Source: a virus
Length of the DNA stretch: 64,000 bases
Virus record (IMG/VR): IMGVR_UViG_3300028299_000006
Location: 1-64,000 of that record
Reading direction: 5' to 3' (one strand)
Part shown: positions 1 through 64,000 of the stretch, piece after piece
Layout of the letters: every line of letters starts with the position of its first letter
Position numbering within the stretch: the stretch's first letter is position 1
Notes under the pieces: generated by a model
Database searches by the model: none
Told to the model about the DNA's origin: nothing
Seen by the model: only the letters and a program-made list of their open reading frames with translations
Made by a program: the position numbers and the translations under genes

Positions 1-1213
1 TCGTATCTTTTGAAATTGATGTACTGTAAATACCTTTCATCGATCTCTGATACTTTTCCAATGAAATTTTCTTGTTAGATTCACCTCTACTCATAACCCT
101 GCCGGAACCGTGGGGTGCACTGAAATTCCATCCTGGATTAGATTTTCCTTCACATAATAAAATACCATCTCTCATATTAAATGGAATCAGCATTTTTTCA
201 CCAATATATGACCTAATTGCTCCCTTTCTTATTACTAAGTCATTGAAGTCTATATAGTTATGAATTGAATGAACTTTTTCAACAACATCTTTTTGTTTGA
301 TACCCAAAACAGATAATATAGTATCAACCATAGATTCGCGATTTAATTCAGCGTAAATTTGGGTAAAAATCATATCATAAAAGTAATCCATAGCAAATTG
401 ACCATCCAAATATTCCATTCCATTCAAAGATGTATCAGTCGTGAAAATTTTCAAGTCTTTTTTAGCCTGTTCAATTAATTTAGGAACTTGTGTTTTATCA
501 ATGGTGTTTTTTGTGATTTCGTTGATTTTGTCTTTCAAAACAACATTCCTTTTGTAATCTAGTTGTTTTTTGGCCACATTTTGGTGATAAGTGGCAATTT
601 TCAAACCAAAGTTACGAGAACCGGAATGGACAGTTACCCAATAATCATAAGTATCTGATAATCCGATTTCTATGTAGTGGTTACCCCCACCTAGACTTGA
701 AATTGAACATACAGCTTTTCCAAAATCGATACCGACTTGTTTACATTTCTTAATAAACCAATCGTAAGAATATTGAATTGGTTTGAAATCAGTTCCAAAT
801 TTATCGTTGTATTTTGATACAAACTTACTACAATTTTCATTGGCCTTTTCCCAATTAAAATCTTTTTCAAAATCAACGACTGGAAATTCATGTGTTGACA
901 TTCCAAGAGGAATGTTCCTACGAATTTCAACATCAATTTTATCTTTTGATAAAGCAAGTTTTTTTCCGAAATTTACCCCCAGCATGCCACATCCAATATC
1001 AACGCCACAAACATTTGGTACAATACCATCATCGGTTAAATGCATCGAAGTTCCTATACAAACACTAGATCCCATGTGAATGTCTGGCATCATTACAATT
1101 TCATTGGTGAAAACTGGATGATTTGCCATTCCATACAATTGAGTCATTGCTGACGGCTCAATATCATCAATCATTATCTTGATATTTGTGTATTTACCTT
1201 TAATTTCTAACAT
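1..1213 (-). CDS. rtcB: RtcB-type RNA ligase (3' end beyond window)
   Basis: The reading frame starts with ATG at 1213 and stays open to the window edge, so the C-terminus is missing (about 404 residues visible). Visible RtcB signatures are DIHMG, NVCGVDIGCGM (metal-binding Asp/Cys), GGGNHYIE, VHSGSRNFG and, near the edge, APHGSGRVMSR, which corresponds to the region of the guanylylated histidine. RtcB is a Mn/GTP-dependent ligase that joins 2',3'-cyclic phosphate ends to 5'-OH ends, for example in cleaved tRNAs. In a phage with a large tRNA array it most plausibly repairs tRNAs cut by host defence nucleases (inference). A host-type -7 box, TATCTTTG on the minus strand, lies about 20 bases upstream and suggests early expression. 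Confidence 0.93.
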   Translation of the reverse strand, partial: MLEIKGKYTNIKIMIDDIEPSAMTQLYGMANHPVFTNEIVMMPDIHMGSSVCIGTSMHLTDDGIVPNVCGVDIGCGMLGVNFGKKLALSKDKIDVEIRRNIPLGMSTHEFPVVDFEKDFNWEKANENCSKFVSKYNDKFGTDFKPIQYSYDWFIKKCKQVGIDFGKAVCSISSLGGGNHYIEIGLSDTYDYWVTVHSGSRNFGLKIATYHQNVAKKQLDYKRNVVLKDKINEITKNTIDKTQVPKLIEQAKKDLKIFTTDTSLNGMEYLDGQFAMDYFYDMIFTQIYAELNRESMVDTILSVLGIKQKDVVEKVHSIHNYIDFNDLVIRKGAIRSYIGEKMLIPFNMRDGILLCEGKSNPGWNFSAPHGSGRVMSRGESNKKISLEKYQRSMKGIYSTSISKDT

Positions 1214-1233
1214 AATTATTTCTTTCTTTTTTA

Positions 1234-1241
1234 CAAAGATA
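1234..1241 (-). promoter_or_regulatory. Bacteroidota-type -7 box upstream of rtcB
   Basis: The minus strand reads TATCTTTG, matching the TAnnTTTG consensus of Bacteroidota housekeeping promoters, 21 bases before the rtcB start. A TTTG -33 element at the usual spacing is not obvious. Confidence 0.45.
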
Positions 1242-1322
1242 TAAAATTTTATTAAAATAAAAAAATGAAAACAAAAATGATATTTTTTATTTATATATAG
1301 TAATACAAAATAAAACAAAATT

Positions 1323-1478
1323 ATGACAAAAAAAGATAAAAAAATGATAAGCTTTAGACTACATAATGATTTATATGAACATATTAAAAAATATTCAGAA
1401 ATTGAATATACTTCCATATCTAGATATATAACAAATTTAATAATAGAAGATAAAAAAACCAAATATAATAAAAAATGA
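1323..1478 (+). CDS. Small ribbon-helix-helix-like protein paired with a homing endonuclease
   Basis: A 51-residue basic protein whose centre (ISFRLHNDLYEHI, then a helix ending YITNLII) fits a ribbon-helix-helix DNA-binding fold. Its stop overlaps the next start (ATGA), so it is translationally coupled to the GIY-YIG endonuclease. Related small genes sit directly before two other homing endonucleases, at 27054 and 46326. It may repress or guide expression of the nuclease (inference). A TATATATA promoter-like block lies at about 1298-1306. Confidence 0.7.
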   Translation: MTKKDKKMISFRLHNDLYEHIKKYSEIEYTSISRYITNLIIEDKKTKYNKK

Positions 1479-2548
1479 AAAAACCAAACGGATATTGGAC
1501 TTTTGATAAATGTCAAAATGAAGCTTTAAAATATAAAACTAGAAAAGAATTTTTTAAAAAAAATTCTGGTTGTTATGATAAATCAATAAAAAATGATTGG
1601 TTAAATCTAATTTGTAATCACATGATACATGGTAATATTATTTGGACAAAAGATAAATGTCAAAACGAATCTTTAAAATATAATACTAAAAAAGAATTTA
1701 AATTAAGTTCCCTATCTTCTTATAGGGCGGCATTAAGAAACAAATGGATAAATGAAATTTGTATTCATATGATAGAAAAATCAAAACCAAATGGATATTG
1801 GACATTTGAAATGTGTAAAAAATCAGCAAATGAATGTAATTCTAGAACGGAATTTAGTAAAAAATATAGAGGTGCGTATTTATCGGCTACTAAAAATAAT
1901 TGGTTGGATGATATTTGTTTACATATGATTGGACCGAATCATAAAAATAAAAAATGGACGATATACTCTTTTATAATTTTAAATAAATATGTGTATGTTG
2001 GTTTAACTTCTGATGAAAAATCTAGAAAACATTTTCATTTTAATCATAATAAAAGTTCTGTTTATCAATTTATCATAAATAACAATATTAAAAAAGAAGA
2101 TATTAAATACACAATAGAAATTGATAATATATCGAATGAAAAACAATCATCATTATTAGAAAATTATTATTTAAATTTATATATAAAAAAAGGATATAAA
2201 AAATTAAATAAAATAAAAACTGGTGGTTTGGGTGGAATGTTTTTAGAATGGAATAAAGATAGATGTAAAGAAGTTGCACAAACCTGTAAAACTAGATCCG
2301 AATTTGGTAAAAAATTTGAAAGCGCATATAGTTCATCTAGAAAAAATAAATGGTTAGATGAAATATGTATTCATATGAAACCAGTTACAAAAAAACCATC
2401 TAATTATTGGACAAAAGAATTATGCTTTGAAGTGGCCAAAAAGTATAAAACAAAAAGTGAATTTAGTAGAAAAGACAAAGGTGCTTTTAAGTGTTCATTG
2501 AGAAACAATTGGTTAAATGAAATATGTTTTAATAAAAGTATTTTATGA
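1475..2548 (+). CDS. GIY-YIG homing endonuclease with five tandem DNA-binding repeats
   Basis: A 357-residue protein. A central segment at about residues 165-265 (KWTIYSFIIL, KYVYVGLT, later a conserved Glu region) resembles a GIY-YIG nuclease. It is flanked by five copies of a module of about 46 residues, three before and two after, with the pattern W(T/N)-x-(D/E)-x-C-x5-(Y/C)-(K/N)-(T/S)-(R/K)-x-EF and ending in NxWLxxIC. The first four copies continue with a His-Met pair. The modules probably bind DNA. No intron is visible around it, so it is a free-standing homing gene coupled to the upstream ribbon-helix-helix gene. Confidence 0.75.
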   Translation: MKKPNGYWTFDKCQNEALKYKTRKEFFKKNSGCYDKSIKNDWLNLICNHMIHGNIIWTKDKCQNESLKYNTKKEFKLSSLSSYRAALRNKWINEICIHMIEKSKPNGYWTFEMCKKSANECNSRTEFSKKYRGAYLSATKNNWLDDICLHMIGPNHKNKKWTIYSFIILNKYVYVGLTSDEKSRKHFHFNHNKSSVYQFIINNNIKKEDIKYTIEIDNISNEKQSSLLENYYLNLYIKKGYKKLNKIKTGGLGGMFLEWNKDRCKEVAQTCKTRSEFGKKFESAYSSSRKNKWLDEICIHMKPVTKKPSNYWTKELCFEVAKKYKTKSEFSRKDKGAFKCSLRNNWLNEICFNKSIL

Positions 2549-2570
2549 TTGCTGGTAATTTTGTAATCGC

Positions 2571-2642
2571 ACCAACTTTCTTCTTCTTTACCAACTTTCT
2601 TCTTCTTTACCAACTTTCTTCTTCTTTACCAACTTTCTTCTT
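2571..2642. repeat. 19-bp tandem repeat, about 3.7 copies
   Basis: Units of ACCAACTTTCTTCTTCTTT begin at 2571, 2590, 2609 and 2628 (the last partial). On the minus strand the array covers the 3' end of the DUF4468 gene and its stop codon. Because 19 is not a multiple of three, copy-number changes would alter that C-terminus. Confidence 0.85.
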
Positions 2643-3270
2643 TATTGATACTCTTTTTACTCATTTCCTTTTTCAAATCTTCAATTAAAAAATACGTTTT
2701 TCTTTTAAATTCATTTTTAATTGAAATCCAACATTTTTTACTTCTTCCTGTTAGACCACCACCAATAATAGGTTCTTCGTTAAGAAAACTACCGTAATTG
2801 AATTGTGTGCTATTATAAACTTTTTGACCAAAAGTGTTAACTACCCACGCGTCTTTATGAAAATATTCATTAAATGTATATTTGAATCGACCATCTTTAC
2901 ATTGAATATTAATCACGAAACAAACAATACCATCAATCTCATAAACTTTTTCAAAATTTCCACCAGAACCCTCTCTATTAGTGGAGAAACACCCCTTACC
3001 ATATATTTTACCACTTTCTTTATCACTTACGGTAACACTAAAGTCTTTTGATGGAAGCCATATCCGATCCACTATAAATTCCAAAGCGGTCATAAATAAT
3101 TGTTCTTGTGAAATAGTAGAATCTACTTGAACTATTTCACTAAATTCCCAAGTTTTCCATTGATTCTCAAAAACAGAATTACCTGATATAAATGGAACAT
3201 AATCATATTTCTGTGCGTTTAGACTGACTGCACAAATCAGCATTAAAAAAATAAAAATGATTTTTTTCAT
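2626..3270 (-). CDS. Secreted DUF4468-like protein
   Basis: A 214-residue protein with a clear Sec signal peptide: KK, a hydrophobic core to about residue 17, then a LNAQ cleavage region typical of Bacteroidota. The mature part (VQVDSTISQEQLF, WLPSKDF, GKIYGKGCF) resembles DUF4468, a family of exported Bacteroidota proteins with a TBP-like fold and no known function. It is probably host-derived. Its last codons fall in the 19-bp tandem repeat. A role at the envelope of the infected cell is an inference. Confidence 0.7.
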   Translation of the reverse strand: MKKIIFIFLMLICAVSLNAQKYDYVPFISGNSVFENQWKTWEFSEIVQVDSTISQEQLFMTALEFIVDRIWLPSKDFSVTVSDKESGKIYGKGCFSTNREGSGGNFEKVYEIDGIVCFVINIQCKDGRFKYTFNEYFHKDAWVVNTFGQKVYNSTQFNYGSFLNEEPIIGGGLTGRSKKCWISIKNEFKRKTYFLIEDLKKEMSKKSINKEESW

Positions 3271-3363
3271 AATTTTGTTTTTGATTTTTGGTTTAATTAT
3301 CTTTAAATTCTTTCATTCTATAAATATAATTCATAAAATAAAAAATAAAAAAAATGATTTTTT

Positions 3364-3377
3364 ATTTTAATATATAA
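3364..3377 (+). promoter_or_regulatory. Late-type promoter-like box
   Basis: TTTTAATATATAAA ends 17 bases before the ATG at 3395. The same element recurs before many genes in this window (for example 15023, 25420, 28151, 34557 and 57997). It resembles the TATAAATA late promoter of T4-like phages, but the assignment rests only on recurrence and position. Confidence 0.5.
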
Positions 3378-3394
3378 AAAATAAAAGAATTAAT

Positions 3395-3757
3395 ATGGAA
3401 AGAAAATTAAATCACCTAATGACATTTGAATCATTCACAACGGCGAATGAAGAGTTTAACCCACTTAAAGGAGAAGATTGGAAAAAAGCTGGAACAGCCG
3501 TAAGAAAAGGTGCTGGTTTTCTTACTCCAGAAGAAGAATTGGAAGCTGGTAAAAAATTAGTTTTAAATCACCCAACAAGAAGTAGGGCGTACCAACAATT
3601 CTTAAAAGAAGACCCTGATAAAGCTAATAAATATCTACAGTTTTGGGCTAAACACTTAGATCCAAATTCAACTCCAGTTTGGATAGAAGATAAAAAAATG
3701 TGGGTAGCTAAAGGAAAACAGTATTCATCACCTGGATCAATGGGTGCTGGAAACTAA
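3395..3757 (+). CDS. Hypothetical protein with putative capsid-targeting N-terminus
   Basis: A 120-residue hydrophilic protein of no recognised family. Its start (LNHLMTFESF followed by NEEF) resembles the short N-terminal peptide shared by many proteins here. A late-type promoter box lies upstream and a strong hairpin terminator directly downstream, so it is a single-gene unit. It may be a structural or encapsidated protein (inference). Confidence 0.75.
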   Translation: MERKLNHLMTFESFTTANEEFNPLKGEDWKKAGTAVRKGAGFLTPEEELEAGKKLVLNHPTRSRAYQQFLKEDPDKANKYLQFWAKHLDPNSTPVWIEDKKMWVAKGKQYSSPGSMGAGN

Positions 3758-3763
3758 CAATAA

Positions 3764-3792
3764 AACCCCCCTTATCCTAGGGGTTTTTTTAT
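3764..3792 (+). terminator. Rho-independent terminator
   Basis: AAAACCCC and GGGGTTTT arms flank a short loop and run into a T tract immediately after the gene ending at 3757. The downstream convergent gene ends at 3793, so the hairpin may serve both strands. Confidence 0.85.
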
Positions 3793-4080
3793 TCACCTAA
3801 ATGTTTTATTTAATTCATCAGAATAATCAGATCTGAATTGTTTCGCGGCGTAATAATTAATATTTCTTAATGATTTCATTTTAACCCCACCCAACCAAGA
3901 AATTAAAGCGATAACACCCATAGTTATACCAATAACTAAATAATTAGGTAAGAGAAACCATATAAAAATGAATAATGGGGATATTTTTAGAATAAATTTG
4001 AATACACTATACCATCTGTTAAAATATAAAGCTTTTTTTGTATGATAATCACATCCAAATTTTTTCTCCAACATTTTCAT
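3793..4080 (-). CDS. Small membrane protein
   Basis: A 95-residue protein with two hydrophobic helices (about residues 27-45 and 49-66) and basic ends. No family recognised. A good host-type promoter precedes it: minus-strand TTTG (4142-4145), 20 bases, TATCTTTG (4114-4121). Confidence 0.65.
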   Translation of the reverse strand: MKMLEKKFGCDYHTKKALYFNRWYSVFKFILKISPLFIFIWFLLPNYLVIGITMGVIALISWLGGVKMKSLRNINYYAAKQFRSDYSDELNKTFR

Positions 4081-4113
4081 TATGTTTTGTTTTTATATAT
4101 TAATATCCTAATA

Positions 4114-4145
4114 CAAAGATAATGAATTTTTTATTCCTGTACAAA
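4114..4145 (-). promoter_or_regulatory. Host-type (Bacteroidota) promoter
   Basis: On the minus strand TTTG and TATCTTTG are separated by 20 bases, matching the TTTG/TAnnTTTG consensus at normal spacing. The -7 box is 33 bases before the gene starting at 4080. Best example of the early-type promoter in the window. Confidence 0.7.
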
Positions 4146-4148
4146 AAA

Positions 4149-4781
4149 TTACATCTTTTTTAAGAATACTTTTGTACTATCATTTTCAACTGTCCAAGTA
4201 TAGAAAAATGGACCACTACTATTGATCGTATCTCCAAGTATAATTTTATAAGACTTATATAATGTTATATCAGAAATAGTTGGAATTGGTGTACCAGATG
4301 GGAATCTAAATACAACATTTTCTTTTCCAATAAATCTACTACTGTATATACTATCAAATTCAAAAATATAATTTTTTGATGTTTCTGTTATTGTATAATT
4401 AACATTTATTTTTTCATTTTCTAATTTTATATTCCTAATATGGTACTGACAAAAAACACCAGTACCAATAAGTAACCCACTAGTTAGTAAATTAATTATT
4501 TTTACTAATTTTGTTCTATCTGGAAATAATGGTCTTATATTAATAACTAGATAAAAGAATGGAATTAGAATAAACCACATTGGTAACATAATATATACCA
4601 ATTCTGAGTTACCAATACTTAACCATTCAGTTAAACAATACATTAATGTCAACATTCCAATATATGGGAAAATATTAAGATGATACCATTTAAATTTTTT
4701 CTTAGGTTCCAATTCTTCCAATTCTTCATCTTCCAATGGCTCAAATTCGTCACAAAATGGATCAATTTCTTTATTTTTCAT
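4149..4781 (-). CDS. Membrane protein with acidic N-terminus
   Basis: A 210-residue protein: an acidic cytoplasmic start (about residues 1-27), three hydrophobic helices between about 33 and 113, then a soluble C-terminal domain of about 95 residues. No family recognised. Its start overlaps the 3' end of the coiled-coil gene at 4771-4977 by 11 bases, placing it in a minus-strand operon with the HD hydrolase. Confidence 0.7.
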   Translation of the reverse strand: MKNKEIDPFCDEFEPLEDEELEELEPKKKFKWYHLNIFPYIGMLTLMYCLTEWLSIGNSELVYIMLPMWFILIPFFYLVINIRPLFPDRTKLVKIINLLTSGLLIGTGVFCQYHIRNIKLENEKINVNYTITETSKNYIFEFDSIYSSRFIGKENVVFRFPSGTPIPTISDITLYKSYKIILGDTINSSGPFFYTWTVENDSTKVFLKKM

Positions 4782-4977
4782 TATTTAAGATTTTTATTTT
4801 TTCATCTTCTAACATTTTCATATCAGTATAGATACGATATCCTTCTTCCCCTAATTTATGAATAATATCCCAATTTTCTATTGATTTTGATATTTCACCA
4901 CGAAGTTTAGTTTTACATTGAATTAGTCGAATCTCTTTATTTTCAACTAATTTATTAATTTTATCAAATTTTTCCAT
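4771..4977 (-). CDS. Small charged helical protein
   Basis: A 68-residue, highly charged, probably all-helical (coiled-coil-like) protein, unrecognised. It overlaps both neighbouring genes by 11-14 bases, so it is translated within the same operon. Confidence 0.65.
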   Translation of the reverse strand: MEKFDKINKLVENKEIRLIQCKTKLRGEISKSIENWDIIHKLGEEGYRIYTDMKMLEDEKIKILNNEK

Positions 4978-5398
4978 TTTTTATATTTTTAATTAGTTTC
5001 ATTCTATATGGAGATATTTCACCATATTGTTTTTTATTTATTGATTTTGATAACTTATCTCTAATTTTCTTATTATATTTATTTTTCTCATCTATTTCAT
5101 AAAATCTAAAATTAAATAAAATAAACAACATATCAGACACAAAACAAGAAAATTCTTCAATTTTTTTGTAGAATATTGATATTAAAAACAAATAAATTAT
5201 TAAATATACCAACGATACTAATAAAAATGTAACATAATTATTATAAATAAATAATTCACCTATTATAGAATTTAAACTAACATATTGAGTTATTATAAAT
5301 GTCGTTGAAATAGATAACAATATAAATAACAAAAAAAAAGATATTTTTATAGGATATTTAATAAAAAAATGTAATAATTTATATTTCCACATAATCAT
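4964..5398 (-). CDS. Membrane protein
   Basis: A 144-residue protein with two long hydrophobic segments (about residues 16-37 and 52-73) and a basic C-terminal tail. Unrecognised. It overlaps the HD hydrolase gene by 20 bases at its start. Confidence 0.65.
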   Translation of the reverse strand: MIMWKYKLLHFFIKYPIKISFFLLFILLSISTTFIITQYVSLNSIIGELFIYNNYVTFLLVSLVYLIIYLFLISIFYKKIEEFSCFVSDMLFILFNFRFYEIDEKNKYNKKIRDKLSKSINKKQYGEISPYRMKLIKNIKNGKI

Positions 5399-5903
5399 TT
5401 AATTTATCTAGTTCTTTCCACATATCAGGATATAAGTTTCTAACTTTTAACGCGTATCTAAATATAGCGTATTCTTTTTTATAAACAGTAAACATTCTAT
5501 GACCATCATCTTTACTATTTTTTGTGTTGGCGATTCTATCGGATAATTTAACAAAAATTGCGAGATTACTAACCCATATTTTTGGATATGTTTTGAAATT
5601 CTTTTCTTTTCTATCATAACCTCTTTCATTTGTTACACGGAATACAATATCAGCGATTGTATCATTGAAAAGTTCCAATAAAATTCTAGGAGATGTATCG
5701 GTATCTTCTATTGTGTCGTGTAGTCTAAGAGCACATTTTACATCATCATGATATTCATCATCAATGTAATAAAGATACCTAACACCAACATTATAAACAT
5801 CATCAATGTGTTTACTATATGGTTCTGTTCCATATCGTTGAGACTCGGATGGGAGATTGTGTTTGTTGTACGCGAATTCCTTGGCTCTTTCTACTATATT
5901 CAT
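5379..5903 (-). CDS. SpoT-like HD-domain hydrolase
   Basis: A 174-residue stand-alone HD-superfamily phosphohydrolase. Metal-ligand motifs in order: His32 (YSKHIDD), HD at 62-63 with ED at 66-67 (LHDTIEDTD), and Asp122 in VKLSDRIANT. The ED and KLxDRxxN patterns are typical of RelA/SpoT and Mesh1-type (p)ppGpp hydrolases. No synthetase domain is present. The likely role is to lower (p)ppGpp and blunt the host stringent response (inference). It is the first gene of a four-gene overlapping operon with small membrane proteins. Confidence 0.8.
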   Translation of the reverse strand: MNIVERAKEFAYNKHNLPSESQRYGTEPYSKHIDDVYNVGVRYLYYIDDEYHDDVKCALRLHDTIEDTDTSPRILLELFNDTIADIVFRVTNERGYDRKEKNFKTYPKIWVSNLAIFVKLSDRIANTKNSKDDGHRMFTVYKKEYAIFRYALKVRNLYPDMWKELDKLNDYVEI

Positions 5904-5931
5904 CTTATTTTAAAATAAAAAATTCCTATAA

Positions 5932-5957
5932 CAAAGATAGGAATTTTTTTTGTCAAA
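5932..5957 (-). promoter_or_regulatory. Probable host-type promoter of the HD hydrolase operon
   Basis: The minus strand carries TTTGACA, then TATCTTTG at 5932-5939. Both boxes match, but the gap between TTTG and TATCTTTG is only 14 bases, shorter than normal. Confidence 0.45.
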
Positions 5958-5967
5958 TAAAAATTTT

Positions 5968-7005
5968 TTAAAGATTTGTATGACCGCCATCTGTTGATTG
6001 GATTTTTATCATTTGATTTAACTTACTGTAAATCCCTTGTGTTGTAGCCAACCTACCAGTTTTTGGTGTATAGTATACCATAGTATCCAAAAAAGGATAG
6101 TATTTATATTCTTTTGGTTTTAATCTAACAGAAATTGTTAATCTATGTCTACTACCATCATTAGGATCTATGTAAGACGCGTTATTATAAGTTTGTTGTT
6201 GTTTATATAGCCAACCTTTTTGTCTAGCGTAATTTATGAAAGTATTTACATCGTGGTCATTGTTTGTATAAATTCTATCCATAAAAACTCTTCTATTTAG
6301 TTTATCTGGTTTTATTGTATTAAACCAAATTATAGATCTACCAAGAATTTTTTTATTATCATCAAATAATACTAACATACCACAGTGTGATAATGAATCA
6401 TTCCCAGGTGTATTTTCTACATATATATCTAAGAATTTTTGTTTATCCTCTCCTCTCATACACGAACCACCTAATACTCCATTACCAGCGGCGTAATGGG
6501 TATGAAGATAATATTTTCTTATATCCTCACCATATACGACTACCATTTTATCATCCTTTTTCTCAAATTTCGCTTTGTATTCATTGACGAATCTCTCGTA
6601 TTGAGCAGATGTATACTTATCACCAAATATTTTTCTAACGAATCTACCTATTCTTTGATTGTCTCTCTGAGTAGATTTCCATATTTCAGAATTATAATTA
6701 TTTCTAGCGTTTTTAATATCCATTCCCTTTTCTTCCATCGCCAAAACTCTACGAGTAAGAATAAAAGTTATCTCATCGTTTTTATCAGTTTTATCAATAA
6801 AAGATATATCAAATTGAACATTTCTTTTGGAAATTGTCAACAAATCATTAGATATTCCATCTATATCATCCATTCTCTTTAAGATTTCAGCAAAATCTGA
6901 AGATATGTACATTCTCATATGTGATTTCAACGATTCTTTTTTCTTATCTTCTAATTCATCGGTTGTCAAATCCTCATTCATAAAATTATCATATTTATAA
7001 ATCAT
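5968..7005 (-). CDS. Family A protein (conserved SCMR/DRIYT), putative capsid-targeting N-terminus
   Basis: A 345-residue protein of unknown function. Three related genes occur in this window (also 30762-31637 and 55143-56138). The shared order is GEDIRxxY, a Gly-rich segment ending GSCMRGE, a hydrophobic strand (MLVLFDD), GRSIIW, and MDRIYTxxDxD followed by YAxxKGW. The invariant Cys and the DRIYT block suggest an enzyme rather than a plain structural part, but I do not recognise the fold. The N-terminus (MIYKYDNFMNED) matches the shared leader peptide. An upstream TTTAATATATA box suggests late expression. Confidence 0.8.
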   Translation of the reverse strand: MIYKYDNFMNEDLTTDELEDKKKESLKSHMRMYISSDFAEILKRMDDIDGISNDLLTISKRNVQFDISFIDKTDKNDEITFILTRRVLAMEEKGMDIKNARNNYNSEIWKSTQRDNQRIGRFVRKIFGDKYTSAQYERFVNEYKAKFEKKDDKMVVVYGEDIRKYYLHTHYAAGNGVLGGSCMRGEDKQKFLDIYVENTPGNDSLSHCGMLVLFDDNKKILGRSIIWFNTIKPDKLNRRVFMDRIYTNNDHDVNTFINYARQKGWLYKQQQTYNNASYIDPNDGSRHRLTISVRLKPKEYKYYPFLDTMVYYTPKTGRLATTQGIYSKLNQMIKIQSTDGGHTNL

Positions 7006-7027
7006 TGTTCAAAATTAGTTATTTTTT

Positions 7028-7044
7028 ACTATATATTAAAATTT
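7028..7044 (-). promoter_or_regulatory. Late-type promoter-like box
   Basis: The minus strand reads TTTTAATATATAGT, about 20-30 bases before the start at 7005. Confidence 0.4.
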
Positions 7045-7057
7045 ATTTTCAATATTT

Positions 7058-10000
7058 TCATAACGTAACTCTTGATTTTTGTACAGAACTAATTGGGGTT
7101 ACTTGTATTGATGTGTTTAGTGTTGGTGTTGGTGGACTTGGTGGATTTACAGCTCTTAAACTACCCTTGTGAAAAGTTCCATTCATAAAAATGCCGTTCC
7201 TAAAATTTCCATCTAAAAATTCACCATCTATCCACAGTCCATTTAAAAATTCACCACTTTGAAATATTGATGAACCACTAATTAATATATCGGTATTTTC
7301 AGTACCAAATACTCCATTATAAAATGTGCTATTATTGAAAATGCCAGTAAAGAAATGTCCACCATAAAATTTACTATTTTTAAATGTGCCAAAATACCAA
7401 TGTGATTTATTGTTATTTACAACATCTAGTGTTATACCAGTTGATGTATAAAATTCTGAGTTATTAAAAGATCCATTCCACCATTCTGTTGTAGTTGATG
7501 ATGTTGATAGTGTGTTATATCCGAATCTAGATAAAGACTTAGACATAGAAGTAAATATACCATTTTCCCAAATACCACTCTTGAAATCACCACTTAGAAA
7601 TGTTCCGTTCCACCAGTTTCCATCAAATGTACCATTATAGAATTGACCATTTTTCCAATATCCACCATACATTTCACCATATAAGAATAATCCAGTTTCC
7701 CATATAGAATTTTTGAATTCACCATTATAAAAATTACCATTTTTCCATACCGTGACATTAAGATTATTTGGTAATATATTAATATGATTTAAGAAAACTT
7801 TTGATGTGTATCCTGTTATAGAAACATCATCACCAAATATACCATTATACCAATTTCCATTTCTCCAAACACCATTTAAGAATTTTGAATATTTTTTATT
7901 ATCATCTAAACTTTTAAACCTATCGTACGAGAATAATTCCTTTTTATCAATTAAATAACTATACCATCTACCATTTCTCCATATTCCATCATACCAAGTT
8001 CCAGAATACCATGATCCATTAATCCATTCTCCACAATACCAATCACCCATATACCAAACCAATCCATATTCGTTTTCACCAATAACAGCGTTTTTAAACG
8101 AAGCGTTAAACAACCACCCATATTTTATTTTTATTTTTTCAACGGTTAACCCATTAACTAATTTCATAGATTGTTCTAGATAATTAAGATCAATACTAAT
8201 CGTATGACCACTAACCATTGTATCTGAAATTAATATATTACTAGGTAATATCGGTAAAGGCATTTTGGTATGTTTATCTATACCAATATCAATCAATTCT
8301 ACGGGTCTTAGTGTTAAATTTTCATCGTTATAATATAAAATATCATTAGTAAAACCAGATGATAGATATGTGTTTCCAGAATATCTTTCATTGTATAGTT
8401 TTAATATAAATCTATTCCTATTATCTGGATATATTGTGCCAGTTGTATACTCCATTATTCTAGAATCCTTACTCAAAATTTCAGAATACGCTTTACATAT
8501 TCTTTTAATTTCTTCATTATCTTTTTTATTATAGTAATCATTAGTTGATCCACTATAAATATCAATATTTCTATAGACATCATATAATGTCTCGGACATA
8601 CCACTTAATGAGTATAATGATTTTATAGATGTAACCCTAGTTGTTAATCCTGTTGGGTGTTCTATGGTTATATAATCACAACCTTTATCTATTATAAATG
8701 CTTTATAGTTAGTGTTAATGCCAACTAGTGTGTGATTATAGAAATTATTTAAATCACTAACTGATGTTGGTGTTATCTTTATTGGACTATCTAAATCTGT
8801 TGTTGTTTGTGGATATGATGAATCATCCAATAAATATGTATACGCGGATGTAAAATTTGTAATTGTAAATCCAGAATATAAAATAAAATCAGAATTAAAT
8901 ACGGTACTATTTATAGAGTTAAGATGTTCATATAATTTATAATCAATATAATAGTTATTAGAATCAAATGTCTGCGCAGTTGTGTCCATATAGAATGTAA
9001 TAGAATCATAATCAATATATCTATCAAATTTAGATTTTTTAGCTGAAATATTTATTGGAAATGTTGTACCAGTTATAGTATAAAATTTTCCATAAAAGTG
9101 GTTGTTTAATATATCTATAGATGTAGGCCAATCAGCGGATGATAATTTATTCAAATTTTCTATTCTTAAATATGTCATACCAGAATCACTATTATATCCA
9201 TCTAAAATATAATTAGGAATATATTCATTTAATTCAATATAATTACCATATATACTTTTTATTTTTGAATTAAAGAATACATTTATAGTTTCACCACTAG
9301 TTATACCAGTCATAGTTATGTATAGATAATCATTAGGATCACAATTACTAGTGAATGTTGAATTAGTTTCTAGTTGTGTTGTACCACTATACCATGTCGT
9401 GCCTGTAAAATTACTAGTGTTATAATTAACAAATCCATCAACAGTAAATGATTCATAATTATCACGATAATAAATTGTTATACCAGTAGATGGGGCGTTA
9501 GTAAATGTTATATCATTATAAAAACTATCATTATTTTTATTCAGTTTTCTAGCGAAATCATAATCAGTGAACCATAATTTTGGTATTTCTAAATATGATG
9601 TTCCTGTATTATTTATATTATACTTAAATATATGTTTTATTATAAATGTATGTCCAGTATCAAAATATTTTACATCATCTGATATTGGAAAAGTATCACC
9701 AGTATTTCTTAAAAAGAATTCTATATTTGTATTATTATCCAATCTAGCATGAACCCCATATCTATAAGAAGTTCCAGTTGTTGATAGATCATCTGTTCTT
9801 GTTAAATTTCCACCTATATCAAAAGAATAGATATCATTTTCTGTTTTGTCGTCTTGATTAATAAGAATTATACGATGTGTAGATTTTAATGGTATATTAT
9901 TTAGTTGTGTTATTTTTTGTGTTATATCAATATTATCTGCACTATATGTATCAACATAAGTAAAATTATTCATAAATTCATTTATAACATCATATTCGTT

Positions 10001-10249
10001 ATACATAAATTTTAGATATTCATTTCCACCAACCATTATACTTCTATTATAAATATCTCTTATATCTAATACATATTGATAACATACACCAGATACACAT
10101 TGTTGATACTTAAAATAAGTATCCTCTAGATTGTGTATAGTTGGACTATCTCTATATTTATCTAATCTATTGACCTTTTCCCATGTAACACCTGAAGTAT
10201 GACCAGTATTTAAAAACCAATCAAATTTATAATTCCACAAATCACCCAT
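7058..10249 (-). CDS. Giant tail fibre or baseplate protein with WxNGxF beta-repeats
   Basis: A 1063-residue protein, the largest here. The first 680 residues are rich in Thr, Tyr, Asn and Asp with many TGT/SGT turns, typical of trimeric fibre beta-structure. From about residue 710 to 1030 it has repeats such as NGNFYNGEF, KNGQFYNGTF and NGIFMNGTF (W/F-x-N/S-G-x-F/W about every 9-11 residues), resembling MORN-type or pentapeptide-like beta-solenoids. A Pro/Thr-rich tail follows. The likely role is host recognition or a tail appendage. Exact orthology is unknown. It has its own late-type promoter box and no overlap with neighbours. Confidence 0.75.
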   Translation of the reverse strand: MGDLWNYKFDWFLNTGHTSGVTWEKVNRLDKYRDSPTIHNLEDTYFKYQQCVSGVCYQYVLDIRDIYNRSIMVGGNEYLKFMYNEYDVINEFMNNFTYVDTYSADNIDITQKITQLNNIPLKSTHRIILINQDDKTENDIYSFDIGGNLTRTDDLSTTGTSYRYGVHARLDNNTNIEFFLRNTGDTFPISDDVKYFDTGHTFIIKHIFKYNINNTGTSYLEIPKLWFTDYDFARKLNKNNDSFYNDITFTNAPSTGITIYYRDNYESFTVDGFVNYNTSNFTGTTWYSGTTQLETNSTFTSNCDPNDYLYITMTGITSGETINVFFNSKIKSIYGNYIELNEYIPNYILDGYNSDSGMTYLRIENLNKLSSADWPTSIDILNNHFYGKFYTITGTTFPINISAKKSKFDRYIDYDSITFYMDTTAQTFDSNNYYIDYKLYEHLNSINSTVFNSDFILYSGFTITNFTSAYTYLLDDSSYPQTTTDLDSPIKITPTSVSDLNNFYNHTLVGINTNYKAFIIDKGCDYITIEHPTGLTTRVTSIKSLYSLSGMSETLYDVYRNIDIYSGSTNDYYNKKDNEEIKRICKAYSEILSKDSRIMEYTTGTIYPDNRNRFILKLYNERYSGNTYLSSGFTNDILYYNDENLTLRPVELIDIGIDKHTKMPLPILPSNILISDTMVSGHTISIDLNYLEQSMKLVNGLTVEKIKIKYGWLFNASFKNAVIGENEYGLVWYMGDWYCGEWINGSWYSGTWYDGIWRNGRWYSYLIDKKELFSYDRFKSLDDNKKYSKFLNGVWRNGNWYNGIFGDDVSITGYTSKVFLNHINILPNNLNVTVWKNGNFYNGEFKNSIWETGLFLYGEMYGGYWKNGQFYNGTFDGNWWNGTFLSGDFKSGIWENGIFTSMSKSLSRFGYNTLSTSSTTTEWWNGSFNNSEFYTSTGITLDVVNNNKSHWYFGTFKNSKFYGGHFFTGIFNNSTFYNGVFGTENTDILISGSSIFQSGEFLNGLWIDGEFLDGNFRNGIFMNGTFHKGSLRAVNPPSPPTPTLNTSIQVTPISSVQKSRVTL

Positions 10250-10266
10250 TTGATGCTTTAGTATTT

Positions 10267-10286
10267 TTATTTATATATAAAAAATA
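10267..10286 (-). promoter_or_regulatory. Late-type promoter-like box
   Basis: The minus strand reads TTTTTTATATATAAATA about 20 bases before the tail protein start at 10249. A second AATATATAAA on the plus strand (about 10303-10312) precedes the PAS gene, giving divergent promoters. Confidence 0.5.
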
Positions 10287-10332
10287 ATGATTTGAAAATA
10301 TTAATATATAAACAAAAATATATAACTATTTT

Positions 10333-11190
10333 ATGAAGTTATTCCATTCAAATTATAATCCTGATCCAATAGATTTTGATACACTAAATTTAACAGAGTG
10401 TATTGAGATAATTAGAAAATATGTTATCTCTGATTATGATTTAACAGATCAAACAATCGAATTGAAAATAATAAAATCTAGATTAGAAAAAATAAACAAA
10501 AGGTTTTATGAACTTTTTGATAATTTACATATGGCTTCTGTTATTATTGAACATAGGGATGATAACTTTATTATGTTACAATTTAATAAAAAATCTAGAG
10601 AATTAGATAAATTAACAGATGATGCAATAGGAAAATCATTGAAAGAAATATATCCTAGTATAGAGGATTTTCACATATTAAAAGTTTTTAAAAGGGTTTC
10701 CGAAACTGGTATACCAGAAAAACACACTGGAAAATATATTTATGATGGAACTAGAGAAGGATATAGAAATAGTTATATCTATAGATTGAATGATTATAGT
10801 GATAGAACAGAAATAGCGTCAATGTATGAAGATTTTACCCATATTAAAGATACATATGACGCGTTTTATACTATATTTAATATGTCTCTGTGTCCGATGT
10901 GTATCCTAGATAAAAATTATGTTATATATGATGTAAACGAAAGTTTTTGTAAATATGTTAAATATGAAAGGAATGAATTAATTGATAATTCTGTGTTTAG
11001 AAAAAATATTATTTATGATTTAGAAGAAGATTTTTTAAAAGAATTAAGTGGAACTAATGAAGTAAAAGAGTATAATGTGACAGGGGTATCAAAAAATAAT
11101 GATTTCTTACAAGCGGTATTATCCGCACAGTATATAACAATTGAAGGTAATAAGTATCTATTAACAGCTATAAGACCAATTCATAAATAA
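10333..11190 (+). CDS. PAS-domain protein without an output domain
   Basis: A 285-residue protein. After an N-terminal helical segment there are two regions resembling PAS folds (about residues 60-160 and 170-285), the second with the typical CILDKNYVIYDVNESFCKY and YERNELIDNSVF sequences. No histidine kinase, cyclase or HTH domain follows. PAS domains bind ligands or mediate protein contacts. In a phage this protein may interfere with a host signalling protein or partner the CheY-like receiver at 17746 (inference). Confidence 0.7.
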   Translation: MKLFHSNYNPDPIDFDTLNLTECIEIIRKYVISDYDLTDQTIELKIIKSRLEKINKRFYELFDNLHMASVIIEHRDDNFIMLQFNKKSRELDKLTDDAIGKSLKEIYPSIEDFHILKVFKRVSETGIPEKHTGKYIYDGTREGYRNSYIYRLNDYSDRTEIASMYEDFTHIKDTYDAFYTIFNMSLCPMCILDKNYVIYDVNESFCKYVKYERNELIDNSVFRKNIIYDLEEDFLKELSGTNEVKEYNVTGVSKNNDFLQAVLSAQYITIEGNKYLLTAIRPIHK

Positions 11191-11238
11191 ACTTAATTTA
11201 ATTTTTTACATATAATAAAAAAATAATTATGTCCAATA

Positions 11239-11433
11239 ATGCATGATTTACGGAATACACCAAGAAGAGAAAGAAAAATTAATATAAGAGGATTTTTTAA
11301 AAAATTAAAATGGAAACATTTAATATATTTATTAATAATTATTATCTTATTCTTTCCAACAGTTTCTGGTACAATAATAGGTAATTGGATTGTTGATTTT
11401 TTAGGAACTATAATTAGTATAATAAATGGATAA
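11239..11433 (+). CDS. Small single-pass membrane protein
   Basis: A 64-residue protein: a basic N-terminal third (RNTPRRERK, KKLKWKH), then a hydrophobic helix (residues 29-46) and a second weaker hydrophobic stretch. The last codons overlap the next start (ATGGATAA), so the two are coupled. Unrecognised. Confidence 0.6.
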   Translation: MHDLRNTPRRERKINIRGFFKKLKWKHLIYLLIIIILFFPTVSGTIIGNWIVDFLGTIISIING

Positions 11434-11620
11434 AGAATTTTATTTAGATAACATCAAGGTATTGGATTGGTTAACAAACGATGAATACCAAACTATTCGT
11501 TTTAAAAATAGAATAGAATATAGACATAATGGTAAATTAGATCGTGATGACGGGCCCGCGATAGAATACTTTGATGGAACTGAAGAATATTATAAAAATG
11601 GTGAAAAATACGAGAAATAA
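11426..11620 (+). CDS. Protein with HRxDGPA-type repeat
   Basis: A 64-residue protein whose second half reads YRHNGKLDRDDGPAIEYFDG and then YYKNGEKY. This is the HNGKLHRxDGPAIxxxDG repeat found in many phage and bacterial proteins (MORN-like, function unknown). Only one to one-and-a-half repeats are present. It is coupled to the membrane protein upstream. Confidence 0.65.
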   Translation: MDKEFYLDNIKVLDWLTNDEYQTIRFKNRIEYRHNGKLDRDDGPAIEYFDGTEEYYKNGEKYEK

Positions 11621-11621
11621 T

Positions 11622-11894
11622 TTACTTTTTATAAATCACACAATATGGATCGTTATTACTCAATTGAATAATTTTTCTAAACGCTTCTCTGATATTACCA
11701 TCAACAACTAATGGGTTATCCATAGATATGACCTTTTTCATCATCTTATAATTTATTTCATATGGATCACCTTTATAAACTATCTTATCAGTTTTTAATT
11801 CAAAAATCATATTTAATATTTCTTCATTTAGAGATTGTTGACTTTTAAAGCTTCTATATGTGATTTTTTCTTTAAGATCTAACTCCACTATCAT
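11622..11894 (-). CDS. Hypothetical protein
   Basis: A 90-residue soluble protein of no recognised family. It converges on the preceding plus-strand gene with one base between. Confidence 0.6.
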   Translation of the reverse strand: MIVELDLKEKITYRSFKSQQSLNEEILNMIFELKTDKIVYKGDPYEINYKMMKKVISMDNPLVVDGNIREAFRKIIQLSNNDPYCVIYKK

Positions 11895-12027
11895 TTGTTT
11901 ATTTTGAATTTTTATATCTTTTTTTATTAAAAGTTTTAAAGAAAAAATGATATTTATATTTTTATATATAAAAATTACAACTTAATAATTTTATTTTATT
12001 ATAAAATACAAAAAAGTAGAAAAAGAT

Positions 12028-12552
12028 ATGAAAAGAGTTAAAAATTTTACAGAATTTCTAAAAGAATCAAATATTTTCCCACAAGACGATATGCCACAAA
12101 CCGAAATTCCACAGGGTGAAATGGATGATGAGTTTATTCAAAACGAATATCCACAAGACGAATTTATTCCAAATAGGGAAGAATCAGAAGATGAGGAAAA
12201 AGAAGAAATGGTAGAAATAACATATAATAAAACCACAGATTCTTGGAATGTTGATAGAGAACTAGACGAACCTACTGATATTGATGAATTCACAGAGTGG
12301 TTTAATAGTATTGATGAAGAAGAAACAACGGTATCTATGACAGAAAATGATGAAAGAGATGAAGTTACTTTCTTTATTCCAGAATATCTATATGTTGAAT
12401 ATCTAGAAGGTGTTGGAGGAACAAAAGCTCCTGATTACGATGTTGATAATGATACAGGAGAGATTATTGATTATGATAACGATGATGATATTGAAAATAT
12501 AGGTGGTGATCTTAATTTTGATAATCTTGATGATGACGAAGATGATATTTAA
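12028..12552 (+). CDS. Very acidic protein with putative capsid-targeting N-terminus
   Basis: A 174-residue protein rich in Asp and Glu. The start (MKRVKNFTEFLKES) resembles the shared leader peptide and is its only basic segment. Repeats of the type PQxE/DE (PQTEIPQGEMDDEF, PQDEFIP) follow, and the end is almost purely acidic. Composition suits a scaffold-like or internal head protein (inference). It overlaps the convergent Nudix gene by four bases. Confidence 0.7.
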   Translation: MKRVKNFTEFLKESNIFPQDDMPQTEIPQGEMDDEFIQNEYPQDEFIPNREESEDEEKEEMVEITYNKTTDSWNVDRELDEPTDIDEFTEWFNSIDEEETTVSMTENDERDEVTFFIPEYLYVEYLEGVGGTKAPDYDVDNDTGEIIDYDNDDDIENIGGDLNFDNLDDDEDDI

Positions 12553-13025
12553 ATATGATCTAGTACACTAATAAGTCTAGGTTTTATTCTTTCTTTTGCT
12601 TGTTCCTTTGTTATGAAACCAGCCCAATCTATTTCATTTTTTTGGAGTTTCTTTCTTTTTAATATTAATCTACCTTCGAATAATTTTTCAAATGATTCAT
12701 TGGTTAAATTAACAACATAGAAATAAGCTATTTTTATTTTTCCAATTTCTTCGTTAACTATTCTATAAAGATTTCTTTCGGATAATAATGATTCATCCAT
12801 ATTTATTCCAATTTCCTCTTCAACTTCTCTTATAGCGGCTTCTCTTATAGTTTCACCAATATCTATATGTCCTTTTGGATAAGAGAAAGCACCATACCAT
12901 CTTTCTCTATATGGATGTATTAATAATATCATTTTGTTATATATGAAAACAACACCAGAAGTAATTTCTGTTTTTTTCTTTTTGAATTCTCTATAATCTA
13001 AAATTTCTTCAGTCTCATCAAACAT
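12549..13025 (-). CDS. Nudix hydrolase
   Basis: A 158-residue protein with a complete Nudix box starting near residue 52: G-x5-E-x7-REVEEEIGI. Nudix enzymes hydrolyse nucleoside diphosphate derivatives (NAD(H), NADH-capped RNA, ADP-ribose, ApnA or oxidised dNTPs). The substrate cannot be read from the sequence. Phage Nudix proteins such as T4 NudE show a comparable layout. Confidence 0.9.
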   Translation of the reverse strand: MFDETEEILDYREFKKKKTEITSGVVFIYNKMILLIHPYRERWYGAFSYPKGHIDIGETIREAAIREVEEEIGINMDESLLSERNLYRIVNEEIGKIKIAYFYVVNLTNESFEKLFEGRLILKRKKLQKNEIDWAGFITKEQAKERIKPRLISVLDHI

Positions 13026-13030
13026 TTTTA

Positions 13031-13219
13031 TTATTGTGTTTCTTCTGTATCTCCCTGATCTTGATCTAGAAATTTTCTTTTTTTCTTTTCAATCTCATCA
13101 CGGATTATTGCTGCACCCTCATATTTTTCTGATTCTACTTGAATGAACATTAATTTTTTCAAAATATCAATGTCTAAATCTTCTAAATCTTTTCTATTAA
13201 ATCTAACGAAACTTTCCAT
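13031..13219 (-). CDS. UVR-motif-like small protein
   Basis: A 62-residue protein with a segment LKKLMFIQVESEKYEGAAII and then RDEIEKK, close to the UVR motif (L-x2-M-x-A-x3-Y/E-x-A-A-x-I-R-D-x-I) of UvrB, UvrC and McsA. In those proteins the motif mediates protein contacts. Partner and role here are unknown. Confidence 0.6.
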   Translation of the reverse strand: MESFVRFNRKDLEDLDIDILKKLMFIQVESEKYEGAAIIRDEIEKKKRKFLDQDQGDTEETQ

Positions 13220-13221
13220 AA

Positions 13222-13518
13222 TTAGTCCTTTATTATAAATTTTTCTTCATCATCTAAGTCTTCTATAACATCCGCGTCCAAATATTCACCAGTTATTTTA
13301 TAATATAAATCAATGTAGTCATCATCATCCAATTCTTTACCAATTAATTTCTCAACATAGTCAATAATATCTTTGGTATTTATTGGCTTTTTTAGAGTTT
13401 TGAAATATTGATACGCCTGATCAATAAATTTGTTTATATTTTCATCACCTTCTTCTTTTACCACACCTTCATTTACTGGATTATGTAAAAATTTTTTATA
13501 TTTTAATAAATTTGACAT
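13222..13518 (-). CDS. Hypothetical protein with putative capsid-targeting N-terminus
   Basis: I place the start at 13518 (MSNLLKYKKFLHNPVNEG) rather than at the upstream in-frame ATG at 13563, because a late-type TATATATA box lies between the two at 13540-13552 and the shorter form begins with the shared leader peptide. The 98-residue product is acidic and unrecognised. Confidence 0.65.
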   Translation of the reverse strand: MSNLLKYKKFLHNPVNEGVVKEEGDENINKFIDQAYQYFKTLKKPINTKDIIDYVEKLIGKELDDDDYIDLYYKITGEYLDADVIEDLDDEEKFIIKD

Positions 13519-13555
13519 TTTACATTTCTTATTTTTTTGTATATATAAAAAATTT

Positions 13556-14335
13556 TCATTCAAAAATTACCTCTATTTCTTGGTGACAGGAGATGTTTTC
13601 AAATCCATCTATATTACTCATTGATATAATTTTACCATCTAGATATTGTTCATTTATAAATTCTTGACTAACATCACCAAAAACATTGTTATTAAAATTT
13701 TGAACTTTATTTACAGGGTTATTCATTATTATAGATTTTTGATACATAACCATAAATGGTTTTCTAATTGGGTTTGCTGCTAGTCCACCCTCTAGTGAAT
13801 TTGGATTACTATATCCATTTAATCTTAACATATCTATGATATCTGATGTTCTAACTATATGGCCATCAACAGACATAGGATAACCAAAATCACCTTCTTT
13901 TCCAACCCAAGGTAATATACACTCATCAATAAGTTCTGGTTTTCTTTGTTGAATTTTAGCTGGATAACAATATGTTAAATTTGGATGAAGTCTTAATGAT
14001 AAACACACTACAGAATCGTTTTCTAATAATTTGAATTCATTGTCTTCTATTGAAAATGGTTCTTTGAAAATGTTATCATCCACAAAAAATGTTGTATATT
14101 TTTTATTCTCATCTATTACAGATAATAAGTTATTTTTGAAGGATTCTTCTTTTATGTAATTGAATTCTGGATGTTTTTGTTTTGTTAATTCATATCCTCT
14201 TCTAAAGTTTTCATTAGAATAAGTATATAAAATACTTATTCTGAATTGATTACATTCCTTGAAATATTTTTTCATACTTCTTAGTAGTAACTCTAGCTGA
14301 CAAGCTCTGTCCTTACTGAAAATAGTTATATTCAT
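13556..14335 (-). CDS. Glycosyltransferase-like protein
   Basis: A 259-residue protein with N-terminal MNITIFSKDRACQLELLLRS, typical of GT-A type glycosyltransferases in phages, and a VDDNIF acidic motif near residue 90 that may bind the nucleotide sugar and metal. Its start overlaps the stop of the upstream GT25-like gene by one base. Together the pair may glycosylate DNA, virion proteins or host glycans. Confidence 0.65.
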   Translation of the reverse strand: MNITIFSKDRACQLELLLRSMKKYFKECNQFRISILYTYSNENFRRGYELTKQKHPEFNYIKEESFKNNLLSVIDENKKYTTFFVDDNIFKEPFSIEDNEFKLLENDSVVCLSLRLHPNLTYCYPAKIQQRKPELIDECILPWVGKEGDFGYPMSVDGHIVRTSDIIDMLRLNGYSNPNSLEGGLAANPIRKPFMVMYQKSIIMNNPVNKVQNFNNNVFGDVSQEFINEQYLDGKIISMSNIDGFENISCHQEIEVIFE

Positions 14336-14973
14336 TATTTAATATTATTTTTAAATCTATCAACGATATAATTTTGATTGACTTCTCTTTTTTCAATATC
14401 ACTATAGTCGTTTCTTTGAGTTGTCATCATTGGATTAACCATAAAACAAGGATATTTACTTTGAATATGTTGAGCGAAAAACACATCTAGAATATCATCA
14501 TATTTTGAAATTCTTTCTAATCCCTCGTATTTTCTTATAAACGCTTCATAAACAGAATTATGATACGCCATAGAATGAACCGCGAATGAATTTTTTAATA
14601 ATATTAGATTTGGTTTTATTTTTATTAATTTATTGTGTGTGTTCGCACCTAAATAAAACAGTACCCATTTCATATCACCCAATTGTGATAAGGATGTTTT
14701 TAAGACCTCATTTGGATTATCAACAATAAACTGAACATCATCTTCAAAAACTAGAACATTATCCAATTTATTTTTCTTCGCGTATTTAACAATTTCTAGA
14801 TTTGATTTTATTATACCAATTCTACCATCATCCGATTTAATCGCAGAAAACCGTTCAACCTGGTCTAATATATCTATTTTATCAAATTCTTTTTGACATA
14901 CTTCCCATCTATCTGTTCTATGGTCTAAATTTATGCAGAATATTTTATTGAAAAAACTAAAAGGATTGTCCAT
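14335..14973 (-). CDS. GT25-family glycosyltransferase
   Basis: A 212-residue protein with the GT25 (LPS-type galactosyltransferase) hallmarks FCINLDHRTDRW at the start and VLVFEDDVQF near residue 75 (metal-binding DD). It is coupled to the second glycosyltransferase downstream. The acceptor is unknown. Confidence 0.75.
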   Translation of the reverse strand: MDNPFSFFNKIFCINLDHRTDRWEVCQKEFDKIDILDQVERFSAIKSDDGRIGIIKSNLEIVKYAKKNKLDNVLVFEDDVQFIVDNPNEVLKTSLSQLGDMKWVLFYLGANTHNKLIKIKPNLILLKNSFAVHSMAYHNSVYEAFIRKYEGLERISKYDDILDVFFAQHIQSKYPCFMVNPMMTTQRNDYSDIEKREVNQNYIVDRFKNNIK

Positions 14974-15022
14974 AATGATTTCTTTTTTTTATAATATATT
15001 TTTAAAAAAAGTAAATGTTTAA

Positions 15023-15036
15023 TTTAATATATAAAG
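15023..15036 (+). promoter_or_regulatory. Late-type promoter-like box
   Basis: TTTAATATATAAAG ends 15 bases before the ATG at 15052, as before other genes carrying the MKHIKLFEE-type leader peptide. Confidence 0.5.
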
Positions 15037-15051
15037 AAAATAAATAATATT

Positions 15052-15567
15052 ATGAAACATATAAAATTATTTGAAGAATTCAGACACATAAATTTTAGTG
15101 GAACAGACAAAGATAAGAAAGAACCATTTTTTAATAAACATAAAAAAGATTACAAAAATGAAAAAGAAAGAAAAGAAAGAAGAAAACTCCTGAAAGAATG
15201 TGGCATTGATGATATAGAATATTATGATAAGTTAATTAATAAACTATCAAATTTTGGATTATCTATTACAACACCCGAAATTATTGATTATTTTGGTTAT
15301 TTAAATAAAAATAATCAATATAGATCTAAGGTTTATTATGAATCTAATGTTAAATATGTTATAGATATATTTCCAACTTATGGTAGTGCATATGGCCCAA
15401 GTACACCAGTGGATGATGATGAAGATTCATGGGGAGAACACGATCATATTACTTTGAAAAAAGTTAAAATCACCAATCTATCTGATAATAAAAAAATAAA
15501 AACAGATTCTTTGTGGCAAGCTATTTATAAGATATTAGATATAGAAAAAGAAAAGAGAATAATATGA
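15052..15567 (+). CDS. Hypothetical protein with MKHIKLFEEF leader peptide
   Basis: A 171-residue protein, basic in its first third and acidic in the middle (VDDDEDSWGEHDH). The N-terminus MKHIKLFEEF is nearly identical to those of proteins starting at 28183, 47916 and 48507 although the remainders differ. Its stop overlaps the next start (ATGATAA). Confidence 0.75.
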   Translation: MKHIKLFEEFRHINFSGTDKDKKEPFFNKHKKDYKNEKERKERRKLLKECGIDDIEYYDKLINKLSNFGLSITTPEIIDYFGYLNKNNQYRSKVYYESNVKYVIDIFPTYGSAYGPSTPVDDDEDSWGEHDHITLKKVKITNLSDNKKIKTDSLWQAIYKILDIEKEKRII

Positions 15568-16229
15568 TAAAGAAATACAATCTGTTTATATTTGAAAGTT
15601 ATTTGGAAGATATTGAAAACATTCCAATGGTCGCGGACGCGGAAATATTGGAATCAATAGTTGTTGATTCTGATGAATTGATGCGTGATGTGAAAGCGAG
15701 TAAAGAATCGTTTGACGGTGAACCATTTAATTTTGATATTAGACAATTTGATGATGATTATACAATAGAACAATTAAGAAATAATCCAGATTTTAATGAT
15801 TCTTTATCACATAATGAAATGTTTATCAGTGAGTTATCAAATACTAGAGATTATGATACTTTTATAGATAATGATATAAAATATATGTTAATCCATAAAA
15901 GAGATGATAGAGATTTAGATAAATTAGAAAAATTAGGAGATCCATTATATATTATATTTCAAACAAAAGATCTTCATGGAGACTGGAAAAGAGACAATAT
16001 TAAAATTTATAAAATAGAAGGTAATTTCAATAATTTCTATAGAAAGTTGAGTTCCAAGACAATTGAACTCGTAAAAGGTGATAAGAAATATATCTATATA
16101 AGTAACGGTCAAAATTGGATACTTAGAAATATTGAAAATAAAGATGAAACATTTAAGGATGTTATGTCAAACGATGAAATTAAATTGAGACTAAAAGAAG
16201 GTGATGTTACTATTACTATAGTATCATAA
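15564..16229 (+). CDS. Hypothetical protein with putative capsid-targeting N-terminus
   Basis: A 221-residue protein, unrecognised. The start MIKKYNLFIFES fits the shared leader peptide. It is translationally coupled to the preceding gene with the same type of start. Confidence 0.7.
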   Translation: MIKKYNLFIFESYLEDIENIPMVADAEILESIVVDSDELMRDVKASKESFDGEPFNFDIRQFDDDYTIEQLRNNPDFNDSLSHNEMFISELSNTRDYDTFIDNDIKYMLIHKRDDRDLDKLEKLGDPLYIIFQTKDLHGDWKRDNIKIYKIEGNFNNFYRKLSSKTIELVKGDKKYIYISNGQNWILRNIENKDETFKDVMSNDEIKLRLKEGDVTITIVS

Positions 16230-16234
16230 TTGAA

Positions 16235-17029
16235 TTACCGTTGTTGTTCACTATCAACTTTTATAATGTTATCAGCTACTTCTTTTGGTGAATTTTTGGC
16301 AGCGAAACCTCTTCTTACAAAATCACTGAATGATTCTCTTCTCATATACCATTCCCAATAAGTTCTAGCGTTGGATGATGCACCTTTATATAATTCATCT
16401 CTTACCGCGTCTCTATATGATCTTAAATCACTTATTTTATTATCATGTTTTGATATTAATTCTAAAACTTCATTAGGTGATTTATCCTCATCATATAATT
16501 TTCTCAAATAAACATAAAATCTTGGTAACGCTATTTCTCTGTTCCAATATTCTTTTTTTCCATTAACATATAGGTTATCTCTAACTTCTTTTTTCCATCT
16601 TTCAAAATAATCACCAGCGTCTTTATTGGTATAAATATTTTTTATATTATTTAATATTGATATTTCTTCACTATCATCAGAATAATCATTGTTTTTTATG
16701 ACACTATTAAGAATGTATATACACAAATCAATTATTTTTGAACTAGATGGAATTTCTTTCACATCAACTCTATAATCACTTTTAGATGAAGATGATTGTA
16801 GATAGATATTTAATTTATTAAATTGTTTTCTTTCAAACATAGGCATTTCTATAACTAAAAATTTATTAGCGTGTAGGTTTATTGATGATATAAATACATA
16901 TTTTATTCTCTTTGAAACTGATTCTTTCGATCTACCAACATAATCCCAGAACATTTCATCTGATTGAGTATCACTTATTAGTTTATTTAAAATATTTTTA
17001 TTCTTCCTTAGTTTTATCTGCATAAACAT
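16235..17029 (-). CDS. Hypothetical protein
   Basis: A 264-residue protein of no recognised family. The C-terminal half (about residues 135-264) is charged and helical. It lies between a small minus-strand gene and a coupled plus-strand pair. Confidence 0.65.
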   Translation of the reverse strand: MFMQIKLRKNKNILNKLISDTQSDEMFWDYVGRSKESVSKRIKYVFISSINLHANKFLVIEMPMFERKQFNKLNIYLQSSSSKSDYRVDVKEIPSSSKIIDLCIYILNSVIKNNDYSDDSEEISILNNIKNIYTNKDAGDYFERWKKEVRDNLYVNGKKEYWNREIALPRFYVYLRKLYDEDKSPNEVLELISKHDNKISDLRSYRDAVRDELYKGASSNARTYWEWYMRRESFSDFVRRGFAAKNSPKEVADNIIKVDSEQQR

Positions 17030-17040
17030 ATATAGTAAAA

Positions 17041-17304
17041 TTACAAATTAAATTGTTTATAGATATTTTCTTTTGGTGGTAGTACAGAATTTATACATAT
17101 TATTAAATTGTTTAATTGATCCCATTTATATATATCTTTAACTCCCAATCTTTCCAATAATTCATCACTAGCGTAAAATCTATAAAGATTGTCTTTATTA
17201 AACCAAAACAATAATTCATAGAATTTATTATTTATTTCCAATGATAATAAAACACTAATTCCATCTTCAACAACACCAATGTAGTCTATAACAGAAATAT
17301 TCAT
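17041..17304 (-). CDS. Hypothetical protein
   Basis: I choose the ATG at 17304 (MNISVIDYIGVVEDG), which sits just downstream of the shared divergent TATATATA box. An upstream in-frame ATG at 17457 would run through that box and through the opposite gene. The product is 87 residues and unrecognised. Confidence 0.65.
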   Translation of the reverse strand: MNISVIDYIGVVEDGISVLLSLEINNKFYELLFWFNKDNLYRFYASDELLERLGVKDIYKWDQLNNLIICINSVLPPKENIYKQFNL

Positions 17305-17317
17305 ATTAAGGATTCTT

Positions 17318-17335
17318 ATTTTTAATATATATAAA
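17318..17335. promoter_or_regulatory. Divergent late-type promoter-like box
   Basis: TTTTTAATATATATAAAAA is nearly self-complementary and sits between the starts at 17304 (minus) and 17350 (plus), so one block may drive both genes. Confidence 0.45.
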
Positions 17336-17349
17336 AAAAAGGTCATCCA

Positions 17350-17724
17350 ATGGCAAGAAATAGTGATCATAAAGATTTTTATATAAGAAGTAGAACTCAT
17401 CCAAGTTTTCAAGAAAATAAAATTGATGAGGAAGAACTTATAAATGTAATAATACAAAAACTAGAAATGGTATTATTTACAAATAGAGGGGATGTGTATG
17501 GTGATTTTAAAGCTGGTGGTGACTTGGAATATTATCTATGGTCAACTCGTGTTCCATCATCAGAAATAAGAAGAAAAATAAACGAACAGATAATTACTTA
17601 TATTCCAGAATTATCTGATATGGGATATACATTAAGTGTTGATATATATGAGGGACAGATTAGAGATATTATGTACTTGAGATTTAGAATAAATGAATAC
17701 AATATCAATTTTGTAATTGATTGA
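17350..17724 (+). CDS. gp25-like baseplate wedge protein
   Basis: A 124-residue protein. The segment EELINVIIQKLEMVLFTNRG, then DFKAGGDLEYYLW, then INEQIITYIPEL and a final beta-hairpin match the order of the GPW/gp25 family (helix, LxTxxGE..., FGSxL..., PEI, two strands). In T4 gp25 sheath-initiator proteins sit in the baseplate wedge. This supports contractile-tail (myovirus) morphology. Confidence 0.7.
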   Translation: MARNSDHKDFYIRSRTHPSFQENKIDEEELINVIIQKLEMVLFTNRGDVYGDFKAGGDLEYYLWSTRVPSSEIRRKINEQIITYIPELSDMGYTLSVDIYEGQIRDIMYLRFRINEYNINFVID

Positions 17725-17745
17725 TCAAAAAATATTTAAATTAAA

Positions 17746-18225
17746 ATGTTCTATATGTTAAAAAAATTATTTGGTAAAACATATTCAATATTGGTCGTTG
17801 ATGACAAAGAAGAAAATTTGGAATTAATGAAAACCAATTTAAAACAAATATCAAATGTGTCTATTGATCTATGTAAAAAATCATCAGAAGCGGAAGATAT
17901 GATAAGAAATGTAGAATATTCATTGATAATATTAGATATTCAAATGCCTAATATGGATGGGTATGAATTAGCGACAAGAATAAAATCTGGATATTATAAA
18001 AAAAATATGACAACACCACTTATTTTTGTAACTGGAATATATTATAGTGATATAGATAAATTAAAGGGATATACAATAGGTTCAGTTGATTATATTGTTA
18101 AACCAATATCTGAAGATTTTATAAGAAAAGTTAAAAAATATATAAAAGTTGATGGTAAAGGTGATATGACGAAAAGTATATCAAAACAAAGAAATCTAAA
18201 TATAAAAAAATCATTAAAATTTTAA
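17746..18225 (+). CDS. CheY-like receiver-domain protein
   Basis: A 159-residue protein with a complete receiver domain: acidic pair Asp19-Asp20 in ILVVDD, phosphoacceptor Asp64 in LDIQMPNMDG, Thr96 in FVTG and Lys119 in VKP. A basic C-terminal tail of about 30 residues has no recognised output domain. All phosphorylation residues are intact, so it could accept phosphate from a host histidine kinase (inference). It lies directly upstream of terL. Confidence 0.88.
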   Translation: MFYMLKKLFGKTYSILVVDDKEENLELMKTNLKQISNVSIDLCKKSSEAEDMIRNVEYSLIILDIQMPNMDGYELATRIKSGYYKKNMTTPLIFVTGIYYSDIDKLKGYTIGSVDYIVKPISEDFIRKVKKYIKVDGKGDMTKSISKQRNLNIKKSLKF

Positions 18226-18741
18226 ATGTCTGAAGTAATAGTTGATAGTAATGTAATGACAACAAAGAAGGTTGAGAAAATATTAGAAAAGGAAAAGTAC
18301 GCGGTTAAGTTAAAAAGAACAGAATCTCTTTGGCATGAAAGAAAAGTTGGTGTAAGAAAATCTAATATTTCTTTCGCGATGACAAAGGAAGAGAGGCAAG
18401 AATATACAAAATGTAAATTATCTGTATTTTATTTCGCACAAAAATTCTGTAAGATTAAAAGAGAAGATGGTACTATTGGAGAAATAGAATTAAGAGATTA
18501 TCAAAAAGAGATGATAAAACTCTTTAATAATAATAGGTATTCTATACTAATGGCCAGCAGGCAAATAGGTAAGTGTTTGACTTTCAATACATTAGTAAAT
18601 ATAATGGATGAAAAAGGTAATATATTTAAAATAAATTTAGGTAAATTATATTATCAAACATTATCTGAACAAAGAAAATTAACAACAATAGAAAAAATAA
18701 AAATGTTTTTATATAAAACAATAGATAAATTAGAACAATGA
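18226..18741 (+). CDS. terL: Terminase large subunit N-terminal part fused to the N-half of a split intein
   Basis: A 171-residue product. Residues 1-116 are the N-terminus of a T4 gp17-like packaging ATPase ending in the Walker A sequence SRQIGK. At Cys117 (CLTFNTLVNI) an intein N-segment of 55 residues begins, with the nucleophilic Cys and a block-A-like sequence. The frame ends in ATGA, overlapping the homing endonuclease gene. The remaining intein and terminase are encoded at 20069. Trans-splicing would restore GK-T in the ATP-binding loop. The short N-part resembles the atypically split TerL inteins described from metagenomes (AceL-TerL). Confidence 0.9.
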   Translation: MSEVIVDSNVMTTKKVEKILEKEKYAVKLKRTESLWHERKVGVRKSNISFAMTKEERQEYTKCKLSVFYFAQKFCKIKREDGTIGEIELRDYQKEMIKLFNNNRYSILMASRQIGKCLTFNTLVNIMDEKGNIFKINLGKLYYQTLSEQRKLTTIEKIKMFLYKTIDKLEQ

Positions 18742-20069
18742 TAACAGATAAAAAAGTTGATATTAGAATAGTTAGTAATAATATCAATAGATATAAAAAT
18801 TTAGGATATAACTGTAAAGTGGGTGATAATATAAATATAAATATTGATGAATTACCTGAAAAATCACATGTGAAAGTAAATTCTATTTGTGATATATGTG
18901 GAAAAGAAAATTTTATAAGTTATCAATCATACAATAAGAATTATAGTAAATATAATATTTATACATGTCATAGTTGTTCTTTAGTTAAAAATATTCAGAC
19001 TAATAATAAAAGATTTGGTTATGATCACCCATTGAAAAATAAAACAATAAGAGAAAAAATAAAACAAACCAATATTGAAAAATGTGGTGTTGAGAATCCT
19101 TTTCAATCTGAAAAAATAAAAGAAAAAATAAAAGAAACAAATTTAGAAAGATATGGGGTTGAATATGTTCAACAAAATAAAGAAATTTTAAATAAATCAA
19201 ATAATACAAATATAAAGAAATATGGTGTTAATAGACCATCAAAAAATAAGAATATTTATAAAAAAATAAAAGATACAAAGAATAAAAAATATGGAAACGA
19301 AAATTATAATAATATAGATAAAATAAAACAAACTAATATTGAGAAATATGGTGTTGATAATGTGTCTAAATTGAAAGATCACAAATTAAAAACACAGAAT
19401 TATTATAGAGATAAAATGTTGGTTAATTATGATAATATTTTGAATATTGATTATAATAAAGACATTTATTATTGTAAATGTAAGAATGGACACGAATATG
19501 AGATAAGAATTGGATTATATCATAACAGATTATCACATAGTATAAATACATGTACTATCTGTTATCCAGAAAATGAGTTGAATTCAATAAAAGAATTGGA
19601 ATTGTTAGATTTTATTAAATCTAATTATAATGGCAACATAATAAAAAATGATAGAAAAATATTGAATGGGAAAGAATTAGATATTTATTTACCTGATTTA
19701 TATTTAGCGTTTGAATATAATGGATTATATTGGCATAGTAATATTTATAAGGATGACTTATATCATATTAATAAAATAAGAAATTGTTTAATAAAAGGAG
19801 TTCAACTTGTTTATGTTTGGGAAGATGAATGGATTAAAGAAAATGAAAAGACAAAAAATAATATTTTAAATATTTTAAAAAATAAAAAAGATATAGAAAT
19901 TAATTCTTTTTTAATAAGTGATAAAATATTAGACAATTATTACATTGTTGACAAAATAATACCAAGTAAATGGATAATTGATGGAATAAATAGAATCAAA
20001 TCTAATAATAATAACTCTACTTATTTTATGGATACAGGTAAGACGATATTAAAAAAATGCACTGTTTAA
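18738..20069 (+). CDS. Vsr/EDxHD-type homing endonuclease inside the fractured terL
   Basis: A 443-residue protein. In order: an N-terminal zinc-finger region (SICDICGK ... YTCHSC), about six repeats of the type T/N-N-I/L-x-K/R-Y/C-GV followed by KIKExI, a second Cys pair, then a Vsr-like nuclease domain with GKELDIYLPDLYLAFEYNG, then YWH and later WEDEW. The same architecture recurs at 56128-57915. It overlaps both terL fragments (ATGA and TAATG), so it is translated from the same message. Its likely target is an unbroken terL allele (inference). Confidence 0.85.
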   Translation: MITDKKVDIRIVSNNINRYKNLGYNCKVGDNININIDELPEKSHVKVNSICDICGKENFISYQSYNKNYSKYNIYTCHSCSLVKNIQTNNKRFGYDHPLKNKTIREKIKQTNIEKCGVENPFQSEKIKEKIKETNLERYGVEYVQQNKEILNKSNNTNIKKYGVNRPSKNKNIYKKIKDTKNKKYGNENYNNIDKIKQTNIEKYGVDNVSKLKDHKLKTQNYYRDKMLVNYDNILNIDYNKDIYYCKCKNGHEYEIRIGLYHNRLSHSINTCTICYPENELNSIKELELLDFIKSNYNGNIIKNDRKILNGKELDIYLPDLYLAFEYNGLYWHSNIYKDDLYHINKIRNCLIKGVQLVYVWEDEWIKENEKTKNNILNILKNKKDIEINSFLISDKILDNYYIVDKIIPSKWIIDGINRIKSNNNNSTYFMDTGKTILKKCTV

Positions 20070-22360
20070 TGAAAAAAATAGTAATATTTATATTAAATTT
20101 TTTTATAATATTGATAGAAAAATATCAATATAGAAAATTAGATCTTGATGAGGATAATCAATTTAAAAAAATTATTAATACTATATTTACAGATTATATG
20201 ATGGTAGAAACCCATAATGGATTTGTTACGTTTGGTGAAATAAATATAACTCAACCTTTACAAAGATATAGTTTAGAATTATGTGATGGAAAAAAACTAG
20301 AGTGTGCTGACAATCATATTGTTTTTTGTGATAATTTTATTGAAAAAATGGTGATAGATTTAACCACTGATGATTATGTTTTAACCAAAAATGGTAAAAG
20401 TAAAGTTAAGTCTATTAAAAAACTTTATGGAAAATATAGTATGTTTGATTTATCAGTAGATAGTTTTGATATGAGTTATTATACAAATGATATATTATCA
20501 CATAATACAATTTCAACCGCTATTTATATTTTATGGTATATTTTATTTAATGATAATAAAGGGGTTATGATTGTAGCGAATAAATCAAAGACGACAAAAG
20601 AGATTATTAATAAAATAAAATCCATTTATAAATTATTACCATTTTATTTAAAAATTGGTGTTGTAAACTGGAATGAAAATTCAATATCATTAGATAATGG
20701 TTCTAGAATACAAACTGAAGCGAGAACAACAGAACCAGCGATTGGTTTTACGATTGATTTGTTATATTTGGATGAATTCGCGAAAGTACCAGATAATATC
20801 GTTAGAAAATATTATGGTGAAGTAGTACCAATTGTATCATCTATTGAAAATTCAAAAATTATTATTACATCAACACCAGATGGATTTAATTTATTCTGGG
20901 AACTAATGATGGGAGCGGAAAAATCAAAAGATGATGATGATAATAATGGATACTCTTCTATGAGAGTTTATTGGTATCAGGTTAAAGGTAGAAGAGATAC
21001 AAAAATTATTATAAATAAAACAAAATTACGAAGATTGTTAAATAAAGGATTAACTAAGACATATTTAAAGAATTATTTAAAAGATTCTGGGTATAGAATA
21101 TATGATGATTCATCTAGTCTAGATAATATATTTATTAGAAGATTTAAAGATGATAGAGAAAAATATCTATGTTCAAAATCCGATATTAGTGATATTAGAA
21201 AAATGTTAATACCATGTTCTGATGGTACTAATGTCGCGTTATCAGAAATTACAAGAATAACAAATTGGGAAGAAGAACAGACAAAATTGATTGGTGGGGA
21301 ATCTATGTTCAAACAAGAGTTTGATTTAGAATTTTTAACAGATGATAAGACATTGTTTGATAGTATTAAATTCCAACAAATAGTTCAGAATATAAAACAT
21401 TATGAACATATTGAAATTGATAATTTTAGTAAAAAACTACCAATACCTTATACAAATTTAAAATTTGTACATGATTCTCCAGAATTATTTGAATTTAGTA
21501 AAAGACGAGATTATTATATTTTTATGGGCATAGATCTCGCGGAAGGGTTGGGAATAGATTATACTGTTATAAATATTTTTAAAGTGTCACAAAAAGATGA
21601 AGAATGGATTAATGATAATAAAGAAAGTATAAATACTGTTTATGATTTTTTCAAATTAGATCAAATAGGTATGTGGAAATCAAATATTTATAAAATTAGT
21701 GAGGTGTCACATTTACTTTATATGATTGCGTTTGAATTTTTTGATCCTGAAAAAGTTAGAGTTATTGTTGAGATGAATAAAAATTTAGGAAATCATTTAT
21801 TTGATATTTTACCATATGTTTTTGATGGTAACAATGATTATGGAGATGCGATATTTCTAAGGTTTAAACACAGAGAAACAGATAAATATCCAAAAAGAGG
21901 ATTATTAGTAGGTCAAGATAAAAAATATTTAGTTAAAGAATTTCAGGATAATGTTATGAAAGATAATATTATGTTGACAAATGAGTCAAACATAATAGAA
22001 CTTAAATCATTCGCGAAGAAAGAAACACCTAGTGGTGAGGTAACATATAAATCACAAACTGGGCATGATGATATGGTTATGAGCTGCGTAAATCTCGCGT
22101 CCGCGTTCAATCACCCATATTATAAAGATTCTGTTGATAGATACATTGATAATGGGTTATCAGAAGATTATAAACCACTTATTTTTGAATATATGGATAG
22201 AAAGGGTGATAATAGTGGGTTAAAAGCGATTTCAGGAATTTATAGTAAGATATACAAAAAAGGTGTCATAGGTTCAGATAATCAAATATTTTTTCCAAGA
22301 TTAGATAAAAAATATAATTTAGGAATTAAAAATATAGAAAATTGGTACAAAAAATCATAA
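20069..22360 (+). CDS. terL: Intein C-half fused to terminase large subunit C-terminal part
   Basis: The start at 20069 (MKKIVIF) overlaps the upstream stop as TAATG. Another in-frame ATG lies at 20057. From that start, residues 1 to 146 form the intein C-part with block B (ADNHIVF near 80-86), block F (FDLSV) and the terminal DILSHN. The C-extein starts at Thr147 (TISTAIYILW), continuing Walker A. Walker B is LLYLDEF near 231-237, the coupling motif is TSTPDG, and the RNase H-like nuclease domain has GIDLAEGLGIDYT and HDDMVMS. Together with 18226-18741 it yields the DNA-packaging motor ATPase/nuclease. Confidence 0.9.
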   Translation: MKKIVIFILNFFIILIEKYQYRKLDLDEDNQFKKIINTIFTDYMMVETHNGFVTFGEINITQPLQRYSLELCDGKKLECADNHIVFCDNFIEKMVIDLTTDDYVLTKNGKSKVKSIKKLYGKYSMFDLSVDSFDMSYYTNDILSHNTISTAIYILWYILFNDNKGVMIVANKSKTTKEIINKIKSIYKLLPFYLKIGVVNWNENSISLDNGSRIQTEARTTEPAIGFTIDLLYLDEFAKVPDNIVRKYYGEVVPIVSSIENSKIIITSTPDGFNLFWELMMGAEKSKDDDDNNGYSSMRVYWYQVKGRRDTKIIINKTKLRRLLNKGLTKTYLKNYLKDSGYRIYDDSSSLDNIFIRRFKDDREKYLCSKSDISDIRKMLIPCSDGTNVALSEITRITNWEEEQTKLIGGESMFKQEFDLEFLTDDKTLFDSIKFQQIVQNIKHYEHIEIDNFSKKLPIPYTNLKFVHDSPELFEFSKRRDYYIFMGIDLAEGLGIDYTVINIFKVSQKDEEWINDNKESINTVYDFFKLDQIGMWKSNIYKISEVSHLLYMIAFEFFDPEKVRVIVEMNKNLGNHLFDILPYVFDGNNDYGDAIFLRFKHRETDKYPKRGLLVGQDKKYLVKEFQDNVMKDNIMLTNESNIIELKSFAKKETPSGEVTYKSQTGHDDMVMSCVNLASAFNHPYYKDSVDRYIDNGLSEDYKPLIFEYMDRKGDNSGLKAISGIYSKIYKKGVIGSDNQIFFPRLDKKYNLGIKNIENWYKKS

Positions 22361-22368
22361 AATAAATC

Positions 22369-22848
22369 ATGAGAATAAAAAAATTTGAAAATATGGATTT
22401 TGAAGAAGATTGGATGGATGAAGAACCAATTAAAGCTAATTGGAATGGTGATATTATTATAACAGACCCTTGTTATGTATTTAATTGGGATGATATAGAA
22501 GGAAAAGGAGTGGATATATTCGGTGGTAATGGTCTTAAAAAATTGGGATTTACAAAATATATATGGGAAGATACAATATATGGTGACTGGTCGTGTGTGA
22601 CTATTAATGTAGATACTAATGAGGTTTTGGGTAGATTCTGTGCTGACGCTGGACTAGTTGGAGTATTTTTACTTGATGAAGTATTAAAATATAATCCAAA
22701 ATATAATTATGAAAGAGATATAAGTAATGGAGCGTTAACATTAATAAAAGATTTTCATGGTGATATTGAATATGATATACGAGATGATGAAGCTTATATA
22801 GAAGGAACTGGAAATATAAATTTTATAACAAAACAAAGATATAAATAA
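22369..22848 (+). CDS. Hypothetical protein with leader peptide
   Basis: A 159-residue protein. The start MRIKKFENMDFEEDW matches the next gene (MKIRKFENIDFDDW), a variant of the shared leader. The body contains GDIIITDPCYVF and GDWSCVT...GRFCADAGLVGVF, a pattern I have seen in unnamed bacterial proteins, but no function can be given. Confidence 0.7.
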   Translation: MRIKKFENMDFEEDWMDEEPIKANWNGDIIITDPCYVFNWDDIEGKGVDIFGGNGLKKLGFTKYIWEDTIYGDWSCVTINVDTNEVLGRFCADAGLVGVFLLDEVLKYNPKYNYERDISNGALTLIKDFHGDIEYDIRDDEAYIEGTGNINFITKQRYK

Positions 22849-22849
22849 T

Positions 22850-23161
22850 ATGAAAATAAGAAAATTTGAAAATATTGATTTTGATGATTGGGATATTCAA
22901 GAAGAAGAACCATCTGAATTTGAGGGTAAAGAATTTGATACATATATACATGGGTCTAAGGGAGAAGGTTGGGATATTTTAAGAACAAAATTTGATATAT
23001 CGGATTATCCAAAGCCAGGAGAAAAGGAAAAGAGAGATTTTTGTGATAATATAATATATATTAACTATGAAATTAAAATAGTATATAAAATAATTGATGG
23101 TAAACCAAGAGCTATATCTGTTAATTTCGGTGATGGTAGAGGCGATGTAAATATAGAATAA
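22850..23161 (+). CDS. Hypothetical protein with leader peptide
   Basis: A 103-residue acidic protein. Its first 15 residues are nearly the same as those of the preceding gene and the rest is unrelated. It starts one base after that gene's stop. Confidence 0.7.
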   Translation: MKIRKFENIDFDDWDIQEEEPSEFEGKEFDTYIHGSKGEGWDILRTKFDISDYPKPGEKEKRDFCDNIIYINYEIKIVYKIIDGKPRAISVNFGDGRGDVNIE

Positions 23162-23163
23162 TT

Positions 23164-23856
23164 ATGAAGAAATATCCGCGTACATTTCATTTCAAGTTCA
23201 GTCAAGGTACTACAAATGATGATAAAATAGCAGACACATTTGATAATGTTTTGAGTGGGGAAGTTGTTTTTACAGAAAAATTAGATGGTGAAAATATAAT
23301 GCTTTCAAAAGAAGGCATATTTTCTCGTTCAAGGTCAACAACAACAGATAATCCATGGAATAAATATCTTAAACCATTTATAGATACAATTTCACATAAA
23401 TTGGGAGATTTAGAAATATATGGTGAGAGTTTATTCGCGGTTCATTCAATAGAATATTCGGGATTAGATAGTTATTTTTATGTCTTTGGAATAAGAGATA
23501 GAAGTAAAAATTCTTGGTTATCATGGGATGATGTTAAATTTTATTCAGATGTTTTAGAATTACCAACTGTTCCTGTTTTATTCATAACACCTCCCGATTG
23601 GAAAGTAACTCCAGAAGAATTAGAAAAGATAATAGGTGGATTTATGAATACAACATCAGAATTATCAGACAATAAATTCTGGTTAACACCAAAAGAAGGT
23701 GTTGTTGTTAGAGTAAAAAGAGAAATTATGGATGATGAATTTAATGAATGTTTATTCAAGTTTGTTAGACAAGATCATGTTAAAACTGATGAACATTGGA
23801 CAAAAAAATGGAAAAGAGCCCATTTGAGGTATGACCTAGAAAGAATATTAAAATAG
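23164..23856 (+). CDS. Rnl2-like RNA ligase
   Basis: A 230-residue protein of the nucleotidyltransferase/RNA ligase superfamily. Motif I is EKLDGEN with Lys39 as the adenylylated residue. RSRS follows, motif III-like GESLFAVHSIEY, motif IV KEGVVVRVK and motif V LFKFVRQDH are in the right order. It is short, without an obvious C-terminal domain, like the RNA_ligase family proteins of large phages. With RtcB it gives this phage two distinct RNA-sealing activities. Confidence 0.85.
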   Translation: MKKYPRTFHFKFSQGTTNDDKIADTFDNVLSGEVVFTEKLDGENIMLSKEGIFSRSRSTTTDNPWNKYLKPFIDTISHKLGDLEIYGESLFAVHSIEYSGLDSYFYVFGIRDRSKNSWLSWDDVKFYSDVLELPTVPVLFITPPDWKVTPEELEKIIGGFMNTTSELSDNKFWLTPKEGVVVRVKREIMDDEFNECLFKFVRQDHVKTDEHWTKKWKRAHLRYDLERILK

Positions 23857-23875
23857 AAAAATACTATATAATGAT

Positions 23876-24215
23876 ATGAAATACTTAAAACTATTTGAAG
23901 AGATTGAAAATGATGATTTTTATTGGGAAGATGATGTACAATCAGAATCTAATGGTTTTAGTGAAGATGATATTAATAACTCTAGGACTCGTAAGACATA
24001 GTGATAATTCTTTTAGAATGCCATTGGGTAGTAATAATATGAAAGTCGAAATAACAAAAAATGGTGTTTATAGATCAGTTATAATTGGTTATTTATTAGG
24101 TAAAAAAATACCTTTATATGATGAAGAGTCAACAACATTGGATGAATGTTTAAAAAAATTAGATAAAAATCTTGATAGAGTTTTTAATAAATTAATGAAT
24201 GAAATTTTACCATAA
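23876..24215 (+). pseudogene. Leader-peptide protein gene split by an apparent +1 frameshift
   Basis: The frame from 23876 encodes MKYLKLFEEI plus an acidic stretch and ends at TAG (23999-24001) after 41 residues. The frame one base further continues to 24215 with a plausible protein end (HSDNSFRMPLG ... LMNEILP). Neither half looks complete: the first has only the leader, the second has none. Either a one-base indel has broken the gene, the read contains an error, or a +1 frameshift is used. No classic slippery site is obvious. Confidence 0.55.
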
Positions 24216-24228
24216 AATAAAAAAATAT

Positions 24229-24660
24229 ATGATTAAGAAATTTTCAAAATTTAATGAGTCAAAAAGAGGATATATGGGTCCTAAACGAGCGATAGGATTC
24301 AGATATTCAGAACCAAAAGAAGAATGTATCTCTGATTTATATTATCCAATAGAATTTCAACTAGATATAGTAGATGAGATTAAAGAAAGACTCAAATGTC
24401 ACGAGATTGCAGATTTAGATATATCATTAGATGAAAATGTTTTAAAATTTAAATTTAGAAGTTATGGTCAAAAAGAATCAAAATCAATAACGGATGAAAT
24501 ACGAAATAATGTTGAAATTATTACTGGTCAAAAACCATTTGAAATTATAATTAATGGAATATCAGTATTTAAGGATAAAGAACTTATCAAAGATTTGATT
24601 AACATAGTAGGTCTAGAATCAAGTGTAAGATACAATACAACAACAACAGATTTCGCGTAA
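24229..24660 (+). CDS. Hypothetical protein with putative capsid-targeting N-terminus
   Basis: I choose the ATG at 24229 because the product then begins MIKKFSKFNES, matching the shared leader peptide. An upstream in-frame ATG at 24199 would overlap the preceding gene. The 143-residue protein is unrecognised. Confidence 0.65.
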   Translation: MIKKFSKFNESKRGYMGPKRAIGFRYSEPKEECISDLYYPIEFQLDIVDEIKERLKCHEIADLDISLDENVLKFKFRSYGQKESKSITDEIRNNVEIITGQKPFEIIINGISVFKDKELIKDLINIVGLESSVRYNTTTTDFA

Positions 24661-24737
24661 ACTTTTTTTCAAAATAAATTTTTATTTAAAGTTTTTATTT
24701 CTTATATTTGAATGTTAATGAAATAAAAATAAAAATT

Positions 24738-25415
24738 ATGGGAATATTTTCTAGCATTAATAGTGTTGGTATAAGTGGATCAAAACAAAATATAAATCCA
24801 TTGTTTAAAGCTGGTGATAAGATAATACCTATAGATAAGAATAATGATGGTATTCCAGATTTCGCTTATGAATTTTTGTGTAATAATGAAGAATTCAGAG
24901 TAAAAAAAATAAATCAAAAAGGTAGAATTGATATAGGGGCGTTTAAAATGCTAGAAAATGGAAAAAGAAAAGTTTTTTATTTTTCATCATCTAGATTTCT
25001 AAAAATAAAAGATAATATTTCACCATTTGACACTATAGATGATGTGGATATATTGGATGAAACAGAAATTGATAATGGTTTGATTTCTTTACAACGACCA
25101 TTCACATTGGATGATGATTATAATTTACTACCACCTGAGATTTATTTTTATATAGTTGAAACAGAAGATAGATTCGTTGTATTTTTAACCCCAGTTACAT
25201 ATTTCAATGAACACAATATGTTGGATGAAAACTTTACACCAAATGGTTTTCTATCTAGAGTATTGGATGTATGTGGAATAAATCCAGTTAGTGTCGGTGG
25301 GTCAATATTTGTTGGAAAAGTTGGTAGTGAATTTGAAACATCAAAAAATAGTTTATTAGAAATTGGATTTGTTGAAAATGAAAGATTCACAAACTATTTT
25401 AATATCCTAGAATAA
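24738..25415 (+). CDS. Hypothetical protein, paralogue of 25449-26420
   Basis: The start at 24738 (MGIFSSINS) follows a host-type TATATTTG box at 24701-24708. The 225-residue protein shares with the next gene the order GDKIxP, xEFxVxxxNxxGxxDIG, NGKxKVFYFSSxRFxK, an acidic linker, and YYFxVxxxD...TxVxYFNxxxxLDxN. The two arose by tandem duplication. Function unknown. Confidence 0.7.
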   Translation: MGIFSSINSVGISGSKQNINPLFKAGDKIIPIDKNNDGIPDFAYEFLCNNEEFRVKKINQKGRIDIGAFKMLENGKRKVFYFSSSRFLKIKDNISPFDTIDDVDILDETEIDNGLISLQRPFTLDDDYNLLPPEIYFYIVETEDRFVVFLTPVTYFNEHNMLDENFTPNGFLSRVLDVCGINPVSVGGSIFVGKVGSEFETSKNSLLEIGFVENERFTNYFNILE

Positions 25416-25419
25416 AAAA

Positions 25420-25431
25420 TTTATATATAAA
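25420..25431 (+). promoter_or_regulatory. Late-type promoter-like box
   Basis: TTTATATATAAA lies 17 bases before the start at 25449. The preceding paralogue instead has a host-type TATATTTG box, so the two copies may be expressed at different times. Confidence 0.45.
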
Positions 25432-25448
25432 TATAAAAATAAATAACT

Positions 25449-26420
25449 ATGATAATAAATTTTAACGAATTTTCAGATGTTAATGACTTGATTGACGCTA
25501 TCCTAGATAAGATTAGTGATGAAGGTTATAAATCACTAACAGATAAAGAAAAGGATGTACTTAATAAACATTCAAAAGGTCAGAAAATAGATATGAACAC
25601 CATTAAAGGTGAAAAACCTACTGTAAAAAAACTTGATATGGATGATATCCCAACGGATGGAAATATCAAGGATTTTCTAGCAAATAGGGGTGGGTTTAGA
25701 GGAAATGATGCCCCATATTATGGTGAAATGAACCACCCAAATAGATTAAAAGTTGGTGATAAGATAAAACCAATGGCGGTTAGTGGAGATAAATTACCAA
25801 AATACGCTACAGATTTCTTGGAAACTAGTGATGAATTTGTTGTCCTTAGAGTTAATGATAGTGGTAAAGTTGATATTGGATGTTCTAGAAAATCTAATGG
25901 AAAAAAGAAAGTTTTTTATTTTTCATCAATGAGATTTAGAAAAGTGGATGAAGCGGAAGATTACGATTTTGACGATGATATTGAAGAAATTGGTGAGATT
26001 GGTGATCAAAATCCTGATGATTTTAATGAATTGGATTGGGAAAATGGGAAAGAATATGTGGATTTTACTGGTCAAGACAATCCAGCTCTAAAAGGACTAG
26101 GTAAAAAGAAAAAATTAGAACCACAAGATTATTATTTTCATGTTCAACAATTTGATAATTATATTATGATAGCTATGACATCAGTTGACTTTTTTAATAG
26201 ATATCATGGTTTAGATGATAATTTAGTTTCAGAAAGTCTATCACAACAAGTAAGAGCTGCGATGAATCGTTCTGGGGTTTACGCTGATACGGAAGCGGCG
26301 GAAGCGATGTGGGAAGCTATACCAGGATTTACAGTTGAGGAAATCACAAATAATATGATAAACGAGGGATTCTTACATGATCAAGAGTTTATAGATATGT
26401 TAGAACATGGTGCTGGATAA
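25449..26420 (+). CDS. Hypothetical protein, paralogue of 24738-25415
   Basis: A 323-residue protein with a leader-like start (MIINFNEFSDVNDLID), a region shared with its upstream paralogue (about residues 100-260) and a unique helical C-terminus. No known family. Its stop overlaps the Smr gene start (GATAATGG). Confidence 0.7.
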   Translation: MIINFNEFSDVNDLIDAILDKISDEGYKSLTDKEKDVLNKHSKGQKIDMNTIKGEKPTVKKLDMDDIPTDGNIKDFLANRGGFRGNDAPYYGEMNHPNRLKVGDKIKPMAVSGDKLPKYATDFLETSDEFVVLRVNDSGKVDIGCSRKSNGKKKVFYFSSMRFRKVDEAEDYDFDDDIEEIGEIGDQNPDDFNELDWENGKEYVDFTGQDNPALKGLGKKKKLEPQDYYFHVQQFDNYIMIAMTSVDFFNRYHGLDDNLVSESLSQQVRAAMNRSGVYADTEAAEAMWEAIPGFTVEEITNNMINEGFLHDQEFIDMLEHGAG

Positions 26421-26644
26421 TGGAGAAGGTTGATTTACATGGGGTTAGACACGGCGAAGTAAGTGGTTTATTAATTCGGAAAATAGAAGAATTTTGGAAT
26501 AAAGATGTTGAATTACATATTGTTACGGGATATAGTGAACAGATGAAGGAAATTGTAATTAATATTTTAAATGAATATAAACTAGACTATCAGATAGGTG
26601 ACTTCTTAAAATCAAATAATGGATATATAACGACTATTGTTTAA
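26420..26644 (+). CDS. Stand-alone Smr domain protein
   Basis: A 74-residue protein that is essentially one Smr domain: VDLHG near the start, IVTGYSEQMK in the middle, and a C-terminal NNGYITTIV strand (normally NxGxxxV). Smr domains bind or cleave nucleic acids, including collided-ribosome mRNAs (SmrB) and branched DNA (MutS2). The canonical HGxG loop is altered to TGYS here, so activity is uncertain. Confidence 0.75.
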   Translation: MEKVDLHGVRHGEVSGLLIRKIEEFWNKDVELHIVTGYSEQMKEIVINILNEYKLDYQIGDFLKSNNGYITTIV

Positions 26645-26963
26645 TCTGTCTGTTAATCCACCCCATTATTATACTAACAATATATTTTATATCTTCTTCT
26701 TCTAATATTTCGCATTTATATAAACATTCCCTACAACAAGTACCTGTCCCATGTTGGGCGATAAAAACTGGGTGACCTTTATATGGAGTTTGTTTGCCAT
26801 CCTTTTCAGTTTTTTCTTTCAATCTCTTTGATATAAAATCAAGCGCGTGACTTTCTATTACATCAAGACCTTTACTTTTTATGTACTCAAAATCCTTTTC
26901 CTTTAATTTCATTTTTGAACGAAATTTGGACTTCTCTAATTGGTCTAATTTATTATCAATCAT
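26634..26963 (-). CDS. DUF4186 protein
   Basis: A 109-residue protein with the DUF4186 signature: FRSKMKLKEKDFEYIKSKG, SHALDFISKRL, then GKQTPYKGHPVFIAQHGTGT followed by CCRECLYK. The conserved Cys/His residues suggest metal binding. The function of the family is unknown. Confidence 0.85.
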   Translation of the reverse strand: MIDNKLDQLEKSKFRSKMKLKEKDFEYIKSKGLDVIESHALDFISKRLKEKTEKDGKQTPYKGHPVFIAQHGTGTCCRECLYKCEILEEEDIKYIVSIIMGWINRQIKQ

Positions 26964-27053
26964 AGGTAATATATATCTTTTTTGTTAAAATGTTTTGAAA
27001 ATGGAAAAAAATCATTTTTTGATTTTTATATATAATGTAAATATAAAGTAAAT

Positions 27054-27206
27054 ATGGAAAAAGAAAATAAAATGTTATTTAATTTTAGAATTCATAAGGA
27101 ATTATATGAATACTTATCTAGAAAGTCAAATGAAAATTATACAACTATGACACAATATCTTATAGATTTAATCAAAAAAGATAAAGAGAAAAATGAAAAA
27201 AAATGA
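27054..27206 (+). CDS. Small ribbon-helix-helix-like protein paired with a homing endonuclease
   Basis: A 50-residue protein (MEKENKMLFNFRIHKELYEY ... QYLIDLIKK). It and the gene at 46326 are almost identical over the first 20 residues and share about 40 bases of upstream sequence including TATATATAATGTAAAT. Its 3' end overlaps the GIY-YIG gene by 14 bases. This is the second copy of the small-protein plus nuclease cassette. Confidence 0.75.
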   Translation: MEKENKMLFNFRIHKELYEYLSRKSNENYTTMTQYLIDLIKKDKEKNEKK

Positions 27207-28026
27207 ATTTTATGTTTATATTTATCTAGATCCTAGAAAACCAGGTGATTATATGTATGGAGATTTAAAATTTGATTATGAACCATTTTATGTTGGGAAG
27301 GGAAAAGATGATAGAATGTATAGACATAATTATTTATTTAAGGATGATGTAAATAGTTATAAAATTGGAAAAATCAAAAAAATAATATCCGAAAAGAAGA
27401 AACCAATTATTGAAAAGATATATGATAATTTAAATGAAATTGATTCATTTGAAAAAGAAAAAGAAGTCATTTTCAAAATTGGAAGATTGAAAAAAGGACC
27501 ACTTGTTAATTTTAGTGATGGTGGTGAAGGCCAATCTGGTTATAAACATAGAGAGGAGACCAAAAAGAAAATCGGTGAAGGTGTTAAAAATTCAGAAAAA
27601 TGGCAAAAATCTATAAAAAGTGATGAACATAAAAAAAATTTAAGTGATGCTTTAATGGGCCATCCTGGTTGGAATAAAGGTGGAGTTAGAAGTGAAGAAG
27701 ATCGAATAAAAATAAAAGAAGGATTAAAGAAATCAGATAAAAAATGTGGGGTGATCAAACATTCCGATGAATCAAAAAAGAAGATGTCAGAAAAAAGAAA
27801 AGGCATAGACAATTCAAATTCTGTAACGTATAGAATAAAAATACCAAATAAAGATATTATTGAATTTACTGGTAAAAATAAATTAAGAAATTATATAAAT
27901 ATAATAAATAAAGAACTGAAATATCACGATAGAATAAATTTAGAAAAACTAATAAAAATTGGAGAAATAAAAAATTATATAATTTTATCTAAAACAAAAA
28001 TTCATAAAAAGAGATTAAATAAATGA
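27193..28026 (+). CDS. GIY-YIG homing endonuclease with NUMOD3 repeats
   Basis: A 277-residue protein. The N-terminal GIY-YIG nuclease shows FYVYIYLDP ... PFYVGKGKDDR with the catalytic Arg and a Glu near residue 95. From about residue 115 there are NUMOD3-type helices (HREETKKKIGEG, SDEHKKNLSDA, SDESKKKMSEK) that bind DNA. The C-terminus is basic. It is followed by a hairpin terminator. Confidence 0.88.
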   Translation: MKKNEFYVYIYLDPRKPGDYMYGDLKFDYEPFYVGKGKDDRMYRHNYLFKDDVNSYKIGKIKKIISEKKKPIIEKIYDNLNEIDSFEKEKEVIFKIGRLKKGPLVNFSDGGEGQSGYKHREETKKKIGEGVKNSEKWQKSIKSDEHKKNLSDALMGHPGWNKGGVRSEEDRIKIKEGLKKSDKKCGVIKHSDESKKKMSEKRKGIDNSNSVTYRIKIPNKDIIEFTGKNKLRNYINIINKELKYHDRINLEKLIKIGEIKNYIILSKTKIHKKRLNK

Positions 28027-28076
28027 TAATAAGGGATCAACGCTTTTCTCTTTATTAATCTGTTTCTTCATAGGAA

Positions 28077-28110
28077 TTTTTTTTTTGGGCCATATTATGT
28101 CCCAAAAAAA
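28077..28110. terminator. Bidirectional terminator hairpin
   Basis: TTTTTTTGGG and CCCAAAAAAA arms (10 bp, perfect) enclose an 11-base loop, followed by T-rich sequence on both strands. It closes the GIY-YIG cassette. Confidence 0.75.
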
Positions 28111-28150
28111 TTATTCAGTCTATATAGTAATATCAAATTTTGAAAAAAAG

Positions 28151-28166
28151 TTTTTAATATATAAAA
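28151..28166 (+). promoter_or_regulatory. Late-type promoter-like box
   Basis: TTTTTAATATATAAAA ends 16 bases before the MKHIKLFED start at 28183. Confidence 0.5.
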
Positions 28167-28182
28167 AAAAGAAATGTGTAAA

Positions 28183-28455
28183 ATGAAACATATTAAATTA
28201 TTTGAAGATTTTGATGATATACAATGGGAAGAAGAAGAGGTGAATAATGATACACAAAGAGAGTTCACCCGCCCGAGTCCCTACAGCCGTGGATTTGTAA
28301 TAGATTATAAAGGGGTGAAACAAAGACAAGAGGATGTTGTTTTTTGTAGAGAAGAAGGTGTCTATTGTTTGAGAAAGGACGCTAAGTGGTTTGACTTACC
28401 ATTGGGGAGTTATATGACACCAGAAGGTATATTTATTGGAAATTGGAGTAAATAA
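28183..28455 (+). CDS. Hypothetical protein with MKHIKLFEDF leader peptide
   Basis: A 90-residue protein. Start chosen at 28183 (MKHIKLFEDF, then DIQWEEEE). An ATG nine bases upstream is in frame but adds only MCK. The leader and the following acidic WEEEE block resemble the tandem genes at 47.6-48.5 kb. The rest is unrecognised. Confidence 0.7.
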   Translation: MKHIKLFEDFDDIQWEEEEVNNDTQREFTRPSPYSRGFVIDYKGVKQRQEDVVFCREEGVYCLRKDAKWFDLPLGSYMTPEGIFIGNWSK

Positions 28456-28467
28456 AAGAAAATAATT

Positions 28468-28770
28468 ATGATGTTAAATAAATATAATAATTTTATAAAT
28501 GAAGACAAACTCTCATATGAGAATTATGAAATAGAGAATTTTAAATTCCTGAGTGGTGGATCAGATAGAGGAATGATTGAAATATATTTCAAAGATAGAA
28601 AAGAAACCAAAATAGATTATTTTATGATTCATCATTATGGTAACATCGCGTTTGATGCGTTCTATCCAGAAGATATATATCACGATTTAGTAAACTATGT
28701 TTATAGTAAATTACCAAGTGGGAAACTTAAAGATAACGCTAGAGAATATTACCACGAAATATTAAGATAA
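28468..28770 (+). CDS. Hypothetical protein with NNFINED leader peptide
   Basis: A 100-residue protein. The start MMLNKYNNFINED belongs to the second variety of the shared leader (compare 7005 and 30755 on the minus strand). No family recognised. Confidence 0.7.
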   Translation: MMLNKYNNFINEDKLSYENYEIENFKFLSGGSDRGMIEIYFKDRKETKIDYFMIHHYGNIAFDAFYPEDIYHDLVNYVYSKLPSGKLKDNAREYYHEILR

Positions 28771-28800
28771 TTAATTTACTTTTTTTCAAAAAATGAGTTA

Positions 28801-28947
28801 TATTTGTAAACAAACTCAATGAGTTTTATATATAATAATAAGTATTAATAAACCATTTTGGTATTGGTGGTTTTGAGTAGGAACGACCTACTTTTGAGTT
28901 GTGATGAACAACGAAGAAACTAGTAATGCAAAAACAAAAAACAAAAA
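28801..28947 (+). promoter_or_regulatory. Structured 5' leader of the vWA gene
   Basis: Downstream of a TATATTTG box (about 28800-28807) and a TATATATAATAA block, the leader has three hairpins: AACCA/TGGTT (28851-28872), AGTAGG/CCTACT (28876-28892) and GTTGT/ACAAC (28898-28912). The gene then has a GGAGG Shine-Dalgarno-like sequence at 28950-28954, rare in this window. The spacing suggests post-transcriptional control. Confidence 0.5.
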
Positions 28948-28959
28948 ATGGAGGCAAAT

Positions 28960-29649
28960 ATGGCAAAACAAGGTTTAACCGAAATCGTTTCAATTATTGA
29001 CAAATCTGGATCAATGATGGGACTAACTTCAAGAACAATTGAAGGATTCAATTCATTTCTAACAGAACAAAAAGAAGTTGAAGGAGAAGCAAATTTCTCA
29101 ACTGTCTTATTTAGTTCACCTAACAGAGAACAAATAATTTTTGATAGTGTGGATATTAAAGAAGTTAATGAATTGAATGAAGAAAATTACAGATGTAATG
29201 GAACAACCGCACTTTATGACGCGGTTGGTAGGACAATTCGTGCAGTCAAAAAAAGAATTAAAAATCTTCCAGAAGAAGAAAAACCAGAAAGAGTTCTTTT
29301 CGTTATTATTACTGATGGTGAAGAAAATAGTAGCCAAGAGTACAATAAAGAAAAAATCTTTGAAATGATTAAAAAGAGGGAAGAAAAAAATGGTTGGGCA
29401 TTTCTTTATTTAGGAGCTAATCAGGATTCTTTTGTTGAAGGTGGAAAAATGGGTGTTAGTAAAGCTAGAACTATGAATTACGCAGCGAATGGCGAAGGTG
29501 TTATGTTCGCGTACGCGAATTCAAGTAGTTTTTCAAAAAGATATAGAATGTCCGCTGATCTAGATACAGCGAACTCTCTTAGTTTTAAAGACACCGAAGT
29601 AAAAACAACTAAAGATGTAGATGGAAAAAATACCACTGATAATAAATAA
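28960..29649 (+). CDS. von Willebrand factor A domain protein
   Basis: I choose the start at 28960 (MAKQGLTEIVSIIDKSGSM) because it has a GGAGG sequence at proper distance and matches the usual start of this family. The 229-residue protein is one vWA domain with an intact MIDAS: DKSGS, the Thr in TTALYDAVG and IITDGEEN. It resembles TerY/phage vWA proteins that bind partners through a metal ion. The next gene begins within its last codons. Confidence 0.85.
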   Translation: MAKQGLTEIVSIIDKSGSMMGLTSRTIEGFNSFLTEQKEVEGEANFSTVLFSSPNREQIIFDSVDIKEVNELNEENYRCNGTTALYDAVGRTIRAVKKRIKNLPEEEKPERVLFVIITDGEENSSQEYNKEKIFEMIKKREEKNGWAFLYLGANQDSFVEGGKMGVSKARTMNYAANGEGVMFAYANSSSFSKRYRMSADLDTANSLSFKDTEVKTTKDVDGKNTTDNK

Positions 29650-30025
29650 TTTCAGTGATGGAAAAGTTATTTCCATAAAAGGAAATATAAACAATAATGA
29701 GGTTTATTTATACTTAGACACAGGGGCGTCTAGGAGTATAATTGATAAAAGGAAACTTGAAAAATTTACTTCTAAGACACCCTTGAAGTCTTTATCGCTG
29801 TCTGGAATACAATTTGATGTTGAAACAGAAGAGGTTGATATTAAAGATTTGAAAATTGGCAGTAAATCAATTGAAAAAAGATTTTATGTTGTTGATTTAT
29901 TAAATCTAAATAATTCATTAACATCAAATTATATTCAGGTTATTGATGGGATAATTGGTAATGATGTATTGTTTGAATTAAATTCAATTATTGACTTAAA
30001 AGAAGGTGTTTTAATCATTGACTAA
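29621..30025 (+). CDS. Retropepsin-like aspartic protease
   Basis: A 134-residue protein with the retropepsin active-site motif YLDTGASRSIID near residue 30 and the downstream VIDGIIGNDVLF flap/psi-loop motif near residue 110. Such single-domain enzymes dimerise so that each monomer gives one catalytic Asp. In a phage it might process virion proteins or partner the vWA protein whose gene it overlaps (inference). Confidence 0.8.
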   Translation: MEKIPLIINNFSDGKVISIKGNINNNEVYLYLDTGASRSIIDKRKLEKFTSKTPLKSLSLSGIQFDVETEEVDIKDLKIGSKSIEKRFYVVDLLNLNNSLTSNYIQVIDGIIGNDVLFELNSIIDLKEGVLIID

Positions 30026-30755
30026 ATATATTATCATAGGTTTCATATCCTAAATCAAATAATTTATCAACATATTTATTATTTCTTAACTTTTTGTATA
30101 CGATATTTTCAACAGAGTATTCTCCTTTTCCTTCGTGTAACCCTTTCTTTCTAGCCGTTAATAATTTTTTCTTTAACTGTTCTATTTTCTTATAATAATC
30201 CTCATAATCTTCTGTTGATAAGGTCTTATCATTCAATCCACTTTCTAGTTTTTCTATTGTATATGCCCATCTATTATATTTATCCTTAATATCATTCTCA
30301 TCTACCTCAGGGTCAGTATATTCTGGTTTTTTTGCCCATTCATTATTTAATAATGAAAATAATCCAGTTGATTTATGATCTTCATTAATATCTTGAACAT
30401 ACATTTCAACATCCGCACCACGAATATTTATATCGTGTTTTAAATTCCATATGAATGATTTTGACCTTAGTAATTCTCTAAGAACTTCCTTATCATCGTC
30501 ATAATTTTCAAAATTAACTATGATATGAACATCCAAATCAGAATGATCCGTATAATTGAAATTACATAAAGAACCTGTTAATTTTACATCTTCTATTTCG
30601 AAATCTAATCCTAGTCCTTCAAAGAAATCTTTTGATAATTTTATTAATTTTTTTCTAACACTATCATCAAATTCATAATCATTCCAGAATCTTTCACTTA
30701 GATTCTTATGAGTATAACTTTTTTCGTTTATGAACTGTGTATAGTTGAATATCAC
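30015..30755 (-). CDS. Pol-beta-type nucleotidyltransferase with leader peptide
   Basis: A 246-residue protein. The start MIFNYTQFINEK is the shared leader. The domain then has LTGSLCNFNYTDHSDLDVHI (the GS-x9-DhD motif of minimal nucleotidyltransferases) and a third acidic position near ADVEMYV. The C-terminal half is helical. If the leader targets it into the head, it could be an injected nucleotidyl-transferring effector (inference). The substrate is unknown. Confidence 0.8.
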   Translation of the reverse strand: MIFNYTQFINEKSYTHKNLSERFWNDYEFDDSVRKKLIKLSKDFFEGLGLDFEIEDVKLTGSLCNFNYTDHSDLDVHIIVNFENYDDDKEVLRELLRSKSFIWNLKHDINIRGADVEMYVQDINEDHKSTGLFSLLNNEWAKKPEYTDPEVDENDIKDKYNRWAYTIEKLESGLNDKTLSTEDYEDYYKKIEQLKKKLLTARKKGLHEGKGEYSVENIVYKKLRNNKYVDKLFDLGYETYDNIFSQ

Positions 30756-30761
30756 TCATTT

Positions 30762-31637
30762 TTAGTTATTTTTTAGTGTATAATCACGTTGATCATATCT
30801 TCTGAATGTATCCAAATATGGAAGAGCGTTATATTTTTTCTTTTTAGCTCCTGATCCAGTTAGTCTAACCGTACATCTAATACCAGCGTCTTTGTGTTTT
30901 GACATCCAACCTTGTTTTTTAGCGTACTCGTAATACGCGTTCGCGATGTGGTCATTTGTGTAATATACTCTATCCATAAATATACCTTTATCTGTTGTCC
31001 ACACTAAAGCTCTAGAAACTAGTTTATTATCAGTATTTACTAGTATGGCTAATTTACAAACTTCTGGATTATCAACATATAAATCCATTTGTTTTTGATT
31101 TCCCTCTCCTCTCATACAGGAATTATTAAGAGTTCCACCAGCTTTTTTATCATAATTTTGTTGATTATACCAGAATCTAATATCCTCACCTTCAACTAAT
31201 CTTAATTTAATGTTACCAAGTAACATATCCATATGAGCTTTAAATTCATTAACAAATAATTCTATTTCTCTAGGTTCAAATTCATCTGGAAATACTCTAT
31301 TTATAATTCTCCCAATTTTCATGTCTTGTCTAAGTGGACTTTTATAAACTTCTAGTTTACCTTGTTCGTTTCGTGTCAACTTGGTTATTCTATCCTTAGG
31401 CATAAATGACAGTGTATCATTTTCCTCGGTTGTGTTGAAGAATGATAGTTCTGATGGTGTTTTTCTAATACTATCAGTAAGCTTTTCAGCGACCTTTTTA
31501 GATTTTGGGTTATTTGATAATGATCTCAAAATCTTTTTCAATTTTGTGGTCATTCTAATTTTTACATTACCTTCTTCACTTTTCACTTCAAATATTTTTT
31601 TAATAGGTTTATCGTTTTTATAATCAGGGTATCTCAT
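30762..31637 (-). CDS. Family A protein (conserved SCMR/DRVYY)
   Basis: A 291-residue paralogue of 5968-7005 and 55143-56138. Conserved blocks: RLVEGEDIRFWY, GTLNNSCMRGE, LAILVNTDNKLVSRALVW, MDRVYYTNDH and YAKKQGWM. The N-terminus is basic and lacks a clear FxxE leader. Six bases separate it from the nucleotidyltransferase gene downstream. Function unknown. Confidence 0.78.
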   Translation of the reverse strand: MRYPDYKNDKPIKKIFEVKSEEGNVKIRMTTKLKKILRSLSNNPKSKKVAEKLTDSIRKTPSELSFFNTTEENDTLSFMPKDRITKLTRNEQGKLEVYKSPLRQDMKIGRIINRVFPDEFEPREIELFVNEFKAHMDMLLGNIKLRLVEGEDIRFWYNQQNYDKKAGGTLNNSCMRGEGNQKQMDLYVDNPEVCKLAILVNTDNKLVSRALVWTTDKGIFMDRVYYTNDHIANAYYEYAKKQGWMSKHKDAGIRCTVRLTGSGAKKKKYNALPYLDTFRRYDQRDYTLKNN

Positions 31638-31718
31638 AATAATCCAGTATATTTTTTATTATATATTAAAACCACAAATCAATTTTTTTATTTTTTAAAG
31701 AAAATCGGATTTGTGATT

Positions 31719-31922
31719 TTAACTTTCTGGATCACCTACAAATTCATCATCATTTGGTGTATTTGAGATGATAGGAATTTCAGGAATAGTTTTAATATCT
31801 GAGTCTTCGTAAGTAACTTCAGGAACAATTACATTAATCTCTGTTTTTTCCAATTTACTTACTTTTTTTTCTAATTTAGAGACTTTCTTTGATAATTTTT
31901 TAATAACTTTTTTCGTTTTCAT
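31719..31922 (-). CDS. Small coiled-coil protein
   Basis: A 67-residue protein with Lys-rich heptads (KKLSKKVSKLEKKVSKLEK) followed by a Pro/Asp/Glu-rich tail. Probably an oligomerising accessory or structural protein. No family recognised. Confidence 0.6.
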   Translation of the reverse strand: MKTKKVIKKLSKKVSKLEKKVSKLEKTEINVIVPEVTYEDSDIKTIPEIPIISNTPNDDEFVGDPES

Positions 31923-32030
31923 AATATTTTTTTTATCAAATATAATATTTTATAGATTAAAAAAAAATAAAATTTTTCATTTCTAGATAAAAATAGAAAA
32001 AAATCATTATTTTTTATTTATATACTGTGA

Positions 32031-32062
32031 TTGTGGAAACAGTTTTAGTATGTGGTAGTTCA
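32031..32062 (+). repeat. Solitary IS605-type end / omega-RNA-like relic
   Basis: GTGGAAAC ... TTTTAGTATGTGGTAGTTCA resembles the sequence at the 3' end of the tnpB at 48915-50069 (TTTTTAGTGTAGTGGTTCA). The terminal TTCA abuts the stop codon of the minus-strand gene ending at 32060. No transposase gene is attached. Confidence 0.5.
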
Positions 32063-34252
32063 TGGATATACATATTTAATACCATTTTTTATAGCTATTT
32101 CTTTTACTTTCATAATAGTTTCCATAGATTCTCGTGGGACTTCACTCATTTTATATCTAGGGGAGAATGGAATTAAATGTACTGGAACATCCTCAAATCC
32201 ATTGTCAAATAACCAGTTGTACATATTTTCTATTTCCCCAATATCATCGGTATGGCCTGGTATTATAAGATTAGTTATCTCTAACCATACTTTACTATCT
32301 TTTAATGTTTTTAATGTTTCTAGTACTGGATATAAACTACCTTTAGTTATCTTACGATATTTATCATCATTAAAAACTTTCAAGTCTATATTCGCAGCGT
32401 CCATATATTCTATTAATTCTTCTAGTGGTTTTGGGTTTATATATCCATTTGATACCATTATATTCTTTATTCCTCGTTCTTTCGCTAGTTTCGCGATATC
32501 TAACATATATTCATAGTATATTGTTGGTTCTGTGTATGTGTATGATATTGATTTACAACCTTTTGATAAACAATCATTTATTATATCCAATGGGGTGATA
32601 TTTGTCTCTCTATCCAATGGAGCTTGTGATATACCACTATTTTGACAGTTTAGACACTTGAAATTACATCCATTACAAGATAATGAATACGTTAAAGTTC
32701 CTGGTAAAAAATGACGAAGTGGCTTTTTTTCAACTGGATCCATCGCCCCAGTTATACTTGGGTTGTTATAAACTAATGAATATAAAATCCCATTTATGTT
32801 TTTTCTAGCGGTACATATACCAATTTGACCATTTGATAATTTACAATTATGTGGACAAAGATTACATATTACATTATTATCATCTTTCATGTAATACATC
32901 GCTTCCTTATATTTTGGTTTTTCATCAAATACAATCGCTTCGTAGGTGTAAATATTAGCGTCTTTCCAATCTTTCCAACCTAATCCCATTTTAGAACTAG
33001 AGCACTGTCCTAAAAATTCTTCCTTTGTCCATCCTGTTTCTGTAGCGACTTGTGGTAGAAAAGTTCCACTTCTGCTGTTTTTTTCCATATAAATACCATG
33101 TTTTCCAAGAATTATTTCATCAATATTATCAATTTTTTTAAATGGGGTTAAAACGGATATCTCTATTTTTATTTTATCTAGTTCATCTTCAGTTACTTTA
33201 TTAAATCTAGTATCTCTTGTTGAAGAACTAATTGTCATTTCTTTAACAACATCACATAACCAATAATTTGGAGAAAATAATCCTATACATCCTCTTAGAT
33301 TTCCATCAATTTTCAGTGTAACGAACGCTCCCATATTTACCTTAACATTATCCGATAAGTCATCTAACCGTTCTTTATCAATTTTATTATATTTAATTAG
33401 ATTTGTTAATGTAGTTCGTGATATTTTTAATAAATCCTCTTTATCTTTTTCTGTTAAAATATCCTTTTCTTTTTCTTTATAAAATCCAATAGAATAATAT
33501 CCAACAACTTTACTGTGTCCATTAGTTACATCACCAGATGTTCTATTACTTATTATTTTACCTTTTATATTCTCATCTTTTAATATGTTCATAAGAATTA
33601 ATATAGAAGACCACCCACAACACCTAGTTACTAGATGTTCATATCCTAATTTTTCTGTTTCGGATAAAAATCCATCAATGTCTAAATTTATTATCTTTTC
33701 TACTATTTCACTGTCTAGTTTTACCGCGTTTTCATGAGATGGATAATGAGAAAAATCTGAACTTATTATGAATAAATTATTTCCATTGAAATATTTTTTC
33801 AAAGAATTTGATATTGATATAAGATTATTTCTGTTACTATCACCAATCATAATTGGAATAATTTTAACATATGGTAATAAATTTTTGACAAATGGTAGTT
33901 GAATTTCTAAATTATGATCACCAACTAAAATACTATTATCCTTAAAAAATAGATTATTATCATTAATTAATTCGGTACATATCTCTTTATTTATAGATAA
34001 TTCATTATAATTATCATCATCTATTAGACACCCACCTTTATATACAGTTTTATGACTTGTTCCTATAATAAATACATTATCATATTTATCAATTTGTTTA
34101 TATCCATCTGATGCGATTTGACCAGAAAAATAATAACCCGCGTGTGGGACAATTATGGATAGAACATTATCAATAGTTTTCTCAGAAATATCTAAGAAGT
34201 TTTTCGTATCACGACCTCCTATAAATTGTTTTGTAATTTCACTTAATTCCAT
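32060..34252 (-). CDS. Memo - AMMECR1 - radical SAM triple fusion (AmmeMemoRadiSam)
   Basis: A 730-residue protein of three domains. About 1-270 is a Memo-like domain (IIVPHAGYYFSG, GTSHK, GDHNLEIQLPF, SSDFSHY, with His ligands). About 275-455 is AMMECR1-like (GAFVTLKIDGNLRGCIG, SSTRDTRF, FLPQVATETGW). About 465-730 is a radical SAM domain of the AmrS type (NLCPHNC, then CNGCNFKCLNCQN with the FeS-binding Cys residues, TYTEPT, VSNGYI). In bacteria and archaea these proteins are linked and are thought to carry out one unknown oxidative modification. A complete fusion in a phage is remarkable. It overlaps the upstream small gene by 14 bases. Confidence 0.88.
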   Translation of the reverse strand: MELSEITKQFIGGRDTKNFLDISEKTIDNVLSIIVPHAGYYFSGQIASDGYKQIDKYDNVFIIGTSHKTVYKGGCLIDDDNYNELSINKEICTELINDNNLFFKDNSILVGDHNLEIQLPFVKNLLPYVKIIPIMIGDSNRNNLISISNSLKKYFNGNNLFIISSDFSHYPSHENAVKLDSEIVEKIINLDIDGFLSETEKLGYEHLVTRCCGWSSILILMNILKDENIKGKIISNRTSGDVTNGHSKVVGYYSIGFYKEKEKDILTEKDKEDLLKISRTTLTNLIKYNKIDKERLDDLSDNVKVNMGAFVTLKIDGNLRGCIGLFSPNYWLCDVVKEMTISSSTRDTRFNKVTEDELDKIKIEISVLTPFKKIDNIDEIILGKHGIYMEKNSRSGTFLPQVATETGWTKEEFLGQCSSSKMGLGWKDWKDANIYTYEAIVFDEKPKYKEAMYYMKDDNNVICNLCPHNCKLSNGQIGICTARKNINGILYSLVYNNPSITGAMDPVEKKPLRHFLPGTLTYSLSCNGCNFKCLNCQNSGISQAPLDRETNITPLDIINDCLSKGCKSISYTYTEPTIYYEYMLDIAKLAKERGIKNIMVSNGYINPKPLEELIEYMDAANIDLKVFNDDKYRKITKGSLYPVLETLKTLKDSKVWLEITNLIIPGHTDDIGEIENMYNWLFDNGFEDVPVHLIPFSPRYKMSEVPRESMETIMKVKEIAIKNGIKYVYP

Positions 34253-34487
34253 ATTTGTGTTTAAATTCTTTATTAATCATATCTATAATTCTTTTTGATC
34301 TATCTTCCGATCCATCATAATGAATTGGGTCAATTATAATATCAATATTTTTATGAAATCCATATTTATCTTTTTCGTTTAGAGTCACTCTATATAAATT
34401 CTCTATAACCCCTTTCATATCTTTTCTATATTCAACTTTAGATTCATTGATTTTATTTTCTATTATTGAAATTAATATATCATTCAT
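34239..34487 (-). CDS. Hypothetical protein coupled to the AmmeMemoRadiSam fusion
   Basis: An 82-residue charged protein of no recognised family (MNDILISIIENKINESK ... DIIIDPIHYDG). Its 3' end overlaps the start of the fusion gene, so the two are co-translated. Confidence 0.6.
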   Translation of the reverse strand: MNDILISIIENKINESKVEYRKDMKGVIENLYRVTLNEKDKYGFHKNIDIIIDPIHYDGSEDRSKRIIDMINKEFKHKYGIK

Positions 34488-34552
34488 AATTTTAATTTTT
34501 TTTTAATTTATATACATTTGAGGTGGTTTTGTTTGACAAAATAACTATAAAA

Positions 34553-34570
34553 TTTATTTAATATATAAAA
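34553..34570 (+). promoter_or_regulatory. Late-type promoter-like box for the lysis genes
   Basis: TTTATTTAATATATAAAA ends 15 bases before the holin-like gene. A TTTGACA upstream (about 34532-34538) could add a host-type -33 element. Confidence 0.5.
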
Positions 34571-34585
34571 GAAAAAGTTGATCTT

Positions 34586-34957
34586 ATGAAAGCTATAAAA
34601 AAATTCTTTAAATTTTTAGCGTCTTGGAGTGAATTGGTTACAATACCGTTGGGAATTATATTGTGGTATTTTAGTCCTTATTTACTACATATGATGGATA
34701 AAACCGCCGCGACTTATGATGCTGGTATTTTCCAGATAATATTGTTCGCGATCATTCAATTCTTTATTTTTTCTGGTGTTATATGGGTTTATATAAAAAT
34801 CACATTTCCAGAAGTTTACAAATATCTAGATGATGCGTTAGGTGAAAATTTAGATACAAAAAATGACAAAATGACACAATGGGAAAAATCAAAAGTTGTA
34901 TTATGGTTATTATCCTTATTTTTACTTTCAATTATACTATTGGCCAGAATAATGTAA
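34586..34957 (+). CDS. Holin-like membrane protein
   Basis: A 123-residue protein with three hydrophobic helices (about residues 17-34, 48-70 and 104-121), a basic N-terminus and a charged loop. Its 3' end overlaps the signal-peptide-bearing endolysin gene, the classic arrangement for a holin. The assignment rests on topology and position. Confidence 0.65.
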   Translation: MKAIKKFFKFLASWSELVTIPLGIILWYFSPYLLHMMDKTAATYDAGIFQIILFAIIQFFIFSGVIWVYIKITFPEVYKYLDDALGENLDTKNDKMTQWEKSKVVLWLLSLFLLSIILLARIM

Positions 34958-35616
34958 TAGAACATAAAGTAAAATCAGGAGAATACTTATCGTTAATCGC
35001 AAATAAATATGATATAACAGTTAGTGATCTTAAAGAATATAATGGATTAACTACTAATATGATATATGTTGATCAAATTCTTTTAATACCAAGTAAAGAT
35101 GATTATAGTCCATCCTTTCAGTATAGTATGTATGATAACCTAAATATGAATGAACGTGCGTGTTTGAAATATTATTATGATAGTCAACTAGGTGTCAGAG
35201 AATTAACTGGTAACAATGATGGATTTATGGTTGAAAAATATCTAAAATCAGCGGGTTTGGGCAAGGGTTACGCATGGTGTGCTTCATTTGTTAATTGGGT
35301 ATATTTCCAATGTGGAGATACTTTAAAACTTTCTTCACCCGCTTGGGTTCCAAGTTATTTTCCTAGAAGTAGGTTAATATATGTTAGAGGAGGATTTCAA
35401 ACCCGACAACCAGTTTTTGGTGATCTTATAGGAATATATTTTCAAAGTAAAGGTAGATTAGCTCATATAGGATTTTATGATGGTGAAAATAGTGAATATT
35501 ATTTCACAGTGGAAGGAAATACAAACGAAGAAGGATCAAGAGAAGGAGATGGTGTCTATAGAAAAAGAAGAATTAAAAGACAAGTTCATTCTATAAGTTC
35601 TTGGGTTGAGAAATGA
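34879..35616 (+). CDS. Secreted LysM-CHAP endolysin
   Basis: A 245-residue protein with an N-terminal signal or signal-anchor (MVIILIFTFNYTIGQ), a LysM domain (about residues 27-72: HKVKSGEYLSLIANKYDITV) and a C-terminal CHAP amidase/peptidase domain with catalytic Cys in YAWCASFVNWV and His in LAHIGFY, then VEGNT. It should cleave peptidoglycan at lysis. The first 79 bases lie inside the holin-like gene in another frame. Confidence 0.85.
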   Translation: MGKIKSCIMVIILIFTFNYTIGQNNVIEHKVKSGEYLSLIANKYDITVSDLKEYNGLTTNMIYVDQILLIPSKDDYSPSFQYSMYDNLNMNERACLKYYYDSQLGVRELTGNNDGFMVEKYLKSAGLGKGYAWCASFVNWVYFQCGDTLKLSSPAWVPSYFPRSRLIYVRGGFQTRQPVFGDLIGIYFQSKGRLAHIGFYDGENSEYYFTVEGNTNEEGSREGDGVYRKRRIKRQVHSISSWVEK

Positions 35617-35671
35617 AAAAAAATTTAATATAATAATTTTTTATTATTATATTTAATTACTATTTGTATAA

Positions 35672-36295
35672 ATGGATAATATAACTATAATAAATAATTT
35701 GATTCATCACATAAAACATGGTGAATTGGAATGGAATCATTATAAAGATGATCCAGATATGGGATCTTCATATGAAGAACACTTTGTTACTAGGTATAAT
35801 ATAAAAGAGACTAAAAAATCTTTCCGAATAGTCGTTACTCAAAGATTTTTGAATAAAGGTGGTGGTAATAATTATTATATGAGTATGTATATTGATAAAA
35901 AAATAGGAAAAACTATTAGTACCACAAAATCTAGAACATTATACTACTCTGATTATCATGATATTTTTTTGATATTTGTACTTATAAAATATAAATATTA
36001 CTTAAAACATAATATTGGTGATCAACGATATATTGAGTTTTTAAAAAGGCAAACAGAATCCAATAATATTAAATGGGAAAAAACTTCAGAATATTCATAT
36101 ATATCCTATATTGTGGATCATCCATCTTCACCAAAAGAAAAATTTTGTATCAAGGTATACAAAAATTCCGCAAATTTTCTTATAAGAAAATGGAGTGGTT
36201 TGGGTAATGAAGATACCGCGATTAGTTATATAAATAACACGAATGATTTATTTGATTTTATAAAAAAATATAAATTTGATGAATCAGAAGGATAG
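35672..36295 (+). CDS. Family B protein, tandem copy 1
   Basis: A 207-residue protein made of two related units of about 95 residues. Each begins (I/L)xxLxxxxxxxx(I/L)xW (LIHHIKHGELEW and LKRQTESNNIKW) followed by three or four beta-strands. Between them lies the conserved LYYSDYHDIFLIF...IKYKYYL. Four such genes follow each other, and the unit recurs at 59.4-62.6 kb. No function can be assigned. The ending overlaps the next start. Confidence 0.75.
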   Translation: MDNITIINNLIHHIKHGELEWNHYKDDPDMGSSYEEHFVTRYNIKETKKSFRIVVTQRFLNKGGGNNYYMSMYIDKKIGKTISTTKSRTLYYSDYHDIFLIFVLIKYKYYLKHNIGDQRYIEFLKRQTESNNIKWEKTSEYSYISYIVDHPSSPKEKFCIKVYKNSANFLIRKWSGLGNEDTAISYINNTNDLFDFIKKYKFDESEG

Positions 36296-36863
36296 AGGTA
36301 AGATAATAAGTAGATTGATGGAATCTGTTCGTAATAACAAGTTACAATGGGAATATTATTATAATAGTTTTGATGAGGAAAGATACACTTGTTTATACCT
36401 TATAACTAAAAATAAAAATGTTAGAATAGAATTAACTCAAAAGAAATTAAGTGGTAATTATGGGTATAATTATTATGTTTATATTTTTATTGATAAAGAA
36501 AGAAGTAGTACGCCAATAATTAAAATGTATTACAATGATTATCCAGATATTTTTAAATTATTTATATTTGTTAAATATAGATATCATTTAGATTCTTTGG
36601 GTAGAGAGAATTTCATTGAAAAATTAAAAAAAGAAACATTATCTAGTAGAATTAAATGGATTAAAAATCAATATTATTATGTAGGAATTATAATAAAAGA
36701 GGATAAACCAGATGATGTTTTTCAAATATGCGTCTATAAAAATATTATATATCTTAGTATTTCTCCAAAAACTAATTTATCTACCCATTTCGTTGTAAAC
36801 CATTTTGAAACTGACTTATACGAGTTTTTAGAAAAAAATATTGAATCAAAAGATGTTGAATAA
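36276..36863 (+). CDS. Family B protein, tandem copy 2
   Basis: A 195-residue protein collinear with copy 1: LMESVRNNKLQWEYY, MYYNDYPDIFKLFIFVKYRY, then LKKETLSSRIKW. Overlaps both neighbours by 20-23 bases, so the four copies are translated as one coupled series. Confidence 0.75.
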   Translation: MMNQKDRGKIISRLMESVRNNKLQWEYYYNSFDEERYTCLYLITKNKNVRIELTQKKLSGNYGYNYYVYIFIDKERSSTPIIKMYYNDYPDIFKLFIFVKYRYHLDSLGRENFIEKLKKETLSSRIKWIKNQYYYVGIIIKEDKPDDVFQICVYKNIIYLSISPKTNLSTHFVVNHFETDLYEFLEKNIESKDVE

Positions 36864-37419
36864 TGATAAAATATTAAAAAATCTGATAGAAAAGGTTGAA
36901 AATAGTGAATTATCCTGGACTCGTAATATTATTGGAGATAGTACAGAATCATATACTTGTGATTATAATATAACAAAAGATAAGATTTTCAAAATTGAAA
37001 TTTATCAAACTAAATTATGTCACGGATATAATTATTATATATATTTAAGTATGACAAAAAATGGTAATAGAATAAAGAAAGGTACAAAACATAGAATATA
37101 TTATCAAGATAATCACGAAATTTTTAAATTATTCTTATTGATAAAATATAAATATTATTTAAGTATATTTGGAGAACGTAGATATATAGAACAATTAAAA
37201 GAGGATACATTATCTAGTGAGATGAAATGGAGAAGTCATGGACTTTTTTTTACCACTGATTTAATAAATTGTGATCAACCAAAAGAACAATTTTGTTTAT
37301 ATGTTTGGAAAGGTAAAGTGGTTATTTTTAGTTTAAAAAAAGACAAATTTATCAAAGATGAAATAAATTATATTAACGATAGAGGCCTTTATGAATTTTT
37401 AAAAAATAATGTTGAATAA
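36841..37419 (+). CDS. Family B protein, tandem copy 3
   Basis: A 192-residue protein with the same plan: LIEKVENSELSW, IYYQDNHEIFKLFLLIKYKY, LKEDTLSSEMKW. Its stop overlaps the next start (TAATG). Confidence 0.75.
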   Translation: MNQKMLNNDKILKNLIEKVENSELSWTRNIIGDSTESYTCDYNITKDKIFKIEIYQTKLCHGYNYYIYLSMTKNGNRIKKGTKHRIYYQDNHEIFKLFLLIKYKYYLSIFGERRYIEQLKEDTLSSEMKWRSHGLFFTTDLINCDQPKEQFCLYVWKGKVVIFSLKKDKFIKDEINYINDRGLYEFLKNNVE

Positions 37420-38027
37420 TGAAGATATTTTCTAAATTTAGTACTGAAGATTTTGTTAGAAACTTAATAGATAAGATTAATGATATAAACTGGAAAAAAT
37501 CTGTAAATATTCATAATGATGAAATATTTAGCTTTCTTGAAAAAGTTTCCGATAAAAAGTCATTTAGAATTCAAGTTCATCAAAAAGAGACACCTAGAGT
37601 TGGATTCTATAACTATCTAATTGAAATTTATATAGTTACACTAGAGAGAATAAAAAAAGTAAAGACAATTTATTATTCAGAAGTTAACAATATTTTTCAT
37701 TTGTTTTTAAAAGTGAAATATAAATATTTTATTGATAAGTATGGAGAAGATGATATTATAAACGAAATAATAGTGTTAACAAAACACAAAGAAATAAAAT
37801 GGCGAAAGATACCATGGGAATATGATGGTGTAAAAGTTTTAGTAAATAAATCATTTTATTATGAATCAGATATAGTCAGTGTATCAACTCCAACTAAAAC
37901 ACTTAGAGTATCTGTTTATAGAGATGTTATGTATATGAAACTAGTTAGTGAAGATTTAACTATTCATAAACCAATAAATACAGTTAGATCTGATTTATAT
38001 TCATTTTTAAAAGACTTTGGAATTTAA
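37419..38027 (+). CDS. Family B protein, tandem copy 4 (diverged)
   Basis: A 202-residue protein, the most diverged of the set: LIDKINDINWKK, IYYSEVNNIFHLFLKVKYKY, and a second unit with TKHKEIKW. It ends the coupled series. An IS605-end-like relic and a host-type promoter follow. Confidence 0.72.
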   Translation: MKIFSKFSTEDFVRNLIDKINDINWKKSVNIHNDEIFSFLEKVSDKKSFRIQVHQKETPRVGFYNYLIEIYIVTLERIKKVKTIYYSEVNNIFHLFLKVKYKYFIDKYGEDDIINEIIVLTKHKEIKWRKIPWEYDGVKVLVNKSFYYESDIVSVSTPTKTLRVSVYRDVMYMKLVSEDLTIHKPINTVRSDLYSFLKDFGI

Positions 38028-38054
38028 ACACAATCACAACGTAAAATATTGATT

Positions 38055-38092
38055 TGCGTAGAAACAACTATATTTTCAGTGTAGTCGTGGAT
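38055..38092 (+). repeat. IS605-end-like relic
   Basis: GCGTAGAAAC followed by TATATTTTCAGTGTAGT resembles the last bases of the tnpB gene at 48915 (GCGTAGAAAC, TAGATTTTTAGTGTAGT). It lies just after the family B genes, with no attached transposase. Confidence 0.45.
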
Positions 38093-38141
38093 TTGGAATA
38101 GCTTCACGAAACACATATAAGAAAAATATTAGAAACAATAA

Positions 38142-38173
38142 TTTGGAGAATTAAAAAATTGTTCGTATCTTTG
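38142..38173 (+). promoter_or_regulatory. Host-type promoter upstream of the bL38-tRNA region
   Basis: TTTG (38142-38145), 20 bases, TATCTTTG (38166-38173) is a full Bacteroidota-type match. It would transcribe the small genes, the attenuator and possibly the tRNA array. Confidence 0.7.
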
Positions 38174-38248
38174 TATAACAAAAATGGAAAAAATTGACTT
38201 TTTTCCATAACTATATAAAAGCGAAGTCAAAAAATAATATTAATAATT

Positions 38249-38407
38249 ATGAAAATTAAAAAAGTTGATGAATTTGGAAAGGTAACAGAAGAGTTAGATA
38301 TGGCTGACCCTAAGAATAAACTAAATAAAAATATAGTTGATTCTAGATTACAGAATATTGAAATCAAAAAAGAATTAAAAGCAGCGATAAATCAATTACT
38401 AAGAGTA
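38249..38407 (+). CDS. Small helical protein
   Basis: A 52-residue protein (MKIKKVDEFGKVTEELD ... AAINQLLE) following the host-type promoter. Charged and probably helical at its C-terminus. Not recognised. Confidence 0.55.
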
Positions 38408-38479
38408 ATAGATAAATTATAAAAAAATAAACTTTTTTAATAAAAGAAATATAAATAAATAAATTTGGAGGATTATAAA

Positions 38480-38557
38480 ATGATTAATTATTCACAAACA
38501 GGTAGACAGAGAACAGCCGTGGGGCAAACAGTCCCAACGACTGGTTGTACTATTTGA
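38480..38557 (+). CDS. Leader peptide upstream of an attenuator
   Basis: A 25-residue reading frame (MINYSQTGRQRTAVGQTV, then PTTGCTI) preceded by a GGAGG sequence nine bases upstream, unusual for this window. Its TGA stop (38555-38557) lies inside the first arm of the downstream attenuator, which suggests that translation of the peptide controls RNA folding. It may have no function as a protein. Confidence 0.55.
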   Translation: MINYSQTGRQRTAVGQTVPTTGCTI

Positions 38558-38655
38558 GTGTGGATGAACAAGCACTTTTCCCCCAATATATAGTCTGGTA
38601 AAACAGGCACCCACCATCCACACTCAAACCCCTCAAAAGGTTTGAGTGTTTTTTT
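38553..38655 (+). promoter_or_regulatory. Attenuator with mutually exclusive hairpins
   Basis: Three segments compete. Segment 1 (TTTGAGTGTGGATG, 38553-38566) is fully complementary to segment 2 (CATCCACACTCAAA, 38615-38628). Segment 2 extended (CACTCAAACC, 38621-38630) is also complementary to segment 3 (GGTTTGAGTG, 38639-38648), which is followed by seven T residues. Pairing 2:3 forms a terminator, pairing 1:2 an antiterminator. The leader-peptide stop is in segment 1. The bL38-like gene starts 32 bases after the T tract. Confidence 0.75.
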
Positions 38656-38686
38656 AGGGGGATAGGTAAAAAAAACAAATAAACAA

Positions 38687-38827
38687 ATGGCAAAAAAAGT
38701 AGTAGCAGGTTTTAAGGAAAAGGGAGTTGGAAAGGAATATGTTAAGTTAATAACAATGGTTAAAGGTAGGAGTGGGGGATGGAAATTTTTAGAGAAAATT
38801 GTAAGAAAAGATGAAATAATAAAATAA
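38687..38827 (+). CDS. DUF4295 protein, homologue of Bacteroidota ribosomal protein bL38
   Basis: A 46-residue basic protein beginning MAKKVVAGFKEKGVGKEYVK and continuing with ITMVKGRSGGWKF and EKIVRKDEI. This order (MAKKxVA, GKxxxKxIxMVK, GxxxFxExIV) is that of DUF4295, a Bacteroidota protein usually encoded beside the genes for L28 and L33 and seen as bL38 in the Flavobacterium johnsoniae ribosome. The gene sits between an attenuator and the first tRNA, only three bases from it. It may replace or compete with the host copy in ribosomes (inference). Confidence 0.82.
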   Translation: MAKKVVAGFKEKGVGKEYVKLITMVKGRSGGWKFLEKIVRKDEIIK

Positions 38828-38830
38828 AAT

Positions 38831-38913
38831 GCCTGGTTCGCATAGTGATCGATTGCGCTGGATTTGTAACCCAGATCTGAAAAGACTCGTCAGTTTGAAT
38901 CTGACACCAGGCT
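38831..38913 (+). tRNA. tRNA-Thr(TGT)
   Basis: Acceptor GCCTGGT/ACCAGGC, T-arm GTCAG-TTTGAAT-CTGAC, anticodon loop TTTGTAA. The variable region is about 14 bases, unusually long for Thr, the D-stem is only three pairs, and the anticodon stem has an A-C closing mismatch. No CCA encoded. Confidence 0.75.
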
Positions 38914-38961
38914 CTGTAAATTTTTTTGGCTCTTGTTTTTTACTATATACATATAAAAACA

Positions 38962-39639
38962 ATGAAATGGAATGATGATAAAGTAAAAGAGTTGAAAAAA
39001 TTATTGAAAGATAATAAAACATACAAAGATATTGGTGAATATTTTAATATAACACCACATTCAGTTAAATGTAAGATTCGTAAAATGAATCTTATATATA
39101 ACAAACCAGTTAAAACTGAGGATAAATTTGTATGTTTGACATGTAATGAAGAGTTCTTTGATAAGTATGATAGAAAATTTTGTAGTAAATCTTGTTCTAC
39201 GATTTATAATAATAGAAAACGAAAGATTATTAAATTTTGTTTGAATTGTAATGTGGAACTAAGTAGAAGTAATAGAAAATTTTGTTCAAATAAATGTCAA
39301 AATGATTATGAATATTCAACATTTATAACAAAATGGAAAAATGGTGAGTTAAGTGGAACAAGAGGAAATTACGGTACTTCAAGTAATATTAGAAGATATT
39401 TATTTGAAAAGTATGATAACAAATGTTCAAAATGTGGATGGGGGGTAATTAATGAATACACAGGTAAAATACCATTAGAAATTGAACATATTGATGGAAA
39501 TAGTGAAAATAACAAAGAGGAAAATTTGACATTATTGTGTCCTAGTTGTCATTCATTAACAAAAACATATAAGGGTGCAAATAGAGGTAACGGTAGACAT
39601 AATAGGAGAAAGAGATATTTGGAAAATAAATCATATTAA
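38962..39639 (+). CDS. HNH homing endonuclease with HTH and zinc knuckles
   Basis: Start chosen at 38962 (MKWNDDKVKELKKLL). The 225-residue protein has an N-terminal helix-turn-helix (YKDIGEYFNITPHSVKCKIR), two Cys4 zinc knuckles (CLTCNEEFFDKYDRKFCSKSC and CLNCNVEL...CSNKC) and a C-terminal HNH domain (CSKCGW, PLEIEHIDGNSENN, LLCPSCHS). A close paralogue lies at 40739. It is a free-standing homing gene in the tRNA array. Confidence 0.85.
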   Translation: MKWNDDKVKELKKLLKDNKTYKDIGEYFNITPHSVKCKIRKMNLIYNKPVKTEDKFVCLTCNEEFFDKYDRKFCSKSCSTIYNNRKRKIIKFCLNCNVELSRSNRKFCSNKCQNDYEYSTFITKWKNGELSGTRGNYGTSSNIRRYLFEKYDNKCSKCGWGVINEYTGKIPLEIEHIDGNSENNKEENLTLLCPSCHSLTKTYKGANRGNGRHNRRKRYLENKSY

Positions 39640-39640
39640 G

Positions 39641-39655
39641 GTTCTTTGACATATT
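39641..39655 (+). promoter_or_regulatory. boxA-like antitermination site 1
   Basis: GTTCTTTGACATATT is identical to the sequence at 40510-40524. It resembles the boxA of rRNA leaders (TGCTCTTTAACA) and the GTTCTTTGA-type sequences before Bacteroidota rRNA genes. It lies 13 bases before a tRNA. A promoter -33 role for the TTTGACA part is the alternative. Confidence 0.55.
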
Positions 39656-39667
39656 GGAATAAAAAAT

Positions 39668-39769
39668 GAATGGGTGGCGGAAACGACATACGCACCAGAC
39701 TCTAAACTGGAGTGGAATTATAGGAACGAGATAACTACCACAATACGGGTTTAAACCCCGTCCCATTTA
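39668..39769 (+). tRNA. Leu-type tRNA with anticodon CTA or TAA, long variable arm
   Basis: Acceptor GAATGGG/CCCATTT, T-arm ACGGG-TTTAAAC-CCCGT and a D-arm plus CGCACCAGACT context typical of bacterial tRNA-Leu. The anticodon region is CCAGA-CTCTAAA-CTGG. One base is missing on the 3' side, giving either a CTA (amber-reading) anticodon or an eight-base loop containing TAA. The variable arm is about 34 bases. It may be a suppressor tRNA or a decayed Leu tRNA. Confidence 0.55.
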
Positions 39770-39775
39770 CAAATT

Positions 39776-40076
39776 CGGGATGTAGTTCAGTTGGCTAGAA
39801 TACGCGGTTTGGGTCCGTGAGGTCGTAGGTTTAATGTTTGGACCCCTTTGATAGTAATATCAAAATGAAAATCGGATGAATTGCTGGAAATCTAAGTTCG
39901 TGAGAATATGACAATCAGCAGCCAAGCTTTTGGTACACCAAAAGAAGGTTCAGAGACTAGTGGAGAGATATAGTTCTCTTAATAACCACATAAGCGTCCG
40001 ACATCCATTTATGGATGATGATATAGTCCAATCCTTATAGAAATATAAGGTAAGATTGCGAGTCCTATCATCCCGA
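39776..40076 (+). tRNA. tRNA-Pro(TGG) interrupted in the T-loop by a group I intron
   Basis: The 5' exon 39776-39831 holds acceptor CGGGATG, D-arm, anticodon loop TTTGGGT (TGG) and T-stem GTAGG plus TT. The 3' exon 40059-40076 is CGAGT CCTAT CATCCCG A. Joined, they give a canonical T-loop TTCGAGT. The intervening 227 bases carry group I intron core motifs. Confidence 0.85.
39832..40058 (+). mobile_element. Group I intron in tRNA-Pro
   Basis: 227 bases, ending in G as group I introns do. Core segments in order: P (GAATTGCTGGAAA, about 39878), Q (AATCAGCAGCCAAGC, about 39913), R (GGTTCAGAGACTAG, 39947-39960) and S (GATATAGTCC, about 40019). The exon GGTT pairs with an internal guide containing GGACC, with a U-G pair at the splice site. 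No open reading frame inside. Confidence 0.87.
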
Positions 40077-40081
40077 CATTT

Positions 40082-40350
40082 GGCCCCATAACATAACGGA
40101 TAATGTACAAGTCTTTAAGAGAGGAGCTTTTATTGAGAAATTAATAAAATGGAATCTGTCAAATTCGGGGAAACCTTTAAAATGGTAATCCCGAGCCAAA
40201 TCTCGAAAGAGAGAGGTGTAGAGACTAGACGGCAGACACCTAAGTTGTAAAATAAGGTGAAGGGATAGTCCAGACCACAAACAGAAATGGCAATAAAAAT
40301 TGTAGTGGTAAGCTAAACTTGAAATCTAGGTTCGATTCCTAGTGGGGTCA
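40082..40350 (+). tRNA. tRNA-Arg(TCT) interrupted in the anticodon by a group I intron
   Basis: The 5' exon 40082-40115 (acceptor GGCCCCA, D-arm ACAT/ATGT, CAAGT-CTT) and the 3' exon 40313-40350 (CTAA-ACTTG, T-arm CTAGG-TTCGATT-CCTAG, TGGGGTC, A). Joining after CTT and after the intron's final G gives loop CTTCTAA, anticodon TCT. Other splice positions would give Lys(TTT) or Ser(GCT) but lack the final G. Confidence 0.82.
40116..40312 (+). mobile_element. Group I intron in tRNA-Arg
   Basis: 197 bases with P (TTCGGGGAAACC, about 40164), Q (GTAATCCCGAGCCAAA, about 40185), R (GGTGTAGAGACTAGACGGC, 40215-40233) and S (AAGGGATAGTCCAG, about 40259) and a terminal G. It has no coding capacity. It inserts within the anticodon, the usual zone for bacterial tRNA introns. 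Confidence 0.87.
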
Positions 40351-40360
40351 CAAAATTAAC

Positions 40361-40437
40361 GAGGGCGTGGCCGAGCGGTCTAAGGCAACATTCTGCAAAA
40401 GTGTTTATAATCGTGGGTTCGAATCCCCCCGCCCTCT
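40361..40437 (+). tRNA. tRNA-Cys(GCA)
   Basis: Acceptor GAGGGCG/CGCCCTC, anticodon arm ACATT-CTGCAAA-AGTGT, D-stem GCC/GGC, T-loop TTCGAAT. One T-stem mismatch. Discriminator T. Confidence 0.82.
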
Positions 40438-40446
40438 CGAAATTAA

Positions 40447-40504
40447 AGAATACGAACAGCAAATTAAAAGAAAATAGGCAAAACTTTCAACAAGACCGTA
40501 TTCT
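40447..40504 (+). ncRNA. Structured RNA element copy 1 (AGAATACG stem, ACAGCAAA)
   Basis: An 8-bp closing stem AGAATACG/CGTATTCT with AACAGCAAA right after the 5' strand, 58 bases in all. Two relatives precede the DUF2828 gene (52116-52241 and 52274-52330), with compensating changes in the stem. The boxA-like site 2 follows five bases later. Confidence 0.6.
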
Positions 40505-40509
40505 GTAAA

Positions 40510-40524
40510 GTTCTTTGACATATT
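40510..40524 (+). promoter_or_regulatory. boxA-like antitermination site 2
   Basis: GTTCTTTGACATATT, identical to 39641-39655. It lies 20 bases before a tRNA-like sequence. Confidence 0.55.
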
Positions 40525-40543
40525 TAATACAATAAATATCATT

Positions 40544-40598
40544 GCGCCATTAGCTCAGAGCCAGATTTGCCTTCCACATTTGGATATTCTCATGGCGT
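40544..40598 (+). ncRNA. Truncated tRNA-like sequence
   Basis: GCGCCAT/ATGGCGT form an acceptor-like stem around only about 40 bases that begin TAGCTCAGAGC like a D-arm with a deleted loop. CCAGAT/ATTTGG could form an anticodon-like stem. The T-arm is missing. It may be a decayed tRNA. Confidence 0.5.
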
Positions 40599-40605
40599 TC
40601 AAAAT

Positions 40606-40679
40606 GCAATAGTAGCTTAGTTGATTAAAGCGTAGCCTTGCCAAGGCTAAGATCGTGAGTTTGATCCTCACCTATTGCT
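40606..40679 (+). tRNA. tRNA-Gly(GCC)
   Basis: Full cloverleaf: acceptor GCAATAG/CTATTGC, D-stem GCTT/AAGC, anticodon TAGCC-TTGCCAA-GGCTA, T-arm GTGAG-TTTGATC-CTCAC, discriminator T. Confidence 0.93.
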
Positions 40680-40708
40680 CAAAATTCAACTATTATTTTG
40701 AGCTCCTT

Positions 40709-40724
40709 ATTTTTTATATATAGA
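40709..40724 (+). promoter_or_regulatory. Late-type promoter-like box for the HNH gene
   Basis: TTTTTTATATATAG ends 16 bases before the HNH start at 40739, in the middle of the tRNA array. Confidence 0.4.
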
Positions 40725-40738
40725 ATTAAAAACTTATT

Positions 40739-41419
40739 ATGAAAAAATGGAATCAAGAAGATATAGAAAAATCTATTTCATTGCTAAAAAATGGTAAATC
40801 TTATGATGAAATAGGATTAATATTAGGAAGGAATGGTCAGTCAGTAAGATGCAAAATAAGAAAATTTGGGATAAAATCTATAGATTATAGAAAGTTTGAA
40901 AAAGATAAAGAAAAAAAATGCTTGAATTGTGGTAACTTAATTTATGGGTATAAAAAGTTCTGTAATAATTCATGTTCAGCAATTTATAATAATATGAAAA
41001 GAAAAAAGGTTAGATATTGTTTAAATTGTGGTAACAAAATAGATAAAGGAATAAAATATTGTTCTGGTAAATGCCAGTTAGATTATCAGTATAATGATTA
41101 TATAAAAAGATGGAAGAATAATGAAGTAGTGGGTAATAAAAAACCAGATGGTATTTCAAATTATATTAGAAAATATATTTTTGAAAAGTATGAGAATAAG
41201 TGTTGTAAATGTGAATGGCAGAAATTTAATAAACATACTAATAAAGTTCCATTACAAATAGACCATATAGATGGTAACTATATGAATAATAAAGAAGAAA
41301 ATTTGAGATTATTATGTCCAAATTGTCATTCATTAACAGAAAATTATGGTGGTAGAAATAAAGGAAATGGGAGAAAATATAGACAAGAATGGAGAAATAA
41401 AAAGCGAGATGTAGCTTAA
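40739..41419 (+). CDS. HNH homing endonuclease with HTH and zinc knuckles, paralogue
   Basis: A 226-residue paralogue of 38962-39639 with the same order: helix-turn-helix (YDEIGLILGRNGQSVRCKIR), two Cys4 knuckles (CLNCGNLI..FCNNSC and CLNCGNKI..YCSGKC) and HNH (CCKCEW, PLQIDHIDGNYMNN, LLCPNCHS). Its last six codons and stop lie inside the following tRNA-Gly gene, so tRNA sequence serves as coding sequence. Confidence 0.85.
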   Translation: MKKWNQEDIEKSISLLKNGKSYDEIGLILGRNGQSVRCKIRKFGIKSIDYRKFEKDKEKKCLNCGNLIYGYKKFCNNSCSAIYNNMKRKKVRYCLNCGNKIDKGIKYCSGKCQLDYQYNDYIKRWKNNEVVGNKKPDGISNYIRKYIFEKYENKCCKCEWQKFNKHTNKVPLQIDHIDGNYMNNKEENLRLLCPNCHSLTENYGGRNKGNGRKYRQEWRNKKRDVA

Positions 41420-41476
41420 TGGATGAAAGCGTTGCCCTTCCAAGGCAAAGACGGGGTTCGATTCCCACATTTCGCT
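41404..41476 (+). tRNA. tRNA-Gly(TCC)
   Basis: Acceptor GCGAGAT/ATTTCGC, D-stem GCTT/AAGC, anticodon TTGCC-CTTCCAA-GGCAA, T-loop TTCGATT. Its first 16 bases overlap the 3' end of the HNH gene. Confidence 0.88.
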
Positions 41477-41480
41477 CAAT

Positions 41481-41553
41481 GTGTCGGTATTCCCTGATTA
41501 ATTTCAAATTATCGGTCTCGCTGGACAGAACGCGTCTGATTCCAGCCAACACG
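41481..41553 (+). ncRNA. Degenerate tRNA-like RNA with enlarged T-loop
   Basis: 73 bases with closing stem GTGTCGG/CCAACAC (one mismatch), a T-stem-like GCTGG/CCAGC whose loop is 17 bases and contains CAGA-ACGCG-TCTG, and a weak central hairpin with TTTCAAA. The last base is shared with the next tRNA. Confidence 0.45.
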
Positions 41554-41626
41554 CGGGGTTAGCTTAACAGAGTAAAGCGTCTAGTAATTCCAACTAGGAG
41601 ATGAAGTTCAACCCTATCACCCCGCT
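41553..41626 (+). tRNA. tRNA-like, probably Gly, with nine-base anticodon loop
   Basis: Acceptor GCGGGGT/ACCCCGC, D-stem GCTT/AAGC, anticodon stem CTAG/CTAG around TAATTCCAA, discriminator T as in the Gly tRNAs here. TTC, TCC or CCA could act as the anticodon. The T-stem is poor. It could be a frameshift-suppressor-like tRNA or a decaying one. Confidence 0.5.
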
Positions 41627-41631
41627 CAAAT

Positions 41632-41704
41632 TGACCATTAGCGCAATTGGTAGAGCGTCAGATTTTGATTCTGAAGGTTGAAGGTTCGAGTCCTTCATGG
41701 TCAA
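41632..41704 (+). tRNA. tRNA-Gln(TTG)
   Basis: Acceptor TGACCAT/ATGGTCA, anticodon TCAGA-TTTTGAT-TCTGA, T-arm GAAGG-TTCGAGT-CCTTC, discriminator A. Complete cloverleaf. Confidence 0.92.
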
Positions 41705-41737
41705 CAAATCTAATAAAATTTAATAAAATAAAATAAG

Positions 41738-41878
41738 ATGAGTAAAAAGGATATAAGAAAGAAATATAAATGTGGTGAAGTTATGGAATATGGAGTACTT
41801 TACTCAACAGGTAGATGGCTTAAAAGATATTTTGAAAAACGAACAACAAAACGGAAACATAAAAAAATCTACGAGTAA
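41738..41878 (+). CDS. Small basic protein between tRNAs
   Basis: A 46-residue very basic frame (MSKKDIRKKYKCGEVMEYGV ... KRKHKKIYE). Its stop is directly followed by the first base of tRNA-Glu. No family recognised. It may be a real nucleic-acid-binding peptide or a remnant. Confidence 0.45.
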   Translation: MSKKDIRKKYKCGEVMEYGVLYSTGRWLKRYFEKRTTKRKHKKIYE

Positions 41879-41953
41879 CGCCCGTTCGTCTAGTCGGTCT
41901 AGGACGCGAGATTCTCATTCTCGAAATCATCGGTTCGAATCCGATACGGGTGA
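41879..41953 (+). tRNA. tRNA-Glu(CTC)
   Basis: Acceptor CGCCCGT/ACGGGTG, anticodon CGAGA-TTCTCAT-TCTCG, T-arm ATCGG-TTCGAAT-CCGAT, discriminator A. Shares its acceptor with tRNA-Glu(TTC) at 50175. Confidence 0.9.
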
Positions 41954-41957
41954 CACT

Positions 41958-42032
41958 GGGGGTTGGGACTGCTAGGGTGGTCATCTCGCTTGCACCGAGA
42001 AAATCAGAGGGTTTCGAATACCCTAACCTCCA
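41958..42032 (+). tRNA. tRNA-Ala(TGC)
   Basis: Acceptor GGGGGTT/AACCTCC, anticodon TCTCG-CTTGCAC-CGAGA, T-arm AGGGT-TTCGAAT-ACCCT. Identical to the tRNA at 42729 except in the anticodon arm. Confidence 0.9.
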
Positions 42033-42038
42033 CAAACG

Positions 42039-42110
42039 GGTCCCATCGTTCAAGGGATAGGATGGAAATTTCCTAAATTTCTGATACTGGTTCGATTCCA
42101 GTTGGGATCA
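42039..42110 (+). tRNA. tRNA-Arg(CCT)
   Basis: Acceptor GGTCCCA/TGGGATC, anticodon GAAAT-TTCCTAA-ATTTC, T-arm ACTGG-TTCGATT-CCAGT, discriminator A. Confidence 0.87.
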
Positions 42111-42124
42111 CAAAAAGGAACTGA

Positions 42125-42328
42125 GAGAGAGTTATTTTTGCTTTTATTGATAAAAAAATAGCTTTAGAGATAGACGGTAGAACACATGATGATGTAGATG
42201 TAATAGAAAAAGATAAAAAGAAAACAATTTTTTTAGAATCAAAAGGGTGGGCAGTTTATAGAATAAAATGGTTTAATGATAGCAAACATTATGATAGATT
42301 AAAGGCTTTCATAGTTCAAGTGGTTTAG
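42125..42328 (+). pseudogene. C-terminal fragment of a Vsr/DUF559-type endonuclease
   Basis: An open frame without ATG, bounded upstream by TGA at 42122, encodes about 67 residues: FAFIDKKIALEIDGRTHDD, KKKTIFLESKGWAVYRIKW and a short tail. This is the second half of a Vsr-like PD-(D/E)XK nuclease domain. Its end overlaps the first 24 bases of tRNA-Thr(GGT), as the HNH gene overlaps tRNA-Gly. It is a decayed homing gene. Confidence 0.7.
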
Positions 42329-42378
42329 AATGATAATTCGGTATGTTATAGATATCAGTTCGAATCTGATTGAAAGCT
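42305..42378 (+). tRNA. tRNA-Thr(GGT)
   Basis: Acceptor GCTTTCA/TGAAAGC (all Watson-Crick), D-stem GTTC/GAAT, anticodon ATAAT-TCGGTAT-GTTAT (C instead of T at position 33), T-arm ATCAG-TTCGAAT-CTGAT, discriminator T. Confidence 0.82.
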
Positions 42379-42380
42379 CA

Positions 42381-42479
42381 AGAACAAAAACACTGGAATT
42401 GCAAAACTAACAGTGAGACACCCACTAGCTTGCATGGGATTAAGTTAACCGCCACGGAAATGTCTTTAGTTTTTGTTCT
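42381..42479 (+). ncRNA. Structured RNA in the tRNA array (11-bp closing stem)
   Basis: AGAACAAAAAC and GTTTTTGTTCT form a perfect 11-bp stem around 77 bases. Inner helices CACTG/CAGTG, GACA/TGTC, CCCA/TGGG and CCG/CGG are possible. Size and placement recall the stable non-tRNA RNAs in the T4 tRNA cluster. It does not fit a normal tRNA. Confidence 0.55.
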
Positions 42480-42484
42480 AATTT

Positions 42485-42557
42485 GGGAGATTAGCTCAAT
42501 TGGAAGAGTACTTGCGTTACATGCAAGGTGTTACTGGTTCGAGTCCAGTATCTCCCA
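42485..42557 (+). tRNA. tRNA-Val(TAC)
   Basis: Acceptor GGGAGAT/ATCTCCC, D-stem GCTC/GAGT, anticodon CTTGC-GTTACAT-GCAAG, T-arm ACTGG-TTCGAGT-CCAGT, discriminator A. Confidence 0.93.
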
Positions 42558-42563
42558 CAAAAT

Positions 42564-42637
42564 GATTAGGTTAGATTTGAAGGCCTGTCTTGCCCCATAG
42601 ATTCTTAGAACAGAAAAAGATAAATCTATCCTAATCA
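42564..42637 (+). ncRNA. tRNA-like structured RNA with extended stem
   Basis: GATTAGG-T-TAGATTT pairs with AAATCTA-T-CCTAATC (14 bp with one T-T mismatch). Length with discriminator is 74, as for a tRNA. An alternative fold has GATTAGG/CCTAATC as acceptor and ATAGATT/AATCTAT as a T-stem with a 19-base loop, plus GGC-CTGTCTT-GCC as a minimal anticodon arm (GTC). Confidence 0.5.
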
Positions 42638-42642
42638 AAAAA

Positions 42643-42717
42643 GCACCCTTAGCTCAGTCGGTTCAGAGCATTACTTTAACACGGTAGGGGTCGATGGTTC
42701 GAATCCATCAGGGTGCA
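42643..42717 (+). tRNA. tRNA, anticodon AAC (Val)
   Basis: Acceptor GCACCCT/AGGGTGC, D-arm GCTC...GAGC, T-arm GATGG-TTCGAAT-CCATC, discriminator A. The anticodon stem TTACT/GGTAG has two G-T pairs around TTAACAC, giving AAC. An A at position 34 is unusual, so the identity is less certain than the gene. Confidence 0.75.
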
Positions 42718-42728
42718 CAAAAAATTCT

Positions 42729-42803
42729 GGGGGTTGGGACTGCTAGGGTGGTCATTTCATTCGCATTGAAAAAATCAGAGGGTTTCGAATACCCTAACCT
42801 CCA
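42729..42803 (+). tRNA. tRNA-Ala(CGC)
   Basis: Identical to tRNA-Ala(TGC) at 41958 outside the anticodon arm, which reads TTTCA-TTCGCAT-TGAAA. All changes keep the stem paired. It reads GCG, a codon used heavily by genes in this window despite the low GC content. Confidence 0.88.
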
Positions 42804-42853
42804 CTCGGTTCAAATTGGAATTTTTCCACTTTTTTATTTTAATATATAGTTGT

Positions 42854-43711
42854 ATGAAAAAGTGTAAAAATATTGAATGTAATAATGAGGTTAATAAGAA
42901 TAGAACATATTGTTCTTTGAAGTGTAGAAATATTTATGTAAATAAGTACCTAAGAGACTACAATAAAAATTCTGAAGGACTAAAGAAAAAAAGTAAAGAA
43001 TTAGAAGAAGAGTACAATAAAAGTCCCAAAAAATGCAAATATTGTAATGAGATAATACCTTTTGATAAAAAAACAAATTCTTATTGTAATTCATCTTGCA
43101 TGGCATCACATACAAACAAATTTAAAATTGGACTCAAAAGAAATTTTAGTGAAGAGGGATTAAAGAATATACAAGAAGCTAATAGAAAAAGAAGAGAATT
43201 ACCAGATTATTATGATAATCCAAATAGATGTACGAATTGTGAAAAAGGTTTAGAATATAAACGTAGAGATTGTAATTTTTGTGATAATCAATGCAAGAAA
43301 GAATATTTTTCAAAAAATCGAGAAGACTACAAGATTTATCATTCTTTAACAAAATTTAAATTTAATTTAGCCGATTATAAAGATGAATTTGATTTTGAAT
43401 TATTAGAAAAATATGGAATTTACAAAGCTAGCAATAATGGAGATAATTTGAATGGTGTGAGTAGAGACCATAAATTTTCAGTAAAGGAAGGATTTAGAAG
43501 ATTAATAAATCCATTATTATTATCACATCCAGTAAATTGTGAGTTACTAAAACATAATGATAATATAAGTAAACTTGATAAATGTTCAATAACAATAGAA
43601 GAACTTTTGGATGAAATAAATAAATTTGATAATAAATATGGTAGATATTATAATGACGAGTTAAAAATATTTATATCTACTGATGAAATGAAAGAATTAT
43701 CAACAACTTAA
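42854..43711 (+). CDS. HNH-like homing endonuclease with three zinc knuckles
   Basis: Start chosen at 42854 (MKKCKNIEC), after a TTTTAATATATAG box. The 285-residue protein has three Cys4 knuckles (CKNIEC...CSLKC, CKYCNE...CNSSC, CTNCEK...CDNQC) and a C-terminal HNH variant with SRDHKFSV, LSHPVNC and LLKHNDN. The last tRNA of the array ends 50 bases upstream. Confidence 0.78.
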   Translation: MKKCKNIECNNEVNKNRTYCSLKCRNIYVNKYLRDYNKNSEGLKKKSKELEEEYNKSPKKCKYCNEIIPFDKKTNSYCNSSCMASHTNKFKIGLKRNFSEEGLKNIQEANRKRRELPDYYDNPNRCTNCEKGLEYKRRDCNFCDNQCKKEYFSKNREDYKIYHSLTKFKFNLADYKDEFDFELLEKYGIYKASNNGDNLNGVSRDHKFSVKEGFRRLINPLLLSHPVNCELLKHNDNISKLDKCSITIEELLDEINKFDNKYGRYYNDELKIFISTDEMKELSTT

Positions 43712-43723
43712 ACAAATAAAATT

Positions 43724-43897
43724 ATGAAAAAAATTATACATTTTGATGAAACAGAGAAATTATATTCAATATTTCTACTTGAAAAAGGTGGACCAATCAT
43801 TAATGATGTGTCACTAGTTAAAGCGAATGAAAAATTTGATAACGCTTTACAATTATCTGAATCGGTTAAGAAATTTTTTGAATATAAAACAAAATAA
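43724..43897 (+). CDS. Small hypothetical protein
   Basis: A 57-residue frame (MKKIIHFDETEKLYSIFLLE ... FFEYKTK) 12 bases after the HNH gene. No family recognised. Confidence 0.55.
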   Translation: MKKIIHFDETEKLYSIFLLEKGGPIINDVSLVKANEKFDNALQLSESVKKFFEYKTK

Positions 43898-43947
43898 AAA
43901 TTATGATAAATCACACTTTTTTCTAGTTTAAAAAAAACTAGAAAATT

Positions 43948-44238
43948 ATGGCAAACAAAGAAATTATGAAAACCACTTCAAATAGAAGTGTGTACAACAA
44001 ATCAAGAAAAATTTATCTTGAAAGAAATGGTCTAATAAAATGTTCTCGTTGTCCTTACCACAGAGTAGAGAATGATACAAGAAAATGGTATGGTGAACAC
44101 GGATATTTCAAGAGAACTAGAAAACCAAATTGGAAATTGGTTTCTAAAAACAGAAAACAATGGATGGAAAAACCATTAATGATTAAAAGAGACTATTTTG
44201 TATTAATAAATGAATATATTACAGAAATAGTTTTTTAA
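43948..44238 (+). CDS. Small basic protein with a CxxC pair
   Basis: A 96-residue basic protein with IKCSRCPYHRVEN (one Cys pair and His) and many Arg/Lys/Trp residues, probably nucleic-acid binding. The second half of a zinc site is not evident. Unrecognised. Confidence 0.6.
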   Translation: MANKEIMKTTSNRSVYNKSRKIYLERNGLIKCSRCPYHRVENDTRKWYGEHGYFKRTRKPNWKLVSKNRKQWMEKPLMIKRDYFVLINEYITEIVF

Positions 44239-44313
44239 AAAAGAAATTATGAAAACACTTTATAATTGATTTTAATAAAATTCAAAATTTTTTTATTTAT
44301 CACATATTTTTCG

Positions 44314-44321
44314 TATCTTTG
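44314..44321 (+). promoter_or_regulatory. Host-type -7 box
   Basis: TATCTTTG, four bases before the ATG at 44326, so the message would be nearly leaderless or start inside the next codons. The context TTTTTCGTATCTTTGTAT resembles that at 38160-38175. Confidence 0.5.
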
Positions 44322-44325
44322 TATT

Positions 44326-44586
44326 ATGATTGCACCTAAGAAATATACAAAGGAAGAAATTTCCACTATTATAGAATCTTTGAGAAAGAAATTCCCAGAG
44401 GTTACTATAGAATTATATCACTCTGATCCACGATTCATTCGTTTTTGTGAGGTTGTCGGAGAACAACGAGTGGACACTATTCCCGTGTCAATATATCATA
44501 CTGAGTATATACATATTGTTGAATGTGAAAAAATATTAAGAGAAACTAAAGGATTTATAGAAATTCCATTTCCAGAAAAATTTTAA
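44326..44586 (+). CDS. Hypothetical protein
   Basis: Start chosen at 44326 (MIAPKKYTKEE), just after a TATCTTTG box. An upstream in-frame ATG at 44266 lies before that box. The 86-residue soluble protein is unrecognised. Confidence 0.62.
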   Translation: MIAPKKYTKEEISTIIESLRKKFPEVTIELYHSDPRFIRFCEVVGEQRVDTIPVSIYHTEYIHIVECEKILRETKGFIEIPFPEKF

Positions 44587-44589
44587 AAG

Positions 44590-44988
44590 ATGATTAATAA
44601 AACTTGTAGACATAGAAAAACTGGCCATATTGGTAAGATAACCAATGAATTAACAGATAGTTGGGGTATTCATTGGTATGGTGGTAGTCATGGTGATGAA
44701 CACGCGAAAAGAAATCGTGAAATCGGTGTTCTGAATTATTGGCAGCATAAGGGATTGATTGATATTCTTGAAACTGAAGATTTTGGTCTTGGTCAAATTA
44801 TCTTTGATAATAAAAATGGAAAAGAATGTTATATAACAAATTTAACAAATAATTCCATAGAAGCCCTAGATGGTAGATACAAACAGTGGTATACTATTGA
44901 TAATTTCAAAAAGAGATTTAAGTATATTTGGGAACCTGAGAAAAAGGAGTATAAAGAATTATTTCATTCATATTTTTCTATACCTTAA
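44590..44988 (+). CDS. Hypothetical protein
   Basis: A 132-residue protein beginning MINKTCRHRKTGHIGKI with SWGIHWYGGSHGDEHAK, possibly two SH3-like barrels (about residues 1-50 and 60-110). Its last codons form one copy of the 18-bp direct repeat that flanks the racemase gene. Confidence 0.6.
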   Translation: MINKTCRHRKTGHIGKITNELTDSWGIHWYGGSHGDEHAKRNREIGVLNYWQHKGLIDILETEDFGLGQIIFDNKNGKECYITNLTNNSIEALDGRYKQWYTIDNFKKRFKYIWEPEKKEYKELFHSYFSIP

Positions 44989-44989
44989 T
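44972..44989 (+). repeat. 18-bp direct repeat, copy 1
   Basis: ATTTTTCTATACCTTAAT at the 3' end of the gene ending at 44988. The identical copy is at 46168-46185, beyond the racemase gene. Confidence 0.8.
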
Positions 44990-46084
44990 ATTTTTCTTTT
45001 TTTCAATAATACCATTTTTTATCTTCTTTTCAATGTATTTTGAGTTTAGTATTCTGAGAGTTCCCATATAATCTAATTTAAATTCAATTAAATCTCCAAC
45101 TTTATATTCCCTCTTATTTTCATCAAGATCAATTACAATCATATCTGAACTAGCGCCTGCTATTTTTATAGTTGTGTCAACCAATTCAAGATGATTAACA
45201 TCTACATCAAGCAATCCTATGTCAATAAGTGCCCTATTTGAAGTTTTACCAATATGTATTGGGTCAAATTCGAATTCATCTCCTTCCACATTGGTACTGA
45301 GATTTCCTTCAGGAACCATCGGTTTTTCAATTAATTCAATTATCTCAGAGTATAATCTAAAAACATCTGAATGCATTTTCTTAAAAGGTTTGTTATTGTA
45401 GACATCAGTGCCTAGAAACAGTGTTTCCCCAACTCTAAAATGATTGATTCCTTTAGGTAATAGATTTTGAAAAATTAATGGAATTGTAACTGAAGCGCCT
45501 CCTGAAACATATTCGATTTGTCTGTTAAATTTAGCTTCAATTAATTGTTCGTATAAACTTAATTGGATTAATTTGTCATGATTTGGTAAAACACCATATA
45601 AACAAGTTAAATTAGTTCCAATTCCGACAACTTTAATATTTTTTAATTTGAAAATACTTTCATAAAAATCCATAAAATTTTCACCCATTACACCCTCTCG
45701 AAGTTCACCCAATTCAATCATAATGATGATTTTGTGTGTTTTGTTCTGTTTTTTTGCTTCATCTGATAACATCTTGATAGTTTCAAATTCAGTATTCAAA
45801 CTTATATCGGCGTATTTAACAACACTTGATATTGAACGTTTTGCTGGGGGTTTAATGTAAATAGTGTTGATTAAAGGGTTTATAGATTTAATCATTTTCA
45901 AATTAGACACTCGTGAGTCACATATTTGATTGATGTCAAATTTTAATAATTCTGTTAAGTATATTTCGTTCCCACTTAGTATTTTCGAAACAATAGACCA
46001 TTCAATGCCCTTCTTTTTAAAAATCGTATTTAGATAGTTGAAATTTGATTTGAGTTTTTTAATATCTAATGTTACAAATGCCAT
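44978..46084 (-). CDS. PLP-dependent amino-acid racemase (alanine/ornithine racemase-like)
   Basis: A 368-residue protein of the alanine racemase N-terminal (fold III) family. The likely PLP lysine is in WSIVSKILSGN. Other blocks are MIELGELREGV, VGIGTNLTCLYG, YVSGGASVTIPL and FRVGETLFLG. The sequence is closer to the ornithine/YhfX-type racemases than to Alr. Such enzymes supply or remove D-amino acids. Use in peptidoglycan changes during infection is an inference. It is bracketed by an 18-bp direct repeat and runs opposite to its neighbours, suggesting insertion. Confidence 0.78.
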   Translation of the reverse strand: MAFVTLDIKKLKSNFNYLNTIFKKKGIEWSIVSKILSGNEIYLTELLKFDINQICDSRVSNLKMIKSINPLINTIYIKPPAKRSISSVVKYADISLNTEFETIKMLSDEAKKQNKTHKIIIMIELGELREGVMGENFMDFYESIFKLKNIKVVGIGTNLTCLYGVLPNHDKLIQLSLYEQLIEAKFNRQIEYVSGGASVTIPLIFQNLLPKGINHFRVGETLFLGTDVYNNKPFKKMHSDVFRLYSEIIELIEKPMVPEGNLSTNVEGDEFEFDPIHIGKTSNRALIDIGLLDVDVNHLELVDTTIKIAGASSDMIVIDLDENKREYKVGDLIEFKLDYMGTLRILNSKYIEKKIKNGIIEKKKNIKV

Positions 46085-46325
46085 ATTTATATATTTTTTT
46101 ATATTGCCAAAATTTAATTATCTAAAAGATAATCATTCTTTTTATATTATACTAATATTTTTTCTAGATTTTTCTATACCTTAATTAGATTATAATAACT
46201 AGTTCCTGATTCTTCTAAAGTTTTTGGATATTTATATAATCCCATAATTTACTAGAATATTTCTCTAATGTTTTAGAAAAAAGTAATATTTTTTTATTTA
46301 TATATAATGTAAATAATATGTAAAT
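46085..46325. other. 241-base intergenic region with direct repeat
   Basis: A+T-rich spacer between the racemase start and a homing cassette. It holds the second 18-bp repeat (46168-46185) and a TATATATAATGTAAAT promoter-like block near 46300. A minus-strand 23-codon frame (MGLYKYPKTLEESG...) is present but cannot be supported as a gene. Confidence 0.6.
46168..46185 (+). repeat. 18-bp direct repeat, copy 2
   Basis: ATTTTTCTATACCTTAAT, identical to 44972-44989. Confidence 0.8.
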
Positions 46326-46487
46326 ATGGAAAAAGAAAATAAATTATTATTCAATTTTAGAATTCATAAGGAATTATATGAATATTTGATAAAAAAATCT
46401 AAAGAAAATTACACAACAATGACACAATATCTTATAGATTTGATAAAAAAAGATAAGGAAAATGATAAACGAACAAAAAACATATGA
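46326..46487 (+). CDS. Small ribbon-helix-helix-like protein paired with a homing endonuclease
   Basis: A 53-residue protein whose first 47 residues are nearly identical to those of 27054-27206. The 3' end overlaps the PD-(D/E)XK nuclease gene by 26 bases. Third copy of the cassette, with a different nuclease family. Confidence 0.75.
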   Translation: MEKENKLLFNFRIHKELYEYLIKKSKENYTTMTQYLIDLIKKDKENDKRTKNI

Positions 46488-47175
46488 TGTTTTTGGTTAT
46501 TATTCAAAAGAAGTTACTAGTCATAAAAAAGTAGTTGCATATTGTCCTTCTTGCAATTCAGATAGAAGAAAGCATTCAGAGGAAACTAAAAAGAAAATAG
46601 GTTTATCAAATTCAATTTCTCAACCAAAGGGTAAAACTCATCCTTTATATGGAATTAAAAAAACAGATTCTTTCAAAGAAAAAATTAAAGAATCAAACAA
46701 AAATAGAATCTGGAAAGATGAATCAAGAAGAAAATTATCAGAAAAACATAAAGGTAAAAAATTATCAGAGGAACATAAGAAAAAAATTGGTAGAAGTGGT
46801 GTTAATAGTCACAGATATGGAAAAGTAGGAAATCATGGTAAGGGTGAATTTTATATTAGAAAAAATGGTGAGAAAATATGGATGCGTTCCTCTTGGGAAA
46901 TTAAAATTGCTAAATATTTAGATTCAAAAGATTATAACTGGTCATACGAACCAACTGCATTTCCAATAAAATATGTTTTCAATAATATTGTAAAAGAAGG
47001 AACCTTTCGGCCAGATTTTCTTATTCAAAACTTAAATGAATATTGGGAAATAAAAGGATGGTGGAGAGATGATAGTAAAGAAAAATATGAAGCTTTTGTT
47101 GAACAATATAAAGATCTAAAAATCATTCTTTTAATGAAAAATAATATTAAAGAATTGGGTATTCAATTACGATAA
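46462..47175 (+). CDS. NUMOD3 homing endonuclease with PD-(D/E)XK nuclease domain
   Basis: A 237-residue protein. A CPSCNS zinc-like start and NUMOD3 helices (SEETKKKIGLSN, DESRRKLSEKHKG, SEEHKKKIGRSG) precede a compact nuclease at about residues 145-225 with SSWEIKIAKYL, YEPTAF, FRPDFLI and YWEIKGWW (the PD ... ExK motif). A free-standing homing gene. Confidence 0.8.
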   Translation: MINEQKTYDVFGYYSKEVTSHKKVVAYCPSCNSDRRKHSEETKKKIGLSNSISQPKGKTHPLYGIKKTDSFKEKIKESNKNRIWKDESRRKLSEKHKGKKLSEEHKKKIGRSGVNSHRYGKVGNHGKGEFYIRKNGEKIWMRSSWEIKIAKYLDSKDYNWSYEPTAFPIKYVFNNIVKEGTFRPDFLIQNLNEYWEIKGWWRDDSKEKYEAFVEQYKDLKIILLMKNNIKELGIQLR

Positions 47176-47256
47176 ATGGGAAAAATGTTAAGATAATTTT
47201 CATTCAAAAGCGATGCGTAATTTCTAGTTTTATTATAAAATTAAAAGAAAGTTTAT

Positions 47257-47595
47257 TCAAAATCTGAATTCAGACATAAGTTCTTCTACAGATATCTTAT
47301 CTAAAATTTCACCAATAAACTTGATATATGGATCTTCTATAGATTCCCTTTCTATATATTGTTTAATATTATCTAACAATTCTTCTGCTTCATCTTCGGA
47401 TTTTGGAAGATTTCCCCAGATACTATATCTATGATTGTTTTCATCTATATTTATATGAAACTCATCAACTGATATTATTACATGATCCATAACAAAATCT
47501 ATTTCTATATCAGAATTTGTATCTAAGTCACCATAATTATAATCAAAATCTTGATCATCTATGTTAATTTCCTCAAATAATTTAATGTATTTCAT
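47257..47595 (-). CDS. Leader-peptide protein, tandem gene 4
   Basis: A 112-residue acidic protein beginning MKYIKLFEEINIDDQDFDY. Last of four consecutive minus-strand genes with the same opening peptide. The remainder (YSIWGNLPKSEDEAEELLD...) is unrecognised. Confidence 0.72.
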   Translation of the reverse strand: MKYIKLFEEINIDDQDFDYNYGDLDTNSDIEIDFVMDHVIISVDEFHINIDENNHRYSIWGNLPKSEDEAEELLDNIKQYIERESIEDPYIKFIGEILDKISVEELMSEFRF

Positions 47596-47613
47596 AATAG
47601 GTATTTTATTTTT

Positions 47614-47916
47614 TTATTCTTCAAATATTTTATATTCAGCGTAATCACCATTATTGGTCTCAATATGAATAAACATATCATCCAAATCAACAGTTACATC
47701 AAGATGATTTCCTAATGACCGATATTTCCCTTTGAAACTAAAACGAAATCCAAATTTGTTACCACTCATCTTAAGTGGTAAAAGATCATTCCTACCAAAT
47801 GTAATCTCACCATCTCTTGATGTATATATTTTGTATCTTCCTGATTTTGGTTCATTTTCTTCCCATTCAAAATCATTATCAATATCTATTTCTTCAAATA
47901 ATTTAATGTGTTTCAT
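47614..47916 (-). CDS. Leader-peptide protein, tandem gene 3
   Basis: Start chosen at 47916 (MKHIKLFEEIDIDNDFEWEE), one base after the stop of the upstream gene. The 100-residue body is rich in beta-structure and unrelated to its neighbours' bodies. Confidence 0.72.
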   Translation of the reverse strand: MKHIKLFEEIDIDNDFEWEENEPKSGRYKIYTSRDGEITFGRNDLLPLKMSGNKFGFRFSFKGKYRSLGNHLDVTVDLDDMFIHIETNNGDYAEYKIFEE

Positions 47917-47917
47917 T

Positions 47918-48205
47918 TTATAATTTAACATAATAATCATTTCCTATTTTTATAGCGTCAAATATAGTAACATCACTATATCCATCACCCTCCCAATTTT
48001 TTAATTTTTCTAAAGAATCCCCACCATATCCAACTTTTTTATCATTTGTTATATCATATACAACATCAATACCCATTTCATGAAACGCACAATAATCACC
48101 ACTTATCATTACATAAACCTTAACTTTTTGAAAATCAACTGGTTCGTGTTCTTCCCATTCAAAGTCATTATCAATATCTATATCTTCAAATAATTTAATT
48201 TTCAT
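47918..48205 (-). CDS. Leader-peptide protein, tandem gene 2
   Basis: A 95-residue protein starting MKIKLFEDIDIDNDFEWEE. Its start overlaps the stop of the upstream gene by four bases. Body unrecognised. Confidence 0.72.
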   Translation of the reverse strand: MKIKLFEDIDIDNDFEWEEHEPVDFQKVKVYVMISGDYCAFHEMGIDVVYDITNDKKVGYGGDSLEKLKNWEGDGYSDVTIFDAIKIGNDYYVKL

Positions 48206-48507
48206 AAAAGTTTATATTTTTCTATATAGAACTCCAACTCATCATTATCAAATACAGCGTTAATATCATCTCTATTTCTATAAATTTTAATTTTAGTTCC
48301 CTTTTCTAACATATTAAGTTCTAATAAATAGTTATATATTGTATTTTTTATTAACTCAGTATCATCGTTTCTTAATACAGCAACCACCACATGATCACTA
48401 TCTTCATCAAATAAAATGTAAACATATTTATTATCAACGGGATTTTCTTCTTCCCATTCAAAATCATTATCAACATCTATTTCCTCAAATAATTTTAAAT
48501 ATTTCAT
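48202..48507 (-). CDS. Leader-peptide protein, tandem gene 1
   Basis: A 101-residue protein starting MKYLKLFEEIDVDNDFEWEE. First of the tandem set. Body unrecognised (KYVYILFDEDSDHVVVAVLR). Confidence 0.72.
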   Translation of the reverse strand: MKYLKLFEEIDVDNDFEWEEENPVDNKYVYILFDEDSDHVVVAVLRNDDTELIKNTIYNYLLELNMLEKGTKIKIYRNRDDINAVFDNDELEFYIEKYKLL

Positions 48508-48535
48508 TTGGTTATTAAATATTTTTTAGTTATTT

Positions 48536-48838
48536 TTAGGTATATACAATAGTCGCTATTGTTGGGTAATAACCATACTCTGTTCTCCATTCATATGAAT
48601 ATCCACTATTTAACCAATAGTCAACATATGTTACACCACTTACATAGTACTGATATCTGTTACCACCGTCATTTGAAAACTTATTATCATCATTAGATGT
48701 GAAACTACCATATGTACCTAAACCATTCTCTTCGATGTATCTCGCCGCTGATGTCGCGTCCGCGCGGAGTGGAAGAGCACCTAGTTCTCTGAAACCAAGG
48801 ACATTATTTTTGTATGTTGGATTTGTTACTGTTGCCAT
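48536..48838 (-). CDS. Tyr/Gly/Asn-rich hypothetical protein
   Basis: A 100-residue protein (MATVTNPTYKNNVLGFREL ... EYGYYPTIATIVYT) with aromatic beta-rich composition resembling virion surface proteins. A late-type box (TTAATATATAAAAG on the minus strand, about 48855-48870) precedes it. Function unknown. Confidence 0.65.
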   Translation of the reverse strand: MATVTNPTYKNNVLGFRELGALPLRADATSAARYIEENGLGTYGSFTSNDDNKFSNDGGNRYQYYVSGVTYVDYWLNSGYSYEWRTEYGYYPTIATIVYT

Positions 48839-48907
48839 TTTATTTATTTTTTCTTTTATATATTAATATTTAAAATTAGAAAAACTTATATAAACTATTT
48901 TACTATG

Positions 48908-48940
48908 TGAACCACTACACTAAAAATCTAGTTTCTACGC
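48908..48940 (-). repeat. IS605-type right end / omega-RNA 3' end of the tnpB element
   Basis: On the minus strand GCGTAGAAAC, TAGATTTTTAGTGTAGTGG and TTCA span the last codons of tnpB and a few bases beyond. The same pattern recurs without tnpB at 32031, 38055, 55105 and 62857. Confidence 0.5.
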
Positions 48941-50069
48941 CACAAGCACAATGTAACCATTCACTTTGAGTGACGCTGGGTTGGTTCCTCAACCCAATTT
49001 TCTTTATATTTATAGCAGCATTTATGTCTCTATCGTGTTTTTCGTTACATTTAGGACAAATCCATTTTCTATTATTTAAAGTTAAATCTTTATTAATTGT
49101 TCCACAAGAACTACAAGTTTTTGATGATGGATCAAATCTACCTATTATTGAAAGGGTTTTTCCATACCAATCACATTTATATTCAATCATAGATTTAAAT
49201 TCATTCCATCCCATATCACTTATTGCTCTTGCTAATTTATGATTTTTAACCATACTAGACACATTAAGATCCTCCATACAGATTGTATCATAATCATCAA
49301 CCAAATATTTACTTATTTTGTGTAAATAATCCTGTCTTTGATTTCTTATATGTTCATATAAAAGAGAAATTTTCATTTTTTGTTTTTGATAATGTTTAGA
49401 ATCTTTTTGTTTTCTTGTTAAGGATCGCTGTTCAATTCTTAATTTATTCATAGCAGATTTAAAGAAATCGTGGTTCTTGAATTTCTTTCCATCTGAAGTT
49501 ATACAGAAATCTTTTATACCTAAATCTAAACCAACTGATGTGCTTTCTTTTATTTCTCTTTTATCAGGTTTTAATTCACTAGTATCAATAAGTATAGACA
49601 CATAATATTTATTAGTGACTGATTTACTTACAGTTACAGTTTTAATTTCACCTTTAAATTCTCTATGTAAATCAATTCCAACCAATTTTAATTTAGGTAT
49701 GAAGATTTGTTTTTTATTTTCTAAATATACTCCTTGTGGTAATTGAAATGATTGTTTTCCAAATTTTCTTTTAAATTTGGGAAAACCACCACCTCTAAAA
49801 AAATTTGTGTAGGCATTATCCAGATTTCTTAAACTCATTTGTAATGCCTGTGAAGGACTTTCTTTTAACCAAGGACATTCGGTATCTTTAAGTTCTTTAA
49901 TTTGATTTGATAAATCAATGCAGGTATAATTTTTTTTATTTCCTATGTAAGCACTAATTTTTGTTTCTAGACCAAGGTTATAGACAAATCTAACTTGTCC
50001 AAAAATATGAGACATCAATTTTTTTTGTTCCTGATTTGGATATATTCTATATTTGTATGATTTTAACAT
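48915..50069 (-). CDS. tnpB: TnpB RNA-guided nuclease (IS200/IS605 family)
   Basis: A 384-residue complete TnpB. N-terminal KSYKYRIYPNQEQ, RuvC residues Asp in GLDLGIKDF, Glu in CMEDLNVSS and Asp in DRDINAAINI, and a four-Cys zinc ribbon (CSSCG ... CPKCN). TnpB cuts DNA next to a short motif using an omega-RNA made from the element's 3' end. No TnpA transposase is in the window, so the element is non-autonomous. A CTTACAAAA/TTTTGTAAG hairpin lies just upstream (50072-50099). Confidence 0.93.
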   Translation of the reverse strand: MLKSYKYRIYPNQEQKKLMSHIFGQVRFVYNLGLETKISAYIGNKKNYTCIDLSNQIKELKDTECPWLKESPSQALQMSLRNLDNAYTNFFRGGGFPKFKRKFGKQSFQLPQGVYLENKKQIFIPKLKLVGIDLHREFKGEIKTVTVSKSVTNKYYVSILIDTSELKPDKREIKESTSVGLDLGIKDFCITSDGKKFKNHDFFKSAMNKLRIEQRSLTRKQKDSKHYQKQKMKISLLYEHIRNQRQDYLHKISKYLVDDYDTICMEDLNVSSMVKNHKLARAISDMGWNEFKSMIEYKCDWYGKTLSIIGRFDPSSKTCSSCGTINKDLTLNNRKWICPKCNEKHDRDINAAINIKKIGLRNQPSVTQSEWLHCACGVETRFLV

Positions 50070-50071
50070 TT

Positions 50072-50099
50072 CTTACAAAAAACTTTTTTGTTTTGTAAG
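50072..50099 (-). repeat. Hairpin at the 5' side of tnpB
   Basis: CTTACAAAA and TTTTGTAAG arms (9 bp) with a 10-base loop, three bases before the tnpB start. It may be the left-end hairpin of the IS element. Confidence 0.5.
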
Positions 50100-50174
50100 T
50101 ATATATAATTAAAAAATAATGACTTTTTTCTATTTTGGTAAAATTTACTTTACTATATAAATTTGATTGACTAT

Positions 50175-50250
50175 CGCCCGTTCGTCTAGTCAGGTCTAGG
50201 ACGCAAGGTTTTCATCCTTGAAATCAGGAGTTCGAATCTCCTACGGGTGA
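50175..50250 (+). tRNA. tRNA-Glu(TTC)
   Basis: Acceptor CGCCCGT/ACGGGTG, anticodon CAAGG-TTTTCAT-CCTTG, T-arm AGGAG-TTCGAAT-CTCCT, discriminator A. It lies alone, 7.4 kb from the array, beside the tnpB element. Confidence 0.93.
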
Positions 50251-50299
50251 CACTTTACAAAACTTTCTTGAATAAAAAATTATTTCATAAATAAATTCT

Positions 50300-50890
50300 A
50301 TGATAAATATTACTCTTTTCGCGTCTGGAAATGGTTCCAATGTTGAAGCTATTTTTGATTATATTAAAACTAGGAAATTGGATAATCTATCAAGAGTTGA
50401 TTCGATACAAATAAATTCTGTTTTTACAAACAATGATAATGCGTATGTTATTAAACGATGTGAAAAATTAAGAATACCATATTTTATTTTTGATAAAGAG
50501 GAATTAAACAATGGTATTGTTTTATCAAAATTAATTGAAATTGAAACTGATTTTATCGCTCTTTGTGGATTTCTACTATTAATGCCTAAGGATATAATAG
50601 ATTATTTTCCTAAAAAGATAGTTAATCTACATCCCGCGTTATTACCAAAATATGGTGGAAAAGGTATGTATGGAATGAATGTTCACAGAGAAGTTATTAA
50701 AAATAAAGAAAGATTTTCTGGTATAACAATACATTATGTTAATGAAAAATATGATAAGGGTGATATTATCTACAAAGTTAGAAAAAAGATTATGGCAACA
50801 GATACACCAGAAACATTAGCGAATAAAATACATAGCCTAGAACATAAATTTTATCCAGTGATTCTTTATTCAGTTTCAAATTTAGACTAA
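50300..50890 (+). CDS. purN: Phosphoribosylglycinamide formyltransferase
   Basis: A 196-residue PurN. Signatures: FASGNGSN at the phosphate-binding loop, ALCGFLLLMP, VNLHPALLPKYGGKGMYG with the catalytic Asn/His pair, and HYVNEKYDKGDII with the catalytic Asp. It transfers a formyl group from 10-formyltetrahydrofolate to GAR in purine synthesis. A phage-encoded copy would boost nucleotide supply. It overlaps the convergent exonuclease gene by nine bases. Confidence 0.93.
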   Translation: MINITLFASGNGSNVEAIFDYIKTRKLDNLSRVDSIQINSVFTNNDNAYVIKRCEKLRIPYFIFDKEELNNGIVLSKLIEIETDFIALCGFLLLMPKDIIDYFPKKIVNLHPALLPKYGGKGMYGMNVHREVIKNKERFSGITIHYVNEKYDKGDIIYKVRKKIMATDTPETLANKIHSLEHKFYPVILYSVSNLD

Positions 50891-51565
50891 TTCACAGATT
50901 GTTTTCGCAGCTTCTACACACGATTTGACATCCAATTCACAATATTTCACCACTTTGTCAATTTGACCATCCCAGTACATTTGATGTACTTCATTTCCTT
51001 TCATAATAGTTTTAGGACTCTCTAAACCAAGTTCATATAACATTTCATCAAATGATGTTGTCTCTAATGTTCCACTATTTCTCCAAATTTCCGCGAGATC
51101 AAATATGTTCATATCCCATGGTTTTATCCCAAATGTCTTTAATAATCTAGGTATCTCTAATCCATATTTCAACATTTTTCTATTTATCCAAGGTATATCA
51201 AATCCTTTAATATAATATCCACATAATCCAAATGTTGTATTATCACTAATATTTTTGAATATTTTATGAACCTCGTTAACTAGAGTCCTTTCATTATCGT
51301 TATATACTGACTTTGTTTTTAATTCATCATTTTTATAAAATGACATTGTTACACAAACTATTTTACCAAATTCTGGCATTAGGGAAGATTTTTCTCTGAA
51401 TACAATATCAGGAGATTTTTTCCAGTCTAGAATATTATCACTCTTTCTTTCAAGCTTTCTTAAAAAAAGTTCATATCCTCTTTTATCATTGGTTTCAAAA
51501 TCCTCAATGGTTTTGTGTTTTCCTGTTGTTTCTATATCAAAATAGAATAAATTTTTGTAATTCAT
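50882..51565 (-). CDS. DEDD-type 3'-5' exonuclease (PolB-exonuclease-like)
   Basis: A 227-residue protein. Exo I motif FYFDIETTGKHKTIEDFE, Exo II-like GYYIKGFDIPWINRKM and Exo III-like YCELDVKSCVEA fit the predicted 3'-5' exonuclease family related to the PolB proofreading domain. Role in phage replication or RNA/DNA turnover is open. Confidence 0.78.
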   Translation of the reverse strand: MNYKNLFYFDIETTGKHKTIEDFETNDKRGYELFLRKLERKSDNILDWKKSPDIVFREKSSLMPEFGKIVCVTMSFYKNDELKTKSVYNDNERTLVNEVHKIFKNISDNTTFGLCGYYIKGFDIPWINRKMLKYGLEIPRLLKTFGIKPWDMNIFDLAEIWRNSGTLETTSFDEMLYELGLESPKTIMKGNEVHQMYWDGQIDKVVKYCELDVKSCVEAAKTICELV

Positions 51566-51629
51566 TTGTTTTTAAAATTATTTGGTTATATACATTTCTT
51601 ATATTAGATTTGTTCAAAAGTTTTTTTTT

Positions 51630-51731
51630 ATGAAAAAAATAAAATTCAGAGAATATTATGAAGATTATATAATTATTGGTGTAATTATACTACTTTTAAT
51701 TGTCTGTGTTGCTGGTATGGCATTTACTTAA
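51630..51731 (+). CDS. Tiny single-pass membrane protein
   Basis: A 33-residue frame: charged start (MKKIKFREYYEDY) followed by a strongly hydrophobic helix to the end (IIIGVIILLLIVCVAGMAFT). Plausible membrane micropeptide, 12 bases before the next gene. Confidence 0.5.
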   Translation: MKKIKFREYYEDYIIIGVIILLLIVCVAGMAFT

Positions 51732-51743
51732 AAATATAAAAAT

Positions 51744-52064
51744 ATGTTAGATAAAATAAATTTTGAAAACACAGATTATGAATTCTGTAAAAATGAAATG
51801 TTGGAATTGATAGATTATTATTTGAAGTCTGATAATAGTGATTTTCCAATGGGTCTTATATTTAGAATGGGATTCTCTGATTCTAAAGTTGAAGATATAA
51901 GGGATAGTATAAAAGATGATACAAAAAATGGTAAAAAATATGTTAATAAATTTATAAATATTAAAAAATCATTCACAAAAATTTCTAATGGTGCTGATAT
52001 TTCAGGTTTTGGAGATATAATTAAATGGCAGAAAGATGAAAGGAAAGATCGTGATGTTTTTTAA
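51744..52064 (+). CDS. Hypothetical protein
   Basis: A 106-residue charged protein, unrecognised. The 285-base structured leader of the DUF2828 gene follows. Confidence 0.6.
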   Translation: MLDKINFENTDYEFCKNEMLELIDYYLKSDNSDFPMGLIFRMGFSDSKVEDIRDSIKDDTKNGKKYVNKFINIKKSFTKISNGADISGFGDIIKWQKDERKDRDVF

Positions 52065-52115
52065 AAATGGAAAAACTTTATAAAAAAAGTTGAATATATA
52101 GTTTAGCCATCGTAA

Positions 52116-52241
52116 AAGATACGTACAGCAAAACAAAGAACTATTATGAAGGGGTTTTACATCATTTTTACAGTTTCCCCAAAAATTTAAAAACTATAAA
52201 ATGTGATTTTGAGGTAAGTTTTAATAAACTTCTCGTATCTT
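52116..52241 (+). ncRNA. Structured RNA element copy 2 (AAGATACG stem, ACAGCAAA)
   Basis: AAGATACG (52116-52123) pairs with CGTATCTT (52234-52241), with TACAGCAAA right after the 5' strand as in the other two copies. It is longer than those (126 against 57-58 bases) and encloses a GGGG/CCCC hairpin. It lies in the leader of the Ro-like gene. Confidence 0.55.
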
Positions 52242-52273
52242 GAAGAGTGGTGTTACCCACCTACGATTGTTAA

Positions 52274-52330
52274 AGAATACTGAAACAGCAAAAACTTGGA
52301 CAAATAGATTCGACATCTAATAAGTATTCT
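52274..52330 (+). ncRNA. Structured RNA element copy 3 (AGAATACT stem, ACAGCAAA)
   Basis: AGAATACT/AGTATTCT closing stem, then GAAACAGCAAA and a TAGAT-TCGAC-ATCTA hairpin that resembles a T-arm. 57 bases, ending 19 bases before the DUF2828 start. The stem differs from copy 1 by a compensated pair (CG-terminal against CT/AG). Confidence 0.6.
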
Positions 52331-52349
52331 GAAAAAATATTTTAAAATT

Positions 52350-53789
52350 ATGGCAAGATCACAATCACAATTGATTAATGTTCTAAGACAAAATGATACT
52401 AGAACAGAAAAAGGTATGTTAACAAATTCAACATCATTAAATGGATGTGTTGATATGTTTTTTATGGCGGGCGCGGCACGTCATTGGACAAAGGAACAAA
52501 AAATTAATCTTTTTCAAAAAGCGTTAACCGAAGATCCACAAACCGCGTTAAGACTATTGTTTTGGTCTAGAGATGTTCGTGGTGGAGCTGGAGAAAGACA
52601 ATTTTTTAGAGATTGTTTAACATTACTTAATGATAATTATCCAGAATATCTTATAAAAATATCTGAATTCATACCAGAATTTGGTCGTTGGGATGATTTA
52701 TTTTTCACTGACCCAATTGTTTATCTACCTTTAATTAAAAAGGGATTAGATGAACGTAACGCGTTGTTGGCGAAATGGATGCCAAGAAAAAATCAATATA
52801 ACAATTTATCAAAAAATGTTCGTGAATATCTTGAAATTTCACCAAAGGAATATAGAAAATTAATAGTTGAATTATCAAATACTATTGAACAAAAAATGTG
52901 TGACAATAAATTTGATGAAATTAATTATGAACATGTTCCATCGGTTGCGATGAATCGTTATAGAAAATCATTTTATCGTAATGATGAAACAAGATTTTCA
53001 GAATATATTGATATGGTTAATAGTGGTGAGAAGAAAATGAACGCTGGAGTACTTTATCCACATCAAATCTATCAAGCTCTTATGAAACAAGGAAGAGCGG
53101 ATAAAGGAACATTTAAAATCAATCAAAACGACGCGATAGAAGCGATGTGGAAATCATTACCAAATTATATGGAAGGAACAACTCATAGAATATTACCTAT
53201 GGTTGATGTATCACCTTCTATGACTTGGTATGGTGGTTTACCATTAGATGTATCTATTTCTCTTGGTATTTATATAAGTGAAAGAAACGAGAGTATTTTC
53301 AAAGACGCGTTTATGACTTTTTCAGAAAATCCAACAATTGAGTTTTTAAAAGGAACTTTCGTTGAAAGAGCTACACAATTGAGATATTCAAAATGGGGAA
53401 AAACAACAAACCTAGAAAAAGCGTTTGATGTATTGTTGACAAAATCATTAGAACATAGTATTAGTGATGAATATATGCCTACAATTTTATTAATTATATC
53501 TGACATGCAATTTGATTTATCATCTAGTAGGAAATCAGCGTTAGATATGATAAAAGAAAAATATGAAGAAAATGGATATAAATTACCACATATATTCTTC
53601 TGGAATGTCAGATCTAAAGAGGATTGTGTTCCTGCTGATGATAATCAACAAGGAGTTGGGTTGATTTCTGGATTCAGTCCATCAATATTAAAAAACACAT
53701 TAAATGGTGTTATTGACAGAAAACCAACACCTTATGAAACTATGATGAGTGTAGTGAATTCAGGACGATATGATATGATTACAATATAA
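52350..53789 (+). CDS. DUF2828 / TROVE-like (Ro-related) protein with vWA domain
   Basis: A 479-residue protein. The N-terminal helical part has ALRLLFWSRDVRGGAGERQFF and FIPEFGRWDDLF, the signature shared by DUF2828 and TROVE (Ro60) proteins. The C-terminal vWA domain has a MIDAS-like PMVDVSPSM and a later ISDMQFD. Ro-type proteins are rings that bind Y RNAs and damaged RNAs. The upstream leader contains two structured RNA elements that could be its ligands (inference). Confidence 0.8.
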   Translation: MARSQSQLINVLRQNDTRTEKGMLTNSTSLNGCVDMFFMAGAARHWTKEQKINLFQKALTEDPQTALRLLFWSRDVRGGAGERQFFRDCLTLLNDNYPEYLIKISEFIPEFGRWDDLFFTDPIVYLPLIKKGLDERNALLAKWMPRKNQYNNLSKNVREYLEISPKEYRKLIVELSNTIEQKMCDNKFDEINYEHVPSVAMNRYRKSFYRNDETRFSEYIDMVNSGEKKMNAGVLYPHQIYQALMKQGRADKGTFKINQNDAIEAMWKSLPNYMEGTTHRILPMVDVSPSMTWYGGLPLDVSISLGIYISERNESIFKDAFMTFSENPTIEFLKGTFVERATQLRYSKWGKTTNLEKAFDVLLTKSLEHSISDEYMPTILLIISDMQFDLSSSRKSALDMIKEKYEENGYKLPHIFFWNVRSKEDCVPADDNQQGVGLISGFSPSILKNTLNGVIDRKPTPYETMMSVVNSGRYDMITI

Positions 53790-53858
53790 AATAATTTTGG
53801 TAGTTATTTTATCTTTTAGTATATTTAATTTTAAATTAACAAACGAAAAACAAAGAAT

Positions 53859-54128
53859 ATGGAAAATCTAGAATTACAGAGGGAAGAAATCTTTAAAACT
53901 ATTGAGGTTCAAACAATTGAAAATTGTGGTAATTGTAATAGTAAGGATCTAGTACCTATAAAACAACATGAACATTCATTTAGTGATGATGAATCAACTC
54001 ACGATGGTTTTGTTTGTGATAATTGTAAGTGTTTCAATTACATTGATGAAGATGGATACTCTATCTATGAATATTCATACAGTAGGGATGTTGAGAAGAA
54101 GGTTAGTTGGAAAATTAATGACAACTAA
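53859..54128 (+). CDS. Zinc-ribbon-like protein
   Basis: An 89-residue acidic protein with CGNCNS and CDNCKC separated by about 38 residues, a probable zinc ribbon. Its stop overlaps the next start (TAATG). Confidence 0.65.
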   Translation: MENLELQREEIFKTIEVQTIENCGNCNSKDLVPIKQHEHSFSDDESTHDGFVCDNCKCFNYIDEDGYSIYEYSYSRDVEKKVSWKINDN

Positions 54129-54322
54129 TGAATAAAAAACCAACAAAACGAGGAATAGGAATTTGTATAGAATGTCTTAAAGAAACATCACTCAATGATA
54201 TGATAATAGTTGAAAGCGTCTCATCTGATAGGTTATTTCAAACGTATATATGTGAAGATTGTTCAAAAACAACGACTAGATTTAAAGTAATAAGACCATA
54301 TAAAGAAAAGAAAAAGAAATAA
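54128..54322 (+). CDS. Small zinc-ribbon protein
   Basis: A 64-residue basic protein with CIECLK and CEDCSK about 30 residues apart and a Lys-rich tail. It is coupled to the preceding zinc-ribbon gene. Role unknown. Confidence 0.65.
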   Translation: MNKKPTKRGIGICIECLKETSLNDMIIVESVSSDRLFQTYICEDCSKTTTRFKVIRPYKEKKKK

Positions 54323-54392
54323 ATGAGTTTTGAAAACTATGAAGCATCCCATACACCTTTATAATATTACTATCACATTGTGATTGTGAATT

Positions 54393-55004
54393 TCATAGAT
54401 TACTCATTACATGTTCAAATGATTGTGAGTTATATGGTCTGATATCAGTTGGTGGTTCATCTACAAAAGTGTAATCCTTATTCATAATATCAAATACTAT
54501 AAAATTTCCACTATCCATACCCTCTTGTCTAGTCATACCGTGTTCATCCAATGAAGTTAGATATTCATCATCAAATTCAATAAAACCTTTAAATTTATTT
54601 TCCTTTGGTATTCTTTGTGGATTAATGTCTTCATTGATTTTGTCAAATTTAGAAAACTTTGTTACTAATTTTTTTTCCATCTTAATGTTTTTGTTTTTTT
54701 GTTTTTTTAATTCTCTTTCTAATTTTGGATTTCTATTTTCCCATTCTTTTATATTACTTATAAATTCAAAATCTAATTCTTTTTTTGATTCATTTTTACT
54801 CCGATGTTTTATAGATCTTCTAGAGCATTTATATTTATTTTTAGAAGATTTCTCAAGTGATTTAGTATCAATTGGCCCCTTTACAATTCCTTTTATTTTT
54901 TTTCTCTTTTCTTTAGGCACCAAATTAAGAGGTATATCACCCTTTCTAACCGCATACGCGAGTGAATGATCTCGTATTATGCTACTTTTTTGGCTTTTCC
55001 TCAT
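54393..55004 (-). CDS. Hypothetical protein with internal leader-like segment
   Basis: A 203-residue protein. The first half is very basic. From about residue 108 it reads MEKKLVTKFSKFDKINED, which looks like the N-terminal leader of other proteins here, then an acidic domain. Either translation can restart there or a basic protein was fused in front of a leader-type gene. A TATATATAATA box precedes 55004. Confidence 0.65.
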   Translation of the reverse strand: MRKSQKSSIIRDHSLAYAVRKGDIPLNLVPKEKRKKIKGIVKGPIDTKSLEKSSKNKYKCSRRSIKHRSKNESKKELDFEFISNIKEWENRNPKLERELKKQKNKNIKMEKKLVTKFSKFDKINEDINPQRIPKENKFKGFIEFDDEYLTSLDEHGMTRQEGMDSGNFIVFDIMNKDYTFVDEPPTDIRPYNSQSFEHVMSNL

Positions 55005-55104
55005 TGTAAATATAATATTTATTTATTATATATAAAAATTTTTTGTAATAGTTTTTTATATTTTTTTTATTTATATATTAAAATTCTATATTAGAAAATA
55101 TTAA

Positions 55105-55136
55105 TGAACTACCACTAAAAATTTAGTTGTTTTTTG
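55105..55136 (-). repeat. Solitary IS605-type end / omega-RNA-like relic
   Basis: On the minus strand AACTAAATTTTTAGTGGTAGTTCA follows the family A gene, with a small ACTAAA/TTTAGT hairpin. It matches the tnpB end pattern. It could also act as a weak terminator. Confidence 0.45.
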
Positions 55137-55142
55137 ATTTAT

Positions 55143-56138
55143 TTAATAAAAGTTTTTGTTAAATTTTTCAAACTTTTGTTCCACATCTGTTTCTCTTTTG
55201 AAAAAATCCCTTACTTTAGTTATTTTCTTTTTTTTATTTTTATAACCATATGTAAATATATATATATCATCATCAAAATAATTAAGATTAAAAGTATCCA
55301 TATATGGTCTAGGTGCATACATCATACCATTACCACTATAATCATTGGTTGTGTGTAATATTATCTCCATATATGATGGTTTATCATCATAATACTTTAA
55401 CCATCCTTTTTTATCAATATAATCTTCAAATGTATTATAATCATAGTCATATATGGTGTATATACGATCTGCGTATATACGACCCTTTGGATCATCTAAT
55501 TTCCATAATATACATCTACCTAGTAATTTATCTTCGTGATCAACTAATATTAACATTCTTATTTTATCTTTGAAGTTTTTATCCGCGTAAAATTTTAATC
55601 TTTGTGGAATTGTTGGTTCATAATAATCTTCGGCACCAAAATCCCAATTATTAAACGCCATACAAGATTTGTTTAATTGGCCATTACCTTTTCTGTAGTT
55701 ATCACCGCAATACCATTTAATAATATCATCACCATAAACGATTCTGAATTCTTTCTTTATTAATTTATTGTGTTTATCAATGTACGCTTTGTATAGATTC
55801 ACAAATTGTTCTAATTCTTTATACCAATGCCAATTAGTTTTTGAATTTTCAAATTCCTTTCTCTCATCCTCAGTAAATAATCTACCAATTCCCCGACCAA
55901 TTCTAATCTCAACTTCTGTGTCCTCACCAACATTATACCAAAAAATAGTTCCATTATTGCCACTAATATCAATATTAATTATACTAATTATATGATCATC
56001 ACCATATGGAATAGTTGTTCCATCCTTTTTTAATACAGAAGCTGATATCAAACTTTTATTCTTAGTTTCTTCTAAGAATTTTTTAAGATTGGGTTTAATA
56101 GTTAGTTGTAACATAATCCTATATATATTAATATTCAA
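55143..56138 (-). CDS. Family A protein (SCMAF/DRIYT)
   Basis: A 331-residue paralogue of 5968-7005 and 30762-31637. Conserved: RIVYGDDIIKWY, NGQLNKSCMAF, IRMLILVDHEDKLLGRCILW, YADRIYTIYDYD and YIDKKGWL. Here the Arg after SCM is replaced by Ala. It overlaps the upstream homing endonuclease gene by 11 bases, and a TTAATATATATAG box lies inside that gene's 3' end. Confidence 0.78.
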   Translation of the reverse strand: MNINIYRIMLQLTIKPNLKKFLEETKNKSLISASVLKKDGTTIPYGDDHIISIINIDISGNNGTIFWYNVGEDTEVEIRIGRGIGRLFTEDERKEFENSKTNWHWYKELEQFVNLYKAYIDKHNKLIKKEFRIVYGDDIIKWYCGDNYRKGNGQLNKSCMAFNNWDFGAEDYYEPTIPQRLKFYADKNFKDKIRMLILVDHEDKLLGRCILWKLDDPKGRIYADRIYTIYDYDYNTFEDYIDKKGWLKYYDDKPSYMEIILHTTNDYSGNGMMYAPRPYMDTFNLNYFDDDIYIFTYGYKNKKKKITKVRDFFKRETDVEQKFEKFNKNFY

Positions 56139-57915
56139 ATTTTAAATTTCCACTATCATATATCCTGTAAATTCCTCTATCAATCATAATTTCGTGTTCT
56201 GTTTTATTTTTATCAAATCCCTCTTTAATTAACTTATCTTTTCTATAATTAAACCTATGATGACGGATTCCATCAATAACATAATAATAATTCAGTTGTG
56301 TTTTTCCTTTATATTCAAATCCTAATTTTTTATATAAATCTCCTGTACTCCACGAACGGTCTGCGTAAGTTGTTATTTTAGATGGTTTATAATTCTCAAC
56401 AAAGTATTTGAATAAATTGTCTTCTGATTCTATAACATTTGTGTTCAATTTTGAACAAAATCTTAATAATTCATATTCATCACTTGTCTTTTTACCAATT
56501 CTTCTTTTCCCAAAAATCATTAAACTCACTAACTCTTCATTGTGAAAAAGACCCAATTTAATTGATGAACCAATAAATCCCTGGATATGATTTTTATTTA
56601 AAAATTCTCTGACTAATTTATTATCTGTTATTTCTTTTATTTCACATTTTCTTCCATATATTTTTTCAGGAGTTTTTCCTAACTTATTTAATATCATAGA
56701 TTTAACAATATCATTTTTATAAATCCAATCATCCTCATAAATATGTATCAATTGTGTTCTTTTTTTTTCACATAATTCTGTCTTATTCAAATGATAATCA
56801 TTTGGTTTATTTAATTCATTGTGCCAATAAACACCATTAAATTCAAACGCGAGTTTAAGGTCAGGGATGTAAATATCTAGTTCATATTTGTTATCCAATA
56901 ATTTTCTATTATTTCTTATCATATCGTTATAATTTTCTTTAATGAAATCATGTAATTGAACTTCATATCCAGATTTAGATGAGTTTATCGGATTACATTT
57001 CGTACACACTGCAGTATTTACTCTATTCCTAAGATAAAATAGATGAAAACCTATTTCATAAATATGATTTTTCTGGCATTTAATTTTAAAAATTTTTTTA
57101 TCAAAATTAACATCAATGATATTAAAATCATATTCCATTATATTCCCATACCATTTTTTTCTTTTACTTTCTATTGATTTTTTTATACTATCTTTTAATT
57201 GAAATGGGGATTTAACACCATATTTTTTAATATTTGTATTTTTCACTTTTTCTTTAATTTCATTAATTTGTGATATGTAAAACACACCATACTTACTGTA
57301 ATTATTTTCTTTTAATGTTTCCCTTATGAGTGTAGATTGTTGTGGGTATTCAACTCCATATTTTTCTAAATTTGTTTCTTTTATTTTTTCTTTTATTTGA
57401 TCAGATCCAAATGGATTTTCCGATCCATATTTTTCTAAATTTGTTTCTTTGATTTTTTCTTTGATTTTTTCTGATTGAAAAACATTTTTAACACCATACT
57501 TATTTAAATTTGTTTTTTCAATTTTGTTTTTTACTATTTCTGATTTTAAGTGATGATCTGTACCATATTTATTTAAATTTGTTTTTTTAATTTGATTTTT
57601 ATATTCATTTGTTTTTGTATAATACTCTTTTCCGAATTTTTTCAATGATGTTTTTTTCACTTTTTCCTGAGCACATTTACTAGAACATGCGTAAAAACCA
57701 CCATTATTTATATTTTTATAATACTTTTTATACATTATTGTTTTTTTATTACCACATATATCACACACGACATCAACTAGTATACAACTACCTTTATTTA
57801 GTTCGGATACATCTATTTCTATTTCATCTTTTAATTTAACATCTTTTTCAAGGTTAATAAAGTGTTCAATGGTCTTTTTTGTTATTTTTATTTCAATTTT
57901 TTTGTTAATCAACAT
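56128..57915 (-). CDS. Vsr/EDxHD-type homing endonuclease, paralogue of the terL-linked one
   Basis: A 595-residue protein: N-terminal zinc finger (DVVCDICGNKKT ... YACSSKC), about seven tandem NUMOD-like repeats of the type TNLxKYGVxxxxQSxxIKEKIKE, a CTKC pair, the Vsr-like nuclease (NKYELDIYIPDLKLAFEFNG, then VYWH, then YEDDW) and a C-terminal domain of about 170 residues found in many phage endonucleases (GLFHNEELVSLMIFGKRR, TYADRSWSTG, LGF). Inserted directly before the family A gene. Confidence 0.85.
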   Translation of the reverse strand: MLINKKIEIKITKKTIEHFINLEKDVKLKDEIEIDVSELNKGSCILVDVVCDICGNKKTIMYKKYYKNINNGGFYACSSKCAQEKVKKTSLKKFGKEYYTKTNEYKNQIKKTNLNKYGTDHHLKSEIVKNKIEKTNLNKYGVKNVFQSEKIKEKIKETNLEKYGSENPFGSDQIKEKIKETNLEKYGVEYPQQSTLIRETLKENNYSKYGVFYISQINEIKEKVKNTNIKKYGVKSPFQLKDSIKKSIESKRKKWYGNIMEYDFNIIDVNFDKKIFKIKCQKNHIYEIGFHLFYLRNRVNTAVCTKCNPINSSKSGYEVQLHDFIKENYNDMIRNNRKLLDNKYELDIYIPDLKLAFEFNGVYWHNELNKPNDYHLNKTELCEKKRTQLIHIYEDDWIYKNDIVKSMILNKLGKTPEKIYGRKCEIKEITDNKLVREFLNKNHIQGFIGSSIKLGLFHNEELVSLMIFGKRRIGKKTSDEYELLRFCSKLNTNVIESEDNLFKYFVENYKPSKITTYADRSWSTGDLYKKLGFEYKGKTQLNYYYVIDGIRHHRFNYRKDKLIKEGFDKNKTEHEIMIDRGIYRIYDSGNLKFEY

Positions 57916-57993
57916 AATAATTTTTTATTTTTTGTACCAAATCTATATGGGTGATATGACTTATATATGTTATATATTAAATTTTAAACTTTG

Positions 57994-58010
57994 TTTTTTA
58001 ATATATAAAT
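57994..58010 (+). promoter_or_regulatory. Late-type promoter-like box
   Basis: TTTTTTAATATATAAAT ends 17 bases before the amidoligase start and probably drives the coupled series to 62593. Confidence 0.5.
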
Positions 58011-58027
58011 AAAATTAAAATCCTTTA

Positions 58028-59398
58028 ATGCAGAGATTCAGTGAAAAATATATAAATAATTGGGATATTCTTACAAAATCAATAATTGGTTTTGAATTAG
58101 AATTTTATACAGAGAGATCGTATTATAAATTATTGGAATTATTAAATAGAGAATTAGACCCTATTAAAGTCCATGGATATAGGAAATATCACTCTGAGAT
58201 GAAACCAGATGATAAGAACTTTAAGATAGAACCTGATTTGTCAGGTGGATATGACATGGTTGAAATCATCACAGGACCAATGCATTACAATGATTCAAAA
58301 ATAATATTACTAAAAATTCTAAAAATCCTACAACAATACGCGAATACCAATGAAAGATGTTCTATACACATAAATATATCTTTTGATAAAGAACAAACAG
58401 ATAAGGATATTGGAAATCTTAATCAATTAAAAATATTATTGAATGTTGATGAAGATATGATATATGAAATGTTTCCAACTCGTAAAGATAATTATTACGC
58501 GATGTCTGTAAAAAATGTAATACCATATAAAGATTTTGATTATACAGGAAGTGCGGCGAATATAATAGAAAATAATATAGAATTACCAGATACAAAATAT
58601 TATGGAATAAATATAAATACAATAAATAAAGGTAGACTAGAGTTTAGATATATTGGTGGTGAAGATTATCATAATAAAACAAAAGAAATTTTGGAATTAC
58701 TAGATTATTTTGTAATTTTGACTTGGAACTCAATTAGTGAAAAAATAGATTCAGAAGATAGAGAGTTATTGGTGAAATACTTAAATAAAAACATAAATAA
58801 TTTCAAAAAATTTAAGAAATTAGATAATTTTATCGCGGAATTTCCATCAATACAATTAGAAATTGATAAAGAAGATTCACTTATAATTGTTAAAACATAT
58901 TATGGCGAAATCTATGAAGAGTTATATGATTTGATAACAAATGTTTATAATTTAAAGAATTGTGTTATAAACTATGATACCAATGATAGAAAAATGGAGG
59001 TTATTGACGCGGATTTTCGTGCGATTATTGATATAAAGAATATAAGATTTGTTGATTGTTCTATTGTTGGTGGTAGATTTAGTAATTGTGAATTTGTGAC
59101 TTGTGATATAAAAAATACACACTTGGAGAACTGTGATGTTAAAGACAGTGATATATTCAGCTGTAAAATGGAATATACAAATGTTGACCAAACAACCGTT
59201 ATAAATGATAGCTATTTTTACGGCGGATTACTCAATGGTGAGATGGTATCTGGAGTATTTCGTGCTGGTAAAGTTGGAGAGTTTGGTATAATTGGTGATA
59301 AAGTCAAAATAATAACAGATAATGATAATTATTTTGGATTTACACCACAAGATATAGATAAAGGTAAAGGTAAATCTTTCTTTAAGAAGAAAAAGTAA
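58028..59398 (+). CDS. Amidoligase fused to a pentapeptide-repeat domain
   Basis: A 456-residue protein. Residues 1-250 resemble the amidoligase (COOH-NH2 ligase, PF12224-like) family: GFELEFYTE at the start, EPDLSGGYDMVEIITGPM, CSIHINIS, NQLKILLNVDEDMIYEMFP, and GRLEFRYIGGEDY. From about 345 to 405 there is a pentapeptide-like beta-helix (FVDCSI, FSNCEF, ENCDV). Amidoligases form peptide-like bonds, so a protein or peptidoglycan modification is likely, with the target unknown. Stop and next start overlap (TAATG). Confidence 0.75.
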   Translation: MQRFSEKYINNWDILTKSIIGFELEFYTERSYYKLLELLNRELDPIKVHGYRKYHSEMKPDDKNFKIEPDLSGGYDMVEIITGPMHYNDSKIILLKILKILQQYANTNERCSIHINISFDKEQTDKDIGNLNQLKILLNVDEDMIYEMFPTRKDNYYAMSVKNVIPYKDFDYTGSAANIIENNIELPDTKYYGININTINKGRLEFRYIGGEDYHNKTKEILELLDYFVILTWNSISEKIDSEDRELLVKYLNKNINNFKKFKKLDNFIAEFPSIQLEIDKEDSLIIVKTYYGEIYEELYDLITNVYNLKNCVINYDTNDRKMEVIDADFRAIIDIKNIRFVDCSIVGGRFSNCEFVTCDIKNTHLENCDVKDSDIFSCKMEYTNVDQTTVINDSYFYGGLLNGEMVSGVFRAGKVGEFGIIGDKVKIITDNDNYFGFTPQDIDKGKGKSFFKKKK

Positions 59399-60717
59399 TG
59401 GATATTAAAAGTCAAACACCAGAGGTCGTTGAGTTTAAGGGTAAGAATTATTATTACAACGATGATGATTCATATTCCTTTGGTTTATATAAGAGTAATA
59501 TAATACTTGGTAGAAAAAATAACATTAGTGACAGTCAATCAATAAGATATAATTTTTCTGGTAGAATTTGGACTGGAATAAAGATTATTTCGTTTTGGAC
59601 GTTTCCATCATTATTTATGCTGGGAAGAATAATAAGTAAATTAGAGGATAAATTAAATATAAAGATAAGATACGATGAGTATAAAATAAAAATAGTTTAT
59701 GGTGGAAAACCAAATGATAGACATATCTGGAATGAACAGACGAAATATAATTTATCTGTTGATTATATATGGTTGAAAGATTATATTATTCACGAGGGAA
59801 AAATTGTGGATGCTTCACGTTTAAAGAGTAGGATAAATAAAAACCCAATTTTAGAATTAGATAAAACAGGTAATATTAAAATAGACGGTAAATTTAGTAT
59901 TTCACCTAAATTAACCGATTTTGATAGATTTTATTTGATGAATTTTAATCTTACTCCACATTATAAAAGAGATGTGATAAAATTACAAGATCTTTTAGAT
60001 GGATCTAATGGATTTAAAGGAATATATGGAAATGATGGTAGTTTTTATATAAGATATACACGTACTCCACGAGGTATTCCTACAAATAAAAATTATTACG
60101 AATTTGACCATAAAACTGTTACGGATTGGTTAAATCCACCAGGAGGAATGCCAGGTATACAATGCCCATGGAAATCAGATAAAACTGGTGAGAATTTAAT
60201 ACATGATGGATTATCACAATATAGATATAATTTTAAGTGGTTAAAATGGTTGATGAATAATGTTTTATATGATTATGTGTTAAATGGTGTTGTATTAATT
60301 TCTGATAAAAACAATACAAGAAGAATAATACTAACAAACAATAAAGTAAAAGTTCAATTAGTAAAAGGTAATGAGGGAATAAGTGGGGAAAAAGGAGTTT
60401 CAAATGACTCAGTTGAACAGAGAATACCAAAAAAAAATTATCAAATTTTAAATGATGTAATAAATTTAACTAAAGATGGTAAACTAAAATGGTCATATGA
60501 AGTGAAATATAACAAATATAAATCTGAATATATAGTAAATAACAAGATAAGTCTAGAATTGAGTTTAGTGGCTAGAAGTACTAGACATTTGAGTTATCTA
60601 AGTGTTAGTCTAGCTAGACCAGAGAGGACTAGATTTTTAAAATTAATTGAAGGTCTTAGAGTATCAGATTTGATTGATGAAATAGAAAAGAAGAAAAAAA
60701 GTATTTTAGATAAATAA
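59398..60717 (+). CDS. Hypothetical protein with C-terminal family B unit
   Basis: A 439-residue protein. The first 310 residues are unrecognised but rich in Trp/Tyr (about residues 55-75 hydrophobic). The last about 90 residues carry a family B unit (LNDVINLTKDGKLKWSYEV). Coupled to both neighbours by TAATG. Confidence 0.7.
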   Translation: MDIKSQTPEVVEFKGKNYYYNDDDSYSFGLYKSNIILGRKNNISDSQSIRYNFSGRIWTGIKIISFWTFPSLFMLGRIISKLEDKLNIKIRYDEYKIKIVYGGKPNDRHIWNEQTKYNLSVDYIWLKDYIIHEGKIVDASRLKSRINKNPILELDKTGNIKIDGKFSISPKLTDFDRFYLMNFNLTPHYKRDVIKLQDLLDGSNGFKGIYGNDGSFYIRYTRTPRGIPTNKNYYEFDHKTVTDWLNPPGGMPGIQCPWKSDKTGENLIHDGLSQYRYNFKWLKWLMNNVLYDYVLNGVVLISDKNNTRRIILTNNKVKVQLVKGNEGISGEKGVSNDSVEQRIPKKNYQILNDVINLTKDGKLKWSYEVKYNKYKSEYIVNNKISLELSLVARSTRHLSYLSVSLARPERTRFLKLIEGLRVSDLIDEIEKKKKSILDK

Positions 60718-61514
60718 TGGCTAGAAAAGGAAAAAATAGTAATAGAAATAAGGGAGGTGGAAGAAATAATCTTAGTAGGAATGATAATAATTTCAATAGG
60801 AATAATAATCAAAATATTAACAAAAACAACTCACAAAGAAGATTTAAACTAGAAGTTTCACCTGTTTTTATGGAAATTTTAAAGAGAGTATCTGATATGA
60901 ATGATCCTGTAGCTGATTATTTGATATCATTGACAAAGAAGAATACGGCTTTAAGAATGAGTTATTTTCATATAACAAAAAAGAATAATTATACTATATC
61001 GCTAACTTATTTGGATAAAATAAAGAGTAAATTTCATCCAGAATCAGAAGGTTGGGATAAAAAGAATAGAATTTTGATGGATTTTAGAAAACTCCTTAAT
61101 AAACTACTGAAGGGATCATCTCTAAATAGAAGTCAAATTGGAAAATTTATGACAAAATATAAGAGTGTCTATTCTGATATAAAGAGAGATTTAGGAGTAA
61201 AGAAAGTAGATAAAGAAGTAGATAAAGATCAACATACATTAGAGGAATTATTAAAATTAACAGAAACAAATCAAATACAATGGCGTGTCGTGAGAGATGA
61301 GAATGAACATTATGTGGTATATGTTACTAGTGTGATGATAACTAATAAAAAAAGATTGTTATTAAAATTGTATTTTTCTAGAGAATTGTCAAATTATATG
61401 ATTATTTATTTTGTTGATGAAGATGGTTCTATGAATCATATAAGAAAAATAGAGAATGATAAAGATCTTGAAATACTTCATATTTCTGTATTAGATAATA
61501 TAAAAAATCGTTAA
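60717..61514 (+). CDS. Family A-like N-terminus joined to a family B unit
   Basis: A 265-residue protein. An Asn/Arg/Lys-rich low-complexity start (about 1-40) is followed by a segment (ILKRVSDMNDPVADYLISL) resembling the N-terminal domain of the family A protein at 5968. The C-terminal part is a family B unit (LLKLTETNQIQWRVV). It links the two families in one protein. Function unknown. Confidence 0.7.
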   Translation: MARKGKNSNRNKGGGRNNLSRNDNNFNRNNNQNINKNNSQRRFKLEVSPVFMEILKRVSDMNDPVADYLISLTKKNTALRMSYFHITKKNNYTISLTYLDKIKSKFHPESEGWDKKNRILMDFRKLLNKLLKGSSLNRSQIGKFMTKYKSVYSDIKRDLGVKKVDKEVDKDQHTLEELLKLTETNQIQWRVVRDENEHYVVYVTSVMITNKKRLLLKLYFSRELSNYMIIYFVDEDGSMNHIRKIENDKDLEILHISVLDNIKNR

Positions 61515-61518
61515 AAAT

Positions 61519-61851
61519 ATGTCATTAGATTTTAAACTATCAAATACTAGTGGAAAAATAACAGATAATTTTTTGTTATTAACTCTAATACAACAAACAA
61601 ATGAAGGAAAGTTAAAATGGAGTTCATACAGCAAAACAGATATTAGTGAAAAATTTATTTCATTTTTTAATATACCACAAACTAAAAAAAGTATAAGAAT
61701 TGAATATTTTGTGAATATGTCATCCACTGAATATTGTTATATTCGTTTCTTATTTGAAATAAGAGGATACAGTAGAGAGGTTAGAATGATTAGAGGATCA
61801 AATGTTTTATCTTTACTTTTTAACATTAAAAACAAACAAAAAGATGGATAA
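61519..61851 (+). CDS. Family B protein, single unit
   Basis: A 110-residue protein with one unit (LTLIQQTNEGKLKWSSY, then three or four strands). Its stop overlaps the next start (ATGGATAA). Confidence 0.7.
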   Translation: MSLDFKLSNTSGKITDNFLLLTLIQQTNEGKLKWSSYSKTDISEKFISFFNIPQTKKSIRIEYFVNMSSTEYCYIRFLFEIRGYSREVRMIRGSNVLSLLFNIKNKQKDG

Positions 61852-62593
61852 TAGTGATAATAAGAATAGAGGTATAATAATAAATTTACACAGAAGAACA
61901 ACTAATGATGAACTTAAGTGGTATGTCGCGGTTGATAATGATTATGTTACAAAATTTGTATGCAGTGAAAAATTAACAAACAAAAAAGCGATATCATATA
62001 ATATTTTCTATAAAAAGAAATATAACGATACACATATGATAATATTTCTTGATTATAGAAAATTTGATAAAGGTATAAGTTCACCACATTCAATAGACTC
62101 AAAGAAGATACAAACTATTCGTTCAAATGGTGTAATATTATTATTAAGAAATGTTTTAACAAAATTAGGTAATGTGGTACATAATAAAACACATATCTTA
62201 ATAAGAAATAAATACAATAAAAATTATTTTTATTTAATAACTAAAGGAGGAAAGTATGTTTTTCCATCATTTGTTGGTGATAATATAAAATTTAATATAA
62301 ATAGACTTGGATTTAGCCCTATGACATATAAGAAATGTGATGAATTTAAAAATATTATGAAAACTGGAAAAAATGAGTATGTGATAAACAATTTGTATTT
62401 GGTTACAGATTATAAAGAGAATGATAATTCTAAAGGACATCATTTCCAATGGATTCCAATTGATGACATTTTTAATTATTTTATAGATGATGATACGAAA
62501 TTAATAACAAAATTTTATTTGGATAACAAATCCAATTCGGAATTAGACTACTGGAAAGATAAAATGTCTAGAGAAGAGTTAATTGGTAATTAA
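61844..62593 (+). CDS. Family B unit with C-terminal extension
   Basis: Start chosen at 61844 (MDNSDNKNRG), coupled to the previous stop. The 249-residue protein begins with a family B unit (HRRTTNDELKWYVAV) followed by a domain with THILIRNKYNKNYFYLITKG and FQWIPIDDIFNYF, which recalls a degenerate Nudix-like fold but has no Nudix box. Function unknown. Confidence 0.65.
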   Translation: MDNSDNKNRGIIINLHRRTTNDELKWYVAVDNDYVTKFVCSEKLTNKKAISYNIFYKKKYNDTHMIIFLDYRKFDKGISSPHSIDSKKIQTIRSNGVILLLRNVLTKLGNVVHNKTHILIRNKYNKNYFYLITKGGKYVFPSFVGDNIKFNINRLGFSPMTYKKCDEFKNIMKTGKNEYVINNLYLVTDYKENDNSKGHHFQWIPIDDIFNYFIDDDTKLITKFYLDNKSNSELDYWKDKMSREELIGN

Positions 62594-62766
62594 ATTTCTA
62601 TTTCTAATATTCCGACTTGAATTTTACTTATTTTTTCATTTAATTCGTGTCTTGGATGTTCAATGACCTTATCATTGATTTTTATCATCCTCAACCAAAC
62701 CAATTCGGAATATTCTTTTTCATTTTCAACTAATTCTCTGTTTTTCAATTCTTTAAATATTTTCAT
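62590..62766 (-). CDS. Small charged protein
   Basis: A 58-residue frame (MKIFKELKNRELVENEKEYS ... QVGILEIEI), convergent with and overlapping the end of the preceding gene by four bases. Unrecognised. Confidence 0.55.
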   Translation of the reverse strand: MKIFKELKNRELVENEKEYSELVWLRMIKINDKVIEHPRHELNEKISKIQVGILEIEI

Positions 62767-62856
62767 ATTTTAATTTTTTTTTTAAAAAAAAGGACACATC
62801 TTGAAAGATATATTCTTTTTTGTAATGAGGCGTTCTCAATAGAGAAGTCTATGAAA

Positions 62857-62893
62857 CGTGAAACCACTAAATCTTTAGTTTAGTGGTAGTTCA
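62857..62893 (+). repeat. Solitary IS605-type end / omega-RNA-like relic
   Basis: CGTGAAACCACTAAATC then TTTAGTTTAGTGGTAGTTCA, with a CCACTAAA/TTTAGTGG hairpin, matches the tnpB end (CGTAGAAAC, TTTAGTGTAGTGGTTCA). The preceding about 80 bases (62793-62856) contain further short inverted repeats, as expected for an omega-RNA scaffold. It abuts the stop of the minus-strand gene ending at 62895. Confidence 0.5.
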
Positions 62894-62894
62894 T

Positions 62895-63641
62895 TTATAT
62901 ACCATATTCTTCTTTTAACAATTCTGTTAATTCACCATTAAAATTATAAAATCTTTTTTCAATGTTTGTTGAAATAACAATTAATGATGTAGCCAAACTA
63001 GTTAAAATTATAACGAATTTTTGATGATTAGTCACCATTTGATTTGATCTAGAAAATTCATCTATTAATATTTGAGATTGTTCATCTAAATATCTAGTCC
63101 ACGCTCTCATTCCTTTGTTTGGGTCTAACATAACTAAATCATATATTTTCTTACCATATTTTAATTTAACTTTTGTTTGTAATTCATTAATTATGTCATT
63201 CGACATACTATGTATAACTCTTATGAATTTATCTTCGTTCAAATTATCAATATCGTATGTATCAATTAATTTAAAGACATTATCTTCTATGGATTTCATA
63301 TACGATTCTAATATAAATGTGAATATTCTATTTCTGTTTTTGTCACCAAAATTATAAGTTGGAAGTTTTGTTCTGAGTTCTATTATTTCATGCATTAATC
63401 TACTATTTAACACTTTTTCTCTAATTGATTCGTAGTCTTGTATAGTATCTATTTTTTCTGATTTTTTATTTTTATCTTTTTTGTGTGATCGATCTTTTAT
63501 TAATGAATAAAATTCCAATATTGGATTGTAAAACGCGAGGACGGTAGATGTTACAACTATACCACATACTATGATGTATATTATTATCTGAGCCCATATC
63601 GGTAGACCATTAACTCTATCAAAAATATCAAGATTAATCAT
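62895..63641 (-). CDS. Membrane protein
   Basis: A 248-residue protein with one N-terminal transmembrane helix (about residues 16-40), a long charged helical region and a second hydrophobic stretch near 205-222. Unrecognised. A TTTTATATATAAAG box precedes it. Confidence 0.68.
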   Translation of the reverse strand: MINLDIFDRVNGLPIWAQIIIYIIVCGIVVTSTVLAFYNPILEFYSLIKDRSHKKDKNKKSEKIDTIQDYESIREKVLNSRLMHEIIELRTKLPTYNFGDKNRNRIFTFILESYMKSIEDNVFKLIDTYDIDNLNEDKFIRVIHSMSNDIINELQTKVKLKYGKKIYDLVMLDPNKGMRAWTRYLDEQSQILIDEFSRSNQMVTNHQKFVIILTSLATSLIVISTNIEKRFYNFNGELTELLKEEYGI

Positions 63642-63656
63642 AAGAAAATAGTTTAT

Positions 63657-63670
63657 CTTTATATATAAAA
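63657..63670 (-). promoter_or_regulatory. Late-type promoter-like box
   Basis: Minus-strand TTTTATATATAAAG, about 16 bases before the start at 63641. Confidence 0.45.
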
Positions 63671-63680
63671 TTCAAATTTT

Positions 63681-63720
63681 AAAAAAAAATGACTTGTTAA
63701 AATAACAAGTCATTTTTTTT
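63681..63720. terminator. Bidirectional terminator hairpin
   Basis: AAATGACTTGTTA and TAACAAGTCATTT arms (13 bp) with A and T tracts on both sides. It ends the minus-strand gene whose stop is at 63720-63722. Confidence 0.85.
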
Positions 63721-64000
63721 TATAAATCAGACCATTTTTTACTTATTTTTTTCAATATACTTTCTTTATTTTCTGTCACAAGAGGTACAGTGAATCTCCT
63801 TCCACCATACGGCATAGGCATTTGCGAAGAGTTAACATTACATGGTACCACATTTACACCACAACGAGCGTCTCCAACAGTTCCATCGGGTATTCTAGCA
63901 TATCTAGAAGTTCCAGAAGTTCCAGATACCCCCACCCCCCATGGTGGATTGTGTGCTTCCTGGGAGACATAGGGCAACCGTGAGGCGATCGGATATATTC
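63720..64000 (-). CDS. Gly/Pro-rich, less A+T-rich protein (5' end beyond window)
   Basis: The frame is open to the right edge. A Met codon at 63977 is present, but in-frame codons continue beyond it (EYIRSPHGCP before MPYVSQ), so the start is probably outside. The visible part has GVGVSGTSGTSRYARIPDGT and is richer in G+C than its surroundings. It resembles Gly-rich tips of virion proteins, which is only an impression. Confidence 0.55.
   Translation of the reverse strand, partial: IYPIASRLPYVSQEAHNPPWGVGVSGTSGTSRYARIPDGTVGDARCGVNVVPCNVNSSQMPMPYGGRRFTVPLVTENKESILKKISKKWSDL

Follow-up and report, generated by a model that had tools for sequence, protein, structure and literature searches.

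What kind of RNA precedes the Ro-like gene of this virus, and what would it do for the protein encoded there? The window (i.e., the whole 64,000-nt stretch that was analyzed) makes up most of a 70.8-kb virus record. An earlier note had singled out three elements in this window and proposed that they are Y-RNA-like ligands. In this report, we found that these elements belong to a conserved, covarying RNA family that is larger than first noted, a result that comparison of its sequences confirms. We consider it quite likely that they are Y-RNA-like, small structured RNA partners of the adjacent DUF2828-type Ro protein. Further, the frame of these RNAs matches that of the class I RNAs of Dictyostelium, which have been thought to be restricted to social amoebae; this match is new.

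The elements and their relatives

All three elements are on the + strand. Element 1 (40445-40506) is a 62-nt small RNA frame with the stem AGAATACG/CGTATTCT, the flanks AA...GT, and an A followed by ACAGCAAA. It is located between the genes for tRNA-Cys (gca; 40361-40438, + strand), just upstream, and tRNA-Gly (gcc; 40606-40680, + strand), downstream. The other two fill the whole leader of the Ro-like gene; the proposed arrangement, with two elements in that leader and the third among tRNAs, is therefore confirmed. Element 2 (52116-52241) is a long variant in which the closing stem AAGATACG/CGTATCTT is followed by T and ACAGCAAA. Its interior contains the hairpin AGTTTtaataAACT and an H-type pseudoknot, in which GGGG (52151-52154) pairs with the loop bases CCCC (52177-52180) of the hairpin that follows. 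Element 3 (52272-52332) has the frame with the stem AGAATACT/AGTATTCT and GAA followed by ACAGCAAA, and its 3' end is 17 nt ahead of the Ro-like start codon. It also includes a small hairpin, TAGAT-TCGAC-ATCTA (52305-52319, + strand), that the earlier note had likened to a T arm; the 5-nt loop of this hairpin is too short for one.

The 8-bp closing stems described previously are present and perfect in all three elements. The motif does follow the stem, with a small correction: spacers of 1, 1, and 3 bases (A, T, and GAA) intervene between stem and ACAGCAA(A) in elements 1, 2, and 3, respectively. In elements 1 and 3, the frame reaches outward to AAAG...CUG. The case for the elements from within the window is modest. 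By itself, ACAGCAAA is weak evidence, with 4 copies in the window vs. 1.07 expected, and single-sequence folding of the three elements is unremarkable and uninformative (z of -1.7, -0.2, and -1.3). An Rfam scan of the window at the gathering score recognized just tRNAs and two group I introns (RF00028), and not the elements. These introns are 54 nt apart in the tRNA region (39822-40294); elsewhere, a TnpB-like gene (OrfB_IS605, Cas12f1-like TNB) occupies 48915-50069 on the - strand.

We accept the elements as real because their relatives decide the matter. A covariance model, R1, was trained on 23 short elements of other phages (alignment A3), with the window left out. The search of related phages with such a model, as the earlier note had suggested, was successful, and R1 recovers both element 1 (40445-40506; 44.5 bits, E 2.4e-9) and element 3 (52272-52332; 23.6 bits, E 0.0011). 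In the training alignment, seven of nine stem pairs have two-sided changes, and 90.8% are paired vs. at most 50% when slid, a percentage that is biased because the A3 elements were chosen for possessing a stem. The 83 matches from non-training loci, in an alignment (A5) that is fitted to R1, have 93.5% of their cells paired, vs. 69.4% when shuffled and at most 47% when slid. They contain 148 two-sided changes vs. 40 in the shuffled case; the compensated base changes reported at the outset thus recur across the family.

The common frame consists of AAG, a covarying stem of 7-9 bp, ACAGCAA, a variable loop, the other strand of the stem, and CUG(U). Invariant or almost so in A5 are the G in the outer pair, the CAGCAA that follows the stem, and the terminal CUG, and the outer G-C pair of the stem is kept in 72 of 73 non-training matches. 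The 5' AAG is conserved in 67, 69, and 82 of the 83 sequences at its successive positions, and the 3' CUGU in 82, 73, 83, and 59. Elements are typically 55-65 nt long, and their loops are mostly short and A-rich. Element 2 scores 12 bits with R1 (E 1.6). Its backing comes from a single homologue in a close relative, locus L002. Both the closing stem and the internal pseudoknot have two-sided changes there, and GGGG/CCCC of the pseudoknot is replaced in compensatory fashion by UAGG/CCUA.

Two further observations were made downstream of DUF2828 genes. A variant has ACAGGAA in place of ACAGCAA (L061 7436-7500). Also, a second structured stretch of 180-260 nt, starting with TACAGCAA(A), comes after a short element in L051 (7788-7974), L055 (7492-7718), L075 (~3905-4160), and L084 (~4295-4545); it matched no Rfam family in the loci scanned.

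Linkage to genes for Ro-like DUF2828 proteins

The Ro-like gene (52350-53789, + strand) encodes 479 amino acids, in which Pfam recognizes DUF2828 (PF11443) and a DUF7788 vWA domain (PF25043). These two families alone exceed their cut-offs; the TROVE profile (PF05731) has no match to the window protein, and a profile comparison with PDB chains of TROVE proteins yields E-values of 0.3 to 1. The protein thus differs in sequence family from Ro60/Rsr, but its predicted overall fold is the same. AlphaFold2 supplied with 42 relatives returned a model with a pLDDT of 88.7 (63.7 with 7 sequences), and all ten Foldseek matches in the PDB at E<=1e-3 are Ro60/TROVE structures (E 3e-8 to 8e-6, TM about 0.5-0.6), including Ro60 of Thermus phage phiLo (9l5y) and Xenopus Ro. 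Common to both proteins are helical repeats and a vWA domain with a DxSxS metal site, and the predicted metal-site residues D286, S288, and S290 are invariant in the 42 relatives. The DUF2828 protein is therefore predicted to have a Ro60 fold with a vWA metal site, and the model favors the TROVE-like label that the gene had been given. At least 681 sequenced phage records contain DUF2828 proteins, and RtcB is encoded adjacent to DUF2828 in LR756501 and nearby in LP-048.

The RNA family is tied to these genes by position and strand. At DUF2828 loci of other IMG/VR contigs, ACAGCAA is accompanied by a preceding stem strand and its partner in 62 of 115 occurrences in the sense of the gene vs. 1 of 35 in antisense. 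Across the 84 phage loci with DUF2828, R1 has 87 matches, every one on the DUF2828 sense strand, and no match at the thresholds used in 33 loci. At E<0.01, 65 of 69 matches are within 600 nt of the DUF2828 gene, a zone comprising 10% of the searched bases, and none is inside the gene; the significance of this clustering is overstated by tail probabilities, which are too small because the loci are related. A set of 80 contigs from bacterial and archaeal assemblies, some of which are probably prophages or phage contigs, gave 49 matches in 34 DUF2828 loci, all sense and 45 of them upstream; the remaining 46 loci had no R1 match at the thresholds used.

Among ten cultured DUF2828 phages, eight (KVP40, FelixO1, Jubie, LP-048, F372, S13, VRE9_2, and LAh_9) have a best R1 match of E<1e-3, and these matches mostly adjoin the DUF2828 gene or fall in tRNA arrays. 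For example, Listeria phage LP-048 has three elements immediately ahead of the gene, Aeromonas phage LAh_9 has nine matches no more than 4 kb from it, Jubie has two in the gap that follows its “Ro-like” gp54, and FelixO1 has several in the tRNA array that follows the gene. In Lak-B1 and phiN3, DUF2828 is present and R1 matches are weak only. The family is missing from the controls lacking DUF2828: in T4, SPO1, phiKZ, K, T5, and P-SSM2, the best R1 match has an E of 0.33. R1 does not match the stable RNAs of T4 (species 1 and 2), and a small set of TROVE loci, nine short ones with eight genes, yielded no element. Of 34 records gathered by the RNA pattern alone, 12 contain DUF2828, as do 6 of the 8 that are at least 90 kb; it was not detected in two element-bearing contigs of more than 100 kb, which are fragments.

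Purified particles of Listeria phage CKA15 were found to contain its DUF2828 protein, for which an Rsr-like nature was suggested, and putative Y RNAs were proposed near the gene (PMC12282133). Three R1 elements are directly upstream of this Rsr-like gene. The most abundant noncoding RNA of CKA15 comes from a region (26,236-26,727) that its authors left unidentified (PMC12282133). We rejected an R1-type element as its source; the region matches the ROOL RNA (L117 3196-3747, i.e., CKA15 26,195-26,746; 90 bits, E 2e-18, slightly under the cut-off). A further ROOL match is at L110 1466-2017.

Slots in tRNA arrays, proposed role, and alternatives

Beyond what the earlier note had described, copies of the element are slotted into tRNA arrays at 0-5 nt from the tRNAs. 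In L125, a copy at 11338-11399 is between tRNA-Gln (ending at 11337) and tRNA-Tyr (starting at 11404). In L146, one (3878-3936) is between a tmRNA (ending at 3875) and tRNA-Gly (starting at 3940), and another (4764-4822) is between tRNA-Pro (ending at 4763) and tRNA-Thr (starting at 4828). Such array copies may be tens to hundreds of kb from the DUF2828 gene (W01, L125, and L146), and a genome can have several copies (W01). On several viral contigs, tmRNA genes are also located close to DUF2828 or right beside an element (L025 8927-9402, L033 8793-9285, L104 2620-2989, L126, L146, and L160).

A Y-RNA-like ligand is the best inference from these facts, and with it would come processed small RNAs, their binding by the protein, and a function for the resulting complex. 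Maturation of the neighboring tRNAs would free the array copies with ends at AAAG and CUGU. The constant frame (AAG, stem, single-stranded ACAGCAA, stem, and CUG) would likely be the handle to which the protein binds. The loop would be variable cargo, usually unstructured and sometimes a pseudoknot or a tRNA-like or circularly permuted tRNA-like module. By analogy to bacterial Ro-Y RNA complexes, the ring of Ro would hold the RNA, which would gate the entry of other RNAs, and the longer forms would recruit or mimic tRNA. The phage Ro would help to deal with RNAs that are damaged or misfolded, probably tRNAs of the phage, in concert with the RtcB ligase where present. That the complex is used to handle tRNA or other structured RNA during infection is the weakest step of this mechanism; we advance it tentatively, on the strength of the same analogy.

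Could the elements act in cis instead, as structured mRNA leaders that let the Ro-like protein, or a metabolite, control expression of its gene? Many copies do immediately precede the gene in sense orientation, and in the window they take up the entire leader. However, many others are downstream of the gene (e.g., in L025, L033, and L043) or far off in tRNA arrays (W01, L125, and L146), the first element of the window included, and tandem copies with different stems would be unusual for a leader. We therefore regard a purely cis-acting role as unlikely, while noting that autoregulation may exist beside a role in trans. The slots between tRNAs and the several copies per genome could also bring to mind hairpins of tRNA-rich regions that serve in processing or as spacers, or small mobile repeats of such regions, with no link to Ro. 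This notion is very improbable: the elements do not occur in tRNA-rich T4, T5, and other phages without DUF2828, whereas bacterial and archaeal DUF2828 loci do have them, and the copies have only the letters of the frame in common, with stems and loops that differ, unlike those of mobile repeats.

If the elements are indeed Y-RNA-like partners of Ro, a candidate RNA, with the signature of stem, CAGCAA, stem, and CUG, has been supplied for DUF2828 proteins, which had no assigned RNA partner. This finding would also account for a small-RNA family hidden in phage tRNA arrays, and it would connect phage Ro, RtcB, and tRNA repair.

Resemblance to YrlA and to Dictyostelium class I RNA

As to the connection to tRNA-like Y RNAs raised in the earlier note, true tRNA-like inserts are present in some relatives; such modules are missing from the window elements and from most short ones. 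tRNA-like modules are in the loops of L061 7703-7776 and L099 10865-10949, and circularly permuted ones are in two unrelated phages, Jubie (L109 4506-4640) and FelixO1 (L108 5461-5591), where the order by fold is T arm, capped acceptor helix, D arm. The Jubie module matches the Rfam family YrlA (RF02553; E 3.6e-5), at 39.3 bits vs. a cut-off of 69. Because this match is in the loop of the frame, a single RNA unites the CAGCAA frame with the module of a bacterial Y RNA. The likeness to YrlA comprises an element encoded beside a protein of predicted Ro fold and, in Jubie (by the Rfam match) and FelixO1 (by fold), a permuted tRNA-like module. The differences are that most elements have no tRNA module, that some inserts are tRNA-like in the normal order, that the phage elements have the frame with CAGCAA, and that the Jubie match is below the cut-off.

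The close resemblance to Dictyostelium class I RNA (RF01414) was not part of the earlier note. For the comparison of motifs, we used the full 11-nt class I consensus. In A5, its positions C6, C9, A10, and A11 are kept in 83, 83, 83, and 81 of the 83 sequences, and T3 in just 55. Class I RNAs are ~60 nt long, start with AAG, end with CUGU, and have a covarying stem whose outer G-C pair is invariant; the motif after the 5' stem has conserved T3, C6, C9, A10, and A11 (PMC7919456). Kjellin et al. (2021) sought relatives in other eukaryotes and in Myxococcus and concluded that these RNAs are unique to dictyostelids (PMC7919456). Our literature search found no paper connecting them with phages.

In the window record, the best RF01414 match is element 1 (40448-40505, E 0.02). 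The top phage match, in LR756501, has 37.1 bits (E 5.9e-6) vs. a gathering score of 41.5 bits; no match in the DUF2828 phages scanned is at or above that score, and for this reason we keep the phage RNAs apart from the members of RF01414. T4, which is without the element, gives a match of E 0.0024. RF01414 E-values alone are therefore insufficient, and only coincidence with R1 was used: 5 of 6 matches in LR756501 and 8 of 9 in LAh_9 coincide with R1 matches, and the top matches in KVP40, LP-048, and FelixO1 are R1 sites.

That the two kinds of RNA are built alike is well supported by these sequence comparisons. Whether the likeness reflects descent is a closer matter. Chance, or convergence of unrelated families on a short motif, has nearly an even probability in our estimation: the common core is about 10 letters and one stem, every RF01414 match is below the cut-off, and T4 yields one without any element. 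Against coincidence, the top matches of the amoebal model in DUF2828 phages fall on R1 sites, and the published anatomy (PMC7919456) is matched in the ends, the outer G-C pair, the length, and the place of the motif. Coincidence would affect nothing but the amoebal link, and a Ro ligand in phages is compatible with it. Conversely, we hold it to be a little short of an even bet that class I RNAs and their prokaryotic counterparts are one ancient family whose common job is to serve as the ligand of a DUF2828-type Ro protein. If so, class I RNAs would be no dictyostelid invention tied to multicellularity, but rather a branch of the Y-RNA world that is common to amoebae, phages, bacteria, and archaea. 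The placement of the elements beside a Ro-type gene, taken with their resemblance to the amoebal RNA, therefore suggests a testable function for both. It would be the first hint of a new type of protein partner for class I RNAs.

In sum, the phage-type elements and class I RNAs are alike in being ~60 nt long, in having AAG/CUGU ends, and in existing in many copies. In both, a short stem that covaries and keeps its outer G-C pair is followed directly, on its 5' side, by an ACAGCAA-type motif, and the loop varies. The hosts differ, being social amoebae for class I RNA and phages, bacteria, and archaea for the elements described herein. Unlike class I RNAs, the phage-type elements are tied to DUF2828-Ro genes and tRNA arrays, and some carry very long loops with tRNA-like modules. 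Further traits of class I RNAs are the DUSE promoter, which is a eukaryotic one, and a role in development. The known binder of class I RNA in amoebae is Rnp1A, an RRM protein, and no Ro partner has been reported for it, whereas the phage-type elements are encoded beside a protein with a predicted Ro fold.
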